This document shows positions 1 through 64,000 of a stretch of 64,000 nucleotides of DNA, piece after piece. Every line of letters starts with the position of its first letter. Position 1 is the stretch's first letter. Position numbers and translations under genes: made by a program. The notes beneath the pieces are model-generated. The model had not been told where the DNA came from, made no database searches, and was given only the letters and a program-made list of their open reading frames with translations. Source of the stretch: Lachnospiraceae bacterium AC2031 (lineage in GTDB: Bacteria; Bacillota; Clostridia; Lachnospirales; Lachnospiraceae); assembly GCA_000687975.1 (NCBI GenBank), contig JIAB01000001.1, forward strand, positions 1,178,001 to 1,242,000, read 5' to 3'.

Positions 1-336
1 ATCAACCTTTCCTTCTTCTACAAATGTTTCGTCATGACTTTCTATATTCTGCTTTCCAGCGTTTCCCCAAAGTCTCTGGAACAGTTCACCATTAGTTGCA
101 GCGTTTGCAGCAAGCGGTGTAACAATAATAAATGTAGCCGCTGCTACAGCAACCTTTACAAACCTGCCAGTGATAACTCCAAGCTTTTCTTTTCTATAAG
201 CCTTAAGCTGTTTCTCTTTTCTACGATTATACTTATTAGAAAAGACATGTTTCTCTTTCCCTTCAGTAATCTTATCAAACTCCTCTATGCTCATTTCCTG
301 AGTAGCTTCTTCAAATATATTATAATCATTACTCAT
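1..336 (-). CDS. Anti-sigma-factor-like membrane protein, partial (N-terminal 112 residues)
   Basis: The reading frame starts with ATG at 334-336 and runs off the left edge of the window, so only the first 112 residues are present. The start overlaps the sigma factor stop codon (TAA at 329-331), so the two genes are translationally coupled. About 55 charged residues are followed by one hydrophobic segment (around residues 57-77, FVKVAVAAATFIIVTPLAAN), then an extracellular-looking part that begins NGELFQRLWG. This layout, a cytoplasmic head and one membrane span directly after an ECF sigma gene, is that of an anti-sigma factor; the head would bind the sigma factor and release it on an external signal. 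The part after the membrane span resembles DUF4179-type proteins of Firmicutes. The role is inferred from position and topology, and the missing C-terminus prevents a firmer call. Confidence 0.65.
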   Translation of the reverse strand, partial: MSNDYNIFEEATQEMSIEEFDKITEGKEKHVFSNKYNRRKEKQLKAYRKEKLGVITGRFVKVAVAAATFIIVTPLAANAATNGELFQRLWGNAGKQNIESHDETFVEEGKVD

Positions 337-844
337 AACCTAAACCTCCTAGATAGTCCCTCATCATCTGCTTAGCACGTTCATATCTCTTTCGAACATT
401 TGCCTCCGTAATATCAAGTCTTGCAGCCGTTTCTTTTGTGCTATAGTCATGAATCACTAAGCATTCGACAACTTGATAATACTTTTCAGGAAGACAATTC
501 ATTATCGATTTAATATCTACATCCGTGAAGAAGTGTTCATCCGACACAGCCTCAACTCTTTCGTCCTTATCTGTCAGATACACATATTCACTTTCTCTTT
601 TCGTCTTGTTATAGATTGTAATAGCAGCATTTCTTATCACTGTAATTATGTACCTCTTACAATCATCTGAATCCGCCCTATCAAACTGAACCTCATGCTT
701 CATCAGCTTTAGAAATGCATCCTGCACCGCATCTTCTGCCTTTCCTTCATCATGCAGAATACTGTATGCAACGTAAAACATTTTCTGCTCATACAATCTA
801 TAACAGGCCTCGATAAATCTTACCTGTTTCCTTGCCATTTGCAT
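329..844 (-). CDS. ECF-type RNA polymerase sigma factor
   Basis: This 171-residue protein has the two domains of a group 4 (ECF) sigma factor. Region 2 lies around residues 20-95, including FYVAYSILHDEGKAEDAVQD and FLKLMKH, and would bind core polymerase and the -10 element. Region 4 lies around residues 115-165, with the helix-turn-helix YSTKETAARLDITEANVRKR for the -35 element. There is no extra C-terminal domain, and the length is usual for the family. The ATG at 842-844 has GAGG eight bases upstream; a second ATG two codons in is also possible. The next gene downstream encodes the probable membrane anti-sigma factor and overlaps by eight bases. The regulon is unknown. The 243-base region upstream carries no other gene and should contain the promoter, perhaps autoregulated. 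Confidence 0.88.
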   Translation of the reverse strand: MQMARKQVRFIEACYRLYEQKMFYVAYSILHDEGKAEDAVQDAFLKLMKHEVQFDRADSDDCKRYIITVIRNAAITIYNKTKRESEYVYLTDKDERVEAVSDEHFFTDVDIKSIMNCLPEKYYQVVECLVIHDYSTKETAARLDITEANVRKRYERAKQMMRDYLGGLGYE

Positions 845-962
845 GTCATTACCTCATTTTCTTCACTATATTAATCATTCTTTTTTGTAAGTTTATCCGT
901 ACGTTTTATCTCTTACACCCATAATAACTATCAAAAGCATCGAAATGTGACAAAAAAATAAA

Positions 963-1008
963 AAAAAGTAACTGCCCTAAGCCTCAGAAACTTTGGCAGT
1001 TACTTTTT
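963..1008. terminator. Bidirectional intrinsic terminator
   Basis: The arms AAAAAGTAACTGCC (963-976) and GGCAGTTACTTTTT (995-1008) form a perfect 14-bp stem. A-rich and T-rich flanks on both sides allow termination in either direction. It lies 80 bases past the stop codon of the HAD hydrolase gene on the minus strand. The rest of 845-1087 shows no gene. Confidence 0.85.
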
Positions 1009-1087
1009 GTAATTAGCTATAATATTCAAAGGCAACCGTCTATCGGTAACGCCCTTTTCAATAAAGTAACACTTAACACATATTGTG

Positions 1088-1939
1088 TCAAACCTGTATT
1101 ACATCTCGAAGGAAATGGGCCACCCCGTCTTCTTCGTTCGAAGCGATTATCCCAGTGGCATATTTCTTCAGCTCCGGTAGTGCATTCTCCACCGCATAGG
1201 CCGCGTCGGCAATCTGGAACATCGGAATATCATTTACCGAATCACCGAACACAACCAGTTTTTTCTTTCCAAGCTTTTCCTTAAGCTTAACTATCGCTTT
1301 AGCTTTTGTACTATTCTCAGGACATAGTTCAAGCCAGTATTCATCGGCATACGAATCCTTTTGCAGAACCGTTTCCCAACCTTTAAGCTTCTTCACCCGT
1401 TCATATATAGGATCAAGTTTCTCCTTATCATCGATCATGGTGATATAGCCAACATCCCCAGCAAACATCTCATCCACACCACCTACTAAGATGATGCCTT
1501 TCTCTCCTGGTCTCTCTTCCAGATATTTCTGAATTCCGAGAGAATGCTCGCCATCAAAGAAGACCTTTTTCATCTCATTACCGTTCCAGATGCTTGTAAA
1601 TCCGCAGACAGGTAACTCAGTAAGTAATTCTCTAAGTCGACCTATCTCATCATCAGTAAAGAGCGCCTTTTCTATGATATCCAAAGTTCCCGGAGCAGCC
1701 AGTGCCGTTCCATTCCTTACAACAAGTGGCACCTGAATATCCAAAGGTTCCACTATATGCTGAAGGCTGGAAACTGAGCGAGCCGTTGCAACGGTAAATG
1801 TCATCCCCTGTTTTATAAGACCGTTAATGATACTGAGGGACTCTTCTGAAATACTTTTATCATTTCTCATAAGAGTTCCATCCAGATCAGTTATAAATAA
1901 AGTCTGTTCCATATCTATTGTCTTTAATTCATTATTCAT
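1088..1939 (-). CDS. Cof-type HAD-superfamily phosphatase
   Basis: A 283-residue cytosolic hydrolase of the HAD-IIB (Cof) group, which removes phosphate from sugar phosphates, nucleotides or other small metabolites. Motif I is FITDLDGTLM with the nucleophilic Asp, motif II is the TVATARS stretch, a Lys lies in the central part, and the C-terminal acidic motif is VVFGDSVNDIPMF, which binds Mg2+. I chose the ATG at 1937-1939, preceded by AGGGGGA, rather than the longer frame that opens at 2026, because the longer frame would translate the terminator hairpin of the upstream gene. The substrate cannot be read from sequence. It is transcribed alone, with a terminator on either side. Confidence 0.87.
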   Translation of the reverse strand: MNNELKTIDMEQTLFITDLDGTLMRNDKSISEESLSIINGLIKQGMTFTVATARSVSSLQHIVEPLDIQVPLVVRNGTALAAPGTLDIIEKALFTDDEIGRLRELLTELPVCGFTSIWNGNEMKKVFFDGEHSLGIQKYLEERPGEKGIILVGGVDEMFAGDVGYITMIDDKEKLDPIYERVKKLKGWETVLQKDSYADEYWLELCPENSTKAKAIVKLKEKLGKKKLVVFGDSVNDIPMFQIADAAYAVENALPELKKYATGIIASNEEDGVAHFLRDVIQV

Positions 1940-1986
1940 AATTATCCCCCTAACCACGTCCAATATATTATCACAATAGCGACAAT

Positions 1987-2012
1987 CAAAAAAGCCGCCA
2001 TTCGGCGGCTTT
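1987..2012 (-). terminator. Intrinsic terminator after the CD3324-type gene
   Basis: The stem AAAGCCGCC (1991-1999) with GGCGGCTTT (2004-2012) has a four-base loop. On the minus strand it is followed by a run of six T. It begins 18 bases past the stop at 2030 and shows that the HAD gene start must lie inside this hairpin's downstream side. Confidence 0.85.
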
Positions 2013-2029
2013 CTTGAATTCAGCATCTA

Positions 2030-2299
2030 TCAACTTGCAACAGCCTCAGATTTTATAATTCTTCGGATGCTTTTCTCAGAAAGAAAGTATTCCTGTGCAA
2101 GTATTAATGTGGAAACTCCTTTTCTGCTCTTATCACAAATCTCACGGTTTCGCTCATTGTAATACTTTCTGGTTTCAGTCTGACTGCCCCAGTCTTTCTT
2201 CTCTACACATGGAATATATATGTTTTCTCCACTGATGTACTGCTGAATAGTTTCTATCAATTCTTTTGGCAGAACTTCTTCTGCTCTTATATAGCTCAT
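2030..2299 (-). CDS. CD3324-family small DNA-binding-like protein
   Basis: An 89-residue protein with the layout of the CD3324 family common in Clostridia. The N-terminus MSYIRAEEVLPKELIETIQQ resembles the dimerisation helix of Mor-type activators, a YIYIP segment follows, and the C-terminal helix-turn-helix is LILAQEYFLSEKSIRRIIKS. A conserved KKDWGSQTETRKYYNERNRE stretch lies between. It is probably a transcriptional regulator; targets are unknown. The ATG at 2297-2299 has a perfect TAGGAGG seven bases upstream, so the longer frame to 2347 is rejected. A promoter candidate lies at 2462-2490, and the 163-base leader contains a tiny ORF and a hairpin reported under findings. Confidence 0.75.
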   Translation of the reverse strand: MSYIRAEEVLPKELIETIQQYISGENIYIPCVEKKDWGSQTETRKYYNERNREICDKSRKGVSTLILAQEYFLSEKSIRRIIKSEAVAS

Positions 2300-2461
2300 G
2301 TATCCTCCTATTATTCTTGAATGCATCAAGCATTCCCGGGGATTCATCCGAGCTTACTATTCATCATTTTATTTAAGCTCAGACTACTGAGCGATAACAT
2401 ATCTTCTCATAAAATAATTTCTCCTTTTCTTTAAACAAATAAACAACTGTTCCAATTCGAA

Positions 2462-2490
2462 ACTTTATACTATCGTTTACTAATAGTCAA
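2462..2490 (-). promoter_or_regulatory. Candidate promoter for the CD3324-type gene
   Basis: On the minus strand TTGACT (2485-2490) is followed after 17 bases by TAAAGT (2462-2467). The -35 box is good and the -10 box weak. It lies about 160 bases upstream of the regulator start, in a stretch (2300-2521) with no other gene. Confidence 0.4.
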
Positions 2491-2521
2491 GAACAAAGTT
2501 TAATATGTCTATAGATCAAAC

Positions 2522-2974
2522 TTATCTATGGATGTATAGCCTACTCATCTCTGGTTCATCTTCTCCCTGAGCCATGCAGAATAATTCCCATCCATAACGC
2601 TCATAGAAGTTCTCATGATCTGTTAGCAGATATATAGGAGTTATCCCCTTCGACTTCATATCATCAACAACAAGATTAAGAAGTGTTCCTGCTATTCCCT
2701 GGCAGCGATAATCTTCATCTGTATACACAGCACAGACGTTCGGACTCAGATCTTTTCTGTCATGGAAGTCATTTTCTATAACCCCCAGACCTCCAACGAT
2801 CTTGTCACCATCTAAGCATAGATACCAGCCATACTCAACCTTTCCATCTAAATAATCATTCATACATTCAAGATAAGCTTCTGTTGGAACTCCCCACTTG
2901 CTATGAAACCACTCAGCAGCAGTGTCCTTAAGTTCCGGTTTATTTCTTAATATCACATATTCATATTTACTCAT
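2522..2974 (-). CDS. GNAT-family N-acetyltransferase
   Basis: A 150-residue single-domain GNAT protein that would transfer an acetyl group from acetyl-CoA to an amine. The acetyl-CoA pyrophosphate loop is YRCQGIAGTLL (around residues 88-98), preceded by the beta4 strand VCAVYTDED and followed by the C-terminal YLLTDHENFYERYGWEL, typical of the fold. The substrate is unknown. It is the last gene of a minus-strand series of acetyltransferases and one methyltransferase (2522-4927) with short spacers, so it probably shares their transcript. The region downstream (2300-2521) has no clear terminator for it. Confidence 0.82.
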   Translation of the reverse strand: MSKYEYVILRNKPELKDTAAEWFHSKWGVPTEAYLECMNDYLDGKVEYGWYLCLDGDKIVGGLGVIENDFHDRKDLSPNVCAVYTDEDYRCQGIAGTLLNLVVDDMKSKGITPIYLLTDHENFYERYGWELFCMAQGEDEPEMSRLYIHR

Positions 2975-2994
2975 TTTATTATTCCTTTCTCTAT

Positions 2995-3927
2995 CTATAT
3001 CTCTCCCGTTGCAAAAAGATTATCCTTTCCCATACCACAAACATATGGATTACTATCATACATATGACAGAATTCGAGGAACTCATTCTTCTGCTCCGGA
3101 TCATTCATAATCTTCACAAGTATTTCATTAGGAATAGTTCTCGCAAAGGCCCCAGGCCCTGCCATCTCTATATTCTTAACACCATTTCTTTTTAGGATAT
3201 TTTCTAACTCATCAGGCATAAAATGATAAGTTATAACCCATGGCACCTCTCCTCTTTCATAAGCCTGCTTCGTCTCTTCGACATCACACATAAGCCCTGC
3301 TTCAAATGTCTTCATCAGATTTTCTTTATCGAAAGAGAAACCATCGATCATCTGTTCCCTAGCCTGTATACACCACTGAACCCAGCCATCCTTTGAATTC
3401 TCATCAAGTATGAACTGATTCTTTTGAATAGGATTTGCAAGATACGGGAGTGATCCAAGTCTGCTGGACACGCTGATCATAATCCTTTTCTTTGCTATTC
3501 GAACCAGTTCACCTATCACCTTTTCCTGATTCGGATACGTATAGGATATAGGGGCATCAAATGACATCACGAGGTCAAAAGACTTATCGGCATACGCAGA
3601 AAGATCCTCCAGTGCCCCCTTAACGAAAGTCATATTGTCTATTACTCCAGCTTTCTCTGCAAGTTCCTTTGCTTTATCAATCATAGGCTGAGATATATCA
3701 AAATGGGTTACCTTGATTCCCTGCTTCGCAAGTAGTATGGAAAACCTTCCGCTTCCTGCGCCACCATCAAATGCAGTCTCCACACCACCAAGATGAGCAA
3801 GTAACTCTTTTTCAATATGAGACTTCTGAACTATATCATCAATGAAAGTCTGTTCACGTTCAGCCTCCAGTTCACCCTTATCAGGCTGGTTCCACATCCT
3901 TTCAGATATTTTTCTGCTGTAATCCAT
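2995..3927 (-). CDS. Class I SAM-dependent methyltransferase
   Basis: A 310-residue methyltransferase. The SAM-binding motif I is ETAFDGGAGSGRFSILLAKQ (around residues 49-68), motif II includes VTHFDISQPMIDKAK, and FDLVMSFDAPISYTYP occupies the motif IV position. The C-terminal 130 residues form a substrate-specific part that I do not recognise. The product could be a methylated small molecule or protein. It lies 20 bases after the next GNAT gene upstream and 20 bases before the one downstream, so it is probably cotranscribed with them. Confidence 0.8.
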   Translation of the reverse strand: MDYSRKISERMWNQPDKGELEAEREQTFIDDIVQKSHIEKELLAHLGGVETAFDGGAGSGRFSILLAKQGIKVTHFDISQPMIDKAKELAEKAGVIDNMTFVKGALEDLSAYADKSFDLVMSFDAPISYTYPNQEKVIGELVRIAKKRIMISVSSRLGSLPYLANPIQKNQFILDENSKDGWVQWCIQAREQMIDGFSFDKENLMKTFEAGLMCDVEETKQAYERGEVPWVITYHFMPDELENILKRNGVKNIEMAGPGAFARTIPNEILVKIMNDPEQKNEFLEFCHMYDSNPYVCGMGKDNLFATGEI

Positions 3928-3947
3928 AATCTGATCTCCTAAATCAC

Positions 3948-4376
3948 CTAAATCCTTTTACCCATTACTCCGCAAGCATCCTTGTTAAGTCCACATTTAT
4001 TATAAAACACCTGATTTTCCTCAATAGATATCAGCTGTACAACAGGAATATTCTTCTCTTTTAACTTAACCTCTAACTCATTTAGAAGTGATCTTCCTAT
4101 TCCCTGTTTTTTTCTCTCCGGCACTATAAAAAGCTCTGCCACAAAGAAGAAGTCTTCATCAGCATATGGATCAATAAATCCAAGAAGTCCCCCTATAATC
4201 TCTCCATCTTCTTCAGCGGCAAGTCCCATGGCTTCAAAGTTTCCCATGATCGAGCGAACTCGTCTCTCAGAAGTTTCTGGTGTCCACTTTTCATTCCATG
4301 GTTCCTCAGAATAAGCCTGAGACATAGCCTTTGCAAGACCACTAATATCATTATCATTTACAAGTCTTATTACCAT
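3948..4376 (-). CDS. GNAT-family N-acetyltransferase
   Basis: A 142-residue GNAT protein. The acetyl-CoA loop is PERKKQGIGRSLLNELE (around residues 87-103) after the strand FFFVAELFIV. The N-terminal YSEEPWNEKWTPE stretch resembles that of the aminoglycoside 6'-N-acetyltransferase-like branch, but similarity to resistance enzymes is only an impression from the motif and no resistance role is claimed. It lies between a methyltransferase and another GNAT gene with spacers of 20 and 26 bases. Confidence 0.8.
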   Translation of the reverse strand: MVIRLVNDNDISGLAKAMSQAYSEEPWNEKWTPETSERRVRSIMGNFEAMGLAAEEDGEIIGGLLGFIDPYADEDFFFVAELFIVPERKKQGIGRSLLNELEVKLKEKNIPVVQLISIEENQVFYNKCGLNKDACGVMGKRI

Positions 4377-4402
4377 CGTTTTTCACCTCTCAAAGATTCA
4401 AG

Positions 4403-4927
4403 CTATCCGCGTTTTGCAGAATAGAATCTGTATAATTCTTCCTTCTCGTCATCGATGTCCTTATACATCTTTGTTTCCAGCAGTTTGAAGCCGCCTCTTT
4501 CTGCCGTCTTCCAGGAAGGCTCATTATCAGCTTTTATTGTTGCGATAATTTCATCTTCATTATAGTGTTCAAAGAAATATGGAATATAAGCCTTCACCGC
4601 TTCACTCACATATCCCTTTCTTCTGAATGTCGCTCCGACAAAGTAGCATATACCTATCTGGTCTGTATCTTCATAGTATGTATTCCCAACATTTCCGATA
4701 ACTTCACCAGTAGCTTTAAGAACAATAGTACATGGAATGTAATCCGTTCTTGCATCATCCTTTTCAGTTAACTCAAGCGCTTCATTTATCCATCCACCAG
4801 CCCAGTCAGAAAATGATTCATCAAAGCCCACTTCATTAAGGCTTCCATCCTTTGCCATCTCTGCATACGCTATCTCATCTCCACGCTCTATGGATCTTAT
4901 TATTAATCTTTCTGTTTCAATATACAT
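4403..4927 (-). CDS. RimJ/RimL-type GNAT acetyltransferase
   Basis: A 174-residue GNAT protein of the RimJ/RimL branch: it begins MYIETERLIIRSIERGDE, has IGNVGNTYYEDTDQIGICYF as the central strands and GATFRRKGYVSEAVKAYI as the acetyl-CoA loop, and ends with NEPSWKTAERGGFKLLETK. Members acetylate protein N-termini or small amines; the substrate here is not known. It is the first gene of the four-gene minus-strand group 2522-4927 and therefore the likely start of that transcript. Confidence 0.83.
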   Translation of the reverse strand: MYIETERLIIRSIERGDEIAYAEMAKDGSLNEVGFDESFSDWAGGWINEALELTEKDDARTDYIPCTIVLKATGEVIGNVGNTYYEDTDQIGICYFVGATFRRKGYVSEAVKAYIPYFFEHYNEDEIIATIKADNEPSWKTAERGGFKLLETKMYKDIDDEKEELYRFYSAKRG

Positions 4928-5021
4928 CTTTATTTCCCTCTCATTACTTTAGTATTCCCACACCTACTACCCAATATATCATAGACTCTTATATGCTAAC
5001 AGTCCCAAGAATATTTCTAAA

Positions 5022-5055
5022 CAAAAATGAGCAACTGTAACAAGTACAGTTGCTC
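5022..5055 (-). terminator. Intrinsic terminator after GNAT gene 5069-5548
   Basis: Eleven-bp stem GAGCAACTGTA (5029-5039) with TACAGTTGCTC (5045-5055); on the minus strand it is followed by ATTTTTGTTT. It starts 13 bases past the stop codon and separates this gene from the acetyltransferase group downstream. Confidence 0.87.
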
Positions 5056-5068
5056 AAATATAGTTGCT

Positions 5069-5548
5069 TCATTCATCCAGGATATGTTCCATACCTATCT
5101 TCTGAGGAACAAGTCCCATATTTTCATAAAACTTCATAGCGTCAGGATTACAGCACCATACATTGAGAGTAATGTTATAGCACCCCTCCGTCTTAGCAAA
5201 ACCCTTTATATAATCATACAACGTCCGACCTACACCCTGACCTCGAGCAGCCTCGTCCACACATATATCATCTATATAAAGAGTCTTTATATCTGTCTGA
5301 ACCGAATCATTCAGTTCCTGCTTAAACATACCAAAAAGATGGCCAAGCACCTTGCCTTCATCATTCACACAGACAAAAACTGGAGTCTTTTCATTTGCGA
5401 TTATACTTTTAAGTTCCTCAGCGTTATACTTTGTTGCCGGTCCCCGAAAAAGATCCGGACGCCCATTGTGGTGCACCATATCTACCTGAACCAAAAGCTC
5501 CAATATAGCTGGGATATCCCCTATCTCTGCTCTTCTAACTTTATTCAT
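5069..5548 (-). CDS. GNAT-family N-acetyltransferase
   Basis: A 159-residue GNAT protein with the acetyl-CoA loop CVDEAARGQGVGRTLYDYI (around residues 95-113) and the C-terminal strand and helix CYNITLNVWCCNPDAMKFYE followed by NMGLVPQK. The N-terminus MNKVRRAEIGDIPAILELL is typical of the family. It is the fourth acetyltransferase within 3 kb but is separated from the other three by a strong terminator. It lies just downstream of tRNA-Pro on the same strand and may be read from the tRNA promoter. Confidence 0.83.
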   Translation of the reverse strand: MNKVRRAEIGDIPAILELLVQVDMVHHNGRPDLFRGPATKYNAEELKSIIANEKTPVFVCVNDEGKVLGHLFGMFKQELNDSVQTDIKTLYIDDICVDEAARGQGVGRTLYDYIKGFAKTEGCYNITLNVWCCNPDAMKFYENMGLVPQKIGMEHILDE

Positions 5549-5571
5549 ATAATACCTCTAACAAAAATAAA

Positions 5572-5645
5572 TCGGTGCGACAGGATTTGAACCTGCGACT
5601 TCGTCGTCCCGAACGACGCGCTCTACCAAGCTGAGCCACGCACCG
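5572..5645 (-). tRNA. tRNA-Pro (anticodon CGG)
   Basis: A 74-base cloverleaf reads on the minus strand from 5645: acceptor CGGTGCG pairs with CGCACCG, the D arm carries GCTCAGCTTGGTAGAGC, the anticodon arm is CGTCG-TTCGGGA-CGACG with anticodon CGG, and the T arm is GCAGG-TTCAAAT-CCTGT. The C1-G72 pair is usual for tRNA-Pro. The discriminator is A and no CCA is encoded. It reads the CCG codon. No duplicated 3' end is visible in this window, so it does not mark an integrated element here. Confidence 0.95.
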
Positions 5646-5669
5646 TCATATATTTTATTTAGCTAATTC

Positions 5670-5698
5670 ATAATACACCTTAAACTGTTCACATACAA
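5670..5698 (-). promoter_or_regulatory. Candidate promoter for tRNA-Pro
   Basis: TTGTAT (5693-5698) and TATTAT (5670-5675) on the minus strand are 17 bases apart, with the -10 box 24 bases before the tRNA 5' end. The -35 box lies just past the stop of the Lgt-like gene. Confidence 0.45.
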
Positions 5699-5700
5699 TC

Positions 5701-6405
5701 CTAATCTGAAGGCATCCTGCTTATGAAAACCGTCGAAATATACGCTATAACCGCAATCACAAAAATCAGTATCTGATAGTTCGAAAGCAAGCCTCCAGTA
5801 TGCCCTTCTCTTAGATATTCCTGACTTATCTTCGCTATTGTTGAAAGGATAATAACCACTTTCGCAGCACGTATATGACTGATAGATTCAGAACCTGAAA
5901 GATAAACTATCATTCCGATGATAAAGATCAAGACAAATGTTATCGTCTCGGTTAGCTGTATAGGAAAGCATCCCACCCCGCCATATCTTTCATAATGAAT
6001 TGAAAAAGGTCCTTCGTATGGAACGCCGTAGCAACAGCCAGCTATATGACAACCTATCTTGGAAAGCCCGTACATAAGTGGTGCAACTAAGATCCATACT
6101 GTAAGTGCCTCCCTAGTATGCTCCCGATGAATGAGCACAGATGTAACAGCTCCCAGCATGAGTCCTATGGCTCCTCCCGCTGCAACAAATCCAATCTTAT
6201 GGATATCTCTCAACAGAATAATAGATGTCATTATCGAACAAACAATAATGCATACAAAGGTAAAGAGTGCTGTAAATAATACAGTCACTCTTTCCACACC
6301 TGCTTTTCTCATTAGGACACATGCTACGATAATTCCTATAAGGATTGAACCGAGCACGATAGGTCCATAGAAAGTATATTCTAATTCTGGAATAAAAAAT
6401 GTCAT
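5701..6405 (-). CDS. Lgt-like (prolipoprotein diacylglyceryl transferase family) membrane protein
   Basis: A 234-residue polytopic membrane protein with about seven hydrophobic segments. Lgt-family landmarks are present: SKIGCHIAGCCYG in the central part, GCFPIQLTE after it, and a C-terminal YLREGHTGG. Lgt moves diacylglycerol from phosphatidylglycerol to the lipobox Cys of prelipoproteins. The protein is shorter than typical housekeeping Lgt (about 260-300) and the usual GRxGNFxNxE signature is not seen, so it may be a divergent paralog with another lipid or acyl substrate. It stands between tRNA-Pro and a PQQQ-repeat membrane protein gene. Confidence 0.68.
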   Translation of the reverse strand: MTFFIPELEYTFYGPIVLGSILIGIIVACVLMRKAGVERVTVLFTALFTFVCIIVCSIMTSIILLRDIHKIGFVAAGGAIGLMLGAVTSVLIHREHTREALTVWILVAPLMYGLSKIGCHIAGCCYGVPYEGPFSIHYERYGGVGCFPIQLTETITFVLIFIIGMIVYLSGSESISHIRAAKVVIILSTIAKISQEYLREGHTGGLLSNYQILIFVIAVIAYISTVFISRMPSD

Positions 6406-6436
6406 AGAGAAAGTAATATATCAAATCAATAAGCTA

Positions 6437-7048
6437 CTATGGAAGGATAAAACCAGGACAATGGCGAACCATATCGACACACGCCGCTACTAAAATTATA
6501 AAACCAATAATACCCAAAGCCAATATAACAATATAAATTATCATTAACACCTTGCCAAATGTACTATTCCTGTATTTTACTCTGACAATGATCATCAGAA
6601 CCCATGAAGCAAGATATGATACACAGACTATCATTGAAAAAAACGATGATAACAAAGTATCATCAGAACCACCAATATCACCATCACCAAATGCTCCCAG
6701 CAACATTGTAAATACTGTAGGAACAACAAAGTGACATAGTAGCGATATAATACAAAGTATAGTGGCAGTATGATTATCATTCTGTTGTGGATACATCTGC
6801 CCCTGCGGATTATACTGTTGCTGCGGAGGCATCTGCCCTTGTGGACTATACTGTTGCTGCGGATACATCTGCCCCTGCGGATTATACTGTTGCTGCGGAT
6901 ACATCTGCCCCTGTGGATTATACTGTTGCTGCGGAGGCATCTGCCCCTGCGGATTATACTGTTGCTGCGGAGGCATCTGTCCTTGCGGATTATACTGCTG
7001 CCCTTGAAATCCATTATTCTGATTTGGATCAAATCCTTGATTATTCAT
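6437..7048 (-). CDS. Membrane protein with PQQQYNPQGQM repeats
   Basis: A 203-residue protein. After 19 residues come six near-identical 12-residue units (NPQGQMPPQQQY, with Y or P at the seventh-eighth positions) at residues 20-90. The C-terminal half has three hydrophobic segments: around 96-120, 130-155 and 165-190. The arrangement, a low-complexity Pro/Gln-rich cytoplasmic tail before a small membrane domain, occurs widely in Firmicutes; the function is unknown to me. Its start overlaps the end of the diguanylate cyclase gene by eight bases, so the two are translationally coupled. The cysteine-free tail may self-associate or bind SH3/WW-like partners, which is only an inference. Confidence 0.72.
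   Translation of the reverse strand: MNNQGFDPNQNNGFQGQQYNPQGQMPPQQQYNPQGQMPPQQQYNPQGQMYPQQQYNPQGQMYPQQQYSPQGQMPPQQQYNPQGQMYPQQNDNHTATILCIISLLCHFVVPTVFTMLLGAFGDGDIGGSDDTLLSSFFSMIVCVSYLASWVLMIIVRVKYRNSTFGKVLMIIYIVILALGIIGFIILVAACVDMVRHCPGFILP
6779..6991 (-). repeat. Six in-frame 36-bp repeats encoding Q/P/N-rich units
   Basis: Six tandem 36-base units, differing mainly at the MPP/MYP codons, encode the repeat region of the membrane protein at 6437-7048. The identity between units makes copy number change by slippage or recombination likely. The open frames seen on the plus strand across this stretch are shadows of the repeat. Confidence 0.9.
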
Positions 7049-8555
7049 CTTTCAATTCTTTCTTGTTTGCATACATCTCGTTATCAGCCTTCGTAAAAAC
7101 TAATTCAAGATTTGTATCTACACCCTTATGGAAGTCTGCCATTCCGCTGGCAACAACAACTTTTCCTTCGTCTTTGTTGATCTGAACCTGGGTACGAAGC
7201 TCTCCCATAAGCGAGTCACGATTTTCGTAATCTTCACCTTTTAAGATTACCGCAAATTCGTCACCACCAATACGATATACAGGACTGTGCTTGAATACAC
7301 GGCAGATCATCATGCAGGCTTCTCGAATATGCTCATCTCCAGCCTTGTGGCCCTTAGTATCATTTATCTTCTTCAGATCATTAACATCACAGACAACAAC
7401 TGCAAACTCTCCTTCAGAGCCAGCAGATATTTTATCATTTACTTCGTTCTCCATGATGCCATAAGCGTTCTTATTCTTAACACCTGTAAGAGCATCTCGG
7501 TTAGCCATGTTCATTACAGTATCTATACGCTGCTTATATTCTTCCTCACGCTGCATAGAATCATTGATATTGATAACACCAACAACAATATGCTTATCAT
7601 CACCACGAGGCTTTAATGCGCGAAGGTTTACATACTGAGGATCCCCATCCAGAATAAGTCGATAGGTGATAGAAAAGACCTTCTTATCTCTAATCTCCTT
7701 AAGCAGATAATTCTTGTCCATAGCTGTCGCCATCATTGGATAATCATCCACATGAATGTCGCGTACAAGATTTCGCTGGGTTTCAGCAAAGAAATCGTAT
7801 CCATGATGGCCAATATCTAAGTGACTGTATGCTTCACTTGTACTGAACTCATCAAATTCATTTGTCTCGGTATCAACATAGTAAAGAACTTCATATCGTG
7901 AAGCCAGAGCTTTAGCTATCTGTCCGTAAACCTCTCCCTGCTCTGCAGCAGCAAGAGCCTTCTTATGGGCCTTAGTTTCTGCATCCACATTTCGAACACC
8001 AATTACTATGTATTTATCATCTGCGCCAACACCCTTAGTCGCTTTCAGATTGTAATAAACTGGTTTACCATTTTTAACAAGACGGTAATTAAGATGGAAG
8101 GTTTCATCCTTACGGAATATCTCATATAGCTTCTGCTTATTGATGTAAGAACTAAAATGCTCTCTATCATCTTTATGCACCAGCTTCTCTGTATTTACCT
8201 TGGTATCCGCAAAGAAATCCTTACCTGAGGAAATAATCGTAAGACCATCCTCTTTTTGCTCAAGCTGTCCCATAAGACTATACTCATTGTAGCTGTTATC
8301 CTTAGTATTAATGTAGTACACACTTTCATAGTCTCCGGCAAGAGACGTAGCAATCTGAGAAAATGTCTTTCTTTCCTCCTGACTTTTCGTACTGTACTGA
8401 AGCATAACAACATACAAAGCTATTATCTCAATAAGAGCAACGCCAAAAAGCGTGAAAGCCATAACTCTATAGCCCATCTCACGCAGCACAGCACTTGCTA
8501 TGAATATGAGAATACTCGCTATAAGCGACATTCTTATTTTAACTTCGTCCTTCAT
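7041..8555 (-). CDS. Membrane diguanylate cyclase with two PAS-like domains
   Basis: A 504-residue GGDEF protein that would make cyclic di-GMP from two GTP. Two membrane spans lie at about residues 8-28 and 32-52. Two related sensory modules follow (about 65-195 and 205-340); both contain a YYINTKDN- or YYVDTETN-like start and end in IVIGV or IVVGV, so they are an internal duplication of a PAS-like fold. The catalytic domain (about 355-504) has DALTGVKNKNAY and an intact RIGGDEFAV active site. I see no RxxD inhibitory site at the usual place. It is cotranscribed with the PQQQ-repeat protein gene. The input signal is unknown. Confidence 0.88.
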   Translation of the reverse strand: MKDEVKIRMSLIASILIFIASAVLREMGYRVMAFTLFGVALIEIIALYVVMLQYSTKSQEERKTFSQIATSLAGDYESVYYINTKDNSYNEYSLMGQLEQKEDGLTIISSGKDFFADTKVNTEKLVHKDDREHFSSYINKQKLYEIFRKDETFHLNYRLVKNGKPVYYNLKATKGVGADDKYIVIGVRNVDAETKAHKKALAAAEQGEVYGQIAKALASRYEVLYYVDTETNEFDEFSTSEAYSHLDIGHHGYDFFAETQRNLVRDIHVDDYPMMATAMDKNYLLKEIRDKKVFSITYRLILDGDPQYVNLRALKPRGDDKHIVVGVININDSMQREEEYKQRIDTVMNMANRDALTGVKNKNAYGIMENEVNDKISAGSEGEFAVVVCDVNDLKKINDTKGHKAGDEHIREACMMICRVFKHSPVYRIGGDEFAVILKGEDYENRDSLMGELRTQVQINKDEGKVVVASGMADFHKGVDTNLELVFTKADNEMYANKKELKDE

Positions 8556-8583
8556 ATACTGTCCTTTATATAAAAAGCCTCAA

Positions 8584-9528
8584 TCAGAGTGTCATCATGT
8601 CTTGATTCAAATACCTCATAATGAAACTTGTATTCTCTCTTAATATCTTTTCAGTTTCGGGAGTTCTTGTCCCCATCGTTGCAAACGCATGGAAGGTTCC
8701 CTTCATCTGTACCATCCTGACAGGTGTTTCAGCCGCTCTGCACTTTCGGTAGATTGCCATAGAATCTGCAAAAAGCGTCTCATTGTAGTCAACAGTCAGG
8801 AATATTGGTGGCATTCCCTTATAATCACCGTAAAATGGAGATATATAAGGATTAGATGGATCCGCATCACCTGCGTAGGCAATCCTCATAGGTTCAATGA
8901 ATCCTTCCTTTACAGTGAAATCATCTATCTCATGCTGTGTTCTATCAAGCGCTCCGGTAAAATCCACCAGAGGGCTATGTGCAATAACTGCTGCTATGCT
9001 TCTTCTGCCTCTGTCACGAGCTTTAAGTGCCAGTGCAAGACTCATGTTACCACCAGCACTCTCTCCAGCTAACACTAACTTAGAATCTGGATACTTCTTT
9101 CTTATAACACGAAGTATGTTATAGCAGTCCTCAAGTCCATCTGGAAACTTGTTTTCAGGAGACAGTCTATATTCAGCGGAAATGACACGAAAGCCTGTAT
9201 ATGCTGCAAGCATAGAACAATATGATCGGGAAGCAGATGCTGAACCCGATACAAAGCCGCCACCATGTATATATAAGATCACAGCAGAATCATCCACATC
9301 TTCAGGAAGAAGAAGTTCTGATATAGTTCCACCTATAGGAACTCTGTAACCCTTTACTCCCTTTTCTCTCGGAAGAAATGTGTAACCCAGATTTGGCAGA
9401 GTTCGAGCCTTCGACCAGTCTATGGTCAGCATGTTTTCATCAAACTCCCTGCCCTTTGTAAGCAGCTTTACCATATTCTTGTTTTTATTCATTTCCTTAC
9501 TGGAAGCTGTCCTGACTGCAATAGGCAT
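8584..9528 (-). CDS. HSL-type alpha/beta hydrolase (esterase/lipase)
   Basis: A roughly 314-residue carboxylesterase of the hormone-sensitive-lipase group. The oxyanion motif is YIHGGGFVSGS, the nucleophile motif GESAGG, the acid lies near FLTVDYNETLFADS, and the catalytic His is in GTFHAFATMG. No signal peptide is seen, so it acts in the cytosol on short acyl esters, possibly acetylated plant sugars or phenolic esters. I use the ATG at 9526-9528; a GTG two codons earlier is possible. It lies 28 bases upstream of the diguanylate cyclase gene on the same strand and may share its transcript. Confidence 0.85.
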   Translation of the reverse strand: MPIAVRTASSKEMNKNKNMVKLLTKGREFDENMLTIDWSKARTLPNLGYTFLPREKGVKGYRVPIGGTISELLLPEDVDDSAVILYIHGGGFVSGSASASRSYCSMLAAYTGFRVISAEYRLSPENKFPDGLEDCYNILRVIRKKYPDSKLVLAGESAGGNMSLALALKARDRGRRSIAAVIAHSPLVDFTGALDRTQHEIDDFTVKEGFIEPMRIAYAGDADPSNPYISPFYGDYKGMPPIFLTVDYNETLFADSMAIYRKCRAAETPVRMVQMKGTFHAFATMGTRTPETEKILRENTSFIMRYLNQDMMTL

Positions 9529-9602
9529 TGTCACATCTCTTTTCGTAGAAATAACATATAACTTGTAAAATTAGTATATCATCCGACCCGCTCTTTAACA
9601 AT

Positions 9603-9643
9603 AAAAAAGTGACAAAAAAGGCAAGCCTTTTTGTCACTTTTTT
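9603..9643 (-). terminator. Intrinsic terminator of carAB
   Basis: A long stem formed by AAAAAAGTGACAAAAAAGGC (9603-9622) and GCCTTTTTGTCACTTTTTT (9625-9643) with one unpaired A lies 46 bases past the carB stop, with T-rich flanks on both strands. Confidence 0.85.
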
Positions 9644-9688
9644 ACAATATTTTTAATTAAAACTGCCCAAAACGAATGTGCTGGGCGA

Positions 9689-12600
9689 TTATATAGTTGA
9701 AATACGTGGAGTGATATCTTCAAGAACATCTAACAGGATACGAACTGTATCAAGAGATGTGAAGATTGTAACACCATTCATTATCGCACAACGTCTTATC
9801 TCAGCACCATCTTCATAGTGGATACCTGAAAGAATAGCACGAGTATTTATGATGTAGCTTACGTAGCCAGCCTCGATAGAACGAAGTACTTCATCGCTAC
9901 CATCACTAAGCTTTCCACGGATACGTGTACGGATACCATGTTCCTTAAGGAACTCACCAGTACCAACTGTTGCTTCGATATTGAAGCCCAGCTCATAGAA
10001 ACGTCTTACAAGTGGAAGAGATTCCTCTTTATCCTCATCTGCAAGAGTTACCATTACAGTTCCGTACTCTTTCATCTTGATTCCACTAGCCTGAAGAGCC
10101 TTGTAGAATGCACGCTTAAGACTTCTATCATAACCGATTGCCTCACCAGTAGACTTCATCTCTGGTGAAAGATATGGATCCATACCATTTAGCTTTGCGA
10201 AGGAGAATGCAGGAGTCTTAACATACCATTTCTTTGCTTTCTTCTTTGCATCTGGATCTTCGATACCTATAAGCTTGAGACCACCCTCTGGACCAATACC
10301 TGTGTAGCCCTGCTCAGCAAGACTGTGACCAAGCATTACCTTTGTAGCAATATCTACTAAGCTGTAGCCTGTTGACTTTGACAGGAATGGAACGCTTCGT
10401 GAAGCTCTTGGATTAACCTCGATGATATATACATTATCATCCTTATCAACGATAAACTGTATGTTGAAGAGACCAACGATACCGATTCCAAGACCAAGCT
10501 TGTTTGTATAATCAGTAATGGTTTCCTTAACCTTTTCTGAGATTGAATATGGAGGATAAACGCTTGTACTATCTCCAGAGTGAACACCCGTTCTCTCAAC
10601 CAGCTCCATAATACCTGGAAGGAATACTGTCTCGCCATCACAGATAGCGTCAACCTCAACCTCTTTACCTACAATGTATTTATCTACAAGTACAGGTCTG
10701 TCTACGTCTACCTCAACAGCTGTTCTTAAGTAGTGACGTAACATTTCCTCGTTAGCAACGATCTCCATAGCACGTCCACCAAGTACGAAACTTGGACGAA
10801 CAAGAACTGGATAACCGATCTTTTCAGCAGCTGCAACACCGCTCTCAATATCAGTTACTGCAACTCCCTTTGGATGAGGAATTCCGAGAGAAGAGATAAC
10901 ATCTTCAAATGCATCTCTATCCTCTGCTCTGAAGATAGCCTCGTTGCTTGTACCTATAAGCTTAACGCCCTTCTTCTCAAGCGGCTCAGCAAGGTTAACT
11001 GCTGTCTGTCCACCAAGAGATGTGATAACGCCCTCTGGCTTCTCAAGGTCGATGATATTCATGATATCTTCCACTGTGAGTGGCTCAAAGTAGAGCTTAT
11101 CAGATATTGTATAGTCAGTTGAAACTGTCTCTGGGTTATTGTTAATAACGATTGCTTCATAACCCATCTCATGAATTGTCTTTACTGCATGAACTGTTGA
11201 ATAATCGAACTCAACACCCTGTCCGATTCTAATAGGACCAGAACCAAGAACGATTATCTTCTTATTTTCTGAAACGATAGACTCATTCTCATCTTCATAT
11301 GTTGAATAGAAGTATGGAACGTAGCTTTCGAACTCGCTGGCACAAGTATCGATCATCTTGTAAACAGGTCTTACCCCCAGTTCACGTCTAAGATTCATGA
11401 CATCATCTTCAGAAACACCAGTCAGCTCGGCAATGTAAGAATCTGAGAATCCCATTTTCTTTGCATCATAAAGAGTTTCTTTATCGAGGATCTTGGTAAG
11501 TCCTTCTGAAGCAAACTCCTTAGCTCTTGCCTCAATCTTCTTCTCGAAATCAACTATGTTCTTGATCTTATCAAGGAAGAACATATCGATACGAGTCTTG
11601 TTGTAGATAACCTGAAGATCCACACCAAGCCAGATCAGCTGTGACAGAGCATAGATACGGTCATCTGTTCCATCTTCAACGTATTTAAGAAGCTTGTCGA
11701 TAGCTTCCTTCTTTGCCTCTTTGCTGTCAGTCTTATCAGAGAGGCTCTTAACATCAAACTTCTCAAGATGTATATGATTCTTGCCATCCTCAAGAGAACG
11801 AATAGCCTTTAGGAGACTTTCCTCTGCAGTACGGCCAATACTCATAGTTTCTCCTGTTGCTTTCATCTGAGTTGAGAGCACATTTGAAGCCAGAGTGAAC
11901 TTGTCAAATGGGAATCTAGGCATCTTGGTTACGACGTAGTCAAGTGTTGGCTCGAAGCAGGCAGGAGTGTTGGCGAGCTTTATCTCGTCAAGATTCATGC
12001 CGACTGCAATCTTCGCAGAAACTCTGGCGATCGGATAACCACTGGCCTTTGAAGCGAGCGCAGATGAACGTGAAACTCTAGGATTAACCTCGATTACATA
12101 GTAACTAAATGACTCCGGATCAAGGGCGAACTGGCAGTTACAACCACCTTCTACACCAAGAGCTCTGATGATTCTAAGAGCACTGTCACGGAGCATATGA
12201 TATTCTTTGTTAGTAAGTGTCTGGCTAGGAGCAACAACGATAGAGTCACCTGTATGGATACCAACTGGATCCAGGTTCTCCATGTTACAAACAACGAGAG
12301 CTGTATCGTTAGCATCTCTCATTACTTCGTACTCGATTTCCTTGTAACCCTTGATACTCTTCTCAACGAGTACCTGATGAACTGGTGAAAGTGCAAGTGC
12401 ATTCTTCATCATCTCAGCCATCTCTTCAGGATTATCAGCAAATCCACCACCTGTACCACCAAGGGTAAATGCAGGACGAAGGATTACAGGATAGCCGATC
12501 TCCTCAGCAGCCTTAAGTCCTTCTTCAACAGTATATGTAATCTCTGATGGAACAACTGGCTCACCCAGTCTCTCACAGAGTTCCTTGAACTCTTCTCTAT

Positions 12601-12982
12601 CCTCGGCACATTTGATTGAAGCCGCATCTGTTCCAAGCAGTTCGATCTCGCATTCCTGAAGAACGCCCTTATCATTTAACTGCATTGCAAGGTTAAGACC
12701 TGTCTGTCCACCAATTCCAGGAACGATAGCATCTGGTCTTTCAAAGCGGCAGATACGTGCAAGATATTCCAGTGTAAGTGGCTCCATATAAACCTTATCA
12801 GCAATCATTGTGTCAGTCATAATTGTTGCAGGGTTAGAGTTTGCAAGGATTACCTCATAACCTTCCTCTTTAAGAGCTAGGCAGGCCTGGGTTCCTGCGT
12901 AGTCGAACTCTGCTGCCTGACCGATAACTATAGGGCCAGAGCCGATCACAAGTATTTTGTGTAAATCTGTTCTTTTTGGCAT
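9689..12982 (-). CDS. carB: Carbamoyl-phosphate synthase large subunit
   Basis: A 1097-residue enzyme that makes carbamoyl phosphate from bicarbonate, two ATP and ammonia delivered by CarA, feeding pyrimidine and arginine synthesis. Two homologous ATP-grasp halves are visible, each opening with a GSGPIxIGQxxEFDY motif (residues 13-28 and about 585-600), followed by PSFVLGGR or PAFTLGGTG loops and EVNPRxSRS metal sites. The C-terminal 130 residues are the MGS-like allosteric domain where UMP and ornithine act in other bacteria. The length is slightly above the usual 1060-1080. It follows carA after 11 bases. Confidence 0.97.
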
Positions 12983-12993
12983 TTTCTTATCCT

Positions 12994-14073
12994 TTATTTA
13001 CTCATGTTTGAAATGAAACGATCAAAGAGGTATGTGCTGTCCTGTGGTCCAGGTGCGCTCTCTGGATGGTACTGAACTGAGAAGACCTTTCCGTCCTCTG
13101 ATGCAAGTCCCTCAACTGTATTATCAAGCAGGTTAATGTGAGAAACCTTAAGTCCAGTTCCTTCTACTGTATTATCATCAACAGCGTAGCTGTGATTCTG
13201 ACTTGTTATCTCTATCTTTCCTGTAGCAAGATCCTTTACTGGATGGTTACCACCACGATGTCCAAACTTAAGCTTATATGTCTTTGCTCCATAAGAAAGA
13301 GCTATCAGCTGATGCCCAAGGCAGATACCAAACATTGGAAGCTGTCCCTTAAGTGCCTTAAGTGTATCGATAACCTCAGGAACATCCTCAGGATCGCCAG
13401 GGCCATTTGAAATGAAGAGTCCGTCAGGATTCATTTTCATTATCTCTTCCGCTGGTGTATCGTATGGAACAACTGTAACATTGCAGCCATGGGCATTGAG
13501 CTCACGTACAATGTTCATCTTCATTCCACAATCTATTGCTACAACATTGAATTTAGGATTTGAGGTACGAGCATACCATCTCTTCTTTGAACTGCAGCGT
13601 TTTACCTGATCACGTGGAAGCTCTGTCTCAGCCAGCTTCTTAAGACCATCCTCAAGAGTTGTATCGATACTTGTAATAAGTACCTTTCTTGATCCGTGAT
13701 CTCTGATGCTTCGGACAAGCTTACGTGTATCTACACCATAGATTCCAGGAACATCTGAATCCTCAAGAAGCTCAGATAATGTTCTTGTAAAACGGAAGTT
13801 TGATGGAGATTCATTTACCTCTCTTACAATAAGAGCTCCGAGATTGATCATCTTACTCTCGAAGTCCTCATCAGTGATTCCATAATTACCGATAAGCGGA
13901 TAGGACATAACTATCGCCTGATCTGTGTAGGATGGATCGGAAATGATTTCCTGATAGCCAGCCATTGAGGTATTGAAAACTATCTCGCAGACTGCCTCTT
14001 TATCAGCACCAAAGCCGAAGCCAAGATACTCGGTACCATCCTCCATGATAAGTTTTTTGTTGTAATCTGACAT
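12994..14073 (-). CDS. carA: Carbamoyl-phosphate synthase small subunit (glutaminase)
   Basis: A 359-residue glutamine amidotransferase subunit that supplies ammonia to CarB. The N-terminal CPSase small-chain domain begins [17 protein letters not shown]; the class I glutaminase domain carries the nucleophile Cys in [12 protein letters not shown], the GHRGGNHPV stretch and the catalytic His in YHPESAPGP. It starts at an ATG with AAAGGAAAG upstream. The promoter and hairpin in the 141 bases before it suggest regulation by transcription attenuation, separate from the trp genes that precede it. Confidence 0.96.
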
Positions 14074-14105
14074 ACTCTTTCCTTTTTCTCTACTGCTCTA
14101 AAAAT

Positions 14106-14138
14106 AGGCACTTCGAGAAAAAAAGACTCGAAGCGCCT
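14106..14138 (-). terminator. Hairpin with T-rich tail in the carA leader (terminator or attenuator)
   Basis: Arms AGGCACTTCGAG (14106-14117) and CTCGAAGCGCCT (14127-14138) pair with one mismatch; on the minus strand the stem is followed by TATTTTTAG. It lies 33 bases before the carA start and downstream of the candidate carA promoter at 14164-14191, so it can act both as the end of the trp transcript and as an attenuator in the carAB leader. Confidence 0.65.
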
Positions 14139-14163
14139 TTGCTTACTTTTTTTAACCACATCT

Positions 14164-14191
14164 AGTATATAACTTTATATTTATTAGTCAA
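14164..14191 (-). promoter_or_regulatory. Candidate carAB promoter
   Basis: On the minus strand TTGACT (14186-14191) and TATACT (14164-14169) are separated by 16 bases, about 90 bases upstream of carA and 24 bases past the trpA stop. This would make carAB an independent transcript with a leader containing the hairpin 14106-14138. Confidence 0.55.
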
Positions 14192-14214
14192 GTTATTTTT
14201 CGGATTTTTTTCTA

Positions 14215-14982
14215 TTATATAGCAGCTTTGATACCCTTTACAAAATCAGACAGCTTCTCTGGAGCGTCCTTGCCGTATTCTGCAACTATCTTAACCATAG
14301 CTGATCCTACGATAACGCCATCTGCGAACTGTGCCATTTTACTAGCCTGTTCAGGGTTGCTGATTCCGAAGCCGATAGCGGCTGGTGTATCAGTTGCTTC
14401 CTTTATAAGACTAAGAATTGTACTTAAATCAGTCTTGATCTCACTTCTGACTCCAGTAACACCAAGAGAAGAAACTACATAGATGAAGCCTTTTGCCTGA
14501 GATGCGATCATCTTGATTCTGTCTTCACTTGTAGGTGCGATCATGGATATGAAATCCATTCCATACTTTGCAGCAGTCTCATCGAACTCATGACGCTCCT
14601 CATATGGACAGTCAGGAATGATGATTCCATCAGCCCCTGCCTCTGAAGCCTTCTCAAAGAACTTATCTGTTCCATAGTGATATACAGGATTTGCATAAGT
14701 CATGAAAACGATTGGTGTATCGAAATCCTTGCGAAGCTCCTTCACAAGCTCGAACACCTTATCAGTAGTCATACCTGATGACAGTGCTCTGATATCAGCC
14801 TCCTGAATTACAGGTCCTTCAGCGATAGGATCGGAAAATGGAATTCCCACCTCTACAAGGTCGGCACCTGCTTCCAGCACTGCGCGGAAGTTCTTAAGAC
14901 TTGTCTCATAATCTGGATCACCAGCTGTAAGGAATGCAATAAACGCCTTCTTATTCTCAAATGCTTTATATATTCTACTCAT
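14215..14982 (-). CDS. trpA: Tryptophan synthase alpha chain
   Basis: A 255-residue TIM-barrel enzyme that splits indole-3-glycerol phosphate into indole and glyceraldehyde 3-phosphate; indole passes through a tunnel to TrpB. The catalytic Glu is in LVEVGIPFSDP and the second acid in IIIPDCPYEE; the phosphate loop lies at GFGISNPEQ. It is the last gene of the trp operon and is separated from trpB by 65 bases that hold a long hairpin. Confidence 0.96.
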   Translation of the reverse strand: MSRIYKAFENKKAFIAFLTAGDPDYETSLKNFRAVLEAGADLVEVGIPFSDPIAEGPVIQEADIRALSSGMTTDKVFELVKELRKDFDTPIVFMTYANPVYHYGTDKFFEKASEAGADGIIIPDCPYEERHEFDETAAKYGMDFISMIAPTSEDRIKMIASQAKGFIYVVSSLGVTGVRSEIKTDLSTILSLIKEATDTPAAIGFGISNPEQASKMAQFADGVIVGSAMVKIVAEYGKDAPEKLSDFVKGIKAAI

Positions 14983-15009
14983 AATTATCTCCTAATTATA
15001 TCTTGATGA

Positions 15010-15049
15010 AATGAGTCACTTTTTACGTCCGACGTAAGGGTGACTCATT
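15010..15049. other. Long hairpin in the trpB-trpA spacer
   Basis: The arms AATGAGTCAC (15010-15019) and GTGACTCATT (15040-15049) pair perfectly and the stem continues inward through TACGTC and GACGTA with one unpaired T and G.T pairs. It overlaps the trpB stop codon. No run of T follows, so it is more likely an mRNA stability or processing element than a terminator. Confidence 0.6.
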
Positions 15050-16247
15050 ATTCATATATGTTTACTCCACGGTAACGGGCAATTGCTGCAACGTCCTTAT
15101 CACCTCGACCTGAGATAGTACATACAATGATGCTATCCTTAGGCATCTTTGGTGCAATCTTCAGAACATGTGCTACAGCGTGGCTGCTCTCGATAGCAGG
15201 GATGATACCCTCTGTTCTTGAAAGATATTCAAAGGCATTTACCGCCTCTTCATCTGTGATAGGAACATACTCTGCTCTGCCTGTTGATGCAAGATATGCA
15301 TGCTCAGGTCCAATTCCTGGATAATCAAGTCCAGCTGAGATTGAGTAAACTGGAGCGATCTGTCCATACTCATCCTGACAGAAGAGTGACTTCATACCAT
15401 GGAAGATACCCATAGAACCGTTAGCCATTGTTGCTGCATTCTTAGGATTATCTACTCCAAGACCAGCAGCTTCACAACCTATGAGACGTACTCCCTCATC
15501 ATTTATATATTCATAGAAGGAACCTATCGCATTACTTCCACCACCAACGCAGGCGATAACAACATCCGGAAGCTTTCCTTCTGCTTCAAGGATCTGTGCA
15601 CGGCTTTCCTTACTGATAACAGACTGGAAGTCTCTTACAATAGTAGGAAATGGATGCGGACCCATTACGGAACCAAGTACATAGAGTGTATCGTCAACTC
15701 GACTAACCCACTCACGCATAGCCTCATTTACTGCGTCCTTCAGAACCTTTGTTCCTGTCTTAACTGCGTGAACCTTAGCTCCAAGAAGTTCCATTCTAAA
15801 TACGTTAAGAGCCTGGCGGATCGTATCCTCCTCACCCATGAAGATTTCGCACTCCATATCCATAAGTGCAGCTGCAGTTGCAGTTGCAACACCATGCTGA
15901 CCTGCACCTGTCTCAGCGATTACTCTGGTCTTACCCATCTTCTTTGCAAGAAGCACCTGACCAAGAACGTTGTTGATCTTGTGTGAACCTGTGTGGTTGA
16001 GATCTTCTCTCTTAAGATAGATCTTTGCTCCACCAAGGTCTCTTGTCATCTTCTCTGCATAATAAAGAAGTGATGGACGACCTGCATACTCGCGATTTAG
16101 CTTGTCCAGCTCTGCTACGAACTCTGGATCATTCTTATAATGCTCATATGCTTCTTCAAGCTTATGTATCTCGTTCATCAGAGTTTCAGGGATATACTGT
16201 CCTCCGAACTCTCCAAATCTTCCATTAACTGCGTTTCCCATAATCAT
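15048..16247 (-). CDS. trpB: Tryptophan synthase beta chain
   Basis: A 399-residue PLP enzyme that condenses indole with serine to give tryptophan, in complex with TrpA. The PLP lysine is in HTGSHKINN, the phosphate cradle is [10 protein letters not shown], the catalytic Glu follows in AETGAGQHG, and the C-terminal TISGRGDKD is typical. It is of the standard TrpB1 length. The start ATG at 16245-16247 has AAAGGAT upstream. It follows trpF by 36 bases. Confidence 0.97.
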
Positions 16248-16283
16248 ATCCTTTCATATATATTCCATTATGAATCATTAGTC

Positions 16284-16916
16284 TTATCTTTCAGAAACAT
16301 TCTTAACAAATGCTCTCATCTTAGATGCATCCTTCACGCCATCAGTTTCAACACCTGAACTTACATCTACCGCAAAAGGATTAAGACTCTTTACAGCCTC
16401 ACTCACATTTTCTGGATCAAGACCTCCCGCAAGGAAGTATGGTCTTGAAAGCCCTTTAAGTCTGGACCAGTCATGGGTTATACCGGTTCCTTTTCCCGAA
16501 TCAAGCATGATGTAATCTGCAGAAGAATTTTCTGCCTCCTCAAAGGAAGTCATCTGATTCACATTAAAGGCCTTGATAATTCGGCAAGGAGCTGATCCAG
16601 CTTCATTTGCCAATCTGTCTCGAAGTTTCTTAATGTAGGTTTCGCTCTCAGAACCGTGAAGCTGAGCGACGTCTATTATACCACAGTTTATCAGGTCGGC
16701 AATATAATCAATCTCCGCATCTACAAAAACACCAACGGCTTTGATGCGCTTATCCAGGTTTCTCTTCAGTTCCGCCGCCTCTAATTTCGTGACATTTCGC
16801 TTGCTTCTCTCCCAGAAAACAAATCCTATATAATCCGGAAGAAGTTCATTAGCTACTACGATATCCTCGATACGGGAAAGCCCGCATATTTTAATTCTTG
16901 TTCTAGTTTTTTCCAT
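16284..16916 (-). CDS. trpF: Phosphoribosylanthranilate isomerase
   Basis: A 210-residue TIM-barrel isomerase of the trp pathway. The catalytic Cys is in IKICGLSRIED and the catalytic Asp in AFNVNQ-to-YIMLDSGKGTG; the phosphate-binding FLAGGLDPENV and VDVSSGVETDGVKD close the barrel. The start overlaps the end of trpC by 14 bases, so translation is coupled. Confidence 0.95.
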   Translation of the reverse strand: MEKTRTRIKICGLSRIEDIVVANELLPDYIGFVFWERSKRNVTKLEAAELKRNLDKRIKAVGVFVDAEIDYIADLINCGIIDVAQLHGSESETYIKKLRDRLANEAGSAPCRIIKAFNVNQMTSFEEAENSSADYIMLDSGKGTGITHDWSRLKGLSRPYFLAGGLDPENVSEAVKSLNPFAVDVSSGVETDGVKDASKMRAFVKNVSER

Positions 16917-17709
16917 ACTCTTTAAGTTCCTGAATTAATGACTTTTTGTCGGTGCTTCTCATCAGCATCTCTCCAATAAGAACCGCGTCCGTTCCATTTG
17001 ATCTTAAAGCCTTTACATCCTCAGGCTTCTCAATACCGCTTTCGGAGACAAATGTCACGTCTCCCGGTACCATCTCTCGAAGTCTGATGCTGTTGTTGAT
17101 ATCAACTGTAAAGTCTTTCAGGTTACGGTTATTAACTCCCACTATTCTGGCTCCTGCCGCCAGGCATCTCTCAACCTCCTCAGCATCATGAGCTTCGAAG
17201 AGACATGAAAGACCAAGGTCATCAGCTATATTATAGAAGGATTTAAGTTCCTCATCTGAAAGGATTGCAGCGATAAGAAGAACTGCAGATGCTCCCATAA
17301 GCTTTGCCTGATATATCATGTAAGGATCGACTGTAAAGTCCTTTCTAAGAACAGGAATCTTCACCTCTTTTGTGATTGCCTTCAGGTACTCATCACTTCC
17401 CTTAAACCTATCAGGTTCTGTGAGACATGATATCGCATCCGCTCCACTCTCCTCATAGGTCTTCGCAATCTCAAGATATGGAAAATCTTCAGCAATAACA
17501 CCCTTTGATGGAGACGCTTTCTTAACCTCAGAGATTATTGAAAGTCCTTCCTTTTTAAGAGCCTTCTCAAATGGGTACTCAAAAGGAGCAGTTTCCTTCT
17601 CCTCAGCAGCCATAGCCTCAGCATCCTTACGTATTGCATCCAGAGAATAAATCTTCTTCTGTCTCTCTATTCTGTTCCTAGTCAGTTCAGCCAACTCATC
17701 TAAAATCAT
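16903..17709 (-). CDS. trpC: Indole-3-glycerol phosphate synthase
   Basis: A 268-residue TIM-barrel enzyme closing the indole ring. Key elements are the N-terminal helix with the basic RNRIERQKK stretch, SEVKKASPSKGVI with the catalytic Lys, VLRKDFTVDPYMI, GVNNRNLKDF and the phosphate loop FVSESGIEKPEDV. The ATG at 17707-17709 has AAAGGAGAG upstream; the longer frame to 17745 would run through a REP-like palindrome and is rejected. Confidence 0.96.
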   Translation of the reverse strand: MILDELAELTRNRIERQKKIYSLDAIRKDAEAMAAEEKETAPFEYPFEKALKKEGLSIISEVKKASPSKGVIAEDFPYLEIAKTYEESGADAISCLTEPDRFKGSDEYLKAITKEVKIPVLRKDFTVDPYMIYQAKLMGASAVLLIAAILSDEELKSFYNIADDLGLSCLFEAHDAEEVERCLAAGARIVGVNNRNLKDFTVDINNSIRLREMVPGDVTFVSESGIEKPEDVKALRSNGTDAVLIGEMLMRSTDKKSLIQELKEYGKN

Positions 17710-17722
17710 AACTCTCTCCTTT

Positions 17723-17751
17723 GGTGCAGTGGGGTCCGTCCCCACTGCACC
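17723..17751. repeat. REP-like palindrome, copy A (trpD-trpC spacer)
   Basis: A 29-base element with arms GGTGCAGTGGGG and CCCCACTGCACC around a TCCG/T core. It begins three bases past the trpD stop and ends 14 bases before trpC. The same element recurs at 18792-18820 and 42370-42419. The asymmetrical core reads GGTCCGTCC on the plus strand here. Confidence 0.9.
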
Positions 17752-17754
17752 ATT

Positions 17755-18774
17755 TTATCGATTACTTACTTCTATAAATTTCTCTAGGGTTTCTACTGCC
17801 TTACCAGAAGCAATGATCTCCTTTGCCAGTTCGATACCAGCTTCCATAGAATCAGCCTTTCCGCCGATATAGAGAGCAGCACCAGCATTGAGAAGTGTTG
17901 CATCACGCTTTGGACCTGTCTCCTCGCCGCTTAAGATACTTCTTGTGATTGCTGCATTTTCTGCTGGATCACCACCTACAAGATCTTCCTTCTTGCATGT
18001 CTTGAAACCGAATTCCTCTGGGCAGATAACTCTTGTCTTGTACCATCCATCCTTAATCTCACAGATAGTTGTTGGTGAGCTAAGTGATATCTCATCAAGC
18101 TTATCCTGACCGAATACAACCATACCACGCTTTACTCCAAGATCTGCAAGAACCTGCGCAAGTGGTTCTACAAGATATTCATCATATACACCAAGGAGCA
18201 TAAGTGTTGGCTTTGATGGGTTTGTAAGAGGTCCAAGGATATTGAATACTGTTCTGAATCCAAGCTCCTTTCTGATAGGTCCAACGTACTTCATTGATGT
18301 GTGATACTTCTGAGCGAAGAAGAAGCACATTCCTACTTCTTTAAGAAGTTCTACACACTTTTCTGGCTCCTGCTGAATGTTTACACCAAGAGCTTCAAGG
18401 CAGTCAGCTGTTCCACACTTAGAAGAAGCTGCTCTGTTACCATGCTTGGCAACCTTCATTCCACCTGCAGCTGCTATAAGAGCTGATGTTGTAGAGATAT
18501 TAAAGCTGTGAGCATTATCTCCACCTGTACCAACTATTTCAAATACATCCATTCCTGTCTCAACAGGGATCGCATGATCACGCATTGCTGCAGCACAACC
18601 TGCTATCTCATCCTTTGTTTCAGCCTTTGCACTCTTTGTTGAAAGAGCTGAAAGAAATGCTGCATTCTGAGTTGGTGTTGTATCACCACTCATGATTTCA
18701 TTCATTACTGTATATGCCTCGTCATATGAAAGATCCTGCTTGTTTACGATTTTCTCAATTGCTTCCTTAATCAT
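17755..18774 (-). CDS. trpD: Anthranilate phosphoribosyltransferase
   Basis: A 339-residue enzyme transferring phosphoribosyl from PRPP to anthranilate. The PRPP loop [17 protein letters not shown] and the [15 protein letters not shown] stretch are intact, and the second metal site is in [11 protein letters not shown]. The ATG at 18772-18774 has ATGGAGG upstream. The longer frame to 18819 reads through a REP-like element and is rejected. Confidence 0.96.
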
Positions 18775-18791
18775 TTTTAATACCTCCATTT

Positions 18792-18820
18792 GGTGCAGTG
18801 GGGTCCGTCCCCCTTGCACT
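18792..18820. repeat. REP-like palindrome, copy B (trpG-trpD spacer)
   Basis: The element has the same left arm GGTGCAGTGGGG and core as copy A, and a right arm CCCCCTTGCACT with two changes. It starts two bases past the trpG stop. Like copy A it lies directly after a stop codon, ahead of the next ribosome site. Confidence 0.88.
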
Positions 18821-18822
18821 TT

Positions 18823-19404
18823 TTACACATTTAAAAAGTTACTTAGCATTTGTTTACCGGTTGGTGTAAGTATTGATTCTGGATGGAACTGCAGTCCATA
18901 TATCAGATACTCTTTATGGCGAACTGCCATTACTTCACCATCATCATCTGATGTTGCAATGACCTCAAGCTCTTCCGGCATAGTTTCCTTCTTTGCCGCC
19001 AGCGAATGATATCTTGCAACAAGTAGTTTCTTTTCTTCTTTACCCTCATCTATTCCAGCAAAGATTGGATCATTCTTCACTGTACACTCGGACTGTTTAC
19101 CATGCATAAGTCTTGATGCATAAGTTACTGTTGCTCCGAAGACCTCACATATTGCCTGATGTCCGAGACATACTCCAAGGATTGGTATCTTACCTCCCAA
19201 TTCCCCAACGACGTCCTCGCAGATCCCGGCATCCTGTGGCTTACCAGGACCTGGCGAGAGTATTATATGGGAGGGTTTTAAACTAGCTATTTCCGAGACT
19301 GTCATCTCGTCATTTCTGATCACCTTTATATCAGGATTGATACTTCCAATAAGCTGATATAAGTTGTATGAAAAACTATCATAATTATCTATTAACAAAA
19401 TCAT
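18823..19404 (-). CDS. trpG: Anthranilate synthase component II (glutamine amidotransferase)
   Basis: A 193-residue class I glutaminase giving ammonia to TrpE. It begins MILLIDNYDSFSYNLYQLIG, has the oxyanion motif LSPGPGKP, the nucleophile Cys in GVCLGHQAICE and the catalytic His in FHPESILTP. It follows trpE by 12 bases and is not fused to trpD, in contrast to enteric bacteria. Confidence 0.96.
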   Translation of the reverse strand: MILLIDNYDSFSYNLYQLIGSINPDIKVIRNDEMTVSEIASLKPSHIILSPGPGKPQDAGICEDVVGELGGKIPILGVCLGHQAICEVFGATVTYASRLMHGKQSECTVKNDPIFAGIDEGKEEKKLLVARYHSLAAKKETMPEELEVIATSDDDGEVMAVRHKEYLIYGLQFHPESILTPTGKQMLSNFLNV

Positions 19405-19416
19405 ATCCGTTACCTC

Positions 19417-20874
19417 TTAATACGAAACCTTTGTGTTCAGTGCATTTACTACTGCCTGCGCCTTATTGAGGCTCTCCTGAAACTCTGTAGCTGGTACAGA
19501 ATCTGCAACGATTCCTGCGCCGCTTCGAACAAATACTTTTCCATTTTTCTTATAAGCGATTCGGATTGCAATACATGTATCCATATTTCCAGTGAAATCG
19601 ATGTATCCGATGGCACCACCGTAGATGCCTCGCTTGTTGTTTTCCAGTTCATCGATCAGCTGACAAGCTCTGATCTTAGGTGCTCCTGAAAGTGTTCCTG
19701 CTGGAAGCACTGCCTCTATAGCATCAAGTGCATCCTTGTCATCTCTAATCTCACCTCTTACGGTGGAACCGATATGCATTATGTGAGAGAACTTCAGGAC
19801 ATCCATATAATGTTCAACTTCAACTGTTCCGAACTTGCTTACTCTGCCAAGATCATTTCTTCCCAGATCAACCAGCATGTTGTGTTCAGCCAGTTCCTTT
19901 TCATCTACGAGAAGTTCAGCCTCAAGCTGCTCATCCTCTTCCTTTGTAGTTCCTCTAGGTCTTGATCCTGCAAGTGGGAATGTATGAAGCACTCCATCCT
20001 TAAGTTTAACAAGAGTTTCTGGAGAAGCACCTGCCACCTCAACATCGGTTCCTGAGAAATAGAACATATATGGTGAAGGGTTAATAGTTCTAAGAGCTCT
20101 GTAGGTATCCAGAAGGCTGCCTTCAAATGGAGCCTCGAGCCTGTTGGATAGAACAATCTGGAAGATGTCTCCCTCAAAGATATAATGCTTACCCTTCTCA
20201 ACCATCTCACAGTACTCTTCTTTATTAAAGAGAGGTTTAAACTCTCCAAGTACTTTTCCGGCTGATTCCTTAAAGCGTTCGCCTGTTGTAAGTAGGTCCA
20301 CAAGCTGCTGCAAGTCCTTCGTAGCTCTGTTATATTCTGTATCAAGTTCAGCCAGCTTAACATTTGCGATGATCACTATCTTCTGTCTTACATTATCAAA
20401 TGCGATCACCTTATCGAAGAGCATCAGGTCCACATCTCTAAACTCTTCCTCGTCCTTAACATTATTTCTAAGAACTGGCTCGCTGTATTTCAGATAATCA
20501 AAGGAGAAGTAACCAACAAGTCCACCAGTGAATGGAGGGAGAAATGGAAATCTAGGACTTTTATATTCTGCAAGGATCTGTCTCAGATACTCTGTAGGAT
20601 TCTCTGTATGAAAGCTTACATCTCCTGCCTTCATCTCTCCGTTGATGCATGTTATCTCAAGCTTTGGTTCAAATCCGAGAAATGTATATCTTCCCCAGGT
20701 TTCGTTGGCCTGTGCTGACTCCAGCATGTATGTATGAGAAGATACATTTTTCAGTATCCTGAGTGCCTCTATCGGAGTGATAAAGTCCGAAAGAATCTCA
20801 GTAGCTACTGGAGCAACTGTATATTCATTTGTATCAAGATCTCTTAATTCCTCTAAACTAGGTCTGATATCCAT
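19417..20874 (-). CDS. trpE: Anthranilate synthase component I
   Basis: A 485-residue chorismate-binding enzyme making anthranilate with TrpG. The N-terminal part carries SHTYMLESAQ, matching the LLES element that binds feedback tryptophan, and the C-terminal catalytic domain has SPSPYMFYF-like and PLAGSRPRG, EHNMLVDLGRNDLGR, LPAGTLSGAPKIRA and GGAIGYIDFTGNMD motifs. The start ATG has AAAGGAG upstream. It is the second gene of the T-box-controlled operon. Confidence 0.97.
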   Translation of the reverse strand: MDIRPSLEELRDLDTNEYTVAPVATEILSDFITPIEALRILKNVSSHTYMLESAQANETWGRYTFLGFEPKLEITCINGEMKAGDVSFHTENPTEYLRQILAEYKSPRFPFLPPFTGGLVGYFSFDYLKYSEPVLRNNVKDEEEFRDVDLMLFDKVIAFDNVRQKIVIIANVKLAELDTEYNRATKDLQQLVDLLTTGERFKESAGKVLGEFKPLFNKEEYCEMVEKGKHYIFEGDIFQIVLSNRLEAPFEGSLLDTYRALRTINPSPYMFYFSGTDVEVAGASPETLVKLKDGVLHTFPLAGSRPRGTTKEEDEQLEAELLVDEKELAEHNMLVDLGRNDLGRVSKFGTVEVEHYMDVLKFSHIMHIGSTVRGEIRDDKDALDAIEAVLPAGTLSGAPKIRACQLIDELENNKRGIYGGAIGYIDFTGNMDTCIAIRIAYKKNGKVFVRSGAGIVADSVPATEFQESLNKAQAVVNALNTKVSY

Positions 20875-20893
20875 AGTTTTCTCCTTTCAACTT

Positions 20894-21298
20894 CTATACT
20901 GTCTTATAGCCTCTGCTTCTGAGACAAGACTCAACCTCGAGATATCCCTTAACTTTCAGTACTGCAAGTGGTGATACGAAGTCGCGACTAAATGATACGT
21001 ATATATAATCTATATTGATATTGCTATCGTCCAAAGCTGCCAGAAGCTTTGTAAGACTTCCTATCTCATCAGGAATCTCAACTCCGATAACATTATCGAG
21101 CTTGCTCATGTAACCTGATGCAAGGAGAAGCTCATTTGCTTTCTCTGGTTCAGTTACAAGCATTCTTACGATTCCGAACTCTGCACTGTCGTTAGTTACT
21201 ACGTTGTAGATATCTATGCCTGCATCAGATATAAGCTTCGAAACCTTCAGCATAGCTCCTTTAGTATTTTCTGTGAAAACAGATACTTGATTTATCAT
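20894..21298 (-). CDS. Tandem ACT-domain protein
   Basis: A 134-residue protein made of two ACT modules (about 1-68 and 69-134), the first opening INQVSVFTENTKGAMLKVSK and the second VIGVEIPDEIGSLTKLLAAL. ACT domains bind amino acids. There is no catalytic domain, so this is a free sensor or regulator. It is the first gene of the trp operon with AGGAGG upstream, directly after the T-box terminator. Similar small tandem-ACT proteins are often encoded beside phenylacetate-CoA ligase genes in Clostridia; here the ligase gene lies about 10 kb away. Tryptophan or another aromatic compound is the likely ligand, by inference. Confidence 0.82.
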   Translation of the reverse strand: MINQVSVFTENTKGAMLKVSKLISDAGIDIYNVVTNDSAEFGIVRMLVTEPEKANELLLASGYMSKLDNVIGVEIPDEIGSLTKLLAALDDSNINIDYIYVSFSRDFVSPLAVLKVKGYLEVESCLRSRGYKTV

Positions 21299-21313
21299 TT
21301 TTATATTCCTCCT

Positions 21314-21640
21314 AAAACAAAAATCCCAGCAATCAAATTAATGATTGCTGGGACAGGATAATCTTTAATCTACCTGCGGTACCACCCGGCTTGGTGTGCT
21401 ATCACACCCTCTCAGTACATACTCCACATAACTACTTAATACTACTTAAGTCATACGTTTATATGTTGAACTTTGTTTACGAAGGTTCAGCTCCGTCTCC
21501 CATACTCAGCCCACGCCTTTCAGGTCGCCCTCTGAAGTCCATTCAGTCAGACACTTTACATCCGCTAGTCTCACCATCTAACGATTCTCTGTAGAAAAGG
21601 AGGTCTTACCTACTTACTCTTCATCTTCGGTTTTCGATAG
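21314..21640 (-). promoter_or_regulatory. T-box riboswitch of the trp operon (Trp specifier)
   Basis: The minus-strand leader has the order of a T-box: GATGAAGAG-like start, a stem I with an AG-bulge loop ATGGTGAGA, a specifier region GAATGGACTTC whose UGG codon (21539-21541) is Trp, a stem II element GAGTATGGGAGACGG, the T-box antiterminator GGGTGGTACCGC (21376-21387) and a terminator of 12 bp, TCCCAGCAATCA with TGATTGCTGGGA (21324-21353), followed by TTTTTGTTTT. Uncharged tRNA-Trp would pair with the specifier and with UGGU and allow read-through into the ACT-trpEGDCFBA operon. It accounts for the 404-base gap 21299-21702. Confidence 0.88.
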
Positions 21641-21644
21641 CCCT

Positions 21645-21674
21645 ATGCTACCACTTTGAAATATTTCTTGTCAA
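21645..21674 (-). promoter_or_regulatory. Candidate promoter of the trp operon
   Basis: TTGACA (21669-21674) and TAGCAT (21645-21650) on the minus strand with 18 bases between them lie immediately upstream of the T-box RNA. Confidence 0.6.
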
Positions 21675-21702
21675 CGATTTTTTCTGAAGATATACAAAAA
21701 CA

Positions 21703-23607
21703 TTAAAAATTCAGTGAATCCATGAGTTCGTGAATCTTTTCCTTCTCTTCATACATCGACTTATCAGCTGCATCGATATAATCATCAATAGTACCATGGT
21801 CGTCTGGAGTAATGATCACATATCCTACACTGGCATGAAGCATAAATCTAAGATTCAGTGAATTGAATTCCTTACTCATATTCTTGGATATATCCTTAAT
21901 GAGTCCTTCGATTTCTTCCTCAGGAGGACATTTGCCTACGCCTATAAACTCATCACCGCCATACCTTCCGTACAGCCAGTCCTTTGGCGAGAACTTCATA
22001 AACGCCTCTGCGGTAGCCTTAATAGCAAAGTCTCCATTAAGATGTCCGTACTGATCATTGATGGTCTTCATACGGTCAATATCAGCAAAAACAAGAATCG
22101 CTTTCTCCCCTTGTTCTTTGAGGGAATTAATGTATTCATAAACCACATTCTCACAACCAGTACGATTGTATATTCCCGTAAGAGCATCCTTCATGTAAAT
22201 CTTCTTAAGTTCTTCATTTGCTCTCTGGGAGAATATATGTCGACGCATACTGAACAGCAGCGCATTCATACTCTTGATAAATGTATTTAGATCAAGATTA
22301 AAAAGTAGATCTGGAGTATTCTTTATTGCCACATATCCAATGATATAATTCAGATAATTCATTGGAGCAAAGATATAGATGTTAGACTTGCCCTCTTCTT
22401 TAACGTATCCAGGATAAAGCTCCTTCGAATCAAAATGCTGAAGTGGTGTTTTCACTCCATCCTTGAATTCATAGAGAATATCCATATTTGAACTATAACC
22501 ACGTATTCTGGACGGATACTCATCGTCATCTATCTCAAAGAATTCCGGCTCAGTACAAATACAATAGTTCTTTCCCATAAATGGAATATCATTTACATTT
22601 GCCATTCCTTTATCAAAGAAGTCTGTCTTCTTTGTAGCCAGGGAAAGTGGTATCTGGATTCTCTGGAAGAATATATCCATAATACTCTTCTGCAGATTAT
22701 CAAAGTATATATTTCTGATATTATCAAAACGATTCTTTACTGCTTCCTGAGTAGGTCTGCATCCGCAGCTTTCAGAAGGAACAAAGAACGAATCATAAGT
22801 TTCTTCAAATCTTTCATCTGGATGAGCAATCTGATACATCAGCTTGTCATAAGCAATCTCACCAAACTTCTCCCAGCCTCTTGATACAGAAGAAATGATC
22901 GGGAATGTACACTGTCCATCCTTGATCATGTCGAAGCCAGTCAGCATAACATCCTCAGGAATACTAAGTCCACACTCACCGATTGCAGTATTAATACCAA
23001 GCGCCATGGAATCATTTGCACAAACTATTGCATCAGGCAACTCTTTGCCAGATTCGATAAAATCCTTCATAAGAAGATACGGCCGATAGAAACCAAAGTC
23101 ACAATCAAACTCATCGTAAAGCACCAGATTATGCTCAGCAAGAACATCTACAAGTGCCTGTCTTCTTATGGTGTTCTCAACGTTTCCCTTTACACCGTTA
23201 ACGTATAAAATCTTCTTTGCATTATGTTCTTCAACAAGGTGTTTCGCAAGATCGTAGACACCCTTGTAATTCTCAGTCTTTATACAAGACATATTTGGAA
23301 CGTCAACCTCAAGGGAAAGCATAGGAACTCCAGCTCTCTGGAAACGAGCGCATACACGCTCCTGCTCATCAGGGAAATTATAGGTATTAGTGCACATGAT
23401 GGCACCATCGAACTCATCTGGATCAGGCAAATGGAATATATTGAGCTGGCATTTGTTCTGCATCTCATGATCCATTAACGAGCAGTATGTAACGAACACA
23501 AAAATATCAATGCCATCTTCTGCAGCCTTCTTCTGCAGGCCGGTGACAACATGTTCTATAAACTCGTTGCTAAATCCATTTGTAAAAACAGCTATGCGTT
23601 TTTTCAT
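21703..23607 (-). CDS. LacI-type ligand-binding domain fused to a diguanylate cyclase
   Basis: A 634-residue cytosolic protein. Residues 1-280 are a periplasmic-binding-protein fold of the LacI/GalR type (KKRIAVFTNGFSNEFIEHVV at the start, later DAIVCANDSMALGINTAI and VMLTGFDMIKDG), but without the N-terminal helix-turn-helix. A central region of about 180 residues follows, then a GGDEF domain (about 475-634) with KDALTGIYNRTG and the intact active site RYGGDEFIGV. Thus a sugar or other small ligand probably controls c-di-GMP synthesis. There is no signal peptide. It stands alone, 107 bases from the adhesin gene downstream of that gene's stop. Confidence 0.88.
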   Translation of the reverse strand: MKKRIAVFTNGFSNEFIEHVVTGLQKKAAEDGIDIFVFVTYCSLMDHEMQNKCQLNIFHLPDPDEFDGAIMCTNTYNFPDEQERVCARFQRAGVPMLSLEVDVPNMSCIKTENYKGVYDLAKHLVEEHNAKKILYVNGVKGNVENTIRRQALVDVLAEHNLVLYDEFDCDFGFYRPYLLMKDFIESGKELPDAIVCANDSMALGINTAIGECGLSIPEDVMLTGFDMIKDGQCTFPIISSVSRGWEKFGEIAYDKLMYQIAHPDERFEETYDSFFVPSESCGCRPTQEAVKNRFDNIRNIYFDNLQKSIMDIFFQRIQIPLSLATKKTDFFDKGMANVNDIPFMGKNYCICTEPEFFEIDDDEYPSRIRGYSSNMDILYEFKDGVKTPLQHFDSKELYPGYVKEEGKSNIYIFAPMNYLNYIIGYVAIKNTPDLLFNLDLNTFIKSMNALLFSMRRHIFSQRANEELKKIYMKDALTGIYNRTGCENVVYEYINSLKEQGEKAILVFADIDRMKTINDQYGHLNGDFAIKATAEAFMKFSPKDWLYGRYGGDEFIGVGKCPPEEEIEGLIKDISKNMSKEFNSLNLRFMLHASVGYVIITPDDHGTIDDYIDAADKSMYEEKEKIHELMDSLNF

Positions 23608-23715
23608 TCAAGATTTCCCCTGTAAATCTATTGCTCCAATATCTCTACTTAACTTAAAATACCTCAAATATAATTATAACTTAATATCAACGTTTTGTTA
23701 ACCTAGTAATGTGCT

Positions 23716-26700
23716 CTACATTTCCTTTTTTATCTTTAGAATACATACAATTATCGCTATAGAAGAAAGCATTAATATTACAACAGGAACTACTGCCATA
23801 GCATCACCTGTACTAACGCCAGGTCTGCCAGGATTCTTTTCTTCAGTTGGCTTTTCTTCCTTAGGTTTTACCTCAGTTGTCTTCTCTTCGGTAGGCTTAT
23901 CTTCTTTAGGCTTCTGAACTGTTACCTTCTTATCAATCATTGTGATGCTGTCAGCCTTCTTCCACTCGCTGCCTTCGAGAACAAAAAGCTCTCCGATATC
24001 ATTTAGCTTGAAGGATATATCACTTGCTACTTCGTATCCCTCTGGAGCCTTTGTTTCCTTCAACTTATATTCCTTAGAATGATCGAGGCCATATACTGTT
24101 ACAGCTGCCTCGCCACTAGTAAAGCTATAGACTTCATTTCCGTCCTTATCCTGAATAGAAAGGTTTGCACCTGAAAGAGATTTGCCGTCAGCATCTGTCT
24201 TGTTGACCTTAACCTCAGTAATCTTATTCTTAAATTCCTGAGTAAAGACTTCGATTCCTGATCCTGCAATAACCTGCGCAATACTATCAGCCTTGTAGTA
24301 CTTTGCAGCAGCTTTCATAGTGTAATCGCCGTTATTATTTACAGTTACAACTGCATAGATAGGTGTTGCAGTATAAAGAATATTATTCTTTCCACCTGCA
24401 ACCTCAGATATTCTGTAATAATATGTTCCAGCCTCTGTATACTGATACTTGATAGTAGCAAAACTGAACTTACCATCTGCAGCAGTCTGAGCTTCAGACA
24501 CTTTCTTGTACGATGCACCATCATACTCATCAAGGACAAATGTATAATCTTTATCCTTCATTTTTCCATCAGTTATGTTATCAAGGCTAAGATTCTCAAC
24601 ACTCTTAACACCGCCAAGACTAATCTCTGCAGCCTCTATATATTCATTCACAAAGGCAGCCTTCTTATTATCCTTTGCAATCAGCTTATAGCCATTTCCA
24701 TCCTGGGCAACGTCGCCAGAAACTGTAAGATTTATCTTTCCGTTACCATCATCTGCTGCAGTAACCTTAAAGCTATATTCTGAATTATCATACTTATATC
24801 CCTCAGGCACTGGATCAGGAGTTACCTCGCGAACTGTATAGTTAAAGGTACCAAGCTTTTCATCATCGTTACCCTGAAGATACTTAAATATATAGTAATC
24901 AACAGCTTTAAATGATATCTTACCGCTTGCATCATTAGAAGCAGTATCGATAACCTTTCCATCCTCCAGAAGCTCAAAGGAGAACTGATCTGCAGCGAGA
25001 GTTTTGCCATTTAGAATCTTATCTGCTGTCAGAGTTAAAGACTCTTCAGCGGAATACTGTATCGGATTGTAATCATTAGTAAATCCAGTCACAGCCACTC
25101 CAGAAGTAGAGATATAACAAGGATAAGTCATCTGGGAATATGGATCATAGATACTTGTCTGTTCAACCCCATCCTTATAAACCTTAACACTAGATATCTG
25201 AACACCACCTGGGATATCTGTTACATTAACATCAACTCTCCACTGAGCATCATCTTTTGTAAACCCACGAACCTGAGGTGTTTTTTCCGTAACAAGGAAC
25301 GAATAATCGCCTGCATTGGAGAAACTTATAATACTTCCCTGTCCGTAAACATTTGGTAATGCTACATATATATCATCATGATAACCAGCAGCCTTAGTAC
25401 CAGCCACTCCGTCTACAGAAAATTCAAAAGTGTCGCCATTACTTACATTCTGCTGTGCCAATGTAGTAAATTCTTTTATTAGTGATATACCAAATCTCGC
25501 TTCATAAGTATTAGAGAAGCTTACATTATCAGACTCTGCACTAACAACATTTGCAGATAGAGTCTGAGTAGCCGAATCATAATCTACTTTCACCTTAACA
25601 GTAAATGAAGATCTATCATAAGTTACGCCTTTAATTCCATTATTAACCTCTGTAACTGTGTAAGTGTAAGTTTTTCCAGCATCACTAAGATCATATGTGA
25701 TAGGATCAAAATTAATCGCCCCTGGAACACCATTCGAAGAAGCGGTATTCTTTCCTGTAGCAACAACTCTTGTTCCTGTTGCAGTTGTTGAATCAGGGAC
25801 TTTAACTTCAAATGAGAATTCGCCAGCTGACATATCTCTGCCAGTAAGTGTCTTGGTTCCAGTGAGTGTAAATGTGGTTTCTGGACGAACAACTCCTGAA
25901 AGCATTGTTTTGCTTATAAGAAACTGCGCATTTGATCCATCTGCCGTAGTATATACACCTAGATTTACATTCGAAAGATCAAGTTTTTTATACTCATCCT
26001 CGACATTATTTATCAAATTACGTTCAGTAGAAGAAATGTGACTTGTATCATTATCAGAATAATACCAGATTACTCTCTGCAATGATTTTTGAATGTAATA
26101 ATCATCCCCATATAAATATATTGCTGCCGCTATCTTTTTCCAGGATTCCTGATCAGATAAGCCACTAGAACCATTAGTTACATTTAAGAGAGCGGTATCG
26201 TTGATATTATATGCTGTATAATTATATATATTATCTTCTGGAAATGTCTTGTTGGAATTTAGACAATAAACCCTATCCAGATTATTCTCCCTAAACACGC
26301 CATAACTACCATATAAACCAAAGCCATAATATGAGTTAGGATATGCAGTCTGATCCGGGCGAATTGTAGCACCGATTGCTCCATTATTTTCTATGTTATA
26401 TATTCCTTCAAATGCGTACCACATATTACCTGTCGAGCTTCCAGAAGGAGTATAAGCAGTAACACCACTAAAATCCCAGGTACTCAAATCAAGCTTAAGA
26501 TCATGATTTGAATCCCAAAACATTGCATGTATTCTATATGTATTGCTAGTCAAAAAATAATCAGGCAATATCAATGTTTCAAGTTTCTCACAGTTAGCAA
26601 ACATAGCAGCTGTCGTAGGATTAGTACTGTTATCCAGCTTTGTTAGATCTGCATACACCAGGTTATTACATGCATTAAATAAGCTTGCACCATTTATTAC

Positions 26701-27030
26701 CTTAACAGTTCTATTATCGTTAGCCTCACCAATTGTAATTCTTTCAATTGTAGCGTAACGGAAAACCTCTCCATCAATCTGTGTTCTATATGCCACTCCA
26801 TTAACAACGGCCTCAGCAGGAAGAACTAAATCCGTAGCAGTTCCGTTGTACTTTGTTAGAGTTATTGTAGGATTAGACGGATCCGACGAATCAAGCGTAT
26901 AGGCGTAATCCTCTTGCCACGTGGTATCTCCATCAGCAGCAAAAACTCCCCTACTAGCAAAAAGAGATACTGCCGCCATCAAGATCAGCAGTATCAACCA
27001 TAAACTTCTCGTTACCTTTTTCCCCTTCAT
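23716..27030 (-). CDS. Thioester-domain surface adhesin/pilin-like protein
   Basis: A 1104-residue cell-surface protein. A signal peptide (residues 1-32) precedes a BspA-like leucine-rich part (about 60-215), then a TQXA-type thioester domain with the Cys in VYCLN (Cys256) and Gln in SLQRVIW (Gln318), which may form an internal thioester able to attach covalently to host or cell-wall amines. Four Spy0128/CnaB-like modules follow (starting near TLTGTKTLTGRD, ISLIKEFTTLAQ, LTADKILNGKTL and ISLGGVKSVEN), then a SpaA-type module (VNKTDADGKSLSGANLSIQD to LKETKAPEGYEV). The tail has a PGVSTGD motif, a hydrophobic span and KIKKEM. No canonical LPXTG is present and no sortase is nearby. Confidence 0.84.
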   Translation of the reverse strand: MKGKKVTRSLWLILLILMAAVSLFASRGVFAADGDTTWQEDYAYTLDSSDPSNPTITLTKYNGTATDLVLPAEAVVNGVAYRTQIDGEVFRYATIERITIGEANDNRTVKVINGASLFNACNNLVYADLTKLDNSTNPTTAAMFANCEKLETLILPDYFLTSNTYRIHAMFWDSNHDLKLDLSTWDFSGVTAYTPSGSSTGNMWYAFEGIYNIENNGAIGATIRPDQTAYPNSYYGFGLYGSYGVFRENNLDRVYCLNSNKTFPEDNIYNYTAYNINDTALLNVTNGSSGLSDQESWKKIAAAIYLYGDDYYIQKSLQRVIWYYSDNDTSHISSTERNLINNVEDEYKKLDLSNVNLGVYTTADGSNAQFLISKTMLSGVVRPETTFTLTGTKTLTGRDMSAGEFSFEVKVPDSTTATGTRVVATGKNTASSNGVPGAINFDPITYDLSDAGKTYTYTVTEVNNGIKGVTYDRSSFTVKVKVDYDSATQTLSANVVSAESDNVSFSNTYEARFGISLIKEFTTLAQQNVSNGDTFEFSVDGVAGTKAAGYHDDIYVALPNVYGQGSIISFSNAGDYSFLVTEKTPQVRGFTKDDAQWRVDVNVTDIPGGVQISSVKVYKDGVEQTSIYDPYSQMTYPCYISTSGVAVTGFTNDYNPIQYSAEESLTLTADKILNGKTLAADQFSFELLEDGKVIDTASNDASGKISFKAVDYYIFKYLQGNDDEKLGTFNYTVREVTPDPVPEGYKYDNSEYSFKVTAADDGNGKINLTVSGDVAQDGNGYKLIAKDNKKAAFVNEYIEAAEISLGGVKSVENLSLDNITDGKMKDKDYTFVLDEYDGASYKKVSEAQTAADGKFSFATIKYQYTEAGTYYYRISEVAGGKNNILYTATPIYAVVTVNNNGDYTMKAAAKYYKADSIAQVIAGSGIEVFTQEFKNKITEVKVNKTDADGKSLSGANLSIQDKDGNEVYSFTSGEAAVTVYGLDHSKEYKLKETKAPEGYEVASDISFKLNDIGELFVLEGSEWKKADSITMIDKKVTVQKPKEDKPTEEKTTEVKPKEEKPTEEKNPGRPGVSTGDAMAVVPVVILMLSSIAIIVCILKIKKEM

Positions 27031-27058
27031 TTTCTTCTCTCTCCCTCTAATACATTGG

Positions 27059-27092
27059 CCTAAAAAGCCAGAATCATTCTATCATTTTTAGG
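27059..27092. promoter_or_regulatory. Nested palindrome upstream of the adhesin gene
   Basis: CCTAAAAA (27059-27066) pairs with TTTTTAGG (27085-27092); within the loop lies a second dyad AGAATCATTCT. It begins 28 bases upstream of the adhesin start and could be an operator or a 5' UTR hairpin. No run of T follows on the minus strand. Confidence 0.45.
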
Positions 27093-27158
27093 TCATATGG
27101 TAAATGTTCCAAACGTATTTTTATTATATTTGCTCAAACGATTCGTGAATTATGCACA

Positions 27159-27214
27159 AATAGATAAATTTCAGATACAGAATAGATACATTTCGGATAC
27201 AGAATAGATTTATC
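27159..27214 (+). repeat. Direct repeats with 22-bp period upstream of the lipoprotein pair
   Basis: Two 22-base units (27159-27180 and 27181-27202) share AATAGATA, ATTTC and GATACAG with two differences, and a third partial unit AATAGATTTATC follows to 27214. They lie 67-122 bases ahead of the first lipoprotein start. A period of two helical turns suggests repeated binding of one regulator on the same face. Confidence 0.7.
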
Positions 27215-27280
27215 TTCTAATTAAGGGAGTTATACCAATTAACTGTATTGGTACGTGTTGTTTTTTACGGGGGATACAAT

Positions 27281-28915
27281 ATGAATAAGGGAATGATCAA
27301 AAAGCTTTCATGTTTAACACTCGCTACAGCTATGTGTCTATCAACTTTTGGTTGTGGAGAAAAAGAAACTATTGTTTCCGATTATGGAGTTGTAGATCAG
27401 GATACATCAGACGAGAAGAAAAGCACCAGCACAGATAGTCTCTCTGTATCTAAAGGTGATGATGCAACACTAAGAGAAATGTTTGGTAATGCTGTTCGTT
27501 TCCAGGATGACTTTACCATAGACACCATATCCTACTCTGGCGGTGCATATTTTGAGATTCCTGATCAGGATCATCTGAATGTTTATAACATGAAGACCGC
27601 TGATGATGGAAAGAAAGACGAAGATGCCATAGTTAAAGCCTTGTTCGGTGACACAGCCAAAAAGATTGAGATGGTTCAATACGTCAACAAATATGATTAC
27701 ATATCACTCCTCTATAAGTATAGAACAGTTCTCTCAAACCAGGCTTTATATAAACTGATATTTAACAATGATACTTCATATGAAAATGATGAATCTTTCG
27801 GAAGATATGTTATCACATCCTCAAGTGGCGAAGTATTTAACTGGAAGGATGATGACGAGCTTTATATTCATATGTATGAGGGCAGCTATAATAACATGAC
27901 CTATGTGCTCCTTCTGGCATTCGATTATGTATCAAACACAAGATATATATTCTTCGAACCTAAGAGCATTAATGAATATCTCCCAGATACCGGTTACCAA
28001 AGCCTAATCGTTGCCGGATCAAATGATATCCATGGAGAGCCACTGGGACTAGATAACGCTTGCATCGACGATATCGATACCATTAAAGAAAATGCACAAA
28101 GCCTTATAGATAACGAGTTTAAATTAAAAGGAAGATATGAGATAACAGAAAGTCCAAAAACATTTAAAAGCTGTTATTCAGATAGTTTAGTTGATTTTAG
28201 TTCTCAGGTTAATATGACTGAGTCAATCAATTATGATAACTTTGGTTCCTCCCTCCTGATGTTTTCAAACACTGATTATCTAAGTACTCTTATTACCGGT
28301 GTACAGGGAGCCGCTGTTGAATATCGAATACTCACTGAACAGAGAGATCTTATATCAGAGCATAAAGCTGATCATATTGGATCCACCATAACAGAAGGTG
28401 AATTTCTCTTTACTGACAGTGCAAAAGAACTAATGGACAAAACCACCTTCACTGTTGATGGCTATGCAGTATATTTAGAAAGCGAAGCTTCAGTTGATAC
28501 TGACCTTAGCACCATTAACGCTATTTCTTTACAAACCAGTAATTCTGGAATTATAAAATATACCAGCAACGGATTATATAGTGTGGATATAGCTCTAACT
28601 GACGAAGTAACTGATGTTATAGAAAATGTGAGACTTCTAGAATACGACAAAATAAAAGAATGCCTTAAGACAGTTCTTGAAAATGATATGGATAAAGAGA
28701 AACTAGGATCTGACAGAGACCTTACAATATCCACTACAGAATTATGCTACTCTGCTTACATTGAAGATGAGAATAGCGACACATACTCATTTGTTCCTTC
28801 ATGGCAGTTTCTTGTTAATGGCATAGGAAACAGTAAGACAGGTCCAATATATATTCTTATAACAATAAATGCTATGGACGGTTCACTCGTCGATATAAAT
28901 TATGAATATTACTAA
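27281..28915 (+). CDS. Lipoprotein of unknown function, paralog 1
   Basis: A 544-residue lipoprotein. The signal peptide MNKGMIKKLSCLTLATAMCL ends in the lipobox STFGC, giving a lipidated Cys on the outer face of the membrane. The ATG at 27281 has GGGGGAT upstream; an earlier in-frame start at 27248 is rejected because it would put residues before the signal peptide. An acidic Ser/Thr linker (about 27-55) follows, then a globular domain I do not recognise, with FFEPKSI, LSTLITGVQGAAVEY and a C-terminal NAMDGSLVDINY. The neighbour at 28936 is a paralog over the whole length. Both stand out as the only plus-strand genes. The function is not known. Confidence 0.75.
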   Translation: MNKGMIKKLSCLTLATAMCLSTFGCGEKETIVSDYGVVDQDTSDEKKSTSTDSLSVSKGDDATLREMFGNAVRFQDDFTIDTISYSGGAYFEIPDQDHLNVYNMKTADDGKKDEDAIVKALFGDTAKKIEMVQYVNKYDYISLLYKYRTVLSNQALYKLIFNNDTSYENDESFGRYVITSSSGEVFNWKDDDELYIHMYEGSYNNMTYVLLLAFDYVSNTRYIFFEPKSINEYLPDTGYQSLIVAGSNDIHGEPLGLDNACIDDIDTIKENAQSLIDNEFKLKGRYEITESPKTFKSCYSDSLVDFSSQVNMTESINYDNFGSSLLMFSNTDYLSTLITGVQGAAVEYRILTEQRDLISEHKADHIGSTITEGEFLFTDSAKELMDKTTFTVDGYAVYLESEASVDTDLSTINAISLQTSNSGIIKYTSNGLYSVDIALTDEVTDVIENVRLLEYDKIKECLKTVLENDMDKEKLGSDRDLTISTTELCYSAYIEDENSDTYSFVPSWQFLVNGIGNSKTGPIYILITINAMDGSLVDINYEYY

Positions 28916-28935
28916 GAAAGGTTTTTATACGAAAC

Positions 28936-30573
28936 ATGAAGAAAAATATAAAACAACTAACTAGTTTATTACTTGCCGGCGTCTTATGTTTTTCCGCAGC
29001 AGCCTGCGGAAAAGAAGAACCCACGGTGGATGATTACGGAACAACAGATACAGAAATAGAAAGTACCAACGCAAGTACAGGTACTAGTACAAGCACAGAC
29101 AGTATCAGTATATCCACAGGAGATGCACAATCTCTTAGAGATATATACGGAGACAGTGTAAGCTATCAGGATGACTTTTCAGTAGGAACCGCAGAGATAA
29201 ACGCATCCGCATATTACGAAGTTCCCGACAAGACATATATGAGCGTTTATAATATGCAGAAGTTCGACGACGGCAAGAAAGATGAGCAGGCTATAGTAGA
29301 TTCGCTCTTTGGCGATACTGCTACAAAACTTGAAAGTATAGGCTATACAAATGAGTATGATAATATGACTCTTCTCTATAAATATAGACAGATCATGTCT
29401 GCCCATGAAATATATAAAAATTCAGATGATTTCAAATGGGTACCTTATGAAAAAGAGATAATCACCCCTGCTAACGCTGAAGAATACTACTGGAAAGATG
29501 CTGACGACATATATATTCATATGTATGAAGGTGATTACAATAACACAAAGTTTGTATTGCTTCTGGCATATGATTATACAGCAAATTTCAGATACATATT
29601 CTTCGAACCTAAAAGCATCAAGGATTATTTCCCAGATTATGACTTTGAAACACTGATGGTGGCAGGTTCAAGAGATTCAGCTGGAACTCCTCTCGAAATA
29701 GATAACCAGTGCTCAGAAGATATTGATACTATTAAAGAGAATGCAAAAAGTTTTATTGACAACGAACTTCATTTAAATGATATGTTCGGCGTTACAGATG
29801 ATGGAAGAAACTATAAAAACTCTACAGTTGATTCCATCATAGACGAAGCTTCATCTATCAATATGATCGATCCTTTTTTTCAAGATGATAATCATGCACC
29901 AGGTAATTCAGTCCTTATGTTTTCAGACTGTGATTTTCTAAGCACACTTATGACTCGTGTTCCGGGAGCAGCCATTGATTATAAGGTTCTTTCAGAACAG
30001 AGAGACCTGCTTCAGGAATTCAAGATAGAAAATCCAGCTAGCACACAGGATTATTCTGAATTTATATATAGTGACAGTGCAGCTAATCTTATGGACGTAG
30101 CAAACTACACCATAGATGGATACGCAGTTTATCTGGAAGACTATAACTACTTTGACATTTCCAATGAAGGAGGCGATAATACTTCATTTGCACCTATAAC
30201 CTATAACTCCGGAATAATAAAGTACACAAGCAATGGTCTTTATAGCGTTGATATCAGACTATCAAACAAGATAATCGATGCAGTAGAAAATGTTAAACTT
30301 CTTGAATTCGACAAAATAAAAACTAGTTTTCAATCTGCAGTTGAGGAAAACCTGAATCTGGATGAACTGGGATATCCTAATAATTTGAATGTTATATCCG
30401 TCTATTTATTTAATGTTGATTATTACGAAGATAAAAAAAGCGACACCTACGTTTCTATACCTGCTTGGCAGTTCCAGATTCAGAGTCAAGGAAATAACGG
30501 AGGGATAGCAACGGTCTATATAAATGCTATGGACGGTTCCCTCATTGATATCAAGTATCAAACCTTCGAATAA
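28936..30573 (+). CDS. Lipoprotein of unknown function, paralog 2
   Basis: A 545-residue paralog of the preceding gene, 20 bases downstream. The signal peptide ends in the lipobox SAAAC. Shared landmarks include VDDYG or VSDYG after the Cys, the DGKKDE segment, EYDNMTLLYKYRQI, DIYIHMYEGDYNNTKFVLLL, FFEPKSIKDY, CDFLSTLMTRVPGAAIDYK and INAMDGSLIDIKY. Divergence along the whole length indicates an old tandem duplication. The repeats at 27159-27214 are the only regulatory signal I see. The function is not known, perhaps envelope sensing or substrate binding. Confidence 0.75.
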   Translation: MKKNIKQLTSLLLAGVLCFSAAACGKEEPTVDDYGTTDTEIESTNASTGTSTSTDSISISTGDAQSLRDIYGDSVSYQDDFSVGTAEINASAYYEVPDKTYMSVYNMQKFDDGKKDEQAIVDSLFGDTATKLESIGYTNEYDNMTLLYKYRQIMSAHEIYKNSDDFKWVPYEKEIITPANAEEYYWKDADDIYIHMYEGDYNNTKFVLLLAYDYTANFRYIFFEPKSIKDYFPDYDFETLMVAGSRDSAGTPLEIDNQCSEDIDTIKENAKSFIDNELHLNDMFGVTDDGRNYKNSTVDSIIDEASSINMIDPFFQDDNHAPGNSVLMFSDCDFLSTLMTRVPGAAIDYKVLSEQRDLLQEFKIENPASTQDYSEFIYSDSAANLMDVANYTIDGYAVYLEDYNYFDISNEGGDNTSFAPITYNSGIIKYTSNGLYSVDIRLSNKIIDAVENVKLLEFDKIKTSFQSAVEENLNLDELGYPNNLNVISVYLFNVDYYEDKKSDTYVSIPAWQFQIQSQGNNGGIATVYINAMDGSLIDIKYQTFE

Positions 30574-30606
30574 ATCATTTTACCAATCCTTCTCTTTATA
30601 ATAAAT

Positions 30607-30654
30607 AAAATATGGCAAGGTGCTAAGGGACTGATAAGCACATTGCCATATTTT
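30607..30654. terminator. Bidirectional terminator between convergent genes
   Basis: AAAATATGGCAA (30607-30618) pairs with TTGCCATATTTT (30643-30654), with an inner GTGCT/AGCAC extension. It ends the plus-strand lipoprotein transcript and the minus-strand operon that ends at 30771. The rest of 30574-30770 shows no gene. Confidence 0.82.
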
Positions 30655-30770
30655 AGAAACCATGAATATTAATTCACTAGGAGGTGTTTTTTTGATATGT
30701 CGTTATATTACTCCATAATTTTTGTTCTGTATAATACCTATAAGCAATAGTCCGTTATAGGTTTAAGCTA

Positions 30771-31943
30771 TTATGCCGAATATCCAATAACTTTGGATCT
30801 AAAGGAAGCAAGTCTATCGAGTGCTGCATTCAAGGTTTCATCCTTCTTTGCGAAATGAAGTCTTATATAATTATTTATATCTTCTTTGAAGAAGCTTGAA
30901 CCAGGAACAGCTGCAACGCCAACATTTTCTGCCAGCCACTCACAGAACTTAAGGTCATCCTTTACACCGTACTCTGCAACATCTACTAACACAAAGTACG
31001 CTCCCTGTGGCTCTGAATAATTAAATCCAAGATTCTTTAAACCATTTAGGAATAGATTTCTCATATGAGTATAATGAGCTCTAAGTTCATCATAGTATGA
31101 ATCAGGGAATTCAAGTCCAACCACAGCAGCCTCCATTAGTGGCGCCGCCGCTCCAACTGTTAGGAAGTCGTGAACCTTCTTTGCTCTCTCTGTAAGTTCA
31201 GGTGGTGCAATCAAATATCCAAGTCGCCATCCTGTTATAGAATAGGTCTTTGAAAGCGAGCTGCATGATATAGTTCTCTCATACATTCCAGGAAGTGAAT
31301 TGATATAGGTATGCTGGTATGGTTCGTAAACTATATGCTCATACACTTCATCTGTTATTACAAAGCTATCATACTTAATCGCGAGATCAGCTATTATCTT
31401 CAGCTCTTCTTTAGTAAAGACCTTTCCCGAAGGATTTGAAGGATTACAGAGCACCAAAGCTTTAGGGTGCTGTCTAAATGCATCTTCAAGCACTTCTGGA
31501 TCAAAGCTAAAGGTTGGTGGATTCAGCGGAACGTATATTGGTTCAGCTCCAGAAAGTATGGCATCAGCACCGTAATTTTCATAGAACGGTGAAAATACTA
31601 TAACCTTATCTCCAGGATTAACAACCGTAAGCATAGCAGTTATCATTGCTTCTGTGCTTCCACAGGTAACAAGTATTTCCTGTTCAGGATCTATGGTTCT
31701 TCCCATAAATCTTTCCTGCTTTTTAGCAAGTGCATCTCTGAAGTTCTTAGCTCCCCAGGTTATCGGATACTGATGAGGACCAATAAGTGATATATCCTGT
31801 AATCTCTTTACTATCTCAACAGGTGGATCAAAATCTGGAAATCCCTGGGATAGATTGATGGCCCCATATTTGTTAGCCACACGAGTCATTCGTCTGATTA
31901 CAGAATCTGTAAATCCATTTGTTCTTTCAGCTAGTTCAGGCAA
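30771..31943 (-). CDS. PLP-dependent class I/II aminotransferase
   Basis: A roughly 390-residue fold type I aminotransferase. It has the substrate-side INLSQGFPDFDPP, the Asn/Asp/Tyr set around VLCNPSNPSGKVF and VITDEVYEHIVYE, the PLP lysine in SSLSKTYSITGWRLGY and the Arg clamp near NYIRLHF. The family includes aspartate, aromatic and kynurenine-type transaminases. I chose the TTG at 31943 because GGAGG lies eight bases upstream; a TTG five codons earlier is possible. It is the last gene of the operon 30771-39033, so it probably transaminates the 2-oxoacid used or made by the oxidoreductase encoded upstream. Confidence 0.86.
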   Translation of the reverse strand: MPELAERTNGFTDSVIRRMTRVANKYGAINLSQGFPDFDPPVEIVKRLQDISLIGPHQYPITWGAKNFRDALAKKQERFMGRTIDPEQEILVTCGSTEAMITAMLTVVNPGDKVIVFSPFYENYGADAILSGAEPIYVPLNPPTFSFDPEVLEDAFRQHPKALVLCNPSNPSGKVFTKEELKIIADLAIKYDSFVITDEVYEHIVYEPYQHTYINSLPGMYERTISCSSLSKTYSITGWRLGYLIAPPELTERAKKVHDFLTVGAAAPLMEAAVVGLEFPDSYYDELRAHYTHMRNLFLNGLKNLGFNYSEPQGAYFVLVDVAEYGVKDDLKFCEWLAENVGVAAVPGSSFFKEDINNYIRLHFAKKDETLNAALDRLASFRSKVIGYSA

Positions 31944-31960
31944 TGTCTTATCCTCCAAAT

Positions 31961-33295
31961 CTAGATCAGGATTGCCTGATCAATCTTGTGTTCTCTTTCG
32001 TCAATCAGTCTCTTAGCCTTATGCTCTGCTCTTGGAAGTTCGCCATCAGCAAGTACTGATATATAATCTGGCTTTACGCCTATACGGCTCTTAAGTGCCG
32101 CAACAACTCTCTTCTTGATATCCTCTACATCAGCGTCAGGTTTTTCCTTCTCAACCTCTACTCCATATCTTGCAGTGTAATCACGCTCAAATACATGAAT
32201 TCGATATTCTCCTGTGATACCTTCAAAATCTCTAAGTACAGTTTCAACATCTGATGGGAAGATATTAACTCCTGATACAATAAACATATCGTCTTTTCTT
32301 CCTACGATATGAATTCTGGCAGATGTTCTGCCACATTTACATGTGCTCTTATCTACATATCCTATATCACCTGTTCTGAATCGGATCATAGGACGAGCAT
32401 GTTTACGGATACTTGTAAATACAAGTTCTCCTGTCTCTCCATCTTTTAAAACATCTCCCGTCTTCGGATCTACAGTTTCAACCAGAATATGATCTTCAGC
32501 AAGATGCAGTCCGTGCTGTTCATCGCACATACCTGCACAGGCTCCAAAGATATCAGATAGTCCATAAAACTCTATTAGCTTAGCATCCCATAATGCCTCG
32601 ATAGCATTTCTGGTTGCTGGTATTGAGCCACCAGGCTCACCTGCTACTATAATCCTTTTCACCGAAAGACTCTTTGGATCTATACCTTTCTTCTTCGCCG
32701 TCTCGCCAAGATATAAAGCATAAGATGGAGTTGTTTGGATAAACGTTGGTTTAAACTGCTGTATTATATATAACAATCTGTCAGACGGGAGTGTTCCTGC
32801 CCATATGCCCATGGCTCCAAGTCTCTGTGCGCCGAGAACACAAGGTCCTCCAACGAACAGACTGAAGTTTATACCATGCATATATCTGTCATGCTTACGC
32901 ATTCCGGCCTGATACATAAGTCGGCTCTCGATATTCATCCACTCATCAAAATCCTTCTGTGTAAATGGACTTATTGTTGGAACACCTGTTGAGCCGCTGG
33001 AAGCTGAAATGAAGACAATATCATTTTCTGGTACTGCGCAGAGCTCACCAACCATGGAACCTATGCCCTGAGTCTTACGCTCTGTCTGCTTGTCAATGAA
33101 TGGCAGCTTCTTTATATCCTCCAATGTCTTGATATCCTCAGGCTTCACACCTGCCTCATCAAAGCTTTTCTTATAATAAATTGTATTATCATAAGCATAC
33201 TTCACAATCTCTTTCAGACTTTCAAGCTGCTTCTTTTCTATATCCTCACGAGGAAGAGTTTCCCACTCTTCCTCCCAGTATTTACTTTCTCCCAT
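31961..33295 (-). CDS. Phenylacetate-CoA ligase-like AMP-forming enzyme
   Basis: A 444-residue adenylate-forming ligase of the PaaK family. The ATP motif is SASSGSTGVPT (near residue 100), followed by EPGGSIPATRNAIEALW, the aspartate of MIRFRTGDIGYVD and the C-terminal hinge GRKDDMFIVSGVNIFPSDVE. It would join CoA to an aryl or short-chain acid using ATP. The Cys set in CKCGR is usual for the family. I use the ATG at 33293-33295 with GGAGG upstream. Its placement between the oxidoreductase and an aminotransferase suggests an arylacetate or branched-chain acid as substrate. Confidence 0.84.
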   Translation of the reverse strand: MGESKYWEEEWETLPREDIEKKQLESLKEIVKYAYDNTIYYKKSFDEAGVKPEDIKTLEDIKKLPFIDKQTERKTQGIGSMVGELCAVPENDIVFISASSGSTGVPTISPFTQKDFDEWMNIESRLMYQAGMRKHDRYMHGINFSLFVGGPCVLGAQRLGAMGIWAGTLPSDRLLYIIQQFKPTFIQTTPSYALYLGETAKKKGIDPKSLSVKRIIVAGEPGGSIPATRNAIEALWDAKLIEFYGLSDIFGACAGMCDEQHGLHLAEDHILVETVDPKTGDVLKDGETGELVFTSIRKHARPMIRFRTGDIGYVDKSTCKCGRTSARIHIVGRKDDMFIVSGVNIFPSDVETVLRDFEGITGEYRIHVFERDYTARYGVEVEKEKPDADVEDIKKRVVAALKSRIGVKPDYISVLADGELPRAEHKAKRLIDEREHKIDQAILI

Positions 33296-33361
33296 TTCTG
33301 CCTCCGAAATCATCTTCTATTTTTTCGAATAAATGTAATTTCTTAATTCACTTCTATCGAA

Positions 33362-34363
33362 TTACTCATTTGCGAACTGGCTCTCATCATTGTAGCCATC
33401 TGGCTTTGTGAATGACTTATACTGCTTGCTCTCATCCTCAATAGCTGTTCTAAATGCATCTGAATGTACTATTCTATCAATTGTCTTTGTAAGCTCAGAA
33501 TCCTTATCTGCTTCTCTTACAGCGATAACGTTGATATATCCCTCTGTAACCTGCTCATTGTAAAGGTCTGTTGAAAGGTCAAGATCAGCTGCGATTGCAA
33601 AGTAACCATTGATGATTGCTGCATCTACACTGTCAAGAATGTTAGGAAGAACCTCTGGGTTCATCTCTTCAAATACATACTCATTTGGATTGCTTGTAAT
33701 GTTATCTACTGTTACAGTTGCCTGCTCAACGCTCTGATCAAGTTCGATCTGACCTGTCTGTGCAAGCACTCTAAGTGCTCTTGCTGTATTAGTTACATCA
33801 TTAGGAATTGCAATTGTTGCACCCTTTGGGAGGTCCTCAAGCTTATCATACTTATCAGAGAAGATACCCATTCCTGCAGTAGGAATTTCTGTTACATATG
33901 TAAGATGTGTTCCATGCTCCTCATTGAAGTTGTTGAGGTAGATTGAATGCTGGAATACATTAAGTGTGATCTCACCTTCATCAACTGCTGTATTTGGAGT
34001 AACGATATCTGAAATCTCTATGATTTCAACTTCATAACCGATCTCTTCAAGTGATGGCTGGATTGCATCTGCAAACATGTCTCCATAAGGACCAGCACAT
34101 ACACCTACTGTTACCTTCTTATCCTCTTCACTTGGTGCTGCACCTAACGCATTTAAGCTTGTTGCCTCAACTACTGGTTCAGCATTTTCTTCTGTTTCCT
34201 CTGCCTTCTCAGTAGACTCCGTTGCTTCTGTAACCTCAGCAGCCTCTGTCTTTACATCGCTAGTATCATTTGATGCGCTATCTGATGAACCACATCCTGT
34301 TGTCAATCCAAGTGTTGCAATAACTAAACCTACAAGTGCCTTCTTTAAAATTTGTTTTCTCAT
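33362..34363 (-). CDS. metQ: NLPA/MetQ-type ABC transporter substrate-binding lipoprotein
   Basis: A 333-residue lipoprotein with signal peptide ending TTGCG (lipobox around Cys24), an acidic linker rich in Glu/Thr (30-65), and an NLPA domain with VGVCAGPYGDMFADAIQPSL, FQHSIYLNNF and IPNDVTNTARALRVL. MetQ proteins bring methionine to MetNI, but close homologs bind other amino acids. The matching ATPase and permease genes are the first two genes of the same operon, with the four oxidoreductase genes between, an unusual split that suggests import of the operon's own substrate. The gene symbol is by family only. Confidence 0.84.
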   Translation of the reverse strand: MRKQILKKALVGLVIATLGLTTGCGSSDSASNDTSDVKTEAAEVTEATESTEKAEETEENAEPVVEATSLNALGAAPSEEDKKVTVGVCAGPYGDMFADAIQPSLEEIGYEVEIIEISDIVTPNTAVDEGEITLNVFQHSIYLNNFNEEHGTHLTYVTEIPTAGMGIFSDKYDKLEDLPKGATIAIPNDVTNTARALRVLAQTGQIELDQSVEQATVTVDNITSNPNEYVFEEMNPEVLPNILDSVDAAIINGYFAIAADLDLSTDLYNEQVTEGYINVIAVREADKDSELTKTIDRIVHSDAFRTAIEDESKQYKSFTKPDGYNDESQFANE

Positions 34364-34405
34364 AATAATCCTCCTTCTAATCCCCCTCTAGGGATTAATA
34401 AAATC

Positions 34406-35302
34406 TTATGCGCCAATTAAGGCTATACGCTCCCAGGTTTTATCCCTTTCACGTATTATTGTCTCTATGTCCTCATCACTTAGATGTTTGAACCTGCTTT
34501 GTCTTTTGATGTAATGACTTACACCCTCCAGGGCTTTAGGCTTCATATTTAGATGAAACTCTCCATCATAGTATTCCGCCAGATACCAGAGCCCTGTATC
34601 TACAATCTCTCTTGCTATATCGATAGTTTCTGAAGTATCCACTCCCCAGCCTGTTGGGCAAGGAGCAAGTACATGAATAAATGATGTTCCTTTCACTTCA
34701 GAAGCTCTTTTTACCTTATTAGCAAAATCCTCTATATATCCAACACTGGCTGTTGCCGCATAAGGAATACCGTGTGCTGCTACAATCTCGAAGAGATTCT
34801 TCTTAGGTCTAATATTTCCCTTAACTCTGCTTCCTGCAGGAGTCGTTGTTGTAGTAGCTCCAAATGGTGTCAGACCACTCTTCTGTATTCCAGTATTCAT
34901 ATAGGCTTCATTGTCATAACAGATATAGATGACATCATCATTTCTATCTATAAGTCCTGACAGAGCCTGAATACCTATATCTGCTGTGCCGCCATCACCT
35001 GCTATACCCAGCACATGATAGTCTTTAAGACCCATGGCTTCAGCTCCTGCTTTAAGACCACTCATCACAGCGCCTGTTCCAGCAAATGCTGATATTATGG
35101 CATTGTTTGCGAAGCTCATTTGTGGATAGTTAAAGCTCACCGCCGACATACATCCTGCCGGCTCAACGAGAAGTGTGTTCTCTCCAAGAACCTTAAGTGC
35201 TATCCTTACTGCCAGCGATCCGCCGCAACCGGCACAAGCCTTATGTCCGTAGAAGAATTCGCTATCAGATATATTTCTTGCATTTATCCTATCTGACATC
35301 AT
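34406..35302 (-). CDS. porB: 2-oxoacid:ferredoxin oxidoreductase, beta (TPP) subunit
   Basis: A 298-residue subunit with the thiamine diphosphate motif GDGGTADIGIQALSGLIDRN followed by YDNEAYMNTG, and the Cys pair in KACAGCGG plus later Cys for the proximal [4Fe-4S] cluster. Together with the alpha, gamma and delta subunits it cleaves a 2-oxoacid to acyl-CoA and CO2 with reduction of ferredoxin, or runs in reverse. Substrate may be pyruvate, a branched 2-oxoacid or an aryl pyruvate. Its start overlaps the alpha subunit gene by 14 bases. Confidence 0.88.
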   Translation of the reverse strand: MMSDRINARNISDSEFFYGHKACAGCGGSLAVRIALKVLGENTLLVEPAGCMSAVSFNYPQMSFANNAIISAFAGTGAVMSGLKAGAEAMGLKDYHVLGIAGDGGTADIGIQALSGLIDRNDDVIYICYDNEAYMNTGIQKSGLTPFGATTTTTPAGSRVKGNIRPKKNLFEIVAAHGIPYAATASVGYIEDFANKVKRASEVKGTSFIHVLAPCPTGWGVDTSETIDIAREIVDTGLWYLAEYYDGEFHLNMKPKALEGVSHYIKRQSRFKHLSDEDIETIIRERDKTWERIALIGA

Positions 35303-36470
35303 CCTCTACCTCCAATCCTACGAATCTTACAAGTCTGTCAGTCTCCTGATTTATCATCACTGTGAAGCACTCTCTGATTATCTCTTTCGATATATCCCTA
35401 CCACCGATACCACCGATAAAATCATATGAATCAGCAAAGTTTCTTCCCTTATGAAGTGCTGAATTAACATTTGTATAAACTGTGCCTTCGTAGCCAAATG
35501 ATATGTCCTTCTCCAAAGTTCCGATGGCAATGGCATTTCCCAAATGCTTTAATAATTCATCTGTAGGGAAAGGTCTGATCATTCTTATCTTTAAGACTCC
35601 AGCCTTTACCCCCTCACTTCTTAGTTCGTCCACTGTATCTCTGACGAGACCACTGATGCTTCCCATGGTTATCAGGATATATTCTGCATCCTCTGTAAGA
35701 TATCCACTGACGGCTCCGCCATAGCTTCTTCCTGTAAGCTTTGCATATTCAGCATCTATATTTTCCAGCTCCTTTATTGCTGCAAGTGATGCTTTATGAT
35801 GCAGGAGATTAAACTCCTCATTTAACTCAGGACCAACAGTAAATGCCATGCTCACTGGATTATCCAGATCAAGCTTGTCCCATGTATCTCTAGGCTTTAG
35901 GAAACCGCTAATTTCTTCCTCCGAAGGTATATCAACTGCCTCGTAAGTATGTGTCAGAATAAAGCCATCCAGATTTATCATTACCGGAAGTCTGACGTCT
36001 TCATTCTCCGCAAGCCTGTAAGCTTCCAGAGCCATATCAAGACTTTCCTGAGCATCCTCCACATATATCTGTATCCAGCCTGAATCCAGCTGCGACAGTG
36101 AATCTCGATGATCTCCGTATATACTCCACGGAAGTGCTGTGGCACGATTGGCATTCATCATTACTATGGGAAATCTTCCACCTGAAACATAGGTAAGGCA
36201 TTCTGCCATATATAGAAGTCCTTGAGATGATGTTGCTGTAAAAGCTCTTGCTCCCATGGCCGATGCGCCCATGGCTGTCATCATAGCCGAGTGCTCTGAT
36301 TCTACATGAACAAATTTACTGTCAAGTGAACCATCCTCTACCATATCCGCAAGTCGCTCAACAACTATTGTCTGCGGTGTTATAGGATAAGCTGATATTA
36401 CCTGTGGTTTAGCAAGTCGAATTCCCTGGGCAAATGCTTCATCACCTGATACATATCTAATCTCACCCAT
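35289..36470 (-). CDS. porA: 2-oxoacid:ferredoxin oxidoreductase, alpha subunit
   Basis: A 393-residue alpha subunit of a four-subunit enzyme. The N-terminal domain begins MGEIRYVSGDEAFAQGIRLA and has SAYPITPQT, the domain that shapes the substrate pocket, and a central domain II follows (around 250-350, with EYILITMGSISGLV). The ATG at 36468-36470 has GAGG upstream; the longer frame to 36494 lies within the delta gene. Substrate range cannot be read from the sequence. Confidence 0.88.
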   Translation of the reverse strand: MGEIRYVSGDEAFAQGIRLAKPQVISAYPITPQTIVVERLADMVEDGSLDSKFVHVESEHSAMMTAMGASAMGARAFTATSSQGLLYMAECLTYVSGGRFPIVMMNANRATALPWSIYGDHRDSLSQLDSGWIQIYVEDAQESLDMALEAYRLAENEDVRLPVMINLDGFILTHTYEAVDIPSEEEISGFLKPRDTWDKLDLDNPVSMAFTVGPELNEEFNLLHHKASLAAIKELENIDAEYAKLTGRSYGGAVSGYLTEDAEYILITMGSISGLVRDTVDELRSEGVKAGVLKIRMIRPFPTDELLKHLGNAIAIGTLEKDISFGYEGTVYTNVNSALHKGRNFADSYDFIGGIGGRDISKEIIRECFTVMINQETDRLVRFVGLEVEDDVR

Positions 36471-36786
36471 CGTTTTCCTCCATACTGATAGCACCTCTCC
36501 GGCATATCTTTTCGCATATTCCGCAGCCCTTACAGAAGTCGTAATCTATATCAACCTTTGTGAGCTGCTTTCCATCCGAGTCCAGATTTTTTTTGCTTAT
36601 CACACCATCTGGACAATATAGATAGCATTGAAGACATCCTATACATTTATCTATATCTAGCTTCGGGGTTCTATTCCTCCAGCCTGCATTTTTATCAACC
36701 AGAAATCCTGCTTTGCAGCTTCCACCTTGAGGTATCTCCGAAAGCTTTCTTATGACAGGTCTCGGTTCTAGTGAAGGTCTAATCAT
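36463..36786 (-). CDS. porD: 2-oxoacid:ferredoxin oxidoreductase, delta (ferredoxin) subunit
   Basis: A 107-residue subunit with two [4Fe-4S] motifs, CIGCLQCYLYCPDG and CKGCGICEKICRRG, that carries electrons from the TPP site to ferredoxin. The ATG at 36784-36786 has GGAGGAG upstream. It overlaps the gamma gene at its start and the alpha gene at its end by a few bases, so these genes are coupled in translation. Confidence 0.9.
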   Translation of the reverse strand: MIRPSLEPRPVIRKLSEIPQGGSCKAGFLVDKNAGWRNRTPKLDIDKCIGCLQCYLYCPDGVISKKNLDSDGKQLTKVDIDYDFCKGCGICEKICRRGAISMEENDG

Positions 36787-37318
36787 TTTTTTCTCCTCCA
36801 CTTATCTCATATATTTTTCGAAGAAGTTCTATGTTCTTCCCCGCTACCTTCGCTGGCATATATTCACTTATACTCTTTTCCAGAATCTGAAGGTCTATAT
36901 CTTCATCCTTGCCTATCAGAAGACCAAGAATTCCTATATTCACTATGGGACGTTTCAGAATTAATTCAGCATTTGTAGTTATATCTCCAGCAATAATTCT
37001 TTCGTCTGTAATCTGCGATGCTTCCTTCTTTGTATTCAGAAGCAGATAACCACCTGGTTTTAATTCTTCAAGCAGTTTATCTGTATAAAGACTGTCATCA
37101 AGAACTATGATGTAATCATTCTTTTTTATAATGCTTCTATCGACGATTCTTTTATCTGATATCTTGGTAAATGCCCTTATGGGAGCGCCTCTTCTTTCAG
37201 GTCCGAAGGATGGAAATGCCAGACTATTAAAGCCCTTATATACTGCCGAAGCTCCTAATACACGGGAGGCTGTAAATGCTCCCTGTCCGCCTCGGCCATA
37301 CCACGTTATCTCCTTCAT
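36779..37318 (-). CDS. porC: 2-oxoacid:ferredoxin oxidoreductase, gamma subunit
   Basis: A 179-residue gamma subunit, recognised by MKEITWYGRGGQGAFTASRV and FPSFGPERRGAPIRAF, the CoA-binding domain of the four-subunit enzymes. The ATG at 37316-37318 has CAGGGAT upstream; the longer frame extends into metI and is rejected. It is the first of the four subunit genes (gamma, delta, alpha, beta), the gene order known from archaeal and thermophilic POR/VOR operons. Confidence 0.88.
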   Translation of the reverse strand: MKEITWYGRGGQGAFTASRVLGASAVYKGFNSLAFPSFGPERRGAPIRAFTKISDKRIVDRSIIKKNDYIIVLDDSLYTDKLLEELKPGGYLLLNTKKEASQITDERIIAGDITTNAELILKRPIVNIGILGLLIGKDEDIDLQILEKSISEYMPAKVAGKNIELLRKIYEISGGEKND

Positions 37319-37319
37319 A

Positions 37320-38003
37320 TCATCCCTGCCTTCTCTTCTGAAGCGATACAACTATGAGGTTTCCGATGGTCTGTATTATCTGAACCAGGACTATCAGCAT
37401 CACGATACATATGATCATTACTTCCTTCTGATATCTCTGATAACCGTATCTGTAGGCCAGATCTCCGATTCCACCTCCACCTACAAGTCCAGCCATGGCT
37501 GAAAAACCAAGAACTGTTATAGCTGTCACTGTAATATTTTTTATAAGTGATATCCTTGCTTCTGGAAGAACTATCTTTGCAATCACGTGGCTCTTTTTAG
37601 CTCCTGATGAAAGAACTGCTTCTAGAACCCCTTTATCAACCTCAGAAAATGAAGCCTCCGCGAGTCTTCCAAAGAAGGCTGCTGCCGCTATAGTTAGCGG
37701 AACGATCACTGCTTTTGATCCTATCTTTGTTCCAACGATTATGGATGAAAGTGGAAGGAAGAAAATCATAAGAATAAGAAATGGTATCGAACTGATCATA
37801 TTTGATATAAAACCAACTATCTGATATACCGGCGTATTCTTCGAAAGCAGCGGCTCGTTTGTTACATATAGAACAAGTCCAAGTGCTATACCAAGAATTA
37901 TCGCAAGTACTAGTGAAGTGAAGGTCATGAATGCTGTCTCTCTAAGTGCCTTAACAAGCTTGTCCTGTATTTCTAAAAATATCTGAATAAAATTAGCTAG
38001 CAT
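37320..38003 (-). CDS. metI: MetI-type ABC transporter permease
   Basis: A 227-residue permease with five to six membrane spans and the MetI/binding-protein-dependent transport motif EAVLSSGAKKSHVIAKIVLP (EAA loop), which touches the ATPase. With MetN and the lipoprotein MetQ it would import an amino acid. The gene overlaps metN by 11 bases and ends one base before the porC start, so the importer and oxidoreductase genes are clearly one transcript. Confidence 0.88.
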   Translation of the reverse strand: MLANFIQIFLEIQDKLVKALRETAFMTFTSLVLAIILGIALGLVLYVTNEPLLSKNTPVYQIVGFISNMISSIPFLILMIFFLPLSSIIVGTKIGSKAVIVPLTIAAAAFFGRLAEASFSEVDKGVLEAVLSSGAKKSHVIAKIVLPEARISLIKNITVTAITVLGFSAMAGLVGGGGIGDLAYRYGYQRYQKEVMIICIVMLIVLVQIIQTIGNLIVVSLQKRRQG

Positions 38004-39033
38004 ATCTCAGCACCTCCGTTCTTCCTGCGTTATCCTTAATGAATTCCAACGCTTCTTCTTTTGCCTCATCTGTTCCATCCACACAGATATATAAAACTCC
38101 AAGAGGCTTTTTCTTTATAAATTCAATCTTTCCGTGAAGTATATTGATCTTCACATCAAACTTCTTTATTGCTTCAGCTATCAGAGCTCTTTCTGCATTT
38201 TCGTTATAATATTCAACTCTGATCACTGTTCCTTTTGCATTCTCTAAAACATTCTTTGGGATTGTGAACTTGTTTTCTTTTTGTATGAGTGTCTCAGTGA
38301 ACTCATTCTTTGGTTTTGTGAAGACATCATATACATCTCCAGCTTCTACAACCTCTCCGCCATCCATAACTACGACTCTGTCGCAAACCTCTTTTACAAC
38401 ATCAAGCTCATGTGTGATGATCACGGTTGTAATATTCAGTTCCTTATTGATTTTCTTTATAAGACTCAGAACAGCTTCGGTTGTTTCGGTATCCAATGCT
38501 GATGTTGGCTCATCACAGAGAAGAATCTTTGCATTGTTTGCAAGTGCTCTTGCTATAGCAACTCTCTGCTTCTGTCCACCTGACAGCTGTTCAGGAAATG
38601 CGTGCTTCTTATCTTCGATTCCTACATAGCTGAGTAGTTCTTCGATTCTCGATGCAGCTTCTTTTTTAGACTTACCATTTTCTGTCAGAACAAATTCGAT
38701 ATTTGAATAAACATCCTTGCTGTTGATCAGATTGAAATGCTGAAATATCATTCCTATGTTACTTCGCAGAAGACGAAGGTCTTTATCTTTCAATTTTCCA
38801 ACAACCTGTCCATCAACATTAACTTCTCCCGATGTTGGGTTCTGCAAACCGTTAATGGTTCGAAGAAGTGTACTCTTTCCTGCTCCAGAGGAACCGATGA
38901 TTCCAACTATCTCGCCTTCCTTTATAGAAAAGCTTACGTCCTTCACAGCTTCGACCTTCTTACGCTTCTGCCTGAAGCTTACATTTACTTTTTCGAAGCG
39001 TATGATATCCTTTCTCTCATTCTTATCTGACAT
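37993..39033 (-). CDS. metN: MetN-type ABC transporter ATP-binding protein
   Basis: A 346-residue ATPase with Walker A GIIGSSGAGKSTLL, signature LSGGQKQRVAIARAL, Walker B ILLCDEPTSAL and the H-loop IITHEL. The C-terminal 95 residues form the NIL/ACT-like domain that senses methionine in MetN proteins (ENAERALIAEAIKKFDVKIN to the end). The start at 39031-39033 is set by GGAG nine bases upstream. It is the first gene of the nine-gene operon. The 140 bases upstream show a possible LysR-type site (TATAGCAAACCATAG) but no gene. Confidence 0.9.
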   Translation of the reverse strand: MSDKNERKDIIRFEKVNVSFRQKRKKVEAVKDVSFSIKEGEIVGIIGSSGAGKSTLLRTINGLQNPTSGEVNVDGQVVGKLKDKDLRLLRSNIGMIFQHFNLINSKDVYSNIEFVLTENGKSKKEAASRIEELLSYVGIEDKKHAFPEQLSGGQKQRVAIARALANNAKILLCDEPTSALDTETTEAVLSLIKKINKELNITTVIITHELDVVKEVCDRVVVMDGGEVVEAGDVYDVFTKPKNEFTETLIQKENKFTIPKNVLENAKGTVIRVEYYNENAERALIAEAIKKFDVKINILHGKIEFIKKKPLGVLYICVDGTDEAKEEALEFIKDNAGRTEVLRYAS

Positions 39034-39182
39034 ACTCTCCATCTCCTATCATCTATGCTTTGTTCTTTTGTTATATCCAACTCTCTTAACGGCGTTCATT
39101 CTAATTCAAACTTTAGTTATCTGTCTAAGTCTAAAAATCTATGGTTTGCTATAAGTTTTTTATATAACCAGTTGTTTTTACA

Positions 39183-39215
39183 CAAAAAAAACAACTGGTA
39201 TAGTCCCAGCTGTTT
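39183..39215 (-). terminator. Intrinsic terminator after the LysR gene
   Basis: AAACAACTGG (39189-39198) pairs with CCAGCTGTTT (39206-39215) with one G.T pair; on the minus strand it is followed by TTTTTTTGTG. It separates the LysR/cysK transcript from the metN operon. Confidence 0.82.
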
Positions 39216-39255
39216 TCTTCAAATAATTACCAAACGTAAATATCGCCTCTATATT

Positions 39256-40167
39256 TTAATCAAGAACCATCTCCTGATATTTGCTAAGTTCTTCGATGTA
39301 CTTCTGTCCCATCTCGCTAAGCTTGGAGTGCTTACGTGAGATGTAACCGATGGTCATCTTCTCTTTAGTCTTTAGTTTTACTGCACAGTAATCAGATCCA
39401 TTTAGATCCTCGCAGATGATACCTGAACAAAGGGTATATCCGTTAAGACCAACCATCATATTCAGGATGGTAGCTCTATCATTTACTCTGATCAGACGCT
39501 TATATTCGTAGGTACTCATAACCTCCTCAGCGAAGTAGAAGGAGTTATGCTCGCCCTGAGAAAATGCAACGCAAGGATAGTCATCAAGATCTTTCATGGT
39601 GACATACTTCTTGTTTGCCAGAGGGTTACTCTTGCTCATGTATGCATAGATGCTACAATCGAAAAGTGGTGTGAACTTAAGACCTGCATCACGAAGAATC
39701 TTCTCAAGAACGGTTCTGTTGTAATCGTTCATGTAGAGAACGCCGATCTCACTCTTCTGGCTCTTAACGTTATCGATAACATCATAGGTTCTAGTCTCGT
39801 GAACCTCGAACTCAAACTCGTCCATACCATACTGCTTGATAACATTAATAAATGCATTCAGCGCAAATGTATAATGCTGCATGGAAACATGGAAAGTTCT
39901 CTTTATATTACTCTTGGAGATATACTTTGCATCCAGGATATCGTACTGTTCAACTACGGACTTTGCATACCCCAGGAACTCCTCACCCTTTACAGTCAGC
40001 TTGATACCACTGTTAGTCCTGGTGAATATATCGAAACCAACCTCCTGCTCTAAAGATTTAAGAGCAGCAGTAAGACTTGGCTGCGAAATGAAGAGACTCT
40101 TAGCCGCTTCATTTATAGAGTTCTGCTTTGATATTTCAATCACATATTTTAACTGATTTAATGTCAT
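39256..40167 (-). CDS. LysR-family transcriptional regulator
   Basis: A 303-residue LysR regulator. The helix-turn-helix is in residues 1-60 (KQNSINEAAKSLFISQPSLT, then ALKSLEQEVGFDIFTR) and the rest is the effector-binding domain. It lies between cysK and the metN operon, in the same direction as both, so it may control sulfur amino acid genes, the importer operon, or both. CmbR/MtaR-type LysR proteins with similar duty are known in other Firmicutes, but I cannot test the relationship. A second LysR gene lies at 56993. Confidence 0.87.
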   Translation of the reverse strand: MTLNQLKYVIEISKQNSINEAAKSLFISQPSLTAALKSLEQEVGFDIFTRTNSGIKLTVKGEEFLGYAKSVVEQYDILDAKYISKSNIKRTFHVSMQHYTFALNAFINVIKQYGMDEFEFEVHETRTYDVIDNVKSQKSEIGVLYMNDYNRTVLEKILRDAGLKFTPLFDCSIYAYMSKSNPLANKKYVTMKDLDDYPCVAFSQGEHNSFYFAEEVMSTYEYKRLIRVNDRATILNMMVGLNGYTLCSGIICEDLNGSDYCAVKLKTKEKMTIGYISRKHSKLSEMGQKYIEELSKYQEMVLD

Positions 40168-40263
40168 AGTATTACTACCTTTCTACTACATCAAACACTT
40201 TCTACCCACGAACAATTTTCTTTCTTTCATACGTCCTTGTCAAGAATAATATAAAGTACAGGA

Positions 40264-41172
40264 TTAGAAGAGTCCCTTACTTATATATCTGTCTCCTCGA
40301 TCAGGAAGTATAGCAACTATATTTCCACTTTCAATCTCTTCTGATAGTTTTAATGCTGCATAGAGGGCTGCACCTGATGATGAACCTGCAAGGATACCTT
40401 CAGTTTTTGCAAGTGCTCTTGCTGTGGTGAAGGCATTTTCATCTGTTATCTTGAATACCTTATCAACAAGAGATACATCCATGGTATCTGCGATAAAGTC
40501 ATTTCCGATTCCTTCTATGTCATAGTCAGCATGCTCACCACCGCCGATGATGGAACCAACTGGATCAGCCAGCACACCCTTAATATTAGAATCCTGCTCC
40601 TTAAGATACTTTACAGCACCAGAGAAGGTACCGCCACTTCCAGCTCCTGCAACAAGGTAATCAATCTTTCCATCCAGCTGTCTATAAATCTCTGGACCTG
40701 TTGTCTCATAATGAGCCTGCGGGTTGGCTGGATTCTTAAACTGCTTCATAGAGATTGCTCCAGGTATCGAAGCAATAATCTCGTCAGCCTTTCTGTCTGC
40801 ACCAAGCATTCCTTCTTCTCTAGGTGTATGCACTATCTCTGCCCCAAGAGCTGCCATAACCCTCTGCTTCTCCAGAGAGAACTTCTCTGGAACTGCAAAG
40901 ATTATTTTATAGCCCTTGTTGAGGGCTGCAACTGCAATTCCGATTCCAGTATTTCCAGCTGTTGCCTCAACTATAGTTCCGCCTGGTTTAAGGATGCCTC
41001 TTCTCTCTGCATCCGCTATCATATACATTCCTACTCTATCTTTAACACTTCCTGCTGGATTCATAAGCTCCAGCTTTACATATAAATTAACACCGGGCTT
41101 AACGCCCATATGATTAATCTTCATTATAGGAGTGTTACCTATCATATCCTGAACACTATCAAAAACTTCCAT
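40264..41172 (-). CDS. cysK: Cysteine synthase (O-acetylserine sulfhydrylase)
   Basis: A 302-residue fold type II PLP enzyme forming cysteine from O-acetylserine and sulfide. The PLP lysine is in NPAGSVKDRVG, the substrate loop is EATAGNTGIGIA, and the phosphate loop GAGSGGTFSGAV. The ATG at 41170-41172 has AGAAAGG upstream; the longer frame to 41232 overlaps the upstream gene and is rejected. It follows the gamma-synthase/lyase gene by 13 bases and would share the cysteine attenuator leader. Confidence 0.93.
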   Translation of the reverse strand: MEVFDSVQDMIGNTPIMKINHMGVKPGVNLYVKLELMNPAGSVKDRVGMYMIADAERRGILKPGGTIVEATAGNTGIGIAVAALNKGYKIIFAVPEKFSLEKQRVMAALGAEIVHTPREEGMLGADRKADEIIASIPGAISMKQFKNPANPQAHYETTGPEIYRQLDGKIDYLVAGAGSGGTFSGAVKYLKEQDSNIKGVLADPVGSIIGGGEHADYDIEGIGNDFIADTMDVSLVDKVFKITDENAFTTARALAKTEGILAGSSSGAALYAALKLSEEIESGNIVAILPDRGDRYISKGLF

Positions 41173-41185
41173 AATAAATTCCTTT

Positions 41186-42340
41186 CTAAGCGTTAATTGC
41201 CTGCTCAAGGTCGGCAATGATGTCATCTGCATCCTCGATACCTACTGAAAGACGAATAAGCTCGTCTGTGATTCCAACAGCTTCACGAATATCCTTAGGG
41301 ATTGCTGCATGAGTCATAGATGCTGGATGGCATACAAGTGACTCCACACCACCAAGGCTTTCCGCCAAGGTAACGAGTTTCAGTGACTTGAAGAACTTCT
41401 TATAGTCGTACTCTTTCTTCAGAGTAAATGAGATCATAGCTCCAGGTCCATCGGCCTGCTTCTTCTGAACTTCGTAACCAGGATCTGACTTAAGTCCTGG
41501 ATAGTAAACCTTTTCTACGTAGCCGCTCTTTTCGAGCCACTCAGCGATCTTGATAGCATTTGCCACGTGTCTATCCATTCTGACAGCAAGTGTCTTGATA
41601 CCGCGGATCATAAGGTAGCTGTCCCATGGACCGAGAACGCCGCCGATGGCATTCTGCAGATAGTAAAGTCTGTCAGCAAGCTCCTTATCATTTACAATAA
41701 CGAAACCTGATACTGTATCGCTGTGACCACCAAGATATTTAGTTCCGCTGTGTACTACGATATCTGCACCAAGTGAAAGTGGTCTCTGAAGATATGGTGT
41801 AAGGAAGGTATTATCTACGATAACCTTCTTGTTATAGATCTTTGCAAGTTCTGATACCTTCTCGATATCAGTTACTGTAAGAAGTGGGTTCGCAGGGCTC
41901 TCAATATATACAGCTTTGATTTCATCTGCATTTTCGCCCTTTAGTTCTGCTTCAACCTCATCAAGATTTGAAGTATTAACGATTGTGTATGTGATTCCAA
42001 AATTCTTGAATACGTTATCCAGAATACGGAAGGTACCACCATAGATATTATCCGAAACTATGAGTCTGTCACCTTCCTTGAAAAGCGAAAGAACTGTATT
42101 GATGGCTGCAAGACCAGAAGCAAATGCAAGTCCATACTCTCCACCTTCCAGATCAGCTATCAGTTTCTCGAGCGCTGCTCTTGTTGGGTTACCTGTTCTT
42201 GAATACTCCCAGCCTCTATTCTCTCCAAGACCATCCTGCTTATATGTTGAAGTCTGATAGATAGGTACATTTACAGCACCAGTTCTCTCATCACCATCTA
42301 TACCACCATGAATTACTAATGAATTTAACTTAATTGACAT
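41186..42340 (-). CDS. Cystathionine gamma-synthase/lyase family enzyme
   Basis: A 384-residue PLP enzyme of the Cys/Met metabolism group. The PLP lysine lies in VVHSGTKYLGGHSD, the cofactor and substrate residues are around YIESPANPLL, SRTGNPTRAALE (with EYSRTGNPT) and SLGGVESLVCHPASMTHA. The family includes MetB, MetC, MccB and O-acetylhomoserine sulfhydrylase, and sequence alone does not settle which. Coupling with cysK and the polycysteine leader favours cysteine formation from homocysteine (reverse transsulfuration) or a role in both. The start has AAGGAG upstream. Confidence 0.88.
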   Translation of the reverse strand: MSIKLNSLVIHGGIDGDERTGAVNVPIYQTSTYKQDGLGENRGWEYSRTGNPTRAALEKLIADLEGGEYGLAFASGLAAINTVLSLFKEGDRLIVSDNIYGGTFRILDNVFKNFGITYTIVNTSNLDEVEAELKGENADEIKAVYIESPANPLLTVTDIEKVSELAKIYNKKVIVDNTFLTPYLQRPLSLGADIVVHSGTKYLGGHSDTVSGFVIVNDKELADRLYYLQNAIGGVLGPWDSYLMIRGIKTLAVRMDRHVANAIKIAEWLEKSGYVEKVYYPGLKSDPGYEVQKKQADGPGAMISFTLKKEYDYKKFFKSLKLVTLAESLGGVESLVCHPASMTHAAIPKDIREAVGITDELIRLSVGIEDADDIIADLEQAINA

Positions 42341-42369
42341 CTCTTTATTCTCCTTTTTCTTCTAAAAAT

Positions 42370-42419
42370 GTGCAGCGGGGGACAGACCTCCGTGCAGTGG
42401 GGACGGACCCCACTGCACC
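42370..42419. repeat. REP-like palindromes, copies C and D (leader of the cysteine operon)
   Basis: Copy C (42392-42419) matches the trp spacer element exactly in its arms, GTGCAGTGGGG and CCCCACTGCACC, but in opposite orientation (core GGACGGACC on the plus strand). Copy D (42370-42397) is a diverged neighbour sharing GTGCA with C and carrying CGGGGGACAGACCTCCG in the core. They lie between the attenuator terminator and the ribosome site of the downstream gene. Confidence 0.85.
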
Positions 42420-42429
42420 ATTGCATAAT

Positions 42430-42462
42430 AAAAGCCCGGAGGCTGTTGAAAAGCTCCCGGGC
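42430..42462 (-). terminator. Attenuator terminator of the cysteine leader
   Basis: On the minus strand GCCCGGGAG pairs with CTCCGGGC with one bulged G (42434-42462), followed by TTTTATT. It lies 60 bases past the leader peptide stop codon and 90 bases before the operon's first gene. Its 5' arm with the bases just upstream (42456-42466) is complementary, except for one mismatch, to leader bases 42567-42577. Confidence 0.8.
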
Positions 42463-42521
42463 ATATGGTTTCGAACTTCGTTTATGACATATGAGTCACT
42501 CTACTGTTCAGTGTTTGGCGT

Positions 42522-42638
42522 TTACTTGAGGCAGCAACATCGGCACGTCAAGACACCAGCCATATTATATGTCCGGGTATTTAACATAGAACAGCAGCAG
42601 CAACAGTTTTTAGTTATGCTTACTATATTCTTTGACAT
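42522..42638 (-). CDS. Polycysteine leader peptide (38 aa)
   Basis: A 38-codon ORF with ATG at 42636-42638 and a good ribosome site (AAGGAG eight bases upstream). The peptide begins MSKNIVSITKN, then five consecutive Cys codons (12-16), and ends CRCCCLK (codons 32-38), so nine of 38 residues are Cys. It is preceded by a consensus promoter and followed by a terminator and the cysteine synthesis genes. Such an order is that of a leader peptide where a ribosome stalls at Cys codons when charged tRNA-Cys is low. The codons 21-24 region can pair with the terminator 5' arm. A secreted or modified small peptide is an alternative but less likely. Confidence 0.82.
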   Translation of the reverse strand: MSKNIVSITKNCCCCCSMLNTRTYNMAGVLTCRCCCLK

Positions 42639-42675
42639 AGCCTTGTCTCCTTCTTCCAAATCTTTGAACGGTGTC

Positions 42676-42704
42676 ATATTAACACTATTCGCCTAGTAAG
42701 TCAA
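42676..42704 (-). promoter_or_regulatory. Promoter of the cysteine leader transcript
   Basis: TTGACT (42699-42704) and TAATAT (42676-42681) on the minus strand have the ideal 17-base spacing. Transcription would begin near 42669, about 30 bases before the leader peptide start. Confidence 0.78.
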
Positions 42705-42743
42705 TAGGTTTTTACTATAACGATTAATATTTTTTCAAAAAGC

Positions 42744-42777
42744 AAAAATATAGGGCTAAATAGTTTTTACAAGCCCC
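42744..42777 (-). terminator. Weak terminator after the DUF3737 gene
   Basis: GGGCT (42753-42757) pairs with AGCCC (42772-42776), followed on the minus strand by TATATTTTT. A second small dyad CTACTTTA/TAAAGTAG lies at 42791-42821. The rest of 42705-42842 holds no gene. Confidence 0.4.
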
Positions 42778-42842
42778 ACTTTAAAAAGCTCTACTTTATC
42801 ACCAAGAACTTCTTAAAGTAGCATGGAGGTTAACTCACATAA

Positions 42843-43676
42843 TTATCCAACAATTATCTCACACTTGGACTCTGGATCATCGGAAATGATATCCTGCACA
42901 TCTTTTACGCGAATCACACCGCTCTTCGGATTCTTAATGCTGATGATTCCATTTAGTATGGTAGCATCCACATCTGATTTTTCAAAAGCAAGATCTGCAT
43001 CCAGCATCTGACAGTTAATAAGCTTCAGATTTTTACAGTAGCAAAGTGGCTGAGTTCCAGAAATCTTGCAATTTTCAAAGGTAAGGCTTTCAGAGTACCA
43101 AGCAAGATACTCACCCTTCACAACGCTATCCTTCACCACAACATTCTTTGCATGCCAGAACGCATCCTTTGTCATAAAGTTACAGTTAGTGAATACCGCA
43201 TCCTCAATATACTGGAATGAGTACTTACCCTTAAGTAACACATTGTCAAAGCTCATACGTTTTGTGAGCATCATGAAGTATTCGCTCTCAGCCTTCGAGT
43301 TCCTCATCGAAACGTTTTGATTAAACCAGCCAAATTCAGGAGACTCTATATCACAGTTTTCAATCACAATATCCGAAGACTCCCGCAAGGCCTTGATACC
43401 ATGCATACGCGTGTTAGTGATTCTTACATTTTTAGAATACCACACTGCTGCACGGGCAAGCTCTGACATATCCGAACTATCAATAATGAGATTCGTATTA
43501 TGCCAGAAGGGATATCTAAGGTTGAAGTAGCAGTTTTTCACATCTACGTTGCTACTTTCCTTCAGCGCACTCTCCCCATCAGCAGGACCATCAAAGCGGC
43601 AATTTATAACCTGAACATTATCGCTGCCATAAAGAGCTCTTTCCTCATCTAAAGTTAAATCCTTTAATATTTCCAT
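42843..43676 (-). CDS. DUF3737-family right-handed beta-helix protein
   Basis: A 277-residue protein built of short repeats of the type NCxF or SxxVxIxN, as in VQVINCRFDGPADGESALKE, VDVKNCYFNLRYPFWHNTN and IVIENCDIESPEFGWFNQN, that predict a right-handed parallel beta-helix. It corresponds to DUF3737, whose function is unknown; similar folds bind or cut polysaccharides. There is no signal peptide. The ATG at 43674-43676 is used; a TTG at 43694 is less likely. It follows the GH3 gene with 11 bases between and is probably part of the same transcript. Confidence 0.78.
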   Translation of the reverse strand: MEILKDLTLDEERALYGSDNVQVINCRFDGPADGESALKESSNVDVKNCYFNLRYPFWHNTNLIIDSSDMSELARAAVWYSKNVRITNTRMHGIKALRESSDIVIENCDIESPEFGWFNQNVSMRNSKAESEYFMMLTKRMSFDNVLLKGKYSFQYIEDAVFTNCNFMTKDAFWHAKNVVVKDSVVKGEYLAWYSESLTFENCKISGTQPLCYCKNLKLINCQMLDADLAFEKSDVDATILNGIISIKNPKSGVIRVKDVQDIISDDPESKCEIIVG

Positions 43677-43687
43677 AAACTTCTTTC

Positions 43688-46477
43688 TTAACAAATATAC
43701 TCGCCTATATCTTCAAAGTTCTCAAATGATTCCTGTTCTTTTTCAAAAGTGAATCTCATCTCTTTTAATTTGAGACCACCATTCATAAACTTAAGTCTCA
43801 TTACTCCATATCTGGAGTGGAAGAATATCTTTCTTCTGATGGACTGTACCTCACCGCCTCCATGGAAGGTAAATGTGCCGCTTGGAACTCCCTGGAAGAA
43901 AACGCCAACTGGTATCTGGGAGAGTTCCGAAAGATCTGAGCTTCCTATCAGATCTATAAAGTAACGTCCCCTCTTTTGAACATCGAAACCGAGGAAGCAT
44001 ACCGCTCCCTTACCAGTATCAATCTTTGATAGATCGATTATAGTTCCATTCTCAATCTCGTAATACTGAACATCCTCTGCTTCGATCTCTTCCGTATCAT
44101 CATCGAAGTTCTTCACCTCAACCTTGTATGGTTCGCCGCAAAGTCTCTTCAGAGCATTAGTACCCAGAAGTACCTCACATATATTTCGCGCACATCTTAC
44201 AAGCTGACCTCTCGTAATACTTCCACTTTCAAGAGCAATAAGAGTATCATCACCCATGGAATTAGTTTCTGCGTCAGGACATACTGCATAGAAGTCATTT
44301 TGTGCCAGCACAAGACGGCTAAATGAAATCTTATCGAAGGTTCCTTCGAAGTCTCCAATGTTAGCCCACCAGTCTGTCATAACAACGCCGCGGAAGCCCC
44401 ACTCTTTTCTCAGAATATTTGTATTCAGGTCATGACGTGAATTGGTCCAGATTCCATTTACAGGACCATAGGTTGTCATTACTGAATCAGCTCCTGCTTC
44501 CTTTACAGCGATCTCAAATCCCTTAAGATAAATCTCTCGAAGGGCTCTTTCTGAGATTATATTATTCTCTGTATGGCGACAGGTTTCCTGATTGTTTCCG
44601 CAGAAGTGTTTTAGTGTACCTGAAACACCGCTACTCTTAAGGCCTCTGATCTGAGCCGCAGCCATCTTTCCTGTTACCAGAGGATCCTCACTGAAGTATT
44701 CAAAGTTTCTTCCGTTAAGAGGGAATCTATGAATATTCATTCCAGGTCCAAGGAGAAAATCAACATTATTTTTATTCATCTCCATACCAAGCATACTATA
44801 AAGCTTGGTATTTAATCTTAAATTCCATGTACAAGCAAGAAGAGTCCCACTCGGAAGACTGAAAGCTCTAGTTCCTGAATCAAGTCTCATACCACTCGGA
44901 CCATCCGAGCAGCATGCGGCCGGAATACCAAAACTCTTTAGTGATTTACTCACGCCGCCAAATGCAGCAGCAGTTCCTGGAGTTACCTTAGGACTGCCCA
45001 TTCCTTCGCCTCGGATTATCACAGACAGATCTTCATCTGAAAGCTGTGCAAGAAAATCTTCCATATCTGCCTTGCCATCTCTTACATCCTTAAGCTTTAT
45101 TCCCTTATCTCCTGTAGAGGCTTTAGCTTTAGGTGTATCCTCCAGCGACTCCTCAAAGTCCATAAGTGGATAAGCCTTAACCTCTTCTTTAGTGACTATA
45201 TATTTTCCATTTTCATATACAGGTTTTATTCTCTCAAAGCTGACAGATGGAGCCATCTGACGACTAAGGCTTTCAACCAGAAGTGTATCCTCCAGAGTAA
45301 ATCTTCCCGCTTCTTTTATATCTCTTACATTGGTACCAACATAGAATACATACTCTCCGGCCTCAAGAACATAACTGCTCTCGAAACCAGTAACACCTGT
45401 CTCATCATAGGATGCTATAGTATATGGTAGTATTTCGATACTAAGTCTGCTACTTTCACCAGGATTTAGAATATCAGTCTTTAAGAATCCCGCCAGACTG
45501 AATGCTGGTTTACCAAGATTTCCCTGAGGTTTTGATACATAGAACTGAACGACTTCTTTTCCGGCCATGTCGCCCACATTCTTTACATCCGCCGATAGAG
45601 ATACCGATTTCTTCAGGTCACCACCAGCCTCACCAGGTGTTACCTCGAATTCAGTATAAGAAAGTCCATATCCGAAAGGATACATTACCGCATCTTTATT
45701 GAAGGTTTCGTAGTAACGATAACCTACATATACATCTTCTGCATAATAGTTTATCTCTCGATCACCAAAATTACCATAAGCTGAAGCATCTTCTATCTTA
45801 TGAAGGATGGTATCTGTCAGGCGCCCACTTGGGTTCGCCTTTCCAAGAAGAACATCTACACAGCCAAGTGCTCCAACCTCACCGCCCTGCCAAGCATAAA
45901 GAATAGCATCTGGAGAAATCTCCTGGATCTCCTGCATGTCAAGGATTGCGCTGACATTCATTACAAGAACCAACTTGTCATATTCTTTTCTTACTTTTCT
46001 AAGAAGAAGAGCTTCCTTTTCTGAAAGCTTAAAAGCGCCTCTTTCATCAACGTAATCCTGCTCTTCACCTGCAGTACGTCCGATGATAACAAGCGCTACA
46101 TCTGACTCAGAACGAACCTTCTTAATAAGTTCCTCTGAAACTTCCATTTCCTCCTGTGACCAAGGTTCATTTCCGAATCCAACCCCTGGGTCAAAAGGAT
46201 GTGTTTTTTCAAATTCTTTATATATCTCAAGTAGTTCTTCATTAAGAGCTATATTCTCTTCCTGAAGACCTTCAACTATGCTCCAAACCTTAGGAACATT
46301 AACCATACCACCAGAGCCTGTTCCACTCTTGTAGTAGTTATTCTGCATACGACCGAATACGGCTAATCGAGAGTCCTTTTTAAGCGGCAGTACGCCGTTA
46401 TCATTTTTCAGAAGTACTACACCTTCTGTTACAGCCTCTCTTGCTAAAGCCTCATATTCTTTCCAATCAAGTGTCAT
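43688..46477 (-). CDS. Glycoside hydrolase family 3 beta-glucosidase, domain-permuted
   Basis: A 929-residue enzyme. Unlike most GH3 proteins, the (alpha/beta)6 domain comes first (AREAVTEGVVLLKNDNGVLPL near the N-terminus, later ALVIIGRTAGEEQDYVDE and AWQGGEVGALGC), followed by an FnIII-like domain, and the TIM barrel with the catalytic Asp (RGVVMTDWW) lies in the C-terminal third. Such circular permutation is known in GH3 enzymes of rumen Butyrivibrio and Ruminococcus. It would release glucose or related sugars from oligosaccharides in the cytosol, as no signal peptide is seen. The ATG at 46475-46477 has GGGG upstream. Confidence 0.9.
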   Translation of the reverse strand: MTLDWKEYEALAREAVTEGVVLLKNDNGVLPLKKDSRLAVFGRMQNNYYKSGTGSGGMVNVPKVWSIVEGLQEENIALNEELLEIYKEFEKTHPFDPGVGFGNEPWSQEEMEVSEELIKKVRSESDVALVIIGRTAGEEQDYVDERGAFKLSEKEALLLRKVRKEYDKLVLVMNVSAILDMQEIQEISPDAILYAWQGGEVGALGCVDVLLGKANPSGRLTDTILHKIEDASAYGNFGDREINYYAEDVYVGYRYYETFNKDAVMYPFGYGLSYTEFEVTPGEAGGDLKKSVSLSADVKNVGDMAGKEVVQFYVSKPQGNLGKPAFSLAGFLKTDILNPGESSRLSIEILPYTIASYDETGVTGFESSYVLEAGEYVFYVGTNVRDIKEAGRFTLEDTLLVESLSRQMAPSVSFERIKPVYENGKYIVTKEEVKAYPLMDFEESLEDTPKAKASTGDKGIKLKDVRDGKADMEDFLAQLSDEDLSVIIRGEGMGSPKVTPGTAAAFGGVSKSLKSFGIPAACCSDGPSGMRLDSGTRAFSLPSGTLLACTWNLRLNTKLYSMLGMEMNKNNVDFLLGPGMNIHRFPLNGRNFEYFSEDPLVTGKMAAAQIRGLKSSGVSGTLKHFCGNNQETCRHTENNIISERALREIYLKGFEIAVKEAGADSVMTTYGPVNGIWTNSRHDLNTNILRKEWGFRGVVMTDWWANIGDFEGTFDKISFSRLVLAQNDFYAVCPDAETNSMGDDTLIALESGSITRGQLVRCARNICEVLLGTNALKRLCGEPYKVEVKNFDDDTEEIEAEDVQYYEIENGTIIDLSKIDTGKGAVCFLGFDVQKRGRYFIDLIGSSDLSELSQIPVGVFFQGVPSGTFTFHGGGEVQSIRRKIFFHSRYGVMRLKFMNGGLKLKEMRFTFEKEQESFENFEDIGEYIC

Positions 46478-46606
46478 GGTGTTCCCCTTTCTCTGTCTAT
46501 ATACGACAGACATTTTAACACATTTTCACCTAATTTATAGAATATAAAAATATGAGTTTTATCAATAGCATATATTTATCTTCTTTTGCCTAAATTTTGC
46601 GGTCTT

Positions 46607-48193
46607 TTAATATCCCACAGATTCCAGATCCTCCTTCACGATTCTGGCAAACTCAACCGGAGCATCATTATGTACGTAATGGCCACAGCCTTCTATAATA
46701 TCGTACTTAACAGAAACCATATCAGCATAATCGATCATATCAGTTACAGCACAGTTCCAGTCACATCCTCCAGAAATAAAAAATACTGGAACCTCGTAAG
46801 AGTCTTGAGTCTCTCTTAAATTCACCTCTAATAAATAATTCAAAAGAACCTCATTATACTTCATAAACTGGTCATAATTCAGAACCTTTGCATACCACAG
46901 CAGATCATCCGTTTCAAATGTTGGCGAAACAAATGCAGTTAAAATAGTACTCTTACTCCTAGGAGCTTTGTGGTACTTACCCGCATACTTTGTAATTTCA
47001 GACGCTGCATCTATAGTTTTTTCTCTGCAATAGTTTTCATACGCATTGGTTAAATCTGTTGTATCATCTCCTGCAGCCTGAGCCTTTTCAAGAGCATCCA
47101 GGTACTCACACTCAGCAGATGACTCGAAGCTCACAAACTGACCAACTCCGATAAATGCAGCTACCTTTTCAGGATGCTCATAAGCATACCTGCTTCCCAG
47201 TACCGAACCGTATGAATGGCCCATAATAATTATCTTACTCTGATTGAATCTATTAGATAGATAATCAACTAAAGCATCGATATCTTCTATTGCCTGATCA
47301 GGAGTAACTGTCTCATTATCCTTATCATCATTCCTTAGATATGTTCTTCCACAACCACGCTGATCCCAGCATACAACTGTATAATCATCAATCAGCTCAT
47401 TAGAAAATCTATAAGTCATCATACTGTCAGGGGCGCCTGGTCCACCATGAAGATATAGGATCACCGGAGCATCCTGATTTCGTCCTCTTATAGTAATATA
47501 TTGTTCCTGTCCATTTATCTCTACAAAGTCGGCCTCATCAACACCTTCCTTTGTATCTATAATCGAAGTAAAGAAGTTCTTATTACGTACGCCTATCAAA
47601 ACAATGCATACAGCTACGTAAAGAACAACTGGAACAAGAACAATGATTTTTATAACTCGTAAAACTTTTTCCTTTTTGCCACTCTTCTTGCTATTCTTCT
47701 CACTATTATCATCTATCTCTTCACTGAATGCTTCTTTTCTATGATTCAAATGGATTCCAATATGTCCAATTCCAAGAATGATCGAAGCTGCGATAATAAA
47801 TATATTACATGCATATATTCCTAAGAATAAAACTGCTATAACCGGAAGGCTTGCTCCCGCCACTGGAAAACCTGCAAACGAAGAATACATATCAGCCATG
47901 GTTTTCTCGCTTTTAAAGTATCTAGCCCAGTAGCACTCATAAAGAACCATCAAGATAATAGCTAGTATCAGCCAGCCAATCCATAAAGAATGAATTCTCA
48001 CGTTACAGTCAGCAAAAATAAGCACAAGTACTGAAACAAGAATCTCACCTATCCTTTCAAAGATCAGAAGAAGCTTATTCTCATTCTTGCTGAATTCCTC
48101 ATAGTCCTTCGGAAGATTTTTCGCCCAGATTCCATTTGGAATAAAAAGCATTAATAGAAATATTAAACCAACATATGAAAAGCCAAAATGCAT
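46607..48193 (-). CDS. Membrane protein with C-terminal prolyl-iminopeptidase-like hydrolase
   Basis: A 528-residue fusion. The first 155 residues have about five membrane spans, a sixth follows at about 185-205, and residues 230-528 are an alpha/beta hydrolase: oxyanion motif LYLHGGPGAPDS, VCWDQRGCGRTY, nucleophile GHSYGSVLG and catalytic His in EGCGHYVHND. These are signs of the proline iminopeptidase (S33) group. The hydrolase would be anchored, probably facing outside, and its substrate may be a short peptide or an ester. The membrane part resembles small multi-span Firmicutes proteins of unknown role. No gene is evident in the 130 bases downstream. Confidence 0.78.
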   Translation of the reverse strand: MHFGFSYVGLIFLLMLFIPNGIWAKNLPKDYEEFSKNENKLLLIFERIGEILVSVLVLIFADCNVRIHSLWIGWLILAIILMVLYECYWARYFKSEKTMADMYSSFAGFPVAGASLPVIAVLFLGIYACNIFIIAASIILGIGHIGIHLNHRKEAFSEEIDDNSEKNSKKSGKKEKVLRVIKIIVLVPVVLYVAVCIVLIGVRNKNFFTSIIDTKEGVDEADFVEINGQEQYITIRGRNQDAPVILYLHGGPGAPDSMMTYRFSNELIDDYTVVCWDQRGCGRTYLRNDDKDNETVTPDQAIEDIDALVDYLSNRFNQSKIIIMGHSYGSVLGSRYAYEHPEKVAAFIGVGQFVSFESSAECEYLDALEKAQAAGDDTTDLTNAYENYCREKTIDAASEITKYAGKYHKAPRSKSTILTAFVSPTFETDDLLWYAKVLNYDQFMKYNEVLLNYLLEVNLRETQDSYEVPVFFISGGCDWNCAVTDMIDYADMVSVKYDIIEGCGHYVHNDAPVEFARIVKEDLESVGY

Positions 48194-48305
48194 TTTTCTT
48201 ATCCTTACCCTTTCAATTAGCCTACTGTTTTCTTTCCTTTTACGTTCGCCATCTGTTGTTACATGAAGAAGATTAATATAGTGTTTTTCTTAATTCTTTC
48301 AGCCA

Positions 48306-48359
48306 TAATAAAACTCCTTCGTCATTTGATGAACCTATCTTACCAAATGACAAAGGAGT
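48306..48359 (-). terminator. Strong intrinsic terminator
   Basis: ACTCCTTCGTCATTTG (48313-48328) pairs fully, with one G.T pair, with CAAATGACAAAGGAGT (48344-48359). On the minus strand TTTTATTATG follows. It begins five bases past the gene ending at 48364. No gene is seen in 48194-48305. Confidence 0.85.
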
Positions 48360-48363
48360 AGTC

Positions 48364-48999
48364 TTAATCTGTTTCTTCTGTATTTCTTAATTGTTTCTTA
48401 AAACGGATCTGTTTAACTATAACTCTGATAATCCAGATAAATGCAAATACCACCGCATAGAAAATTAGGTTAATAAAATCAAACCAGTAGCACCATATAT
48501 AAAAAAGGAAAACTGATAGCAAACCACACACATGGGTGACTATAAAAAGGATTGGATATTCTTTTCTAAAGCCTTTTCTTGCTTTTATGGTTATGAGGAA
48601 AAAGAATAAATAAGCGATAAATGTAAAGAATAGATTTCCACCAGTAGCCATAGTAAATCTGTAATTCACTCTATTCCAAAATTCCACATCGTTTTCTGGG
48701 AACTCAGTACTTCGAAGCGAATAAAACTGCCCATCCCTAAAGATTAACTGTACCTTATCGCCTTTCTTTCTGCCTTCCGTATCCGTAACCTGGATTGATT
48801 CGCCATCACAGGTACACTGAAATTCCGTGAACCAAGGGCCTTCATGAATCACATCCCCCAGCACTCCGTCCTTCACAGTAATCTTAACTTCAGACTCCCG
48901 TACCGCCGCTATGACACTTACGACAAGTAGAGCCATAAATATCCAGAAGGATACGATCCTAAATCCATTTAAAATTTGAAATACAATCTTTTTACCCAC
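48364..48999 (-). CDS. Four-span membrane protein of unknown function
   Basis: A 211-residue protein: an N-terminal hydrophobic segment (about 12-32), an extracellular-looking part of some 85 residues containing FTEFQCTCDGESIQVTDTEG, then three hydrophobic segments (115-135, 145-168 and 172-192) and a basic tail. I do not recognise the family. It lies between the metallopeptidase-like gene (46-base gap) and a terminator, and may be cotranscribed with it. Confidence 0.6.
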   Translation of the reverse strand: MGKKIVFQILNGFRIVSFWIFMALLVVSVIAAVRESEVKITVKDGVLGDVIHEGPWFTEFQCTCDGESIQVTDTEGRKKGDKVQLIFRDGQFYSLRSTEFPENDVEFWNRVNYRFTMATGGNLFFTFIAYLFFFLITIKARKGFRKEYPILFIVTHVCGLLSVFLFYIWCYWFDFINLIFYAVVFAFIWIIRVIVKQIRFKKQLRNTEETD

Positions 49000-49045
49000 A
49001 AGAATACCCTCAATTTAGTACGAATAAAAAGATTAAACAAATCAA

Positions 49046-50086
49046 TTACTGACTTACATAATCTATTATCCCCTGTATTATTTCAGGATTAGGATACCCC
49101 TGTCCATCTTTTCCGTCAATACCATAATACATTGCGTATTTAAAGTTATCAGCCATACACTCCTCAGGATCTGTAGTATAGTCCGTATTAGCTCCGAATA
49201 CATCCTGATAATTTGACTCTTTATCCATTAAGTAATAAGTATCCGTACCATCAACTGGAACAAGCAATGTTACGCTTTCAGCATCTTCGTCAGTTTTCAC
49301 TTCAGAAAAATGCTTTTGTTTAGCCCAAACAGTATAGCAATCTACCTCCTTACCATCAATGATGAAGGTTGCATACGAATCATGATGTTCAACATCCGGA
49401 TTGGTTATGTATTTATCGCTCACACTAGGAGGAAACTCAAAATCCTCACCTGTAACAGTAAAATTGATAAGCGAGTACATCTCAGCTCTGAAATCAGGAT
49501 TATTTCTTGTAAGACAATGGAACAATTCATGCCACATCAACGTATCAAAATACTGACTTGCCTCAGGAATTATACTCATAAATATAGTTGTAGAATTCAG
49601 ATATATCTGATTGCCGTGAGTATATCCGGTAGCACCCTTGCATACTCCGTTTTCCATAGCCATATCTGTTTTTATATATACAATCTCCCCAGTTGGTGGA
49701 AGTTCATAACCATTCTTTTTGAGTGTTCTAAACATTTTTGAGATTCTACGATCCACAAGATATTTATCAAGCAAAGAGAAATCCTTAATCTCGTCAGCGG
49801 ATGCAGTCATAAGCTCATCTAATGTTGCACCCTCTTTCTGCATTCTGTACTCGATATCATTCTGTGTAAAAGCTCCATAATAATCTGTTTCAGCAAGCAG
49901 TATCTCTTTTCCCTCTTCCGCTGATGCAAAATGGTGCGGAAGCTTTCTTGCATATATTTCTGTTATGCATATATCGAATATAGTAATAAGCAATAGTAAA
50001 CAAAGTATTCCCAGGAAAATCTTTCCGCCTATTTTCTTCTTTTTTCTTTTTTCCTGCTTGTCCTGTCTTTCTTTCTTATCCTTCAT
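49046..50086 (-). CDS. Membrane-anchored putative zinc metallopeptidase
   Basis: A 346-residue protein with a basic N-terminus, a single membrane span (about 22-44) and an extracellular domain. The zinc motif HELFH lies in DTLMWHELFHCLTRNNPDFR, and a further acidic residue, perhaps in the DPEECMADNFKYAM segment near the C-terminus, may complete the site. The domain contains GEIVYIKTDMAMENGVC and YLNSTTIFMS. The family is not one I recognise by name. It may cleave surface peptides. The basic start MKDKKERQDKQEKRKKKKIG is typical of type II membrane proteins. Confidence 0.68.
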   Translation of the reverse strand: MKDKKERQDKQEKRKKKKIGGKIFLGILCLLLLITIFDICITEIYARKLPHHFASAEEGKEILLAETDYYGAFTQNDIEYRMQKEGATLDELMTASADEIKDFSLLDKYLVDRRISKMFRTLKKNGYELPPTGEIVYIKTDMAMENGVCKGATGYTHGNQIYLNSTTIFMSIIPEASQYFDTLMWHELFHCLTRNNPDFRAEMYSLINFTVTGEDFEFPPSVSDKYITNPDVEHHDSYATFIIDGKEVDCYTVWAKQKHFSEVKTDEDAESVTLLVPVDGTDTYYLMDKESNYQDVFGANTDYTTDPEECMADNFKYAMYYGIDGKDGQGYPNPEIIQGIIDYVSQ

Positions 50087-50225
50087 AATTTTCTCCTCAT
50101 TATCCCTCTAGTTTAAGTCATCAATTACTAATAAACCGATTAACCCAACTTTGATATGATACACGAACAAAAAGAACATATATCCACATTGGCGTGAATG
50201 GACAATATCATGTCGTGAATTGCAT

Positions 50226-50249
50226 AAAAAAACCTGCCAGTGGCAGGTT
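50226..50249 (-). terminator. Terminator of the hydrogenase operon
   Basis: AACCTGCC (50231-50238) pairs with GGCAGGTT (50242-50249) with loop AGT; on the minus strand the stem is followed by seven T (with the last two from the stem). It ends the operon whose last gene is 50371-51810. Confidence 0.87.
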
Positions 50250-50258
50250 ATATGGAAA

Positions 50259-50346
50259 GGCACGGGGGGAGATATGTCTTAGGGGCTTAATACTGCATTT
50301 TCGAGGTTTTATGAAAAAATCCTACAATAATTTAGATCCCCGTGCC
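50259..50346 (-). ncRNA. Structured 3' region ahead of the hydrogenase operon terminator
   Basis: GGCACGGGG (50259-50267) and CCCCGTGCC (50338-50346) form a perfect 9-bp stem closing about 70 bases, which contain an inner AGG-TTTT/AAAA-CCT hairpin. It lies between the hydrogenase stop codon and the terminator. It might be a 3' UTR element or a separate small RNA ending at the same terminator. It does not match tRNA, SRP, 6S, or any riboswitch motif I know. Confidence 0.45.
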
Positions 50347-50370
50347 ATCACCAACTAATTAATTAAATTA

Positions 50371-51810
50371 TTAATCTATATCTAAAACTGATAAAGCATC
50401 TAGTATTTTTTTCTCTAATGCTTGTTTTCCGTATTCATCTACTTTAACTTTATTTTTAACACCGTGAGTAAGAACTCCCGCTCCTCCGATACAGCCTCCT
50501 TGGCAAGCCATACCTTCTATAAAGTTATTCTTAAGGAGACCCTTACTCTTCATGATCAACGCTTTCCTGCATTCTTCGATACCGTCGCACTGAATAGCAT
50601 TTAGATTAAAATCCTCATGTCCCTGTTCCTTAAGTGCCTCAGCGACAGCCTCTGAAAGTCCACCACTCCTGGCAAATATTCTTCCGTAATATGAGGCGTT
50701 ATCAAGCACATCTTCTTCAAGAGTATTTACATCAATATCCTTGCTATCAAAGATTGCCTGAAGCTCTTCGAAGGTGAGAACTGAATCCACATAACGGTCC
50801 ACCTCATCCCTCTTCATTTCCATCTTCTTAGCGGTACATGGGCCAATAAATACTACCTTTGCATTGTCCTCATGCTCCTTGATATACTTGGCAAGAGCAA
50901 CCATCGGTGAAGGGTTATGAGATACAAAAGGAAGTAATTCCGGATAACTCTTTTCGATATATGAAACAAAGGCTGGACAGCATGAACTTGTAAGAAATTC
51001 TTTTTCAACAAGTTCCAAAGATTCTGATTTAGCAACCATATCCGCACCAAGAGCTACCTCAACTACGGTATGGAATCCAAGCTTCTTTATTCCAGCAACA
51101 ATCTGTCCTACACTTGCATAGCTGAACTGACTGTATATTGCAGGAGCGATTATTGCATAAACCTTTGAGCCATCTCCTGCCTGACTCTTCTTAATCAGAT
51201 CGATTACATTTAGAATGTATGACTTATCTGAGATTGCACCAAATGGGCACTGGTATACGCAGGCACCGCAGGAGATACATTTATCATAATCGATTGCCGC
51301 TGCGTTTTTATCATTTATTGATATAGCATTTATCTTGCAGGCAACCTGACATGGACGCTTTCTGTTTACGATAGCGGAAAAAGGACAAACCTTCGCACAC
51401 TGACCGCATTCAACACATTTGGTTTTATCAATATGAGCCACATGATTATGGTCAAATGATATCGCCCCTCTCGGACATGCGCCCTCACATCTATGAGCAA
51501 GACAGCCACGGCATGAATCCGTAACTTCATATCCTGCAGCAGGGCACTCATCACACGCAATATCTATAACCTCAATAATGTTACTATTCTCGACCTTTCC
51601 TCCCATAGCCAGCTTTACACGTTCGCCAACTATCGCGCGTTCCTTATACACGCAGCATCTCATAGTAGGTACTTTTCCTGGAACGATTTCCTTTGGAATA
51701 TCCATGATATTCTCAAGCAATGTTCCATTCCAAGCCTGCCGAGCAACTTCTCTTAACACTTTATATTTAAGGTATTGCACCTTAGTGTCAAACTTTCTTG
51801 AATTGTCCAT
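50371..51810 (-). CDS. [FeFe] hydrogenase catalytic protein (group B-like)
   Basis: A 479-residue enzyme for H2 production or uptake with ferredoxin-type electrons. The N-terminal part has Cys-rich clusters including CDECPA, CRGCLAHRCEGACPRG and ferredoxin motifs CVECGQCAKVCPF and CISCGACVYQCPF. The H-cluster ligands are intact: TSSCCPAF (L1), FIGPCTAKK (L2) and MACQGGCIGG (L3), including the Cys that relays protons. The TSCCPAF variant matches the group B lineage. It closes the operon rex to hydrogenase, 12 bases after the SpoIIE-type gene. No maturation genes (hydE, F, G) lie in this window. Confidence 0.9.
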   Translation of the reverse strand: MDNSRKFDTKVQYLKYKVLREVARQAWNGTLLENIMDIPKEIVPGKVPTMRCCVYKERAIVGERVKLAMGGKVENSNIIEVIDIACDECPAAGYEVTDSCRGCLAHRCEGACPRGAISFDHNHVAHIDKTKCVECGQCAKVCPFSAIVNRKRPCQVACKINAISINDKNAAAIDYDKCISCGACVYQCPFGAISDKSYILNVIDLIKKSQAGDGSKVYAIIAPAIYSQFSYASVGQIVAGIKKLGFHTVVEVALGADMVAKSESLELVEKEFLTSSCCPAFVSYIEKSYPELLPFVSHNPSPMVALAKYIKEHEDNAKVVFIGPCTAKKMEMKRDEVDRYVDSVLTFEELQAIFDSKDIDVNTLEEDVLDNASYYGRIFARSGGLSEAVAEALKEQGHEDFNLNAIQCDGIEECRKALIMKSKGLLKNNFIEGMACQGGCIGGAGVLTHGVKNKVKVDEYGKQALEKKILDALSVLDID

Positions 51811-51822
51811 AATAAACTCCTA

Positions 51823-52995
51823 TTAGAAATACGATATTTTAATTCGCTTTCCCATCTTGACCAGTAACTCAGACAGGTTCTGAACAAGATTCATTTTGAT
51901 GTTAAAATTGATCGGAAGATCAGGATTCTGATGTGCAGGATTTATAGCTTTTCCAACATAAAAGTTTATGTCAGTCGCTTCCTCAAAGAGTAATCTGCAT
52001 ATTAGTGAGGCACCATCTGTTCCGTAACCCCACTGCTCAAAGAATTCATTCTTCTCAAGATAATCACGAGCATTTTCTACAACCTTATTCATTGTGATTA
52101 CGCCCTCTGTAACAAGATCAACACCATCAATGCTTGCTATCGGAGGCATGTTGCTCTTATCAAATGTAAGACTAGTTATAAGTGGTTTTTTAAGCCATTT
52201 AGCTACAATAGTTGCAGTTGTTCCACCGCTCACAATATGCTTACCTTCCTTTGAGAAGAATAAGCTCATCATCCTGTTACAATCATCACGATTAGATGGT
52301 GGTCCAAAAAGAATGTTAACAGGGAACCTTTTTCTAATCTTTATTACACACGCAGTTGCATCATCACCAGGGCAATTGCCATACAGCTTGTTCACTTCAT
52401 CGATCAACATAGTGGAAAGAGTCTTAGCTGTAAAGTTACCAGCCGACATGGTGCACATATATTGCGAGATATCATCCATCTCCCAGCCAAAGTTATAACT
52501 CAGACCTATACCTGCATGTGGACACCCGTCACTCATGGCGACTATAGTATCACCCTCCAGTAGATTGATGGTTGTTTTGAATATAGTCTTATCATCGATG
52601 TGCATCTCAATCTCTGGATAATCAAATGGTTTTCCATCACGTATGAAGAGAATCTTCGGATTATCATATTGAATTATTTCCACCATCTCGCTATTGAGGA
52701 TTCTGATTATCGTAAAGGTTGAGTAAGCAACTTCTCGCACCTTACATACAGGAAGTGTTGCAGCAATTGTTGCCACACACTCTTCGATTGACATTCCCTC
52801 TGCCATCATTGTTGAAATAATCTTCGATGTGAGCGTTGAAAGAATACTGGCTTTAACACCGCTTCCCATTCCATCTGCCAGAACAATAACTTTAGAATCC
52901 TCAGATTGTTCAACTATGTCGATGTGATCGCCACACAGATTTTCACCAAAATGATTAATACTTAAATAACCGATATCTGCACATAGATCATTCAT
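51823..52995 (-). CDS. SpoIIE-type PP2C protein phosphatase with C-terminal extension
   Basis: A 390-residue protein. Residues 1-223 are a PPM/SpoIIE phosphatase: metal motifs VLADGMGSGVKAS, VAMSDGCPHAG and GNCPGDDATACVIKI. It would dephosphorylate Ser or Thr in partner proteins. Residues 224-390 form an extra domain of unknown type, with GPPSNRDDCNRM and SGGTTATIVAKWL. The ATG at 52993-52995 overlaps the stop of the sensory hydrogenase gene by eight bases, so its synthesis is tied to that gene; the longer frame to 53052 is rejected. Phosphatases next to PAS-bearing [FeFe] hydrogenases are a known arrangement. Confidence 0.88.
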   Translation of the reverse strand: MNDLCADIGYLSINHFGENLCGDHIDIVEQSEDSKVIVLADGMGSGVKASILSTLTSKIISTMMAEGMSIEECVATIAATLPVCKVREVAYSTFTIIRILNSEMVEIIQYDNPKILFIRDGKPFDYPEIEMHIDDKTIFKTTINLLEGDTIVAMSDGCPHAGIGLSYNFGWEMDDISQYMCTMSAGNFTAKTLSTMLIDEVNKLYGNCPGDDATACVIKIRKRFPVNILFGPPSNRDDCNRMMSLFFSKEGKHIVSGGTTATIVAKWLKKPLITSLTFDKSNMPPIASIDGVDLVTEGVITMNKVVENARDYLEKNEFFEQWGYGTDGASLICRLLFEEATDINFYVGKAINPAHQNPDLPINFNIKMNLVQNLSELLVKMGKRIKISYF

Positions 52996-54694
52996 CCGAT
53001 ATTGACTCCTTAAGTTTTGTAAGTGCAATCTTTGTTTCTGCTGCAGTTTCACCTAAAAGCGAAGCAATCTCCTGAACAATTCGCATCTGTTTATCTACTA
53101 CTTTATCGGCGATTTCAACCGTCTGCTGACTGATTTCCTCTTTTCTCTTATGCTCGTTTTCTTCTTCAGTTACGTCTGCCATGATACATATAAGTATCTT
53201 TCTTTCGGAATCACGAACTATTGTTTGTTCCACGTATTTTCCATATTCGGCAAGATATGTTCTTTCGTTATAAACGTTGTCAGACCCCTGCTGAATTCTG
53301 ATAAAGAGTTTTGGATCTAGTACTCTGACGATTGGCTCGCCGATAATATCTGATTGACTTGGAATATTCAAAATCTTACAAGCTGCACTATTGATCAGCT
53401 GGACCTCCAGACCGTAATTAAGTGCTATTATTCCATTTGGAGTATTCTTGATAATGGTATCCGAAAAGCTTTCTGCCTTTTCCTTAAGATAAGGAAGACA
53501 CATAGATATATCTGCCTTTCCCTGGAAGATAGCAACAGCTTTATCTCTACAAGTGTTATATCCACAGGAACCACAATTTAGTTCATCACACTTCCTTGTT
53601 TTCCCCATCTGTCTAAGGATGTTATTGATTTCGTAATCAAGTGGATATACGTTCTTCTTCTCTATAGGTTCAAAGATTTTCTTCAGCTCAGTTACATCCG
53701 GCTGTTCAATATCGAAATCCTTACTACCTGCATACTTCGAAACCGCAACATAATCACTTACAGGATTTCTTCGAAAACTTACATTTCCATTTGAACTATT
53801 ATGCTTTCTTTCCATGACAGGTCCGCCCACACAGCTGCCTACACAAGCTGACATTTCTATAAAGCATTTATGAATCTTTCCTTCTGATATATCCATTAAA
53901 GCATCTATACAGTTTTCAACACCATCTATTGCCAGATAATCATAATCTGTGTTTTCCTGTGTCATGGTTTTTAAAATCCCACCTGTAGTTGGGAAAAATC
54001 TGGCAAGACTCTCATCAACTGTATCAGTTACCTGCTCAACTTCTACATTTTCTTTCTTGAACCACTCACTGAGTTCCTCAAAGGTAAGAGCCGCTTCAAC
54101 ATAATTCTTATAATGTTCAGCTTCATCCTTTTTTGAAACACAAGGACCGATGAAAACAACCTTTGCATCTGGATATCTTCTTTTTATATCAGCAGCGTGA
54201 GCCTGCATAGGAGATATCACATCTGCAAGATATGGAAGACAATTTGGATAATATTTCTGGATAAGAAGATTAACAGAATGACAGCAGGAAGAAATGATAA
54301 CATCCCTATCTTCCTCATTAAGAATCCTCTCATATTCTTTCTTTACTATGGTTGCACCAAGTGCAGTTTCCTCTGCATCTGTGAATCCAAGCTTTTGAAG
54401 AGCTTTTCTAAATGAAGATATACCTACTCCCGGATAATTCGCTACAAAAGATGGCGCCACACTTGCTATTACTGGTGTCTGTCCCTGCATGAGCACCTTA
54501 ACTTTTTCAGTTTCATCAACTATCTGCTTGGCATTCTGAGGACATACCACAAAGCATCTTCCGCATAAGATACATTCATCATTTATAATGTGAGCCTGAT
54601 TTCCAGAAAATCGAATAGACTTAACTGGACAATTACGAATGCACTTATAACAATTCTTACAATTAGACTTTTTTAAGGTTAAGCAATCTTGCAT
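52988..54694 (-). CDS. Sensory [FeFe] hydrogenase-like protein with PAS domain (HydS-like, group C)
   Basis: A 568-residue protein. It begins with two [4Fe-4S] motifs (CKNCYKCIRNCP and CILCGRCFVVCP), then the H-cluster domain with ISSCCHSV (L1), FIGPCVSKK (L2) and EMSACVGSCVGGP (L3), a four-Cys cluster CDELNCGSCGYNTC, a PAS domain (about 395-510, with IIKNTPNGIIALNYG) and a coiled-coil-like tail of about 50 residues. All H-cluster cysteines are kept but the L1 Pro is replaced by His. Such proteins are thought to sense H2 and signal through the PAS domain. The neighbour phosphatase is a likely output. Confidence 0.87.
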   Translation of the reverse strand: MQDCLTLKKSNCKNCYKCIRNCPVKSIRFSGNQAHIINDECILCGRCFVVCPQNAKQIVDETEKVKVLMQGQTPVIASVAPSFVANYPGVGISSFRKALQKLGFTDAEETALGATIVKKEYERILNEEDRDVIISSCCHSVNLLIQKYYPNCLPYLADVISPMQAHAADIKRRYPDAKVVFIGPCVSKKDEAEHYKNYVEAALTFEELSEWFKKENVEVEQVTDTVDESLARFFPTTGGILKTMTQENTDYDYLAIDGVENCIDALMDISEGKIHKCFIEMSACVGSCVGGPVMERKHNSSNGNVSFRRNPVSDYVAVSKYAGSKDFDIEQPDVTELKKIFEPIEKKNVYPLDYEINNILRQMGKTRKCDELNCGSCGYNTCRDKAVAIFQGKADISMCLPYLKEKAESFSDTIIKNTPNGIIALNYGLEVQLINSAACKILNIPSQSDIIGEPIVRVLDPKLFIRIQQGSDNVYNERTYLAEYGKYVEQTIVRDSERKILICIMADVTEEENEHKRKEEISQQTVEIADKVVDKQMRIVQEIASLLGETAAETKIALTKLKESISDE

Positions 54695-54921
54695 TTAATC
54701 TCCTTTTCGAAAAAGCTTTCTGCAGTTTCTGGTGATACAGAAAAGAAATTATCGTCAACAGTTACACAAACACCCTCTTGACAATGTCCCATGCAGAACG
54801 TTCCGATTAACTCAACCTCGTCAGATAATTCATATTTACTTATGAGTTCCTGAAATCTCTCGATCACGCGTCTTGAACCTTTTATGTGGCATGATGAGCC
54901 GATACATATAGTTACTTTCAT
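54679..54921 (-). CDS. Thioredoxin-like [2Fe-2S] ferredoxin
   Basis: An 80-residue protein with the cluster ligands in CIGSSC and CMGHC (CX4C ... CX3C), the pattern of NuoE/HydC-like ferredoxins. It probably carries electrons to or from the sensory hydrogenase encoded next, whose start overlaps its stop by 16 bases. It is smaller than HydC subunits, so it is a stand-alone domain. Confidence 0.9.
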   Translation of the reverse strand: MKVTICIGSSCHIKGSRRVIERFQELISKYELSDEVELIGTFCMGHCQEGVCVTVDDNFFSVSPETAESFFEKEIKCKIA

Positions 54922-54951
54922 TTAATAAACTCCTTATATTTCATCCAAATG

Positions 54952-55719
54952 TTATTCCACGTTTTGCGAATTCTGCTTATATATATTCATTAGTTTTGTT
55001 CTTCGTTCACGATTTGCGCCAACGCTGTTCGATACAGCTATGATAGGAATCCATTTGTCTATCTTTTCACGCTTGATATTCAACTTATCACACATCGCAG
55101 CCACATATTTTTCTGCAGTTTCTTTGTCCATATCAACCATAAATTCCACATATGTGTTGGCTATATCAGCAAGCATATTTCCTCTGCAGACACGGGACCA
55201 ATCGACGATATATACCATACCTTCTTCCGAAACTATAACGTTGGTTGGATTAAAATCGCCGTGACATATATTGTCTCTTTGAGGCATATCATATAGTCTA
55301 GCATGCAGATCATATCTCTCTGTTGCCGCGAGTCTTGAATCACATATTTTTGTATTAAGCTTATCTGTAAGTCTATCCAGATATTTACACTTGCGCGTTA
55401 TGATATCCATATGAATATCAGTAAATCTATCTATATAATCATCTATTTCTTCTGGACTCTCTTTCATCTTCATGGCAAGAGTCTTTCCTTTAACATATCT
55501 AGTCGTTATTGCCCATTTATCTTCAATCTTTTTAACATCTATCAGTTCCGGAACAGACATCCCCGTCTCTTCCATCATGGCCAGATTCTGGGCTTCACTG
55601 AGTATTTCAGATTTTTTAAACCCCTCATTAAATACCTTTATGCATATTTCGCCGTTACGATATACCGTCTTTGTATTTCTTACAGCAATAACTCTGTCAA
55701 ATGTCATCTCAATCCTCAT
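54952..55719 (-). CDS. Aminoglycoside phosphotransferase-fold small-molecule or protein kinase
   Basis: A 255-residue kinase of the APH/choline kinase fold. The catalytic loop is HGDFNPTNVIVSEEG (Asp and Asn ligands), the metal-binding Asp is in VYIVDWSRVCRG, and an upstream Glu/Lys pair lies in FKKSEILSEAQNLA. The ATP lysine is probably in ICIKVFNEGF. Although many relatives modify antibiotics or sugars, its place between rex and a PAS hydrogenase/phosphatase set suggests a counterpart of the phosphatase. It overlaps rex by 11 bases. The true substrate is open. Confidence 0.78.
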   Translation of the reverse strand: MRIEMTFDRVIAVRNTKTVYRNGEICIKVFNEGFKKSEILSEAQNLAMMEETGMSVPELIDVKKIEDKWAITTRYVKGKTLAMKMKESPEEIDDYIDRFTDIHMDIITRKCKYLDRLTDKLNTKICDSRLAATERYDLHARLYDMPQRDNICHGDFNPTNVIVSEEGMVYIVDWSRVCRGNMLADIANTYVEFMVDMDKETAEKYVAAMCDKLNIKREKIDKWIPIIAVSNSVGANRERRTKLMNIYKQNSQNVE

Positions 55720-56365
55720 TTCTTAGCGTACTGTCTATATCAGGTTCTTCATTTCTCAACATGCAAGTCTTTAAAAAAGATAGTGATAAAGCAAGATTCT
55801 CGTTCTTTACGATTACGTTATCAGGAATAACCAGCGAATAAGTTGTCAGATTCCATATAGCTCTGATATTGCATTCGATCATCTTGTTACATACTGCCTG
55901 TGCTTCTGATTGAGGCACCGCTATTATTCCAATTTTGATTTCATTTGACTCACAATACTCTTTTAAAGAATCGATAGAATATGTTTTTTTGCCATTAGCA
56001 AATGTATGATCTATCTTCTTAGGATCATTATCAAATGCAGCCTTAATATCTACACCATATTCTGAGAAACCTTTATATTCCATGAGTGCAGTACCAAGTT
56101 GTCCAGCACCTGCTAAAACAGCCGATATATTTTTATTCACACCGAGTGCATCCAGTATTGAAGCAATCAGCTTCTCTCTGTCATATCCAATCTTAGGTTT
56201 ACCAAGACCACACACAGAATTCAGATCCTTACGAACTAAAACCTCACCAAGTTCCAAAGACCTTGCTATCTGAGTCGATGATATATATTCAGTTTTCTGT
56301 TTTTTTAGAAACTCCAGATACACCGGCAGTCTGCCAAGTGTAGCTTTCGTTATTATCAGTGACAA
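55709..56365 (-). CDS. rex: Redox-sensing repressor Rex
   Basis: A 218-residue NADH/NAD+-responsive repressor. The N-terminal winged helix (about 1-75) includes KTEYISSTQIARSLELGEVL and KDLNSVCGLGKPKIGY; the Rossmann domain has the NADH loop LAGAGQLGTALMEY and the C-terminal domain-swap helix. Rex controls fermentation and hydrogenase genes in Firmicutes. Here it opens the operon that carries both hydrogenase genes and so may regulate it. I did not find a TTGTTAAN4TTAACAA-type site upstream. Confidence 0.94.
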   Translation of the reverse strand: MSLIITKATLGRLPVYLEFLKKQKTEYISSTQIARSLELGEVLVRKDLNSVCGLGKPKIGYDREKLIASILDALGVNKNISAVLAGAGQLGTALMEYKGFSEYGVDIKAAFDNDPKKIDHTFANGKKTYSIDSLKEYCESNEIKIGIIAVPQSEAQAVCNKMIECNIRAIWNLTTYSLVIPDNVIVKNENLALSLSFLKTCMLRNEEPDIDSTLRNED

Positions 56366-56413
56366 TCTGCTTTCCTCCGTACTAAATTATCAGAAACAGT
56401 TTAGCCATCTTTT

Positions 56414-56812
56414 CTATATTGCTACGCTTCTATCTCCAACTCGGTAGAATTCCTCATTCTTGAATTCAATAGCGATAGAATCTTTTGTTCTTTTACCATC
56501 CTCATCAATGCCTGAGAAAAAGACATCTATATATCTGTCTAAATCATTTCTTTCAACATAGATACATTCTGGAACCAATTCCTCAAAGAGGTCATGAACC
56601 TTAGTTTGCTTCTGGTTCTCAATATACTTCTTAACCTCATCTGAATCGGCCAAAAGTTCATCAGCTTTTCCTAGAAACATCTCTAATGCATTCTTCTGAG
56701 AATCGAGCACCATCTCTCCACAAAAAACGTCATACTTCACAGGAAGAGTGAACTTCTCACCAAAAAGTGTTACATCGAGTTTCTTTATAATATTGCCCGT
56801 ATTCACAACCAT
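56414..56812 (-). CDS. Conserved hypothetical protein
   Basis: A 132-residue acidic protein of unknown family. It begins with a beta-rich part, MVVNTGNIIKKLDVTLFGEK, then FTLPVKYDVFCGEMVLD, an alpha-helical middle (NALEMFLGKADELLADSDEV) and a beta-rich end IDEDGKRTKDSIAIEFKNEE. It resembles DUF6985-type cytosolic proteins of Firmicutes, but I do not name it. It is 48 bases ahead of rex and has GGAGG upstream, so it may be the first gene of the rex operon. Confidence 0.62.
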   Translation of the reverse strand: MVVNTGNIIKKLDVTLFGEKFTLPVKYDVFCGEMVLDSQKNALEMFLGKADELLADSDEVKKYIENQKQTKVHDLFEELVPECIYVERNDLDRYIDVFFSGIDEDGKRTKDSIAIEFKNEEFYRVGDRSVAI

Positions 56813-56900
56813 ACTCAGCCTCCTTGACTTAAAATGTTGTAGTTCTTTTTTCGATTTGCATTTTAGTACAAGGAATTTAAAAAATGAATTATCAAAATGG

Positions 56901-56929
56901 TATATCGATATATCAAATATCGATATATA
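56901..56929. promoter_or_regulatory. Two palindromes ATATCGATAT upstream of the rex operon
   Basis: The 10-base palindrome ATATCGATAT occurs at 56902-56911 and 56917-56926, centres 15 bases apart, within a 29-base AT-rich dyad. It lies 89 bases upstream of the gene at 56414-56812 and could be an operator. Confidence 0.5.
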
Positions 56930-56940
56930 GCATATTGCAT

Positions 56941-56978
56941 TAAAAAAGGACAGTTAGGAATTACATCCTAACTGTCCT
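56941..56978 (-). terminator. Terminator of the second LysR gene
   Basis: AGGACAGTTAGGA (56947-56959) pairs with TCCTAACTGTCCT (56966-56978). On the minus strand TTTTTT follows. It lies 15 bases past the LysR gene end at 56993. Confidence 0.9.
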
Positions 56979-56992
56979 CTATTTCTCTTTAT

Positions 56993-57913
56993 TTATAACG
57001 TTTTTCTTCGTGATTCTATAAGCTCAGATATAAAGCTCTGATCCAGTTTTGTCAGGCTATAATCATTCTTATATATCAATACATCCTTATAAGCTTTATA
57101 ATTATCTGTGCACTGTCTCTGAACCAGATTATATCTTTCAAGCATTTCCGCAGGAAGTGGAGAAACCCACATAAATGTTTTCGGATTATTAACAAGAAGA
57201 TCAAACTGACTTCCTCTTCCGAATACATATATTCTTTTATCAGAAACATCAACCTGTTCTGCCTTCATAACAGTAGAAACCGGAAGTGTCGGTACATAAG
57301 GATCCGCATGTGCTATCTCTATATAATCCGAAAGATCATTCAGCACAATCTCTTTCTTTTTCGCAAGTTTAGAATCCTTATTCATGATAAGAACGTACTT
57401 GAATTCAGAAACAAATTCATGTGTGAAGCCTTTTTCTTCAAACATTATCTTGAAATGCTTATCAAAATTTGTAGCGTATCTGACTATACCAAGCTTGTAG
57501 TCATTTTCCAGAATATTCTTGATAACCATATCATTGTTGGTCTCATTGTAAAAAATCGATGAAGATTCACCGTCTAGATGATTTGAAAATTTCGCAAATG
57601 CACACGCAATATAACTTGCTCTTGGAACTGATATAGAAAAAAGCTGCTTTGCCGGTTTTCCAGTTTTATACATTAATTCGATATCATTTATCTGGTGCAG
57701 GATTTTCTTGGCATAGTGAATAAACTCTTCACCCTCAGCAGTAAGAGACATACCCTTAGACGAACGGGCAAATATGCTTATACCCAGATCTGCTTCCAAT
57801 TCTTTTATAGAACGACTAAGATTGGGCTGAGCTATTAATAGCTTTTCAGAAGCCTTATTTATAGAGCCTTCATTAGCTACCTCAACAGCATATTTCATAT
57901 GAAGAACATTCAC
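56993..57913 (-). CDS. LysR-family transcriptional regulator
   Basis: A 306-residue LysR regulator with helix-turn-helix in EGSINKASEKLLIAQPNLSR (residues 15-34) then SIKELEADLGISIFARSSKG. The remaining 215 residues are the effector domain. It is transcribed alone. It shares the start pattern of the LysR protein at 39256 (N-terminal AN or SKQ-SINxA), so these two may be paralogs. Targets are unknown. The 164 bases upstream hold no clear gene. Confidence 0.87.
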   Translation of the reverse strand: MNVLHMKYAVEVANEGSINKASEKLLIAQPNLSRSIKELEADLGISIFARSSKGMSLTAEGEEFIHYAKKILHQINDIELMYKTGKPAKQLFSISVPRASYIACAFAKFSNHLDGESSSIFYNETNNDMVIKNILENDYKLGIVRYATNFDKHFKIMFEEKGFTHEFVSEFKYVLIMNKDSKLAKKKEIVLNDLSDYIEIAHADPYVPTLPVSTVMKAEQVDVSDKRIYVFGRGSQFDLLVNNPKTFMWVSPLPAEMLERYNLVQRQCTDNYKAYKDVLIYKNDYSLTKLDQSFISELIESRRKTL

Positions 57914-58077
57914 GTTTCCATCTCCTTTCCAGATTATAAGATTTAAAACGTGTGTATTATATCACCGCATCTCTAATATCTCAATTAAGAATTAAATAAT
58001 GCGCAGATAAGATCGAGATTGTGCGCCCCAATGATAAAATAAACTGTCGCCATAAATTAATTCTCCAAGTTTTTAAA

Positions 58078-59226
58078 CTACCCCTCCAGGCAGCCTGTCA
58101 CGAGTGCCTCAATGTCAGCTTTCTCGTACCCTTTGCCTATGAAAACGATCTGATTGATGCGGTCGCCGTACTCATCGTCCCAGTCCTCAAATGCGTCTGG
58201 AAAGTCATTTCTGACACGCTCGAGCTCTTCGTCGGTCCACGCCACCATCCACTCAGACAGCTCGGTGATAGATGCATTTCGCCCCGCCTGCTCGAACAGC
58301 TGGATGTGCTTGTCGTCGTCGGAGAACCAGATGTAGCCCTTCGAACGGATCAGCGTGTTCGGATAATTTTCGACGAGCTTGTTAAAGGCATCGCGGTTGA
58401 ACGGACGCCTCTCTTCGAAGACAAATGACGATATCCCGTATTCGTCGACGCACGCCTTCTCGTCCTCCGGCTCGCACTCGTTCAGTGCCCTCTGGATGCA
58501 GCCCGAGTCCAGCACCTTCTCATAGTCGAAGTCCTCCTGAGCGAGGATGAAGTCAAGGTCGATATTGCCATTTACGGTCGAAATGATATCTGCCTCCTGC
58601 TGGATATTTCGAAGAGCGGTGCGCACTTCCTCAACCTGCTCCTTGTCCAGGAGGTCAGTCTTATTAAGAAGAAGCAAGTTGCAGAACTCAATCTGATCCA
58701 TGATTAAGTTAATAATGTCGCCGTCCTCTACATCAGCTTTATTCTCATCAGTTGACTTGCCATCTGCAGCTTCAGACTCCAGGTCGTGCAGGAACTCGCG
58801 ATAGATTCTGTCCGCGTCAACCACCGATACGATGGTCTTCAAGAACACACGCGAATCCGGACATTCCTCGGCATACATCATAAATGCACCCGCTATGGAA
58901 GATGGCTCGCTGATGCCCGAAGCCTCAACAAAGATAGCCTCGATGGTCTCGTCCTTCGCAAGTCGCTCAATCTCAGCCATAAACTCATCTCTTAGGGTAC
59001 AGCAGATGCATCCATTCTGTAGCTCCACCATTTCAACCTGGACAACCTGATTGCCGGTCTTGCTGATGAGGGAAGCATCGATGTTGATGCTGCCCATGTC
59101 ATTTACTATGAGAGCCACCTTTCTCTGCTCCTGCTGCAAAATGTGCTGCATAAGCGTCGTCTTGCCGGAACCAAGGTAACCCGTGATCAAAACGACTGGG
59201 ACTCTCTTCTCGATATTTGTACTCAT
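58078..59226 (-). CDS. CobW/COG0523-family G3E GTPase (zinc metallochaperone-like)
   Basis: A 382-residue GTPase. Walker A is [10 protein letters not shown], the metal-binding CxCC motif is in [11 protein letters not shown], followed by [12 protein letters not shown], and the base-specificity motif is NKTDLL. The C-terminal CobW_C domain spans about residues 285-382. COG0523 proteins of the ZNG1/YeiR type supply zinc to proteins in scarcity. Its neighbours ZnuA and a Fur-family protein indicate zinc rather than cobalt. DNA here is GC-richer than its surroundings. The gene follows znuA by 19 bases. Confidence 0.9.
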
Positions 59227-59245
59227 ATTCGATCTCCGTATCTTC

Positions 59246-60466
59246 CTACTTCACAGCTTCCTTCAGAACGTCGAGGTTGCTTCTCATTACTGACAGGTAA
59301 GTTGTGCCCTCTTCGATGTCCTTCGAAGTTGTTGACTGAAGTGAGTTCATAGTGAGAATCTTCTGGTCGCCTGACTTAGTATTCTCCTTAACTGTCTCAG
59401 CAATATCGTGGTCCGCGCCTTCGATAGTCAAGATAGCTGGAAGTCCGAGCTCGTCAACCTTACCTGCAAGGAAGATAACTGTGTCGAAACTTGCCTCTGA
59501 CTCAGCAGAGCAGCCTGCAAATGCTGCATAATAGTTAAGTCCGTAATCGTCAACCATGTAACGGAATGGGAATCTGTCGCCGAAGAGAATTGTATCCTTT
59601 GAACCAGCGTCCACAGCTGCCTGGTACTCTTCATCTAGAGCATCGAGCTCAGCCTTGTAATCCTCATAGTTGCTCATGTAGTAATCCTTGTTTGCTTCGT
59701 CAATAGTTCCGAGCTGAGTTGCTATTTCCTCACAAAGCACTGAAGCATTCTTCAGAGAGAGCCATACATGCTCATCTTTCTCTTCCTCATGCTCATGCTC
59801 TTCGCCATCCTCGTGATCTGCATCCTCATGATCTTCGCCATCCTCGTGATCTGCATCCTCATGCTCATCACCATCTTCATGATCTGCATCCTCATGATCT
59901 TCACCATCCTCATGATCTGCATCCTCATGATCTTCGCCTTCTTCATGATCGTGCTCGTGCTCCATACCCTCGACGATTTCCTCATTCTTAACGCTGTCAC
60001 CCAGCACATCGAGAAGATTGATTACAACCATGTCTTCATTTTCAGCAGATGCAAGAACATCCTCAACCCACTCGTCAGACTCGCCGCCGACATATACGAA
60101 CATGTCGCATTCCTTGATCTTCACGATATCCTCAGCAGTTGGCTGGTAGCTGTGAAGGTCAACGCCATTATCAAGAAGCAGCGTCATATCAGCATTTTCA
60201 GCCTTGTCGCCGAGCATCGTCTTAACCCAGTCATACTCAGGGAATATCGTAGTCACGATCTTCATCGACGCATCCGCCGCCCCCTTCGTCGCATCACCGC
60301 TGGTAGATTCATTTCCGTCAGAAGGATCTGCCTTCTTTGCATCCTCGATGTCAATTACGGCAGTTGTATCATTTTCGCTCTCCGCAGGTGTGCTGCCGCA
60401 ACCTGTAATGGTTCCAAGCGCCAGCGCGCCGGTAAGAAGTCCTGCTAACCATTTTCTCTTTATCAT
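59246..60466 (-). CDS. znuA: Zinc ABC transporter substrate-binding lipoprotein (ZnuA/AdcA-like)
   Basis: A 406-residue lipoprotein. The signal peptide [20 protein letters not shown] precedes the lipobox TGC, then a Ser/Asp-rich linker. The metal-binding cluster A-I domain has [15 protein letters not shown] and, in the centre, a very acidic histidine-rich loop (about residues 177-241) made of [11 protein letters not shown]-type repeats, usual in ZnuA. Conserved [12 protein letters not shown] and [20 protein letters not shown] are seen. The ATG at 60464-60466 has AAGGAGG upstream; the frame to 60571 is rejected. Matching permease and ATPase genes are not found in this window. Confidence 0.92.
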
Positions 60467-60534
60467 AATTTCCTCCTTATTCCAGGATCCCCCTGGTAAA
60501 CTTAAATGAAATAAACAATAGACAAAATATATTT

Positions 60535-60622
60535 TGCAACACGTTCGCATTTTCTTGCAACACAGTTGCATATTATAAGGGGGTGGTTTCTGTTTGTCAA
60601 TGCTTTTTGCAAATATGTTGCA
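60535..60622. promoter_or_regulatory. Three TGCAAN5TTGCA-type operators at the znuA promoter
   Basis: Three 15-base dyads: TGCAACACGTTCGCA (60535-60549), TGCAACACAGTTGCA (60556-60570) and TGCAAATATGTTGCA (60608-60622). The first two are 21 bases apart between centres. They flank the promoter at 60572-60600, so occupied sites would block transcription. The Fur-family protein encoded next door is the likely ligand (Zur-like). Confidence 0.75.
60572..60600 (-). promoter_or_regulatory. znuA-cobW promoter
   Basis: TTGACA (60595-60600) and TATAAT (60572-60577) are both perfect and are spaced by 17 bases on the minus strand. Palindromic sites lie directly downstream and upstream. Confidence 0.85.
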
Positions 60623-60680
60623 TTTTTGCGAAAATCATTTTTGCCCAAATCATTTTTCAAGTATTTCCAATAAACCGAGT

Positions 60681-60729
60681 AAAATAAAAAGGTTGCCGCC
60701 TAGGTGAATAAATCACTTAGGTAGCAACC
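60681..60729 (-). terminator. Terminator after the Fur-family gene
   Basis: GGTTGCCGCCTAGGTGA (60691-60707) pairs with TCACTTAGGTAGCAACC (60713-60729) with an internal mismatch of two bases; on the minus strand TTTTTATTTT follows. It ends the regulator transcript, so znuA has its own start. Confidence 0.87.
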
Positions 60730-60764
60730 CTTTCTTAATAATAGTAAACTATTCTCATTTATTC

Positions 60765-61238
60765 TTATTTTTTCTTATTTGTCTTGCTGCAATCTTCACA
60801 TTTTCCAACAATCATTGTCTTGGATGCATTAATGTCCAGTCCATAGAACTTATGCAGCTTCTCTTCGAAATCGTCGACGAAATCATTTTCAAGATGGAAT
60901 ATCTTGCCGCACTCGCTGCACTGCGCATGTATATGCTGGTCGCAATGCTGATGCTCCTCCGAGTACTGATAGTACCACGCATCCTGGTTTGGCTCCTTGT
61001 AACGCATGAGCTCACCCTGCTCGCACAGGCGGTCAAGATTACGATAAATTGTAGTGCGGTTGATGCCCTCAACCTCATCCTTCAGGTAGTTATATATCTC
61101 GCGGGCGGTGAATCGCTTGCCCGAATGCTCCTTCAGGTACGCCACAATGCACTCTCTCGCTTTAGTCTTGTATGTACTCTTCACTTCTTTTTCTTTGTTC
61201 GTATCCTTCACGTCTTTTGCTTTCTTTGTATCCTTCAA
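60765..61238 (-). CDS. Fur-family metal regulator (probable Zur)
   Basis: A 157-residue regulator. The winged helix includes HSGKRFTAREIYNYLKDEVE and NRTTIYRNLDRLCEQGEL; the dimer domain has the metal site HQHCDQHIHAQCSECGKIFH and the structural Zn cysteine pairs CSEC and CEDC. A lysine-rich leader of about 25 residues precedes it. The start is a TTG at 61236-61238 with GAGG eight bases upstream; ATG is not available. Its place beside znuA and a zinc-type GTPase suggests Zur. Fur or PerR function is not excluded. Confidence 0.85.
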   Translation of the reverse strand: MKDTKKAKDVKDTNKEKEVKSTYKTKARECIVAYLKEHSGKRFTAREIYNYLKDEVEGINRTTIYRNLDRLCEQGELMRYKEPNQDAWYYQYSEEHQHCDQHIHAQCSECGKIFHLENDFVDDFEEKLHKFYGLDINASKTMIVGKCEDCSKTNKKK

Positions 61239-61368
61239 CTCTTTACCTCATTTAAGAAATGAATCATTCACTTTCTAATCCCCACAAATGAAATTATAGC
61301 ATTTTACTCTGAATATTGACAATACAATTATCTACATAGAAATCCCCTGGCTAGATCAAAGCCTTTAT

Positions 61369-61716
61369 TTATTCACCCAGCATTTCTTCAAGTATTTTTG
61401 CAGCATCAGTTACGCAGGCTCTGCAGTTGCCTCTAAGATCAGAACACATAACTGAGCCTTTATCCGAAGCCTTAAACTTCTCCTCGTATTCCGCAACTTT
61501 TTCTGCCGCCGAGTCTCCGAACTTCTGTTCTAAAACATATTCCGCTGATAAAACTGCACCACACTTTCCCATGCGTCCACCAGCAAATGGCATTGAAATC
61601 TTTTGAGCTTCCGCCTCACTTATTCCAATAACATCTGCAAATGCTTCCAGAACCGAACCGGAACATGTATGAAAACTCTTATGATTATCTACTGCTTTTT
61701 CTGCTCTTGTTCCCAT
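61369..61716 (-). CDS. C_GCAxxG_C_C family redox-type protein
   Basis: A 115-residue Cys-rich protein of the C_GCAxxG_C_C family. Characteristic Cys occur in HTCSGSVLEAF, GGRMGKCGAVLSAEYVLE, VMCSDLRGNCRACVTDA. Members are common in anaerobes and are thought to bind a metal or cluster, or work in redox; the precise role is not known. It is the first of a row of small conserved genes (61369-62751) and is 24 bases from the next. Confidence 0.78.
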   Translation of the reverse strand: MGTRAEKAVDNHKSFHTCSGSVLEAFADVIGISEAEAQKISMPFAGGRMGKCGAVLSAEYVLEQKFGDSAAEKVAEYEEKFKASDKGSVMCSDLRGNCRACVTDAAKILEEMLGE

Positions 61717-61740
61717 TAATATCTCTCCTTTGATCTATCA

Positions 61741-62118
61741 TCATTTCACCTGATTAATTATATCATCATACGATGTGGCTCTTATAACTTCGAAGTTCTT
61801 TTCGATCTCTTTAGTCCAGAGATCAATCTCGCCTTCTATATCAGATACTTCAGGAAGAATAAATCCCCATATCTTACATCCTGTCTTCTTAAGTTCAGGA
61901 AGAAAGAAGTTGAATCCCCAGTCCACATCTTCTTTTACATCTTCAAATCCATTTCTGGCATCAACAACAAAGACACTTCCCTTATGAAGTCTTAACATTT
62001 CTAAAGATGCATTTACAGGATCACGATAATCATCAAAATGCGCTTCCTTTTTCCAAATGTGAAAGACCACATTATCTTTCTCTATATATTCACATTTTGC
62101 GAACTCACTCTCAAACAT
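61741..62118 (-). CDS. STAS-like small protein of unknown function
   Basis: A 125-residue protein, MFESEFAKCEYIEKDNVVFH at the start, with an alternating strand-helix pattern (LHKGSVFVVDARNGFEDVK, KIWGFILPEV) that recalls the SpoIIAA/STAS-like fold. I see no phosphorylatable Ser motif to support anti-anti-sigma function. The family is not named. It lies between the C_GCAxxG_C_C gene and the tautomerase fusion with gaps of 24 and 12 bases, so the three are probably cotranscribed. Confidence 0.55.
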   Translation of the reverse strand: MFESEFAKCEYIEKDNVVFHIWKKEAHFDDYRDPVNASLEMLRLHKGSVFVVDARNGFEDVKEDVDWGFNFFLPELKKTGCKIWGFILPEVSDIEGEIDLWTKEIEKNFEVIRATSYDDIINQVK

Positions 62119-62130
62119 TTTATTCCTCCA

Positions 62131-62751
62131 CTAATACCGTTTTTTATGTGCTGTAATAATGGTATAACTCTTTGCATTTACCGTTATAACATTTCCGCCT
62201 ATCTCTATATACCAGTTTTTTCCTTGTCTCGAAATCTTCGCTTCTTCACTTGTTATCTGTTTTTTGCACCATGCTATAACATCCATCTCAGATAGATTAA
62301 GATTCTTTCTTATTCTTTCCATACCTAACTCGGTAGTATGAATTTCATCTAGATGCTCTAAAAGCTCTTCTACATTTCCAGACTGCTCCACACCACCTAA
62401 TTGTTTACCAGCCATTCCCCAGTTTTCCAGAGGCGGTTCATTTATAACTATAAAAATGTCTGTACTTGCAATCCCTAGATTTGAATTTAAATCTGATGTA
62501 ATAGTTTCTATAACGGCTTTCTTCTGCGTTTTACTTCTTCCAGGAAAAACAGTTAATTCAATGATCATAAAATCATCTGTTTTCCCTTCAGGTATTTCAA
62601 AATTATCTTTATCATATTCGATTATTCTTTGAAATCTGTCCCAGTCCTCTATCCCTAAAGATTTAACAAGTGCATCGTGAATCGTATCAAAGAGTGATTC
62701 CTTATATTCAGAACTCTTGCCCTTTATTGTTTCAATTTTAACTAATGGCAT
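62131..62751 (-). CDS. Tautomerase fused to DUF3781 domain
   Basis: A 206-residue fusion. The first about 125 residues are a tautomerase-type protein: after Met removal Pro is the N-terminal catalytic residue (MPLVKIETIKGKSSEYKESL), with two beta-alpha-beta units and VFPGRSKTQKKAVIETI. The C-terminal about 75 residues, LDEIHTTELGMERIRKNLNL to NWYIEIGGNVITVNAKSYTI, match DUF3781, whose function is unknown. The single frame is continuous without a linker, so this is a genuine fusion. The tautomerase may act on a phenyl- or oxo-type acid; nothing more can be said. Confidence 0.78.
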   Translation of the reverse strand: MPLVKIETIKGKSSEYKESLFDTIHDALVKSLGIEDWDRFQRIIEYDKDNFEIPEGKTDDFMIIELTVFPGRSKTQKKAVIETITSDLNSNLGIASTDIFIVINEPPLENWGMAGKQLGGVEQSGNVEELLEHLDEIHTTELGMERIRKNLNLSEMDVIAWCKKQITSEEAKISRQGKNWYIEIGGNVITVNAKSYTIITAHKKRY

Positions 62752-62776
62752 ACCTTATTTGTCTCCTTTTTCAGAA

Positions 62777-63691
62777 TCAAACCGAGATAAATCTTTTTAA
62801 GTACATTCTATTATTGTTATCGATGAAAAAAGCTTTAGATCCATACGACCTATAATTTGCAATTAGTAATTCGCTTTCTTCAAAAAAGAATCTTAGTTTC
62901 TCATTTTCGGTATTCTTATATAAATCATATACCTCATATGTTCCATACTTATCATATCCTGAGTCAAATATAACCTTTTGACCATCTTCAGTAAGTGCAA
63001 AGAAACTCGCTCCCGCTATATGAGGATCAAAATCTATTTCTTTATCACCATTACTTCTCACCAGCTTAAACTCGTCATAATAGTAATACCAAATGTCATT
63101 ATTGCTATCGACATTTAATGCATAGCAATCGAATATATTATGCTTAGCTGAAAATAGCTGCTCACCTTTTTCATTCCACACTACAAGTCCTGAAGCACCT
63201 ATCGGAGGAGCACCTCCAGGATCCCCCCAGCCCAGATTTCCAAATACACCCTCATCAAAATAACTCGTAACGATTGTATTATCTGGTCTTACATATACAT
63301 CCCGAATACCGTCTCCGAAGCAGAACCTCTCAAGCACTTCACCACCAAGAGTTAATATCATAGCATTTTTTTCAGGATTCCCTTTGTTATAACTCGAGCG
63401 GCAATCAACCATAAGGATATTCTCACCTATTGGCTGAACATGATAGAAGGCAGAATAAAACTCTCCAAGATTATAGCAGGAAGAACTAATCAGTTTCTCA
63501 TCATCCCAATCCACATCCAAAATGAGTACACTATATCTTCCACGGTTTTCTCCAACAGATTCTGTTTCAATTAAAACATAGATTCTTCCATCAAAACCAA
63601 TACGGAACACATCTCGAATATTCCTTTTCAAACCGTATTTCTCATAAAGTGCTTTCAAATCAAGATAGTTTGTAAATACACAGTCAATCAT
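62777..63691 (-). CDS. Beta-propeller-like hypothetical protein
   Basis: A 304-residue protein with repeated strands of the form VLILDVDWDDEKLISSSCYN, MILTLGGEVLERFCFGDGIR, LVVWNEKGEQLFSAKH, NDIWYYYYDEFKLVR, suggesting a six-bladed propeller. Such folds scaffold or bind ligands. It has no signal peptide, so it is cytosolic. The family is not recognised. It lies 25 bases upstream of the tautomerase fusion and is the first gene of that group. Confidence 0.62.
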   Translation of the reverse strand: MIDCVFTNYLDLKALYEKYGLKRNIRDVFRIGFDGRIYVLIETESVGENRGRYSVLILDVDWDDEKLISSSCYNLGEFYSAFYHVQPIGENILMVDCRSSYNKGNPEKNAMILTLGGEVLERFCFGDGIRDVYVRPDNTIVTSYFDEGVFGNLGWGDPGGAPPIGASGLVVWNEKGEQLFSAKHNIFDCYALNVDSNNDIWYYYYDEFKLVRSNGDKEIDFDPHIAGASFFALTEDGQKVIFDSGYDKYGTYEVYDLYKNTENEKLRFFFEESELLIANYRSYGSKAFFIDNNNRMYLKRFISV

Positions 63692-63749
63692 TTTGAGATA
63701 CCTCTTTGTTAGTTATATACATAGTATACATCAACTGACAAGTCCTTAT

Positions 63750-63791
63750 TATAAAAAGCATACCGCAGCCACATTTATGACCACGATATGC
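63750..63791 (-). terminator. Possible terminator of the partial last gene
   Basis: GCATACCG (63758-63765) pairs imperfectly with CGATATGC (63784-63791), and on the minus strand TTTTTATAAT follows. It lies 21 bases past the stop at 63812. Confidence 0.45.
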
Positions 63792-63811
63792 ATATTTTTA
63801 TTCTAATAAAT

Positions 63812-64000
63812 CTATAAGTGCTTCAAAAGCATTTTCTTTTTATATATAATCCACAGTACCAGGCAACCAGTTACAGTCGGGATAAAGAAAAACAAAAACA
63901 TATAGAGTTTTCCCCAAGGTATAGTATTACCTTCATTAATGAGGATGTGATTAAGCGCTGTCCTTAAATACCACGTAGGCATAAAAGCCGGCTTTTTAAT
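63812..64000 (-). CDS. Membrane protein, partial (C-terminal 62 residues)
   Basis: An open minus-strand frame enters at the right edge and ends with TAG at 63812-63814. The visible tail is KPAFMPTWYLRTALNHILIN, a short loop, a membrane span (FLFFFIPTVTGCLVLWIIY) and a basic end KKKMLLKHL. This is what the end of an ABC-2-type permease or similar multi-span protein might look like, but the family cannot be named from the fragment. The start and most of the gene lie outside the window. Confidence 0.55.
   Translation of the reverse strand: MKKPAFMPTWYLRTALNHILINEGNTIPWGKLYMFLFFFIPTVTGCLVLWIIYKKKMLLKHL

Follow-up and report, generated by a model that had tools for sequence, protein, structure and literature searches.

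The attenuators of the enteric trp and his operons act by ribosome-mediated transcription attenuation. For Firmicutes, the available part of PMC2940859 names T-boxes, S-boxes and protein repressors as the means of cysteine control, and it describes Cys T-boxes of Clostridium perfringens as the cysteine-responsive controls of cysK, ubiG-mccBA and transporters. A survey from 2010 (PMC2965389), in its accessible portion, names no earlier leader-peptide attenuator in Firmicutes besides its own His case and sets the ermC leader aside. Outside this phylum, the accessible text of PMC8632094 predicts ribosome-mediated attenuation for the uORFC-8-2 motif, 5' of cysS in Rhodobacterales, and the excerpt at hand of a paper citing Canestrari 2020 describes translation attenuation for the mycobacterial polycysteine leaderless ORFs. 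An actinobacterial survey (PMC1262725), in the part available, detected no conserved terminator hairpins in mycobacteria. Already known, then, are leader-peptide attenuation as such, Cys leaders in Actinobacteria, those predicted for Rhodobacterales cysS, and Cys T-boxes in Clostridium.

We analysed a stretch of 64,000 nucleotides from Lachnospiraceae bacterium AC2031 (the window), in which a Cys-rich leader precedes a metB-cysK operon on the minus strand. The T-box covariance model gave no match at the leader locus when the window was scanned, with 6 matches elsewhere in the window's own genome, and an Rfam scan of the 64-kb window at the gathering threshold returned only a tRNA (5572-5645) and no SAM or other sulfur riboswitch. 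We found no description of the element in the open-access literature searched, including the accessible parts of PMC8632094, PMC6429828, PMC2864571, PMC2965389, PMC1262725 and PMC2940859, and this absence is not proof of novelty.

One stretch of the window does resemble a T-box riboswitch (21346-21636, minus strand; 69.3 bits, below the Rfam cut-off of 93). It sits 5' of an ACT-domain ORF (20894-21298) and an anthranilate-synthase-type gene (19417-20874), and, with the function that we presume for these two genes, it is probably a Trp T-box.

The leader locus and its operon

The locus comprises a promoter, a Shine-Dalgarno sequence, a 38-codon leader ORF, an intrinsic terminator, a metB/mccB-like gene and cysK (Table 1). 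This is the order that the preliminary description had read on the minus strand, and its coordinates and codon numbers proved right. A TG precedes the -10 hexamer of the window promoter, which scored 9 of 12 in the promoter scan; across 144 elements of the family described below, the best promoter score 5' of the leader averaged 10.2 of 12, compared to 7.7 for shuffled sequence. Since the predicted -10 ends 37 nt 5' of the leader ATG and a Shine-Dalgarno sequence is present, the ORF start is predicted to be non-leaderless. The encoded peptide, MSKNIVSITKNCCCCCSMLNTRTYNMAGVLTCRCCCLK, contains both of the Cys clusters claimed earlier, CCCCC at codons 12-16 and CRCCC at codons 32-36. The window genome (3.19 Mb, a single contig) has one clear copy of the element.

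Table 1. Parts of the leader locus and genes of the downstream cluster in the window.
Feature	Position	Strand	Details and basis
Promoter TTGACT-N17-TAATAT	42676..42704	(-)	-35 TTGACT 42704-42699; -10 TAATAT 42681-42676
Leader Shine-Dalgarno AAGGAG	42647..42652	(-)	Read from sequence
Leader ORF, 38 codons + TAA	42522..42638	(-)	ATG 42638, TAA 42524-42522; peptide profile matches relatives
Cys codons 12-16, proposed stall site	42591..42605	(-)	Two Cys codons there in nearly all relatives
Strand 1, 5' arm of predicted protector hairpin	42581..42588	(-)	Folding of window copy; family support partial
Strand 2, putative antiterminator strand within ORF	42559..42579	(-)	TACCCGGACA 42579-42570 + ATGGC 42563-42559; covariation in relatives
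3' arm of predicted protector hairpin	42544..42551	(-)	Folding of window copy
Second Cys cluster C-R-C-C-C, codons 32 + 34-36	42531..42545	(-)	Cys enriched 3' of strand 2 in relatives too
Strand 3, partner of strand 2 and terminator 5' arm	42454..42468	(-)	CCAT 42468-42465 + TGCCCGGGAG 42463-42454
Intrinsic terminator	42427..42462	(-)	Stem 42462-42434, U-rich tract 42433-42427
Cystathionine gamma-synthase/lyase-type enzyme (MetB/MccB-like)	41186..42340	(-)	NCBIfam PRK06176, 5e-167, below curated cut-off
Cysteine synthase cysK	40264..41172	(-)	TIGR01136 above cut-off, TIGR01139 just below
LysR-family regulator, third cluster gene	39256..40167	(-)	Element precedes a LysR gene in another genome (L074)
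MetN-like ABC transporter ATPase	37993..39042	(-)	TIGR02314, below curated cut-off
MetI-like permease	37320..38003	(-)	PRK10782, below curated cut-off

The 50-nt terminator segment of the window copy folds at -16.8 kcal/mol. It was unlisted by a simple terminator scan of the window, probably because its stem has an internal mismatch. Leader bases 42577-42567 pair with 42466-42456 at 10 of 11 positions, with one A-C mismatch, just as had been proposed. Because strand 3 is common to antiterminator and terminator, the two structures are predicted to be mutually exclusive. Among the operon genes, cysK is listed as an ORF from 41232, and its likelier start at 41172 was chosen by inference; of the 383 residues of the MetB-like product, 4 are Met and 1 is Cys, and CysK (301 residues) has 10 Met and 0 Cys.

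A family of homologous elements

A peptide search of 299 genomes of the window's family revealed similar short ORFs 5' of MetY, MetB and transporter genes. A leader-peptide profile, built from an alignment of 15 peptides and searched in 397 genomes of this family, identified at least 46 homologous elements in 38 of the 397 genomes, most of them with a matching terminator strand. Fifty of the best 51 places were inspected, and four were spurious (L073, L076, L078 and L082). Although this set comprises mostly one genome per genus, several genomes carry multiple copies: four loci in G236, three in G290 and two each in G189, G007 and G335. A DNA pattern restricted to the Cys codons plus a portion of strand 2, TGTTGTCGAATGNNNNNCTCCCRG, had at least 121 matches in at least 119 stretches of the genome collection, and the titles among the 80 matches listed name Lachnospiraceae, Ruminococcaceae/Oscillospiraceae, Saccharofermentans, Blautia, Clostridium porci and one Eggerthellaceae. 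Eight of the 121 were dropped (four duplicates, two with Ns, two at contig ends), leaving 113 usable matches, one of which (L195) looks like a chance match. Merging 112 pattern and 46 profile matches and removing duplicates gave a set of 151 elements, in which the distance from leader stop to strand 3 has a median of 27 nt (5th-95th percentile, 15.5-47).

A covariance model of the element matched 15 of 391 genomes of the class at E 0.01; 13 of these matches look sound, including that in the window genome. Of the other two, the match in G447 (L217) falls within a protein-coding gene and is spurious, and that in G625 (L216) is the Met-Met variant discussed below. At the level of the phylum, 5 of 398 genomes matched, namely the window genome, one genome already in the class set and three that add two families outside the class, with leaders present; strict filters lose weak copies from all of these range figures. 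When the RNA model was compared with 30 metB-type loci, it matched clearly at the window's own locus and one other, weakly at one, and once at a locus edge 3' of the gene, and was unmatched in 26. The DNA pattern had zero exact matches in viral contigs, and a 191-nt stretch of the L133 element had zero matches in E. coli genomes and plasmids.

Several individual loci deserve mention. Two loci 5' of metB orthologues, L248 (MKKILTQKIMQKKMCCCSFMQMCMAMDYFHACCFPPDCR) and L246 (a CMCSCC ORF), have other Cys-rich leaders without the CTCCCGGG strand; candidate terminators are visible by eye and the conserved strand 2 is absent. These are possibly unrelated or strongly diverged cysteine attenuators, so that cysteine leaders in the window's family may extend beyond the element described here. 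A recognisable copy (71 bits) stands 5' of metY and cysK at 6261-6417 on the minus strand of L138, a contig labelled Eggerthellaceae (Actinomycetota), and reflects either gene transfer or a mis-binned contig, the two being indistinguishable. At L102 (932-1199), two tandem matches to the leader pattern are separated by Ns, as either an assembly duplicate or a true tandem copy.

The pairing between leader and terminator was preserved in most of the elements. Among the usable pattern matches listed, the 10-nt downstream partner pairs at 9 or more of 10 positions in 111 of 113, compared to 7.5% for shuffled downstream DNA, and the Watson-Crick score of each element with its own partner (9.59) exceeded that with swapped partners (mean 9.21, maximum 9.33 of 2000). 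We scored the 2:3 helix as these ten pairs plus five for ATGGC with GCCAT in two alignments. The first holds 45 family sequences (the 46 profile elements minus L079, which has a long spacer), with strand 3 placed by eye in L055, L058 and L074. The second holds 56 sequences from both searches: 147 of the 151 elements were eligible, 122 were non-redundant, and the first 64 of these (window copy, then shortest first) were taken minus eight atypical ones (L185, L071, L072, L038, L102, L081, L109 and L075). In the 45 sequences, 90.6% of cells were paired, compared to 86.4% in shuffles and 22-47% when the helix was slid; 89.2% were paired in the 56. Double-changed cells numbered 27 vs 6.8 in shuffles for the 45 sequences and 37 vs 8.4 for the 56, a level reached in 0 of 500 shuffles in either case, although these shuffle counts are not readable as probabilities because related sequences are not independent.

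Typical exchanges were CAGGCA/TGCCTG, GGACA/TGTCC and ATGACC/GGTCAT, and RNAalifold proposed the 2:3 helix unprompted on 45 homologues. Strand 3 likewise scored higher with its own strand 4 than with swapped ones (4.81 of 6 vs 4.56, maximum 4.63 of 2000). Pairing is poor in several elements, for example L043, L055, L058, L070, L072, L074, L075 and L081. The preliminary description had suggested looking in relatives for kept Cys codons and covarying pairing, and both were found; with homologues that share the window copy's layout in 38 of the 397 family genomes, the pairing goes beyond chance, and conservation, covariation and the unprompted RNAalifold choice of the same pairing argue for the attenuation that it had proposed. 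The comparison also points to a second part of the antiterminator, ATGGC with GCCAT.

Selection at the RNA level is further suggested by codon choice. In the profile set, which we used for codon counts and which was not selected by DNA, synonymous codons were nearly fixed, with Arg as CGG in 33 of 34 cases, Ser as TCC in 28 of 32 and Ala as GCA in 25 of 29; in neighbouring genes these codons make up 8%, 22% and 48%, respectively. Moreover, the second half of strand 2 (part 2b) was kept although out of frame in 18 of the 124 elements in which it is recognisable, some of the 18 being close relatives, and selection therefore acts on the RNA. The peptide motif SRAxxMAG is thus a by-product of RNA strand 2, and the element is a clear case of a peptide motif that arises in this way.

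Proposed sensor codons and switch

The preliminary description had assigned sensing to a run of Cys codons. Its sensing by Cys codons finds support in their conservation, but the unit kept in the family is a pair and not a polycysteine run: 106 of 144 elements have two consecutive Cys codons at the stall place, 29 have three and one has five. The window's five-Cys run is unusual within the family. The last Cys codon lies 11 nt 5' of strand 2 in 38 of 40 non-duplicate elements found with the profile (in the pattern set this spacing is fixed by the pattern itself), and the leading edge of a ribosome reaches ~11 nt past the stall codon. With this spacing, the front of a ribosome waiting there would stop just short of strand 2, and the conserved sensing unit appears to be two Cys codons 11 nt 5' of the antiterminator strand. 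Leader Cys codons are UGU in 134 of 176 cases, compared to 19% in neighbouring genes. The Cys pair is followed by CGA in 32 of 40 elements; neighbouring genes use this codon for 3% of their Arg residues. Enrichment in Cys recurs further along the leader, where it occupies position +14 relative to the fixed Met in 31% and ends the peptide in 55 of 151.

Met codons are enriched just 5' of the Cys pair and outside every strand identified: of 151 elements, 46% carry one at -5 and 64% at -4, the profile set giving 55% and 60%. At least one Met is found there in 25 of 25 MetQ-type, 73 of 78 MetY, 8 of 9 MetB-like and 15 of 20 TcyA-type loci; TcyA is the name that we presume for one binding-protein group, and the MetQ-type group is the remainder of the binding-protein cluster after TcyA-type. 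The window copy, with its five Cys, has no Met at -5 or -4. We consider it possible, if only tentatively, that the element is a sulfur amino acid sensor with swappable Met and Cys stall codons (M-M-C-C-R-M), a portable RNA module serving a dispersed regulon of Met/Cys-stripped proteins, in which the later Cys codons may serve as a second checkpoint and of which the window copy would be the pure cysteine version.

One variant has Met in place of Cys. At L216 (~1475-1650, minus strand; 25.8 bits, E 0.0016 with the covariance model in the class genomes), the leader MYGLRLDNRMMRMLHSRAEVRGLIAV reads ATG ATG CGA where others have TGT TGT CGA, and strand 2 (TTCCCGAGCA) and a matching downstream CGCTCGGGA precede an ABC transporter ATPase, presumably MetN from its looks. 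Among 121 genomes of the family to which this locus belongs, 1 had the exact Met-Met pattern, and none of 250 genomes of the window's family had a similar one, which leaves the variant a single case.

We interpret the element as a cysteine-responsive ribosome-mediated transcription attenuator belonging to a widespread homologous family, a reading to which we give a probability of roughly 0.88. Its anatomy, its homology, the 2:3 covariation and its link to sulfur genes with sulfur-poor products are evident from the sequences. Ribosome stalling, the protector hairpin, the sense in which control runs and the read-through are inferred, as follows. The leader would be translated while RNA polymerase is still transcribing. 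With plentiful charged tRNA-Cys, the ribosome would run on, so that a hairpin between strand 1 and the segment after strand 2 could sequester strand 2 and allow terminator 3:4 to form. With scarce charged tRNA-Cys, the ribosome would wait at the Cys codons, its edge covering ~11 nt, which would block strand 1 and leave strand 2 free to pair with nascent strand 3; no terminator would then form and metB-cysK would be transcribed. In relatives, charged tRNA-Met is perhaps sensed too.

Folding calculations were consistent with parts of this scheme, although both models used (equilibrium folding and folding before strand 4 exists) are weak and ignore kinetics. At -14.8 kcal/mol, compared to a mean of -25.9, the 2:3 duplex of the window copy ranks as the weakest among the 151, and at equilibrium with strand 4 the terminator of this copy is predicted to win in all ribosome states, including the stalled one (0.79). 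Before strand 4 exists, the 2:3 index for the window was 0.03 on naked RNA, 0.73 with a ribosome on the first Cys cluster and ~0 with a ribosome at the stop codon, values that are not probabilities (family means reach 1.06). For the relatives, equilibrium folding with strand 4 favoured 2:3 in 76% of 148 as naked RNA, 84% with the ribosome on the Cys codons and 53% with it at the stop codon; the mean difference was +0.06 between stalled and naked (p 0.08) and +0.29 between stalled and stop-codon ribosomes (p 2e-11). Since 2:3 is favoured without a ribosome in most relatives, termination there would have to depend on folding order. A ribosome at codon +14 did not raise predicted antitermination over naked RNA in the family, nor appreciably in the window copy (0.04 vs 0.03), so the idea of two checkpoints draws only on the Cys enrichment.

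The predicted protector hairpin (1:2) is likely but only partly supported. The sequence after strand 2 (GGGGCGTTCGACA type) complements strand 1 (TGTCGAATGC) at 7 or more of 8 positions in 14.6% of elements, compared to 0.7% of shuffles, and complementarity was above that of shuffles overall (Wilcoxon p 3e-13). Many elements, including the window copy, fold into the hairpin, its mean pairing probability being 0.53 vs 0.42 for shuffles and higher than each element's own shuffles in 85 of 148. Its covariation is weak, as 19 of 500 shuffles reached the score and 85 of 500 the number of paired cells. The local hairpin proposed earlier at 42556-42576 survives as the inner part of this predicted structure, but with family support that is only partial.

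Three other explanations of these data were weighed. The conserved short ORF could encode a Cys-rich peptide with a function of its own, in metal binding or redox chemistry or as the precursor of a modified peptide, RNA structure being secondary, and the conservation of CCRMxxSRAxxMAG would agree with this; however, the RNA strand explains that motif, its synonymous codons are nearly fixed, and the frame shifts in the 18 of 124 elements lose part of it while the RNA is kept. Moreover, 15 members had no NCBIfam match bar one at E 0.06, five peptides gave zero Pfam matches, and there were zero PDB matches, making a functional peptide extremely unlikely. Lower still do we rate the idea that the 2:3 pairing works without ribosome stalling, for instance through recognition by an RNA-binding protein or in a riboswitch. 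Naked RNA is indeed predicted to favour 2:3 in most relatives, but this idea leaves the conserved ORF, its Cys codons, their spacing and the UGU bias without a role, and Rfam had zero matches at the locus and zero in 12 relatives up to E 1.

Closer to our own interpretation is a sequence-specific nascent-chain arrest in the style of TnaC or ErmL, which would sense cysteine or another small molecule and operate the same terminator switch. Stalling from any cause would have an identical effect on the switch, and the Met residues at -5/-4 (46% and 64%) and the CGA after the Cys pair (32 of 40) could be arrest features. Against this, residues further upstream, in the exit tunnel, are not conserved, and conservation lies mostly 3' of the Cys codons and in the RNA; such an arrest, the least improbable of the three, is still very unlikely.

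Downstream genes and comparison with known systems

A downstream ORF was present for 147 of the 151 elements, and 139 of the 147 belong by cluster to sulfur amino acid enzymes or transporters. They comprise 87 PLP sulfur enzymes (78 MetY-like, 7 MetB/MccB-like and 2 others), 45 substrate-binding proteins, 5 permeases and 2 CysK-type enzymes, with 8 singletons besides. By motif, the 45 binding proteins divide into 22 with GANITPH, 20 with RT[LV]DEI, 2 with SQGPYTELFE and 1 other. Among products checked individually, that of L155 is an O-acetylhomoserine sulfhydrylase (TIGR01326, above cut-off) and that of L084 is MetQ/NlpA-like (below cut-off); the others were PALP (L065), a permease (L081), LysR (L074), JAB (L171), an iron alcohol dehydrogenase (L182), a cyclase (L068) and an M20 peptidase (L070).

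Genes that serve in sulfur starvation are known for encoding proteins that spare sulfur. Across the 139 genes, the first product contains 0.28% Met and 0.18% Cys, compared to 2.30% and 1.22% for 369 further ORFs, each 250 codons or longer, at the same loci, and it is lower in Met/Cys in 117 of the 121 loci with both (p 7e-21). The difference comes from the PLP enzymes, with 0.19% Met and 0.08% Cys, and the binding proteins, with 0.25% and 0.29%; the five permeases are not sulfur-poor (2.30% and 1.15%). Such first products are as expected for genes of sulfur starvation.

Three loci showed less common gene contents. At L046, the gene encodes a glycyl-radical enzyme whose best match is a (2S)-3-sulfopropanediol dehydratase, below cut-off and with the protein cut by the locus end; sulfonate use under the control of cysteine supply would fit. 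The single protein at L105 (738-2441) combines an SBP_bac_3 (family-3 binding) domain with a MetQ/NlpA domain and, lying under the element, looks like a fusion for binding both cystine and methionine. At L074, in another genome, the element stands directly 5' of a LysR gene that by eye resembles the one at 39256-40167 in the window, so the attenuator may also govern a sulfur regulator.

Taken together, these data add a cysteine attenuator family, as we interpret it, at MetY, MetB, CysK and cystine/methionine transporter genes, spread over Lachnospiraceae, Ruminococcaceae/Oscillospiraceae-type and Saccharofermentans genomes, including gut and rumen bacteria. With its signature, sequence would reveal the sulfur regulon in many gut and rumen bacteria that are uncultured.

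The element shares with the enteric trp and his attenuators a leader ORF with codons for the operon product, mutually exclusive antiterminator and terminator structures, and a terminator before the first structural gene. It differs from them in that it would sense Cys, in that its antiterminator strand is a double-coding part of the ORF, and in its occurrence in Clostridia at many separate loci. Compared by description with the His leader peptides of hisS/hisZ in bacilli, which are also classical leader-peptide attenuators in Firmicutes according to the available part of PMC2965389, it concerns a different amino acid and different genes. The Cys T-box of Clostridium perfringens reads tRNA directly (PMC2940859, accessible portion), whereas the window locus has no T-box match. 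Like the mycobacterial polycysteine ORFs, which are Cys-responsive, it has a polycysteine short ORF 5' of cysteine genes; as far as the accessible sources go, however, those ORFs are leaderless and translational in action, while the window element has a Shine-Dalgarno sequence, a 5' leader and an intrinsic terminator. With uORFC-8-2, as described in the accessible text of PMC8632094, it has in common two tandem Cys codons and an intrinsic terminator. Again compared by description from that text, uORFC-8-2 belongs to Alphaproteobacteria, precedes cysS only and is dominated by UGC, whereas the element described here is dominated by UGU and precedes genes for sulfur enzymes and transporters.
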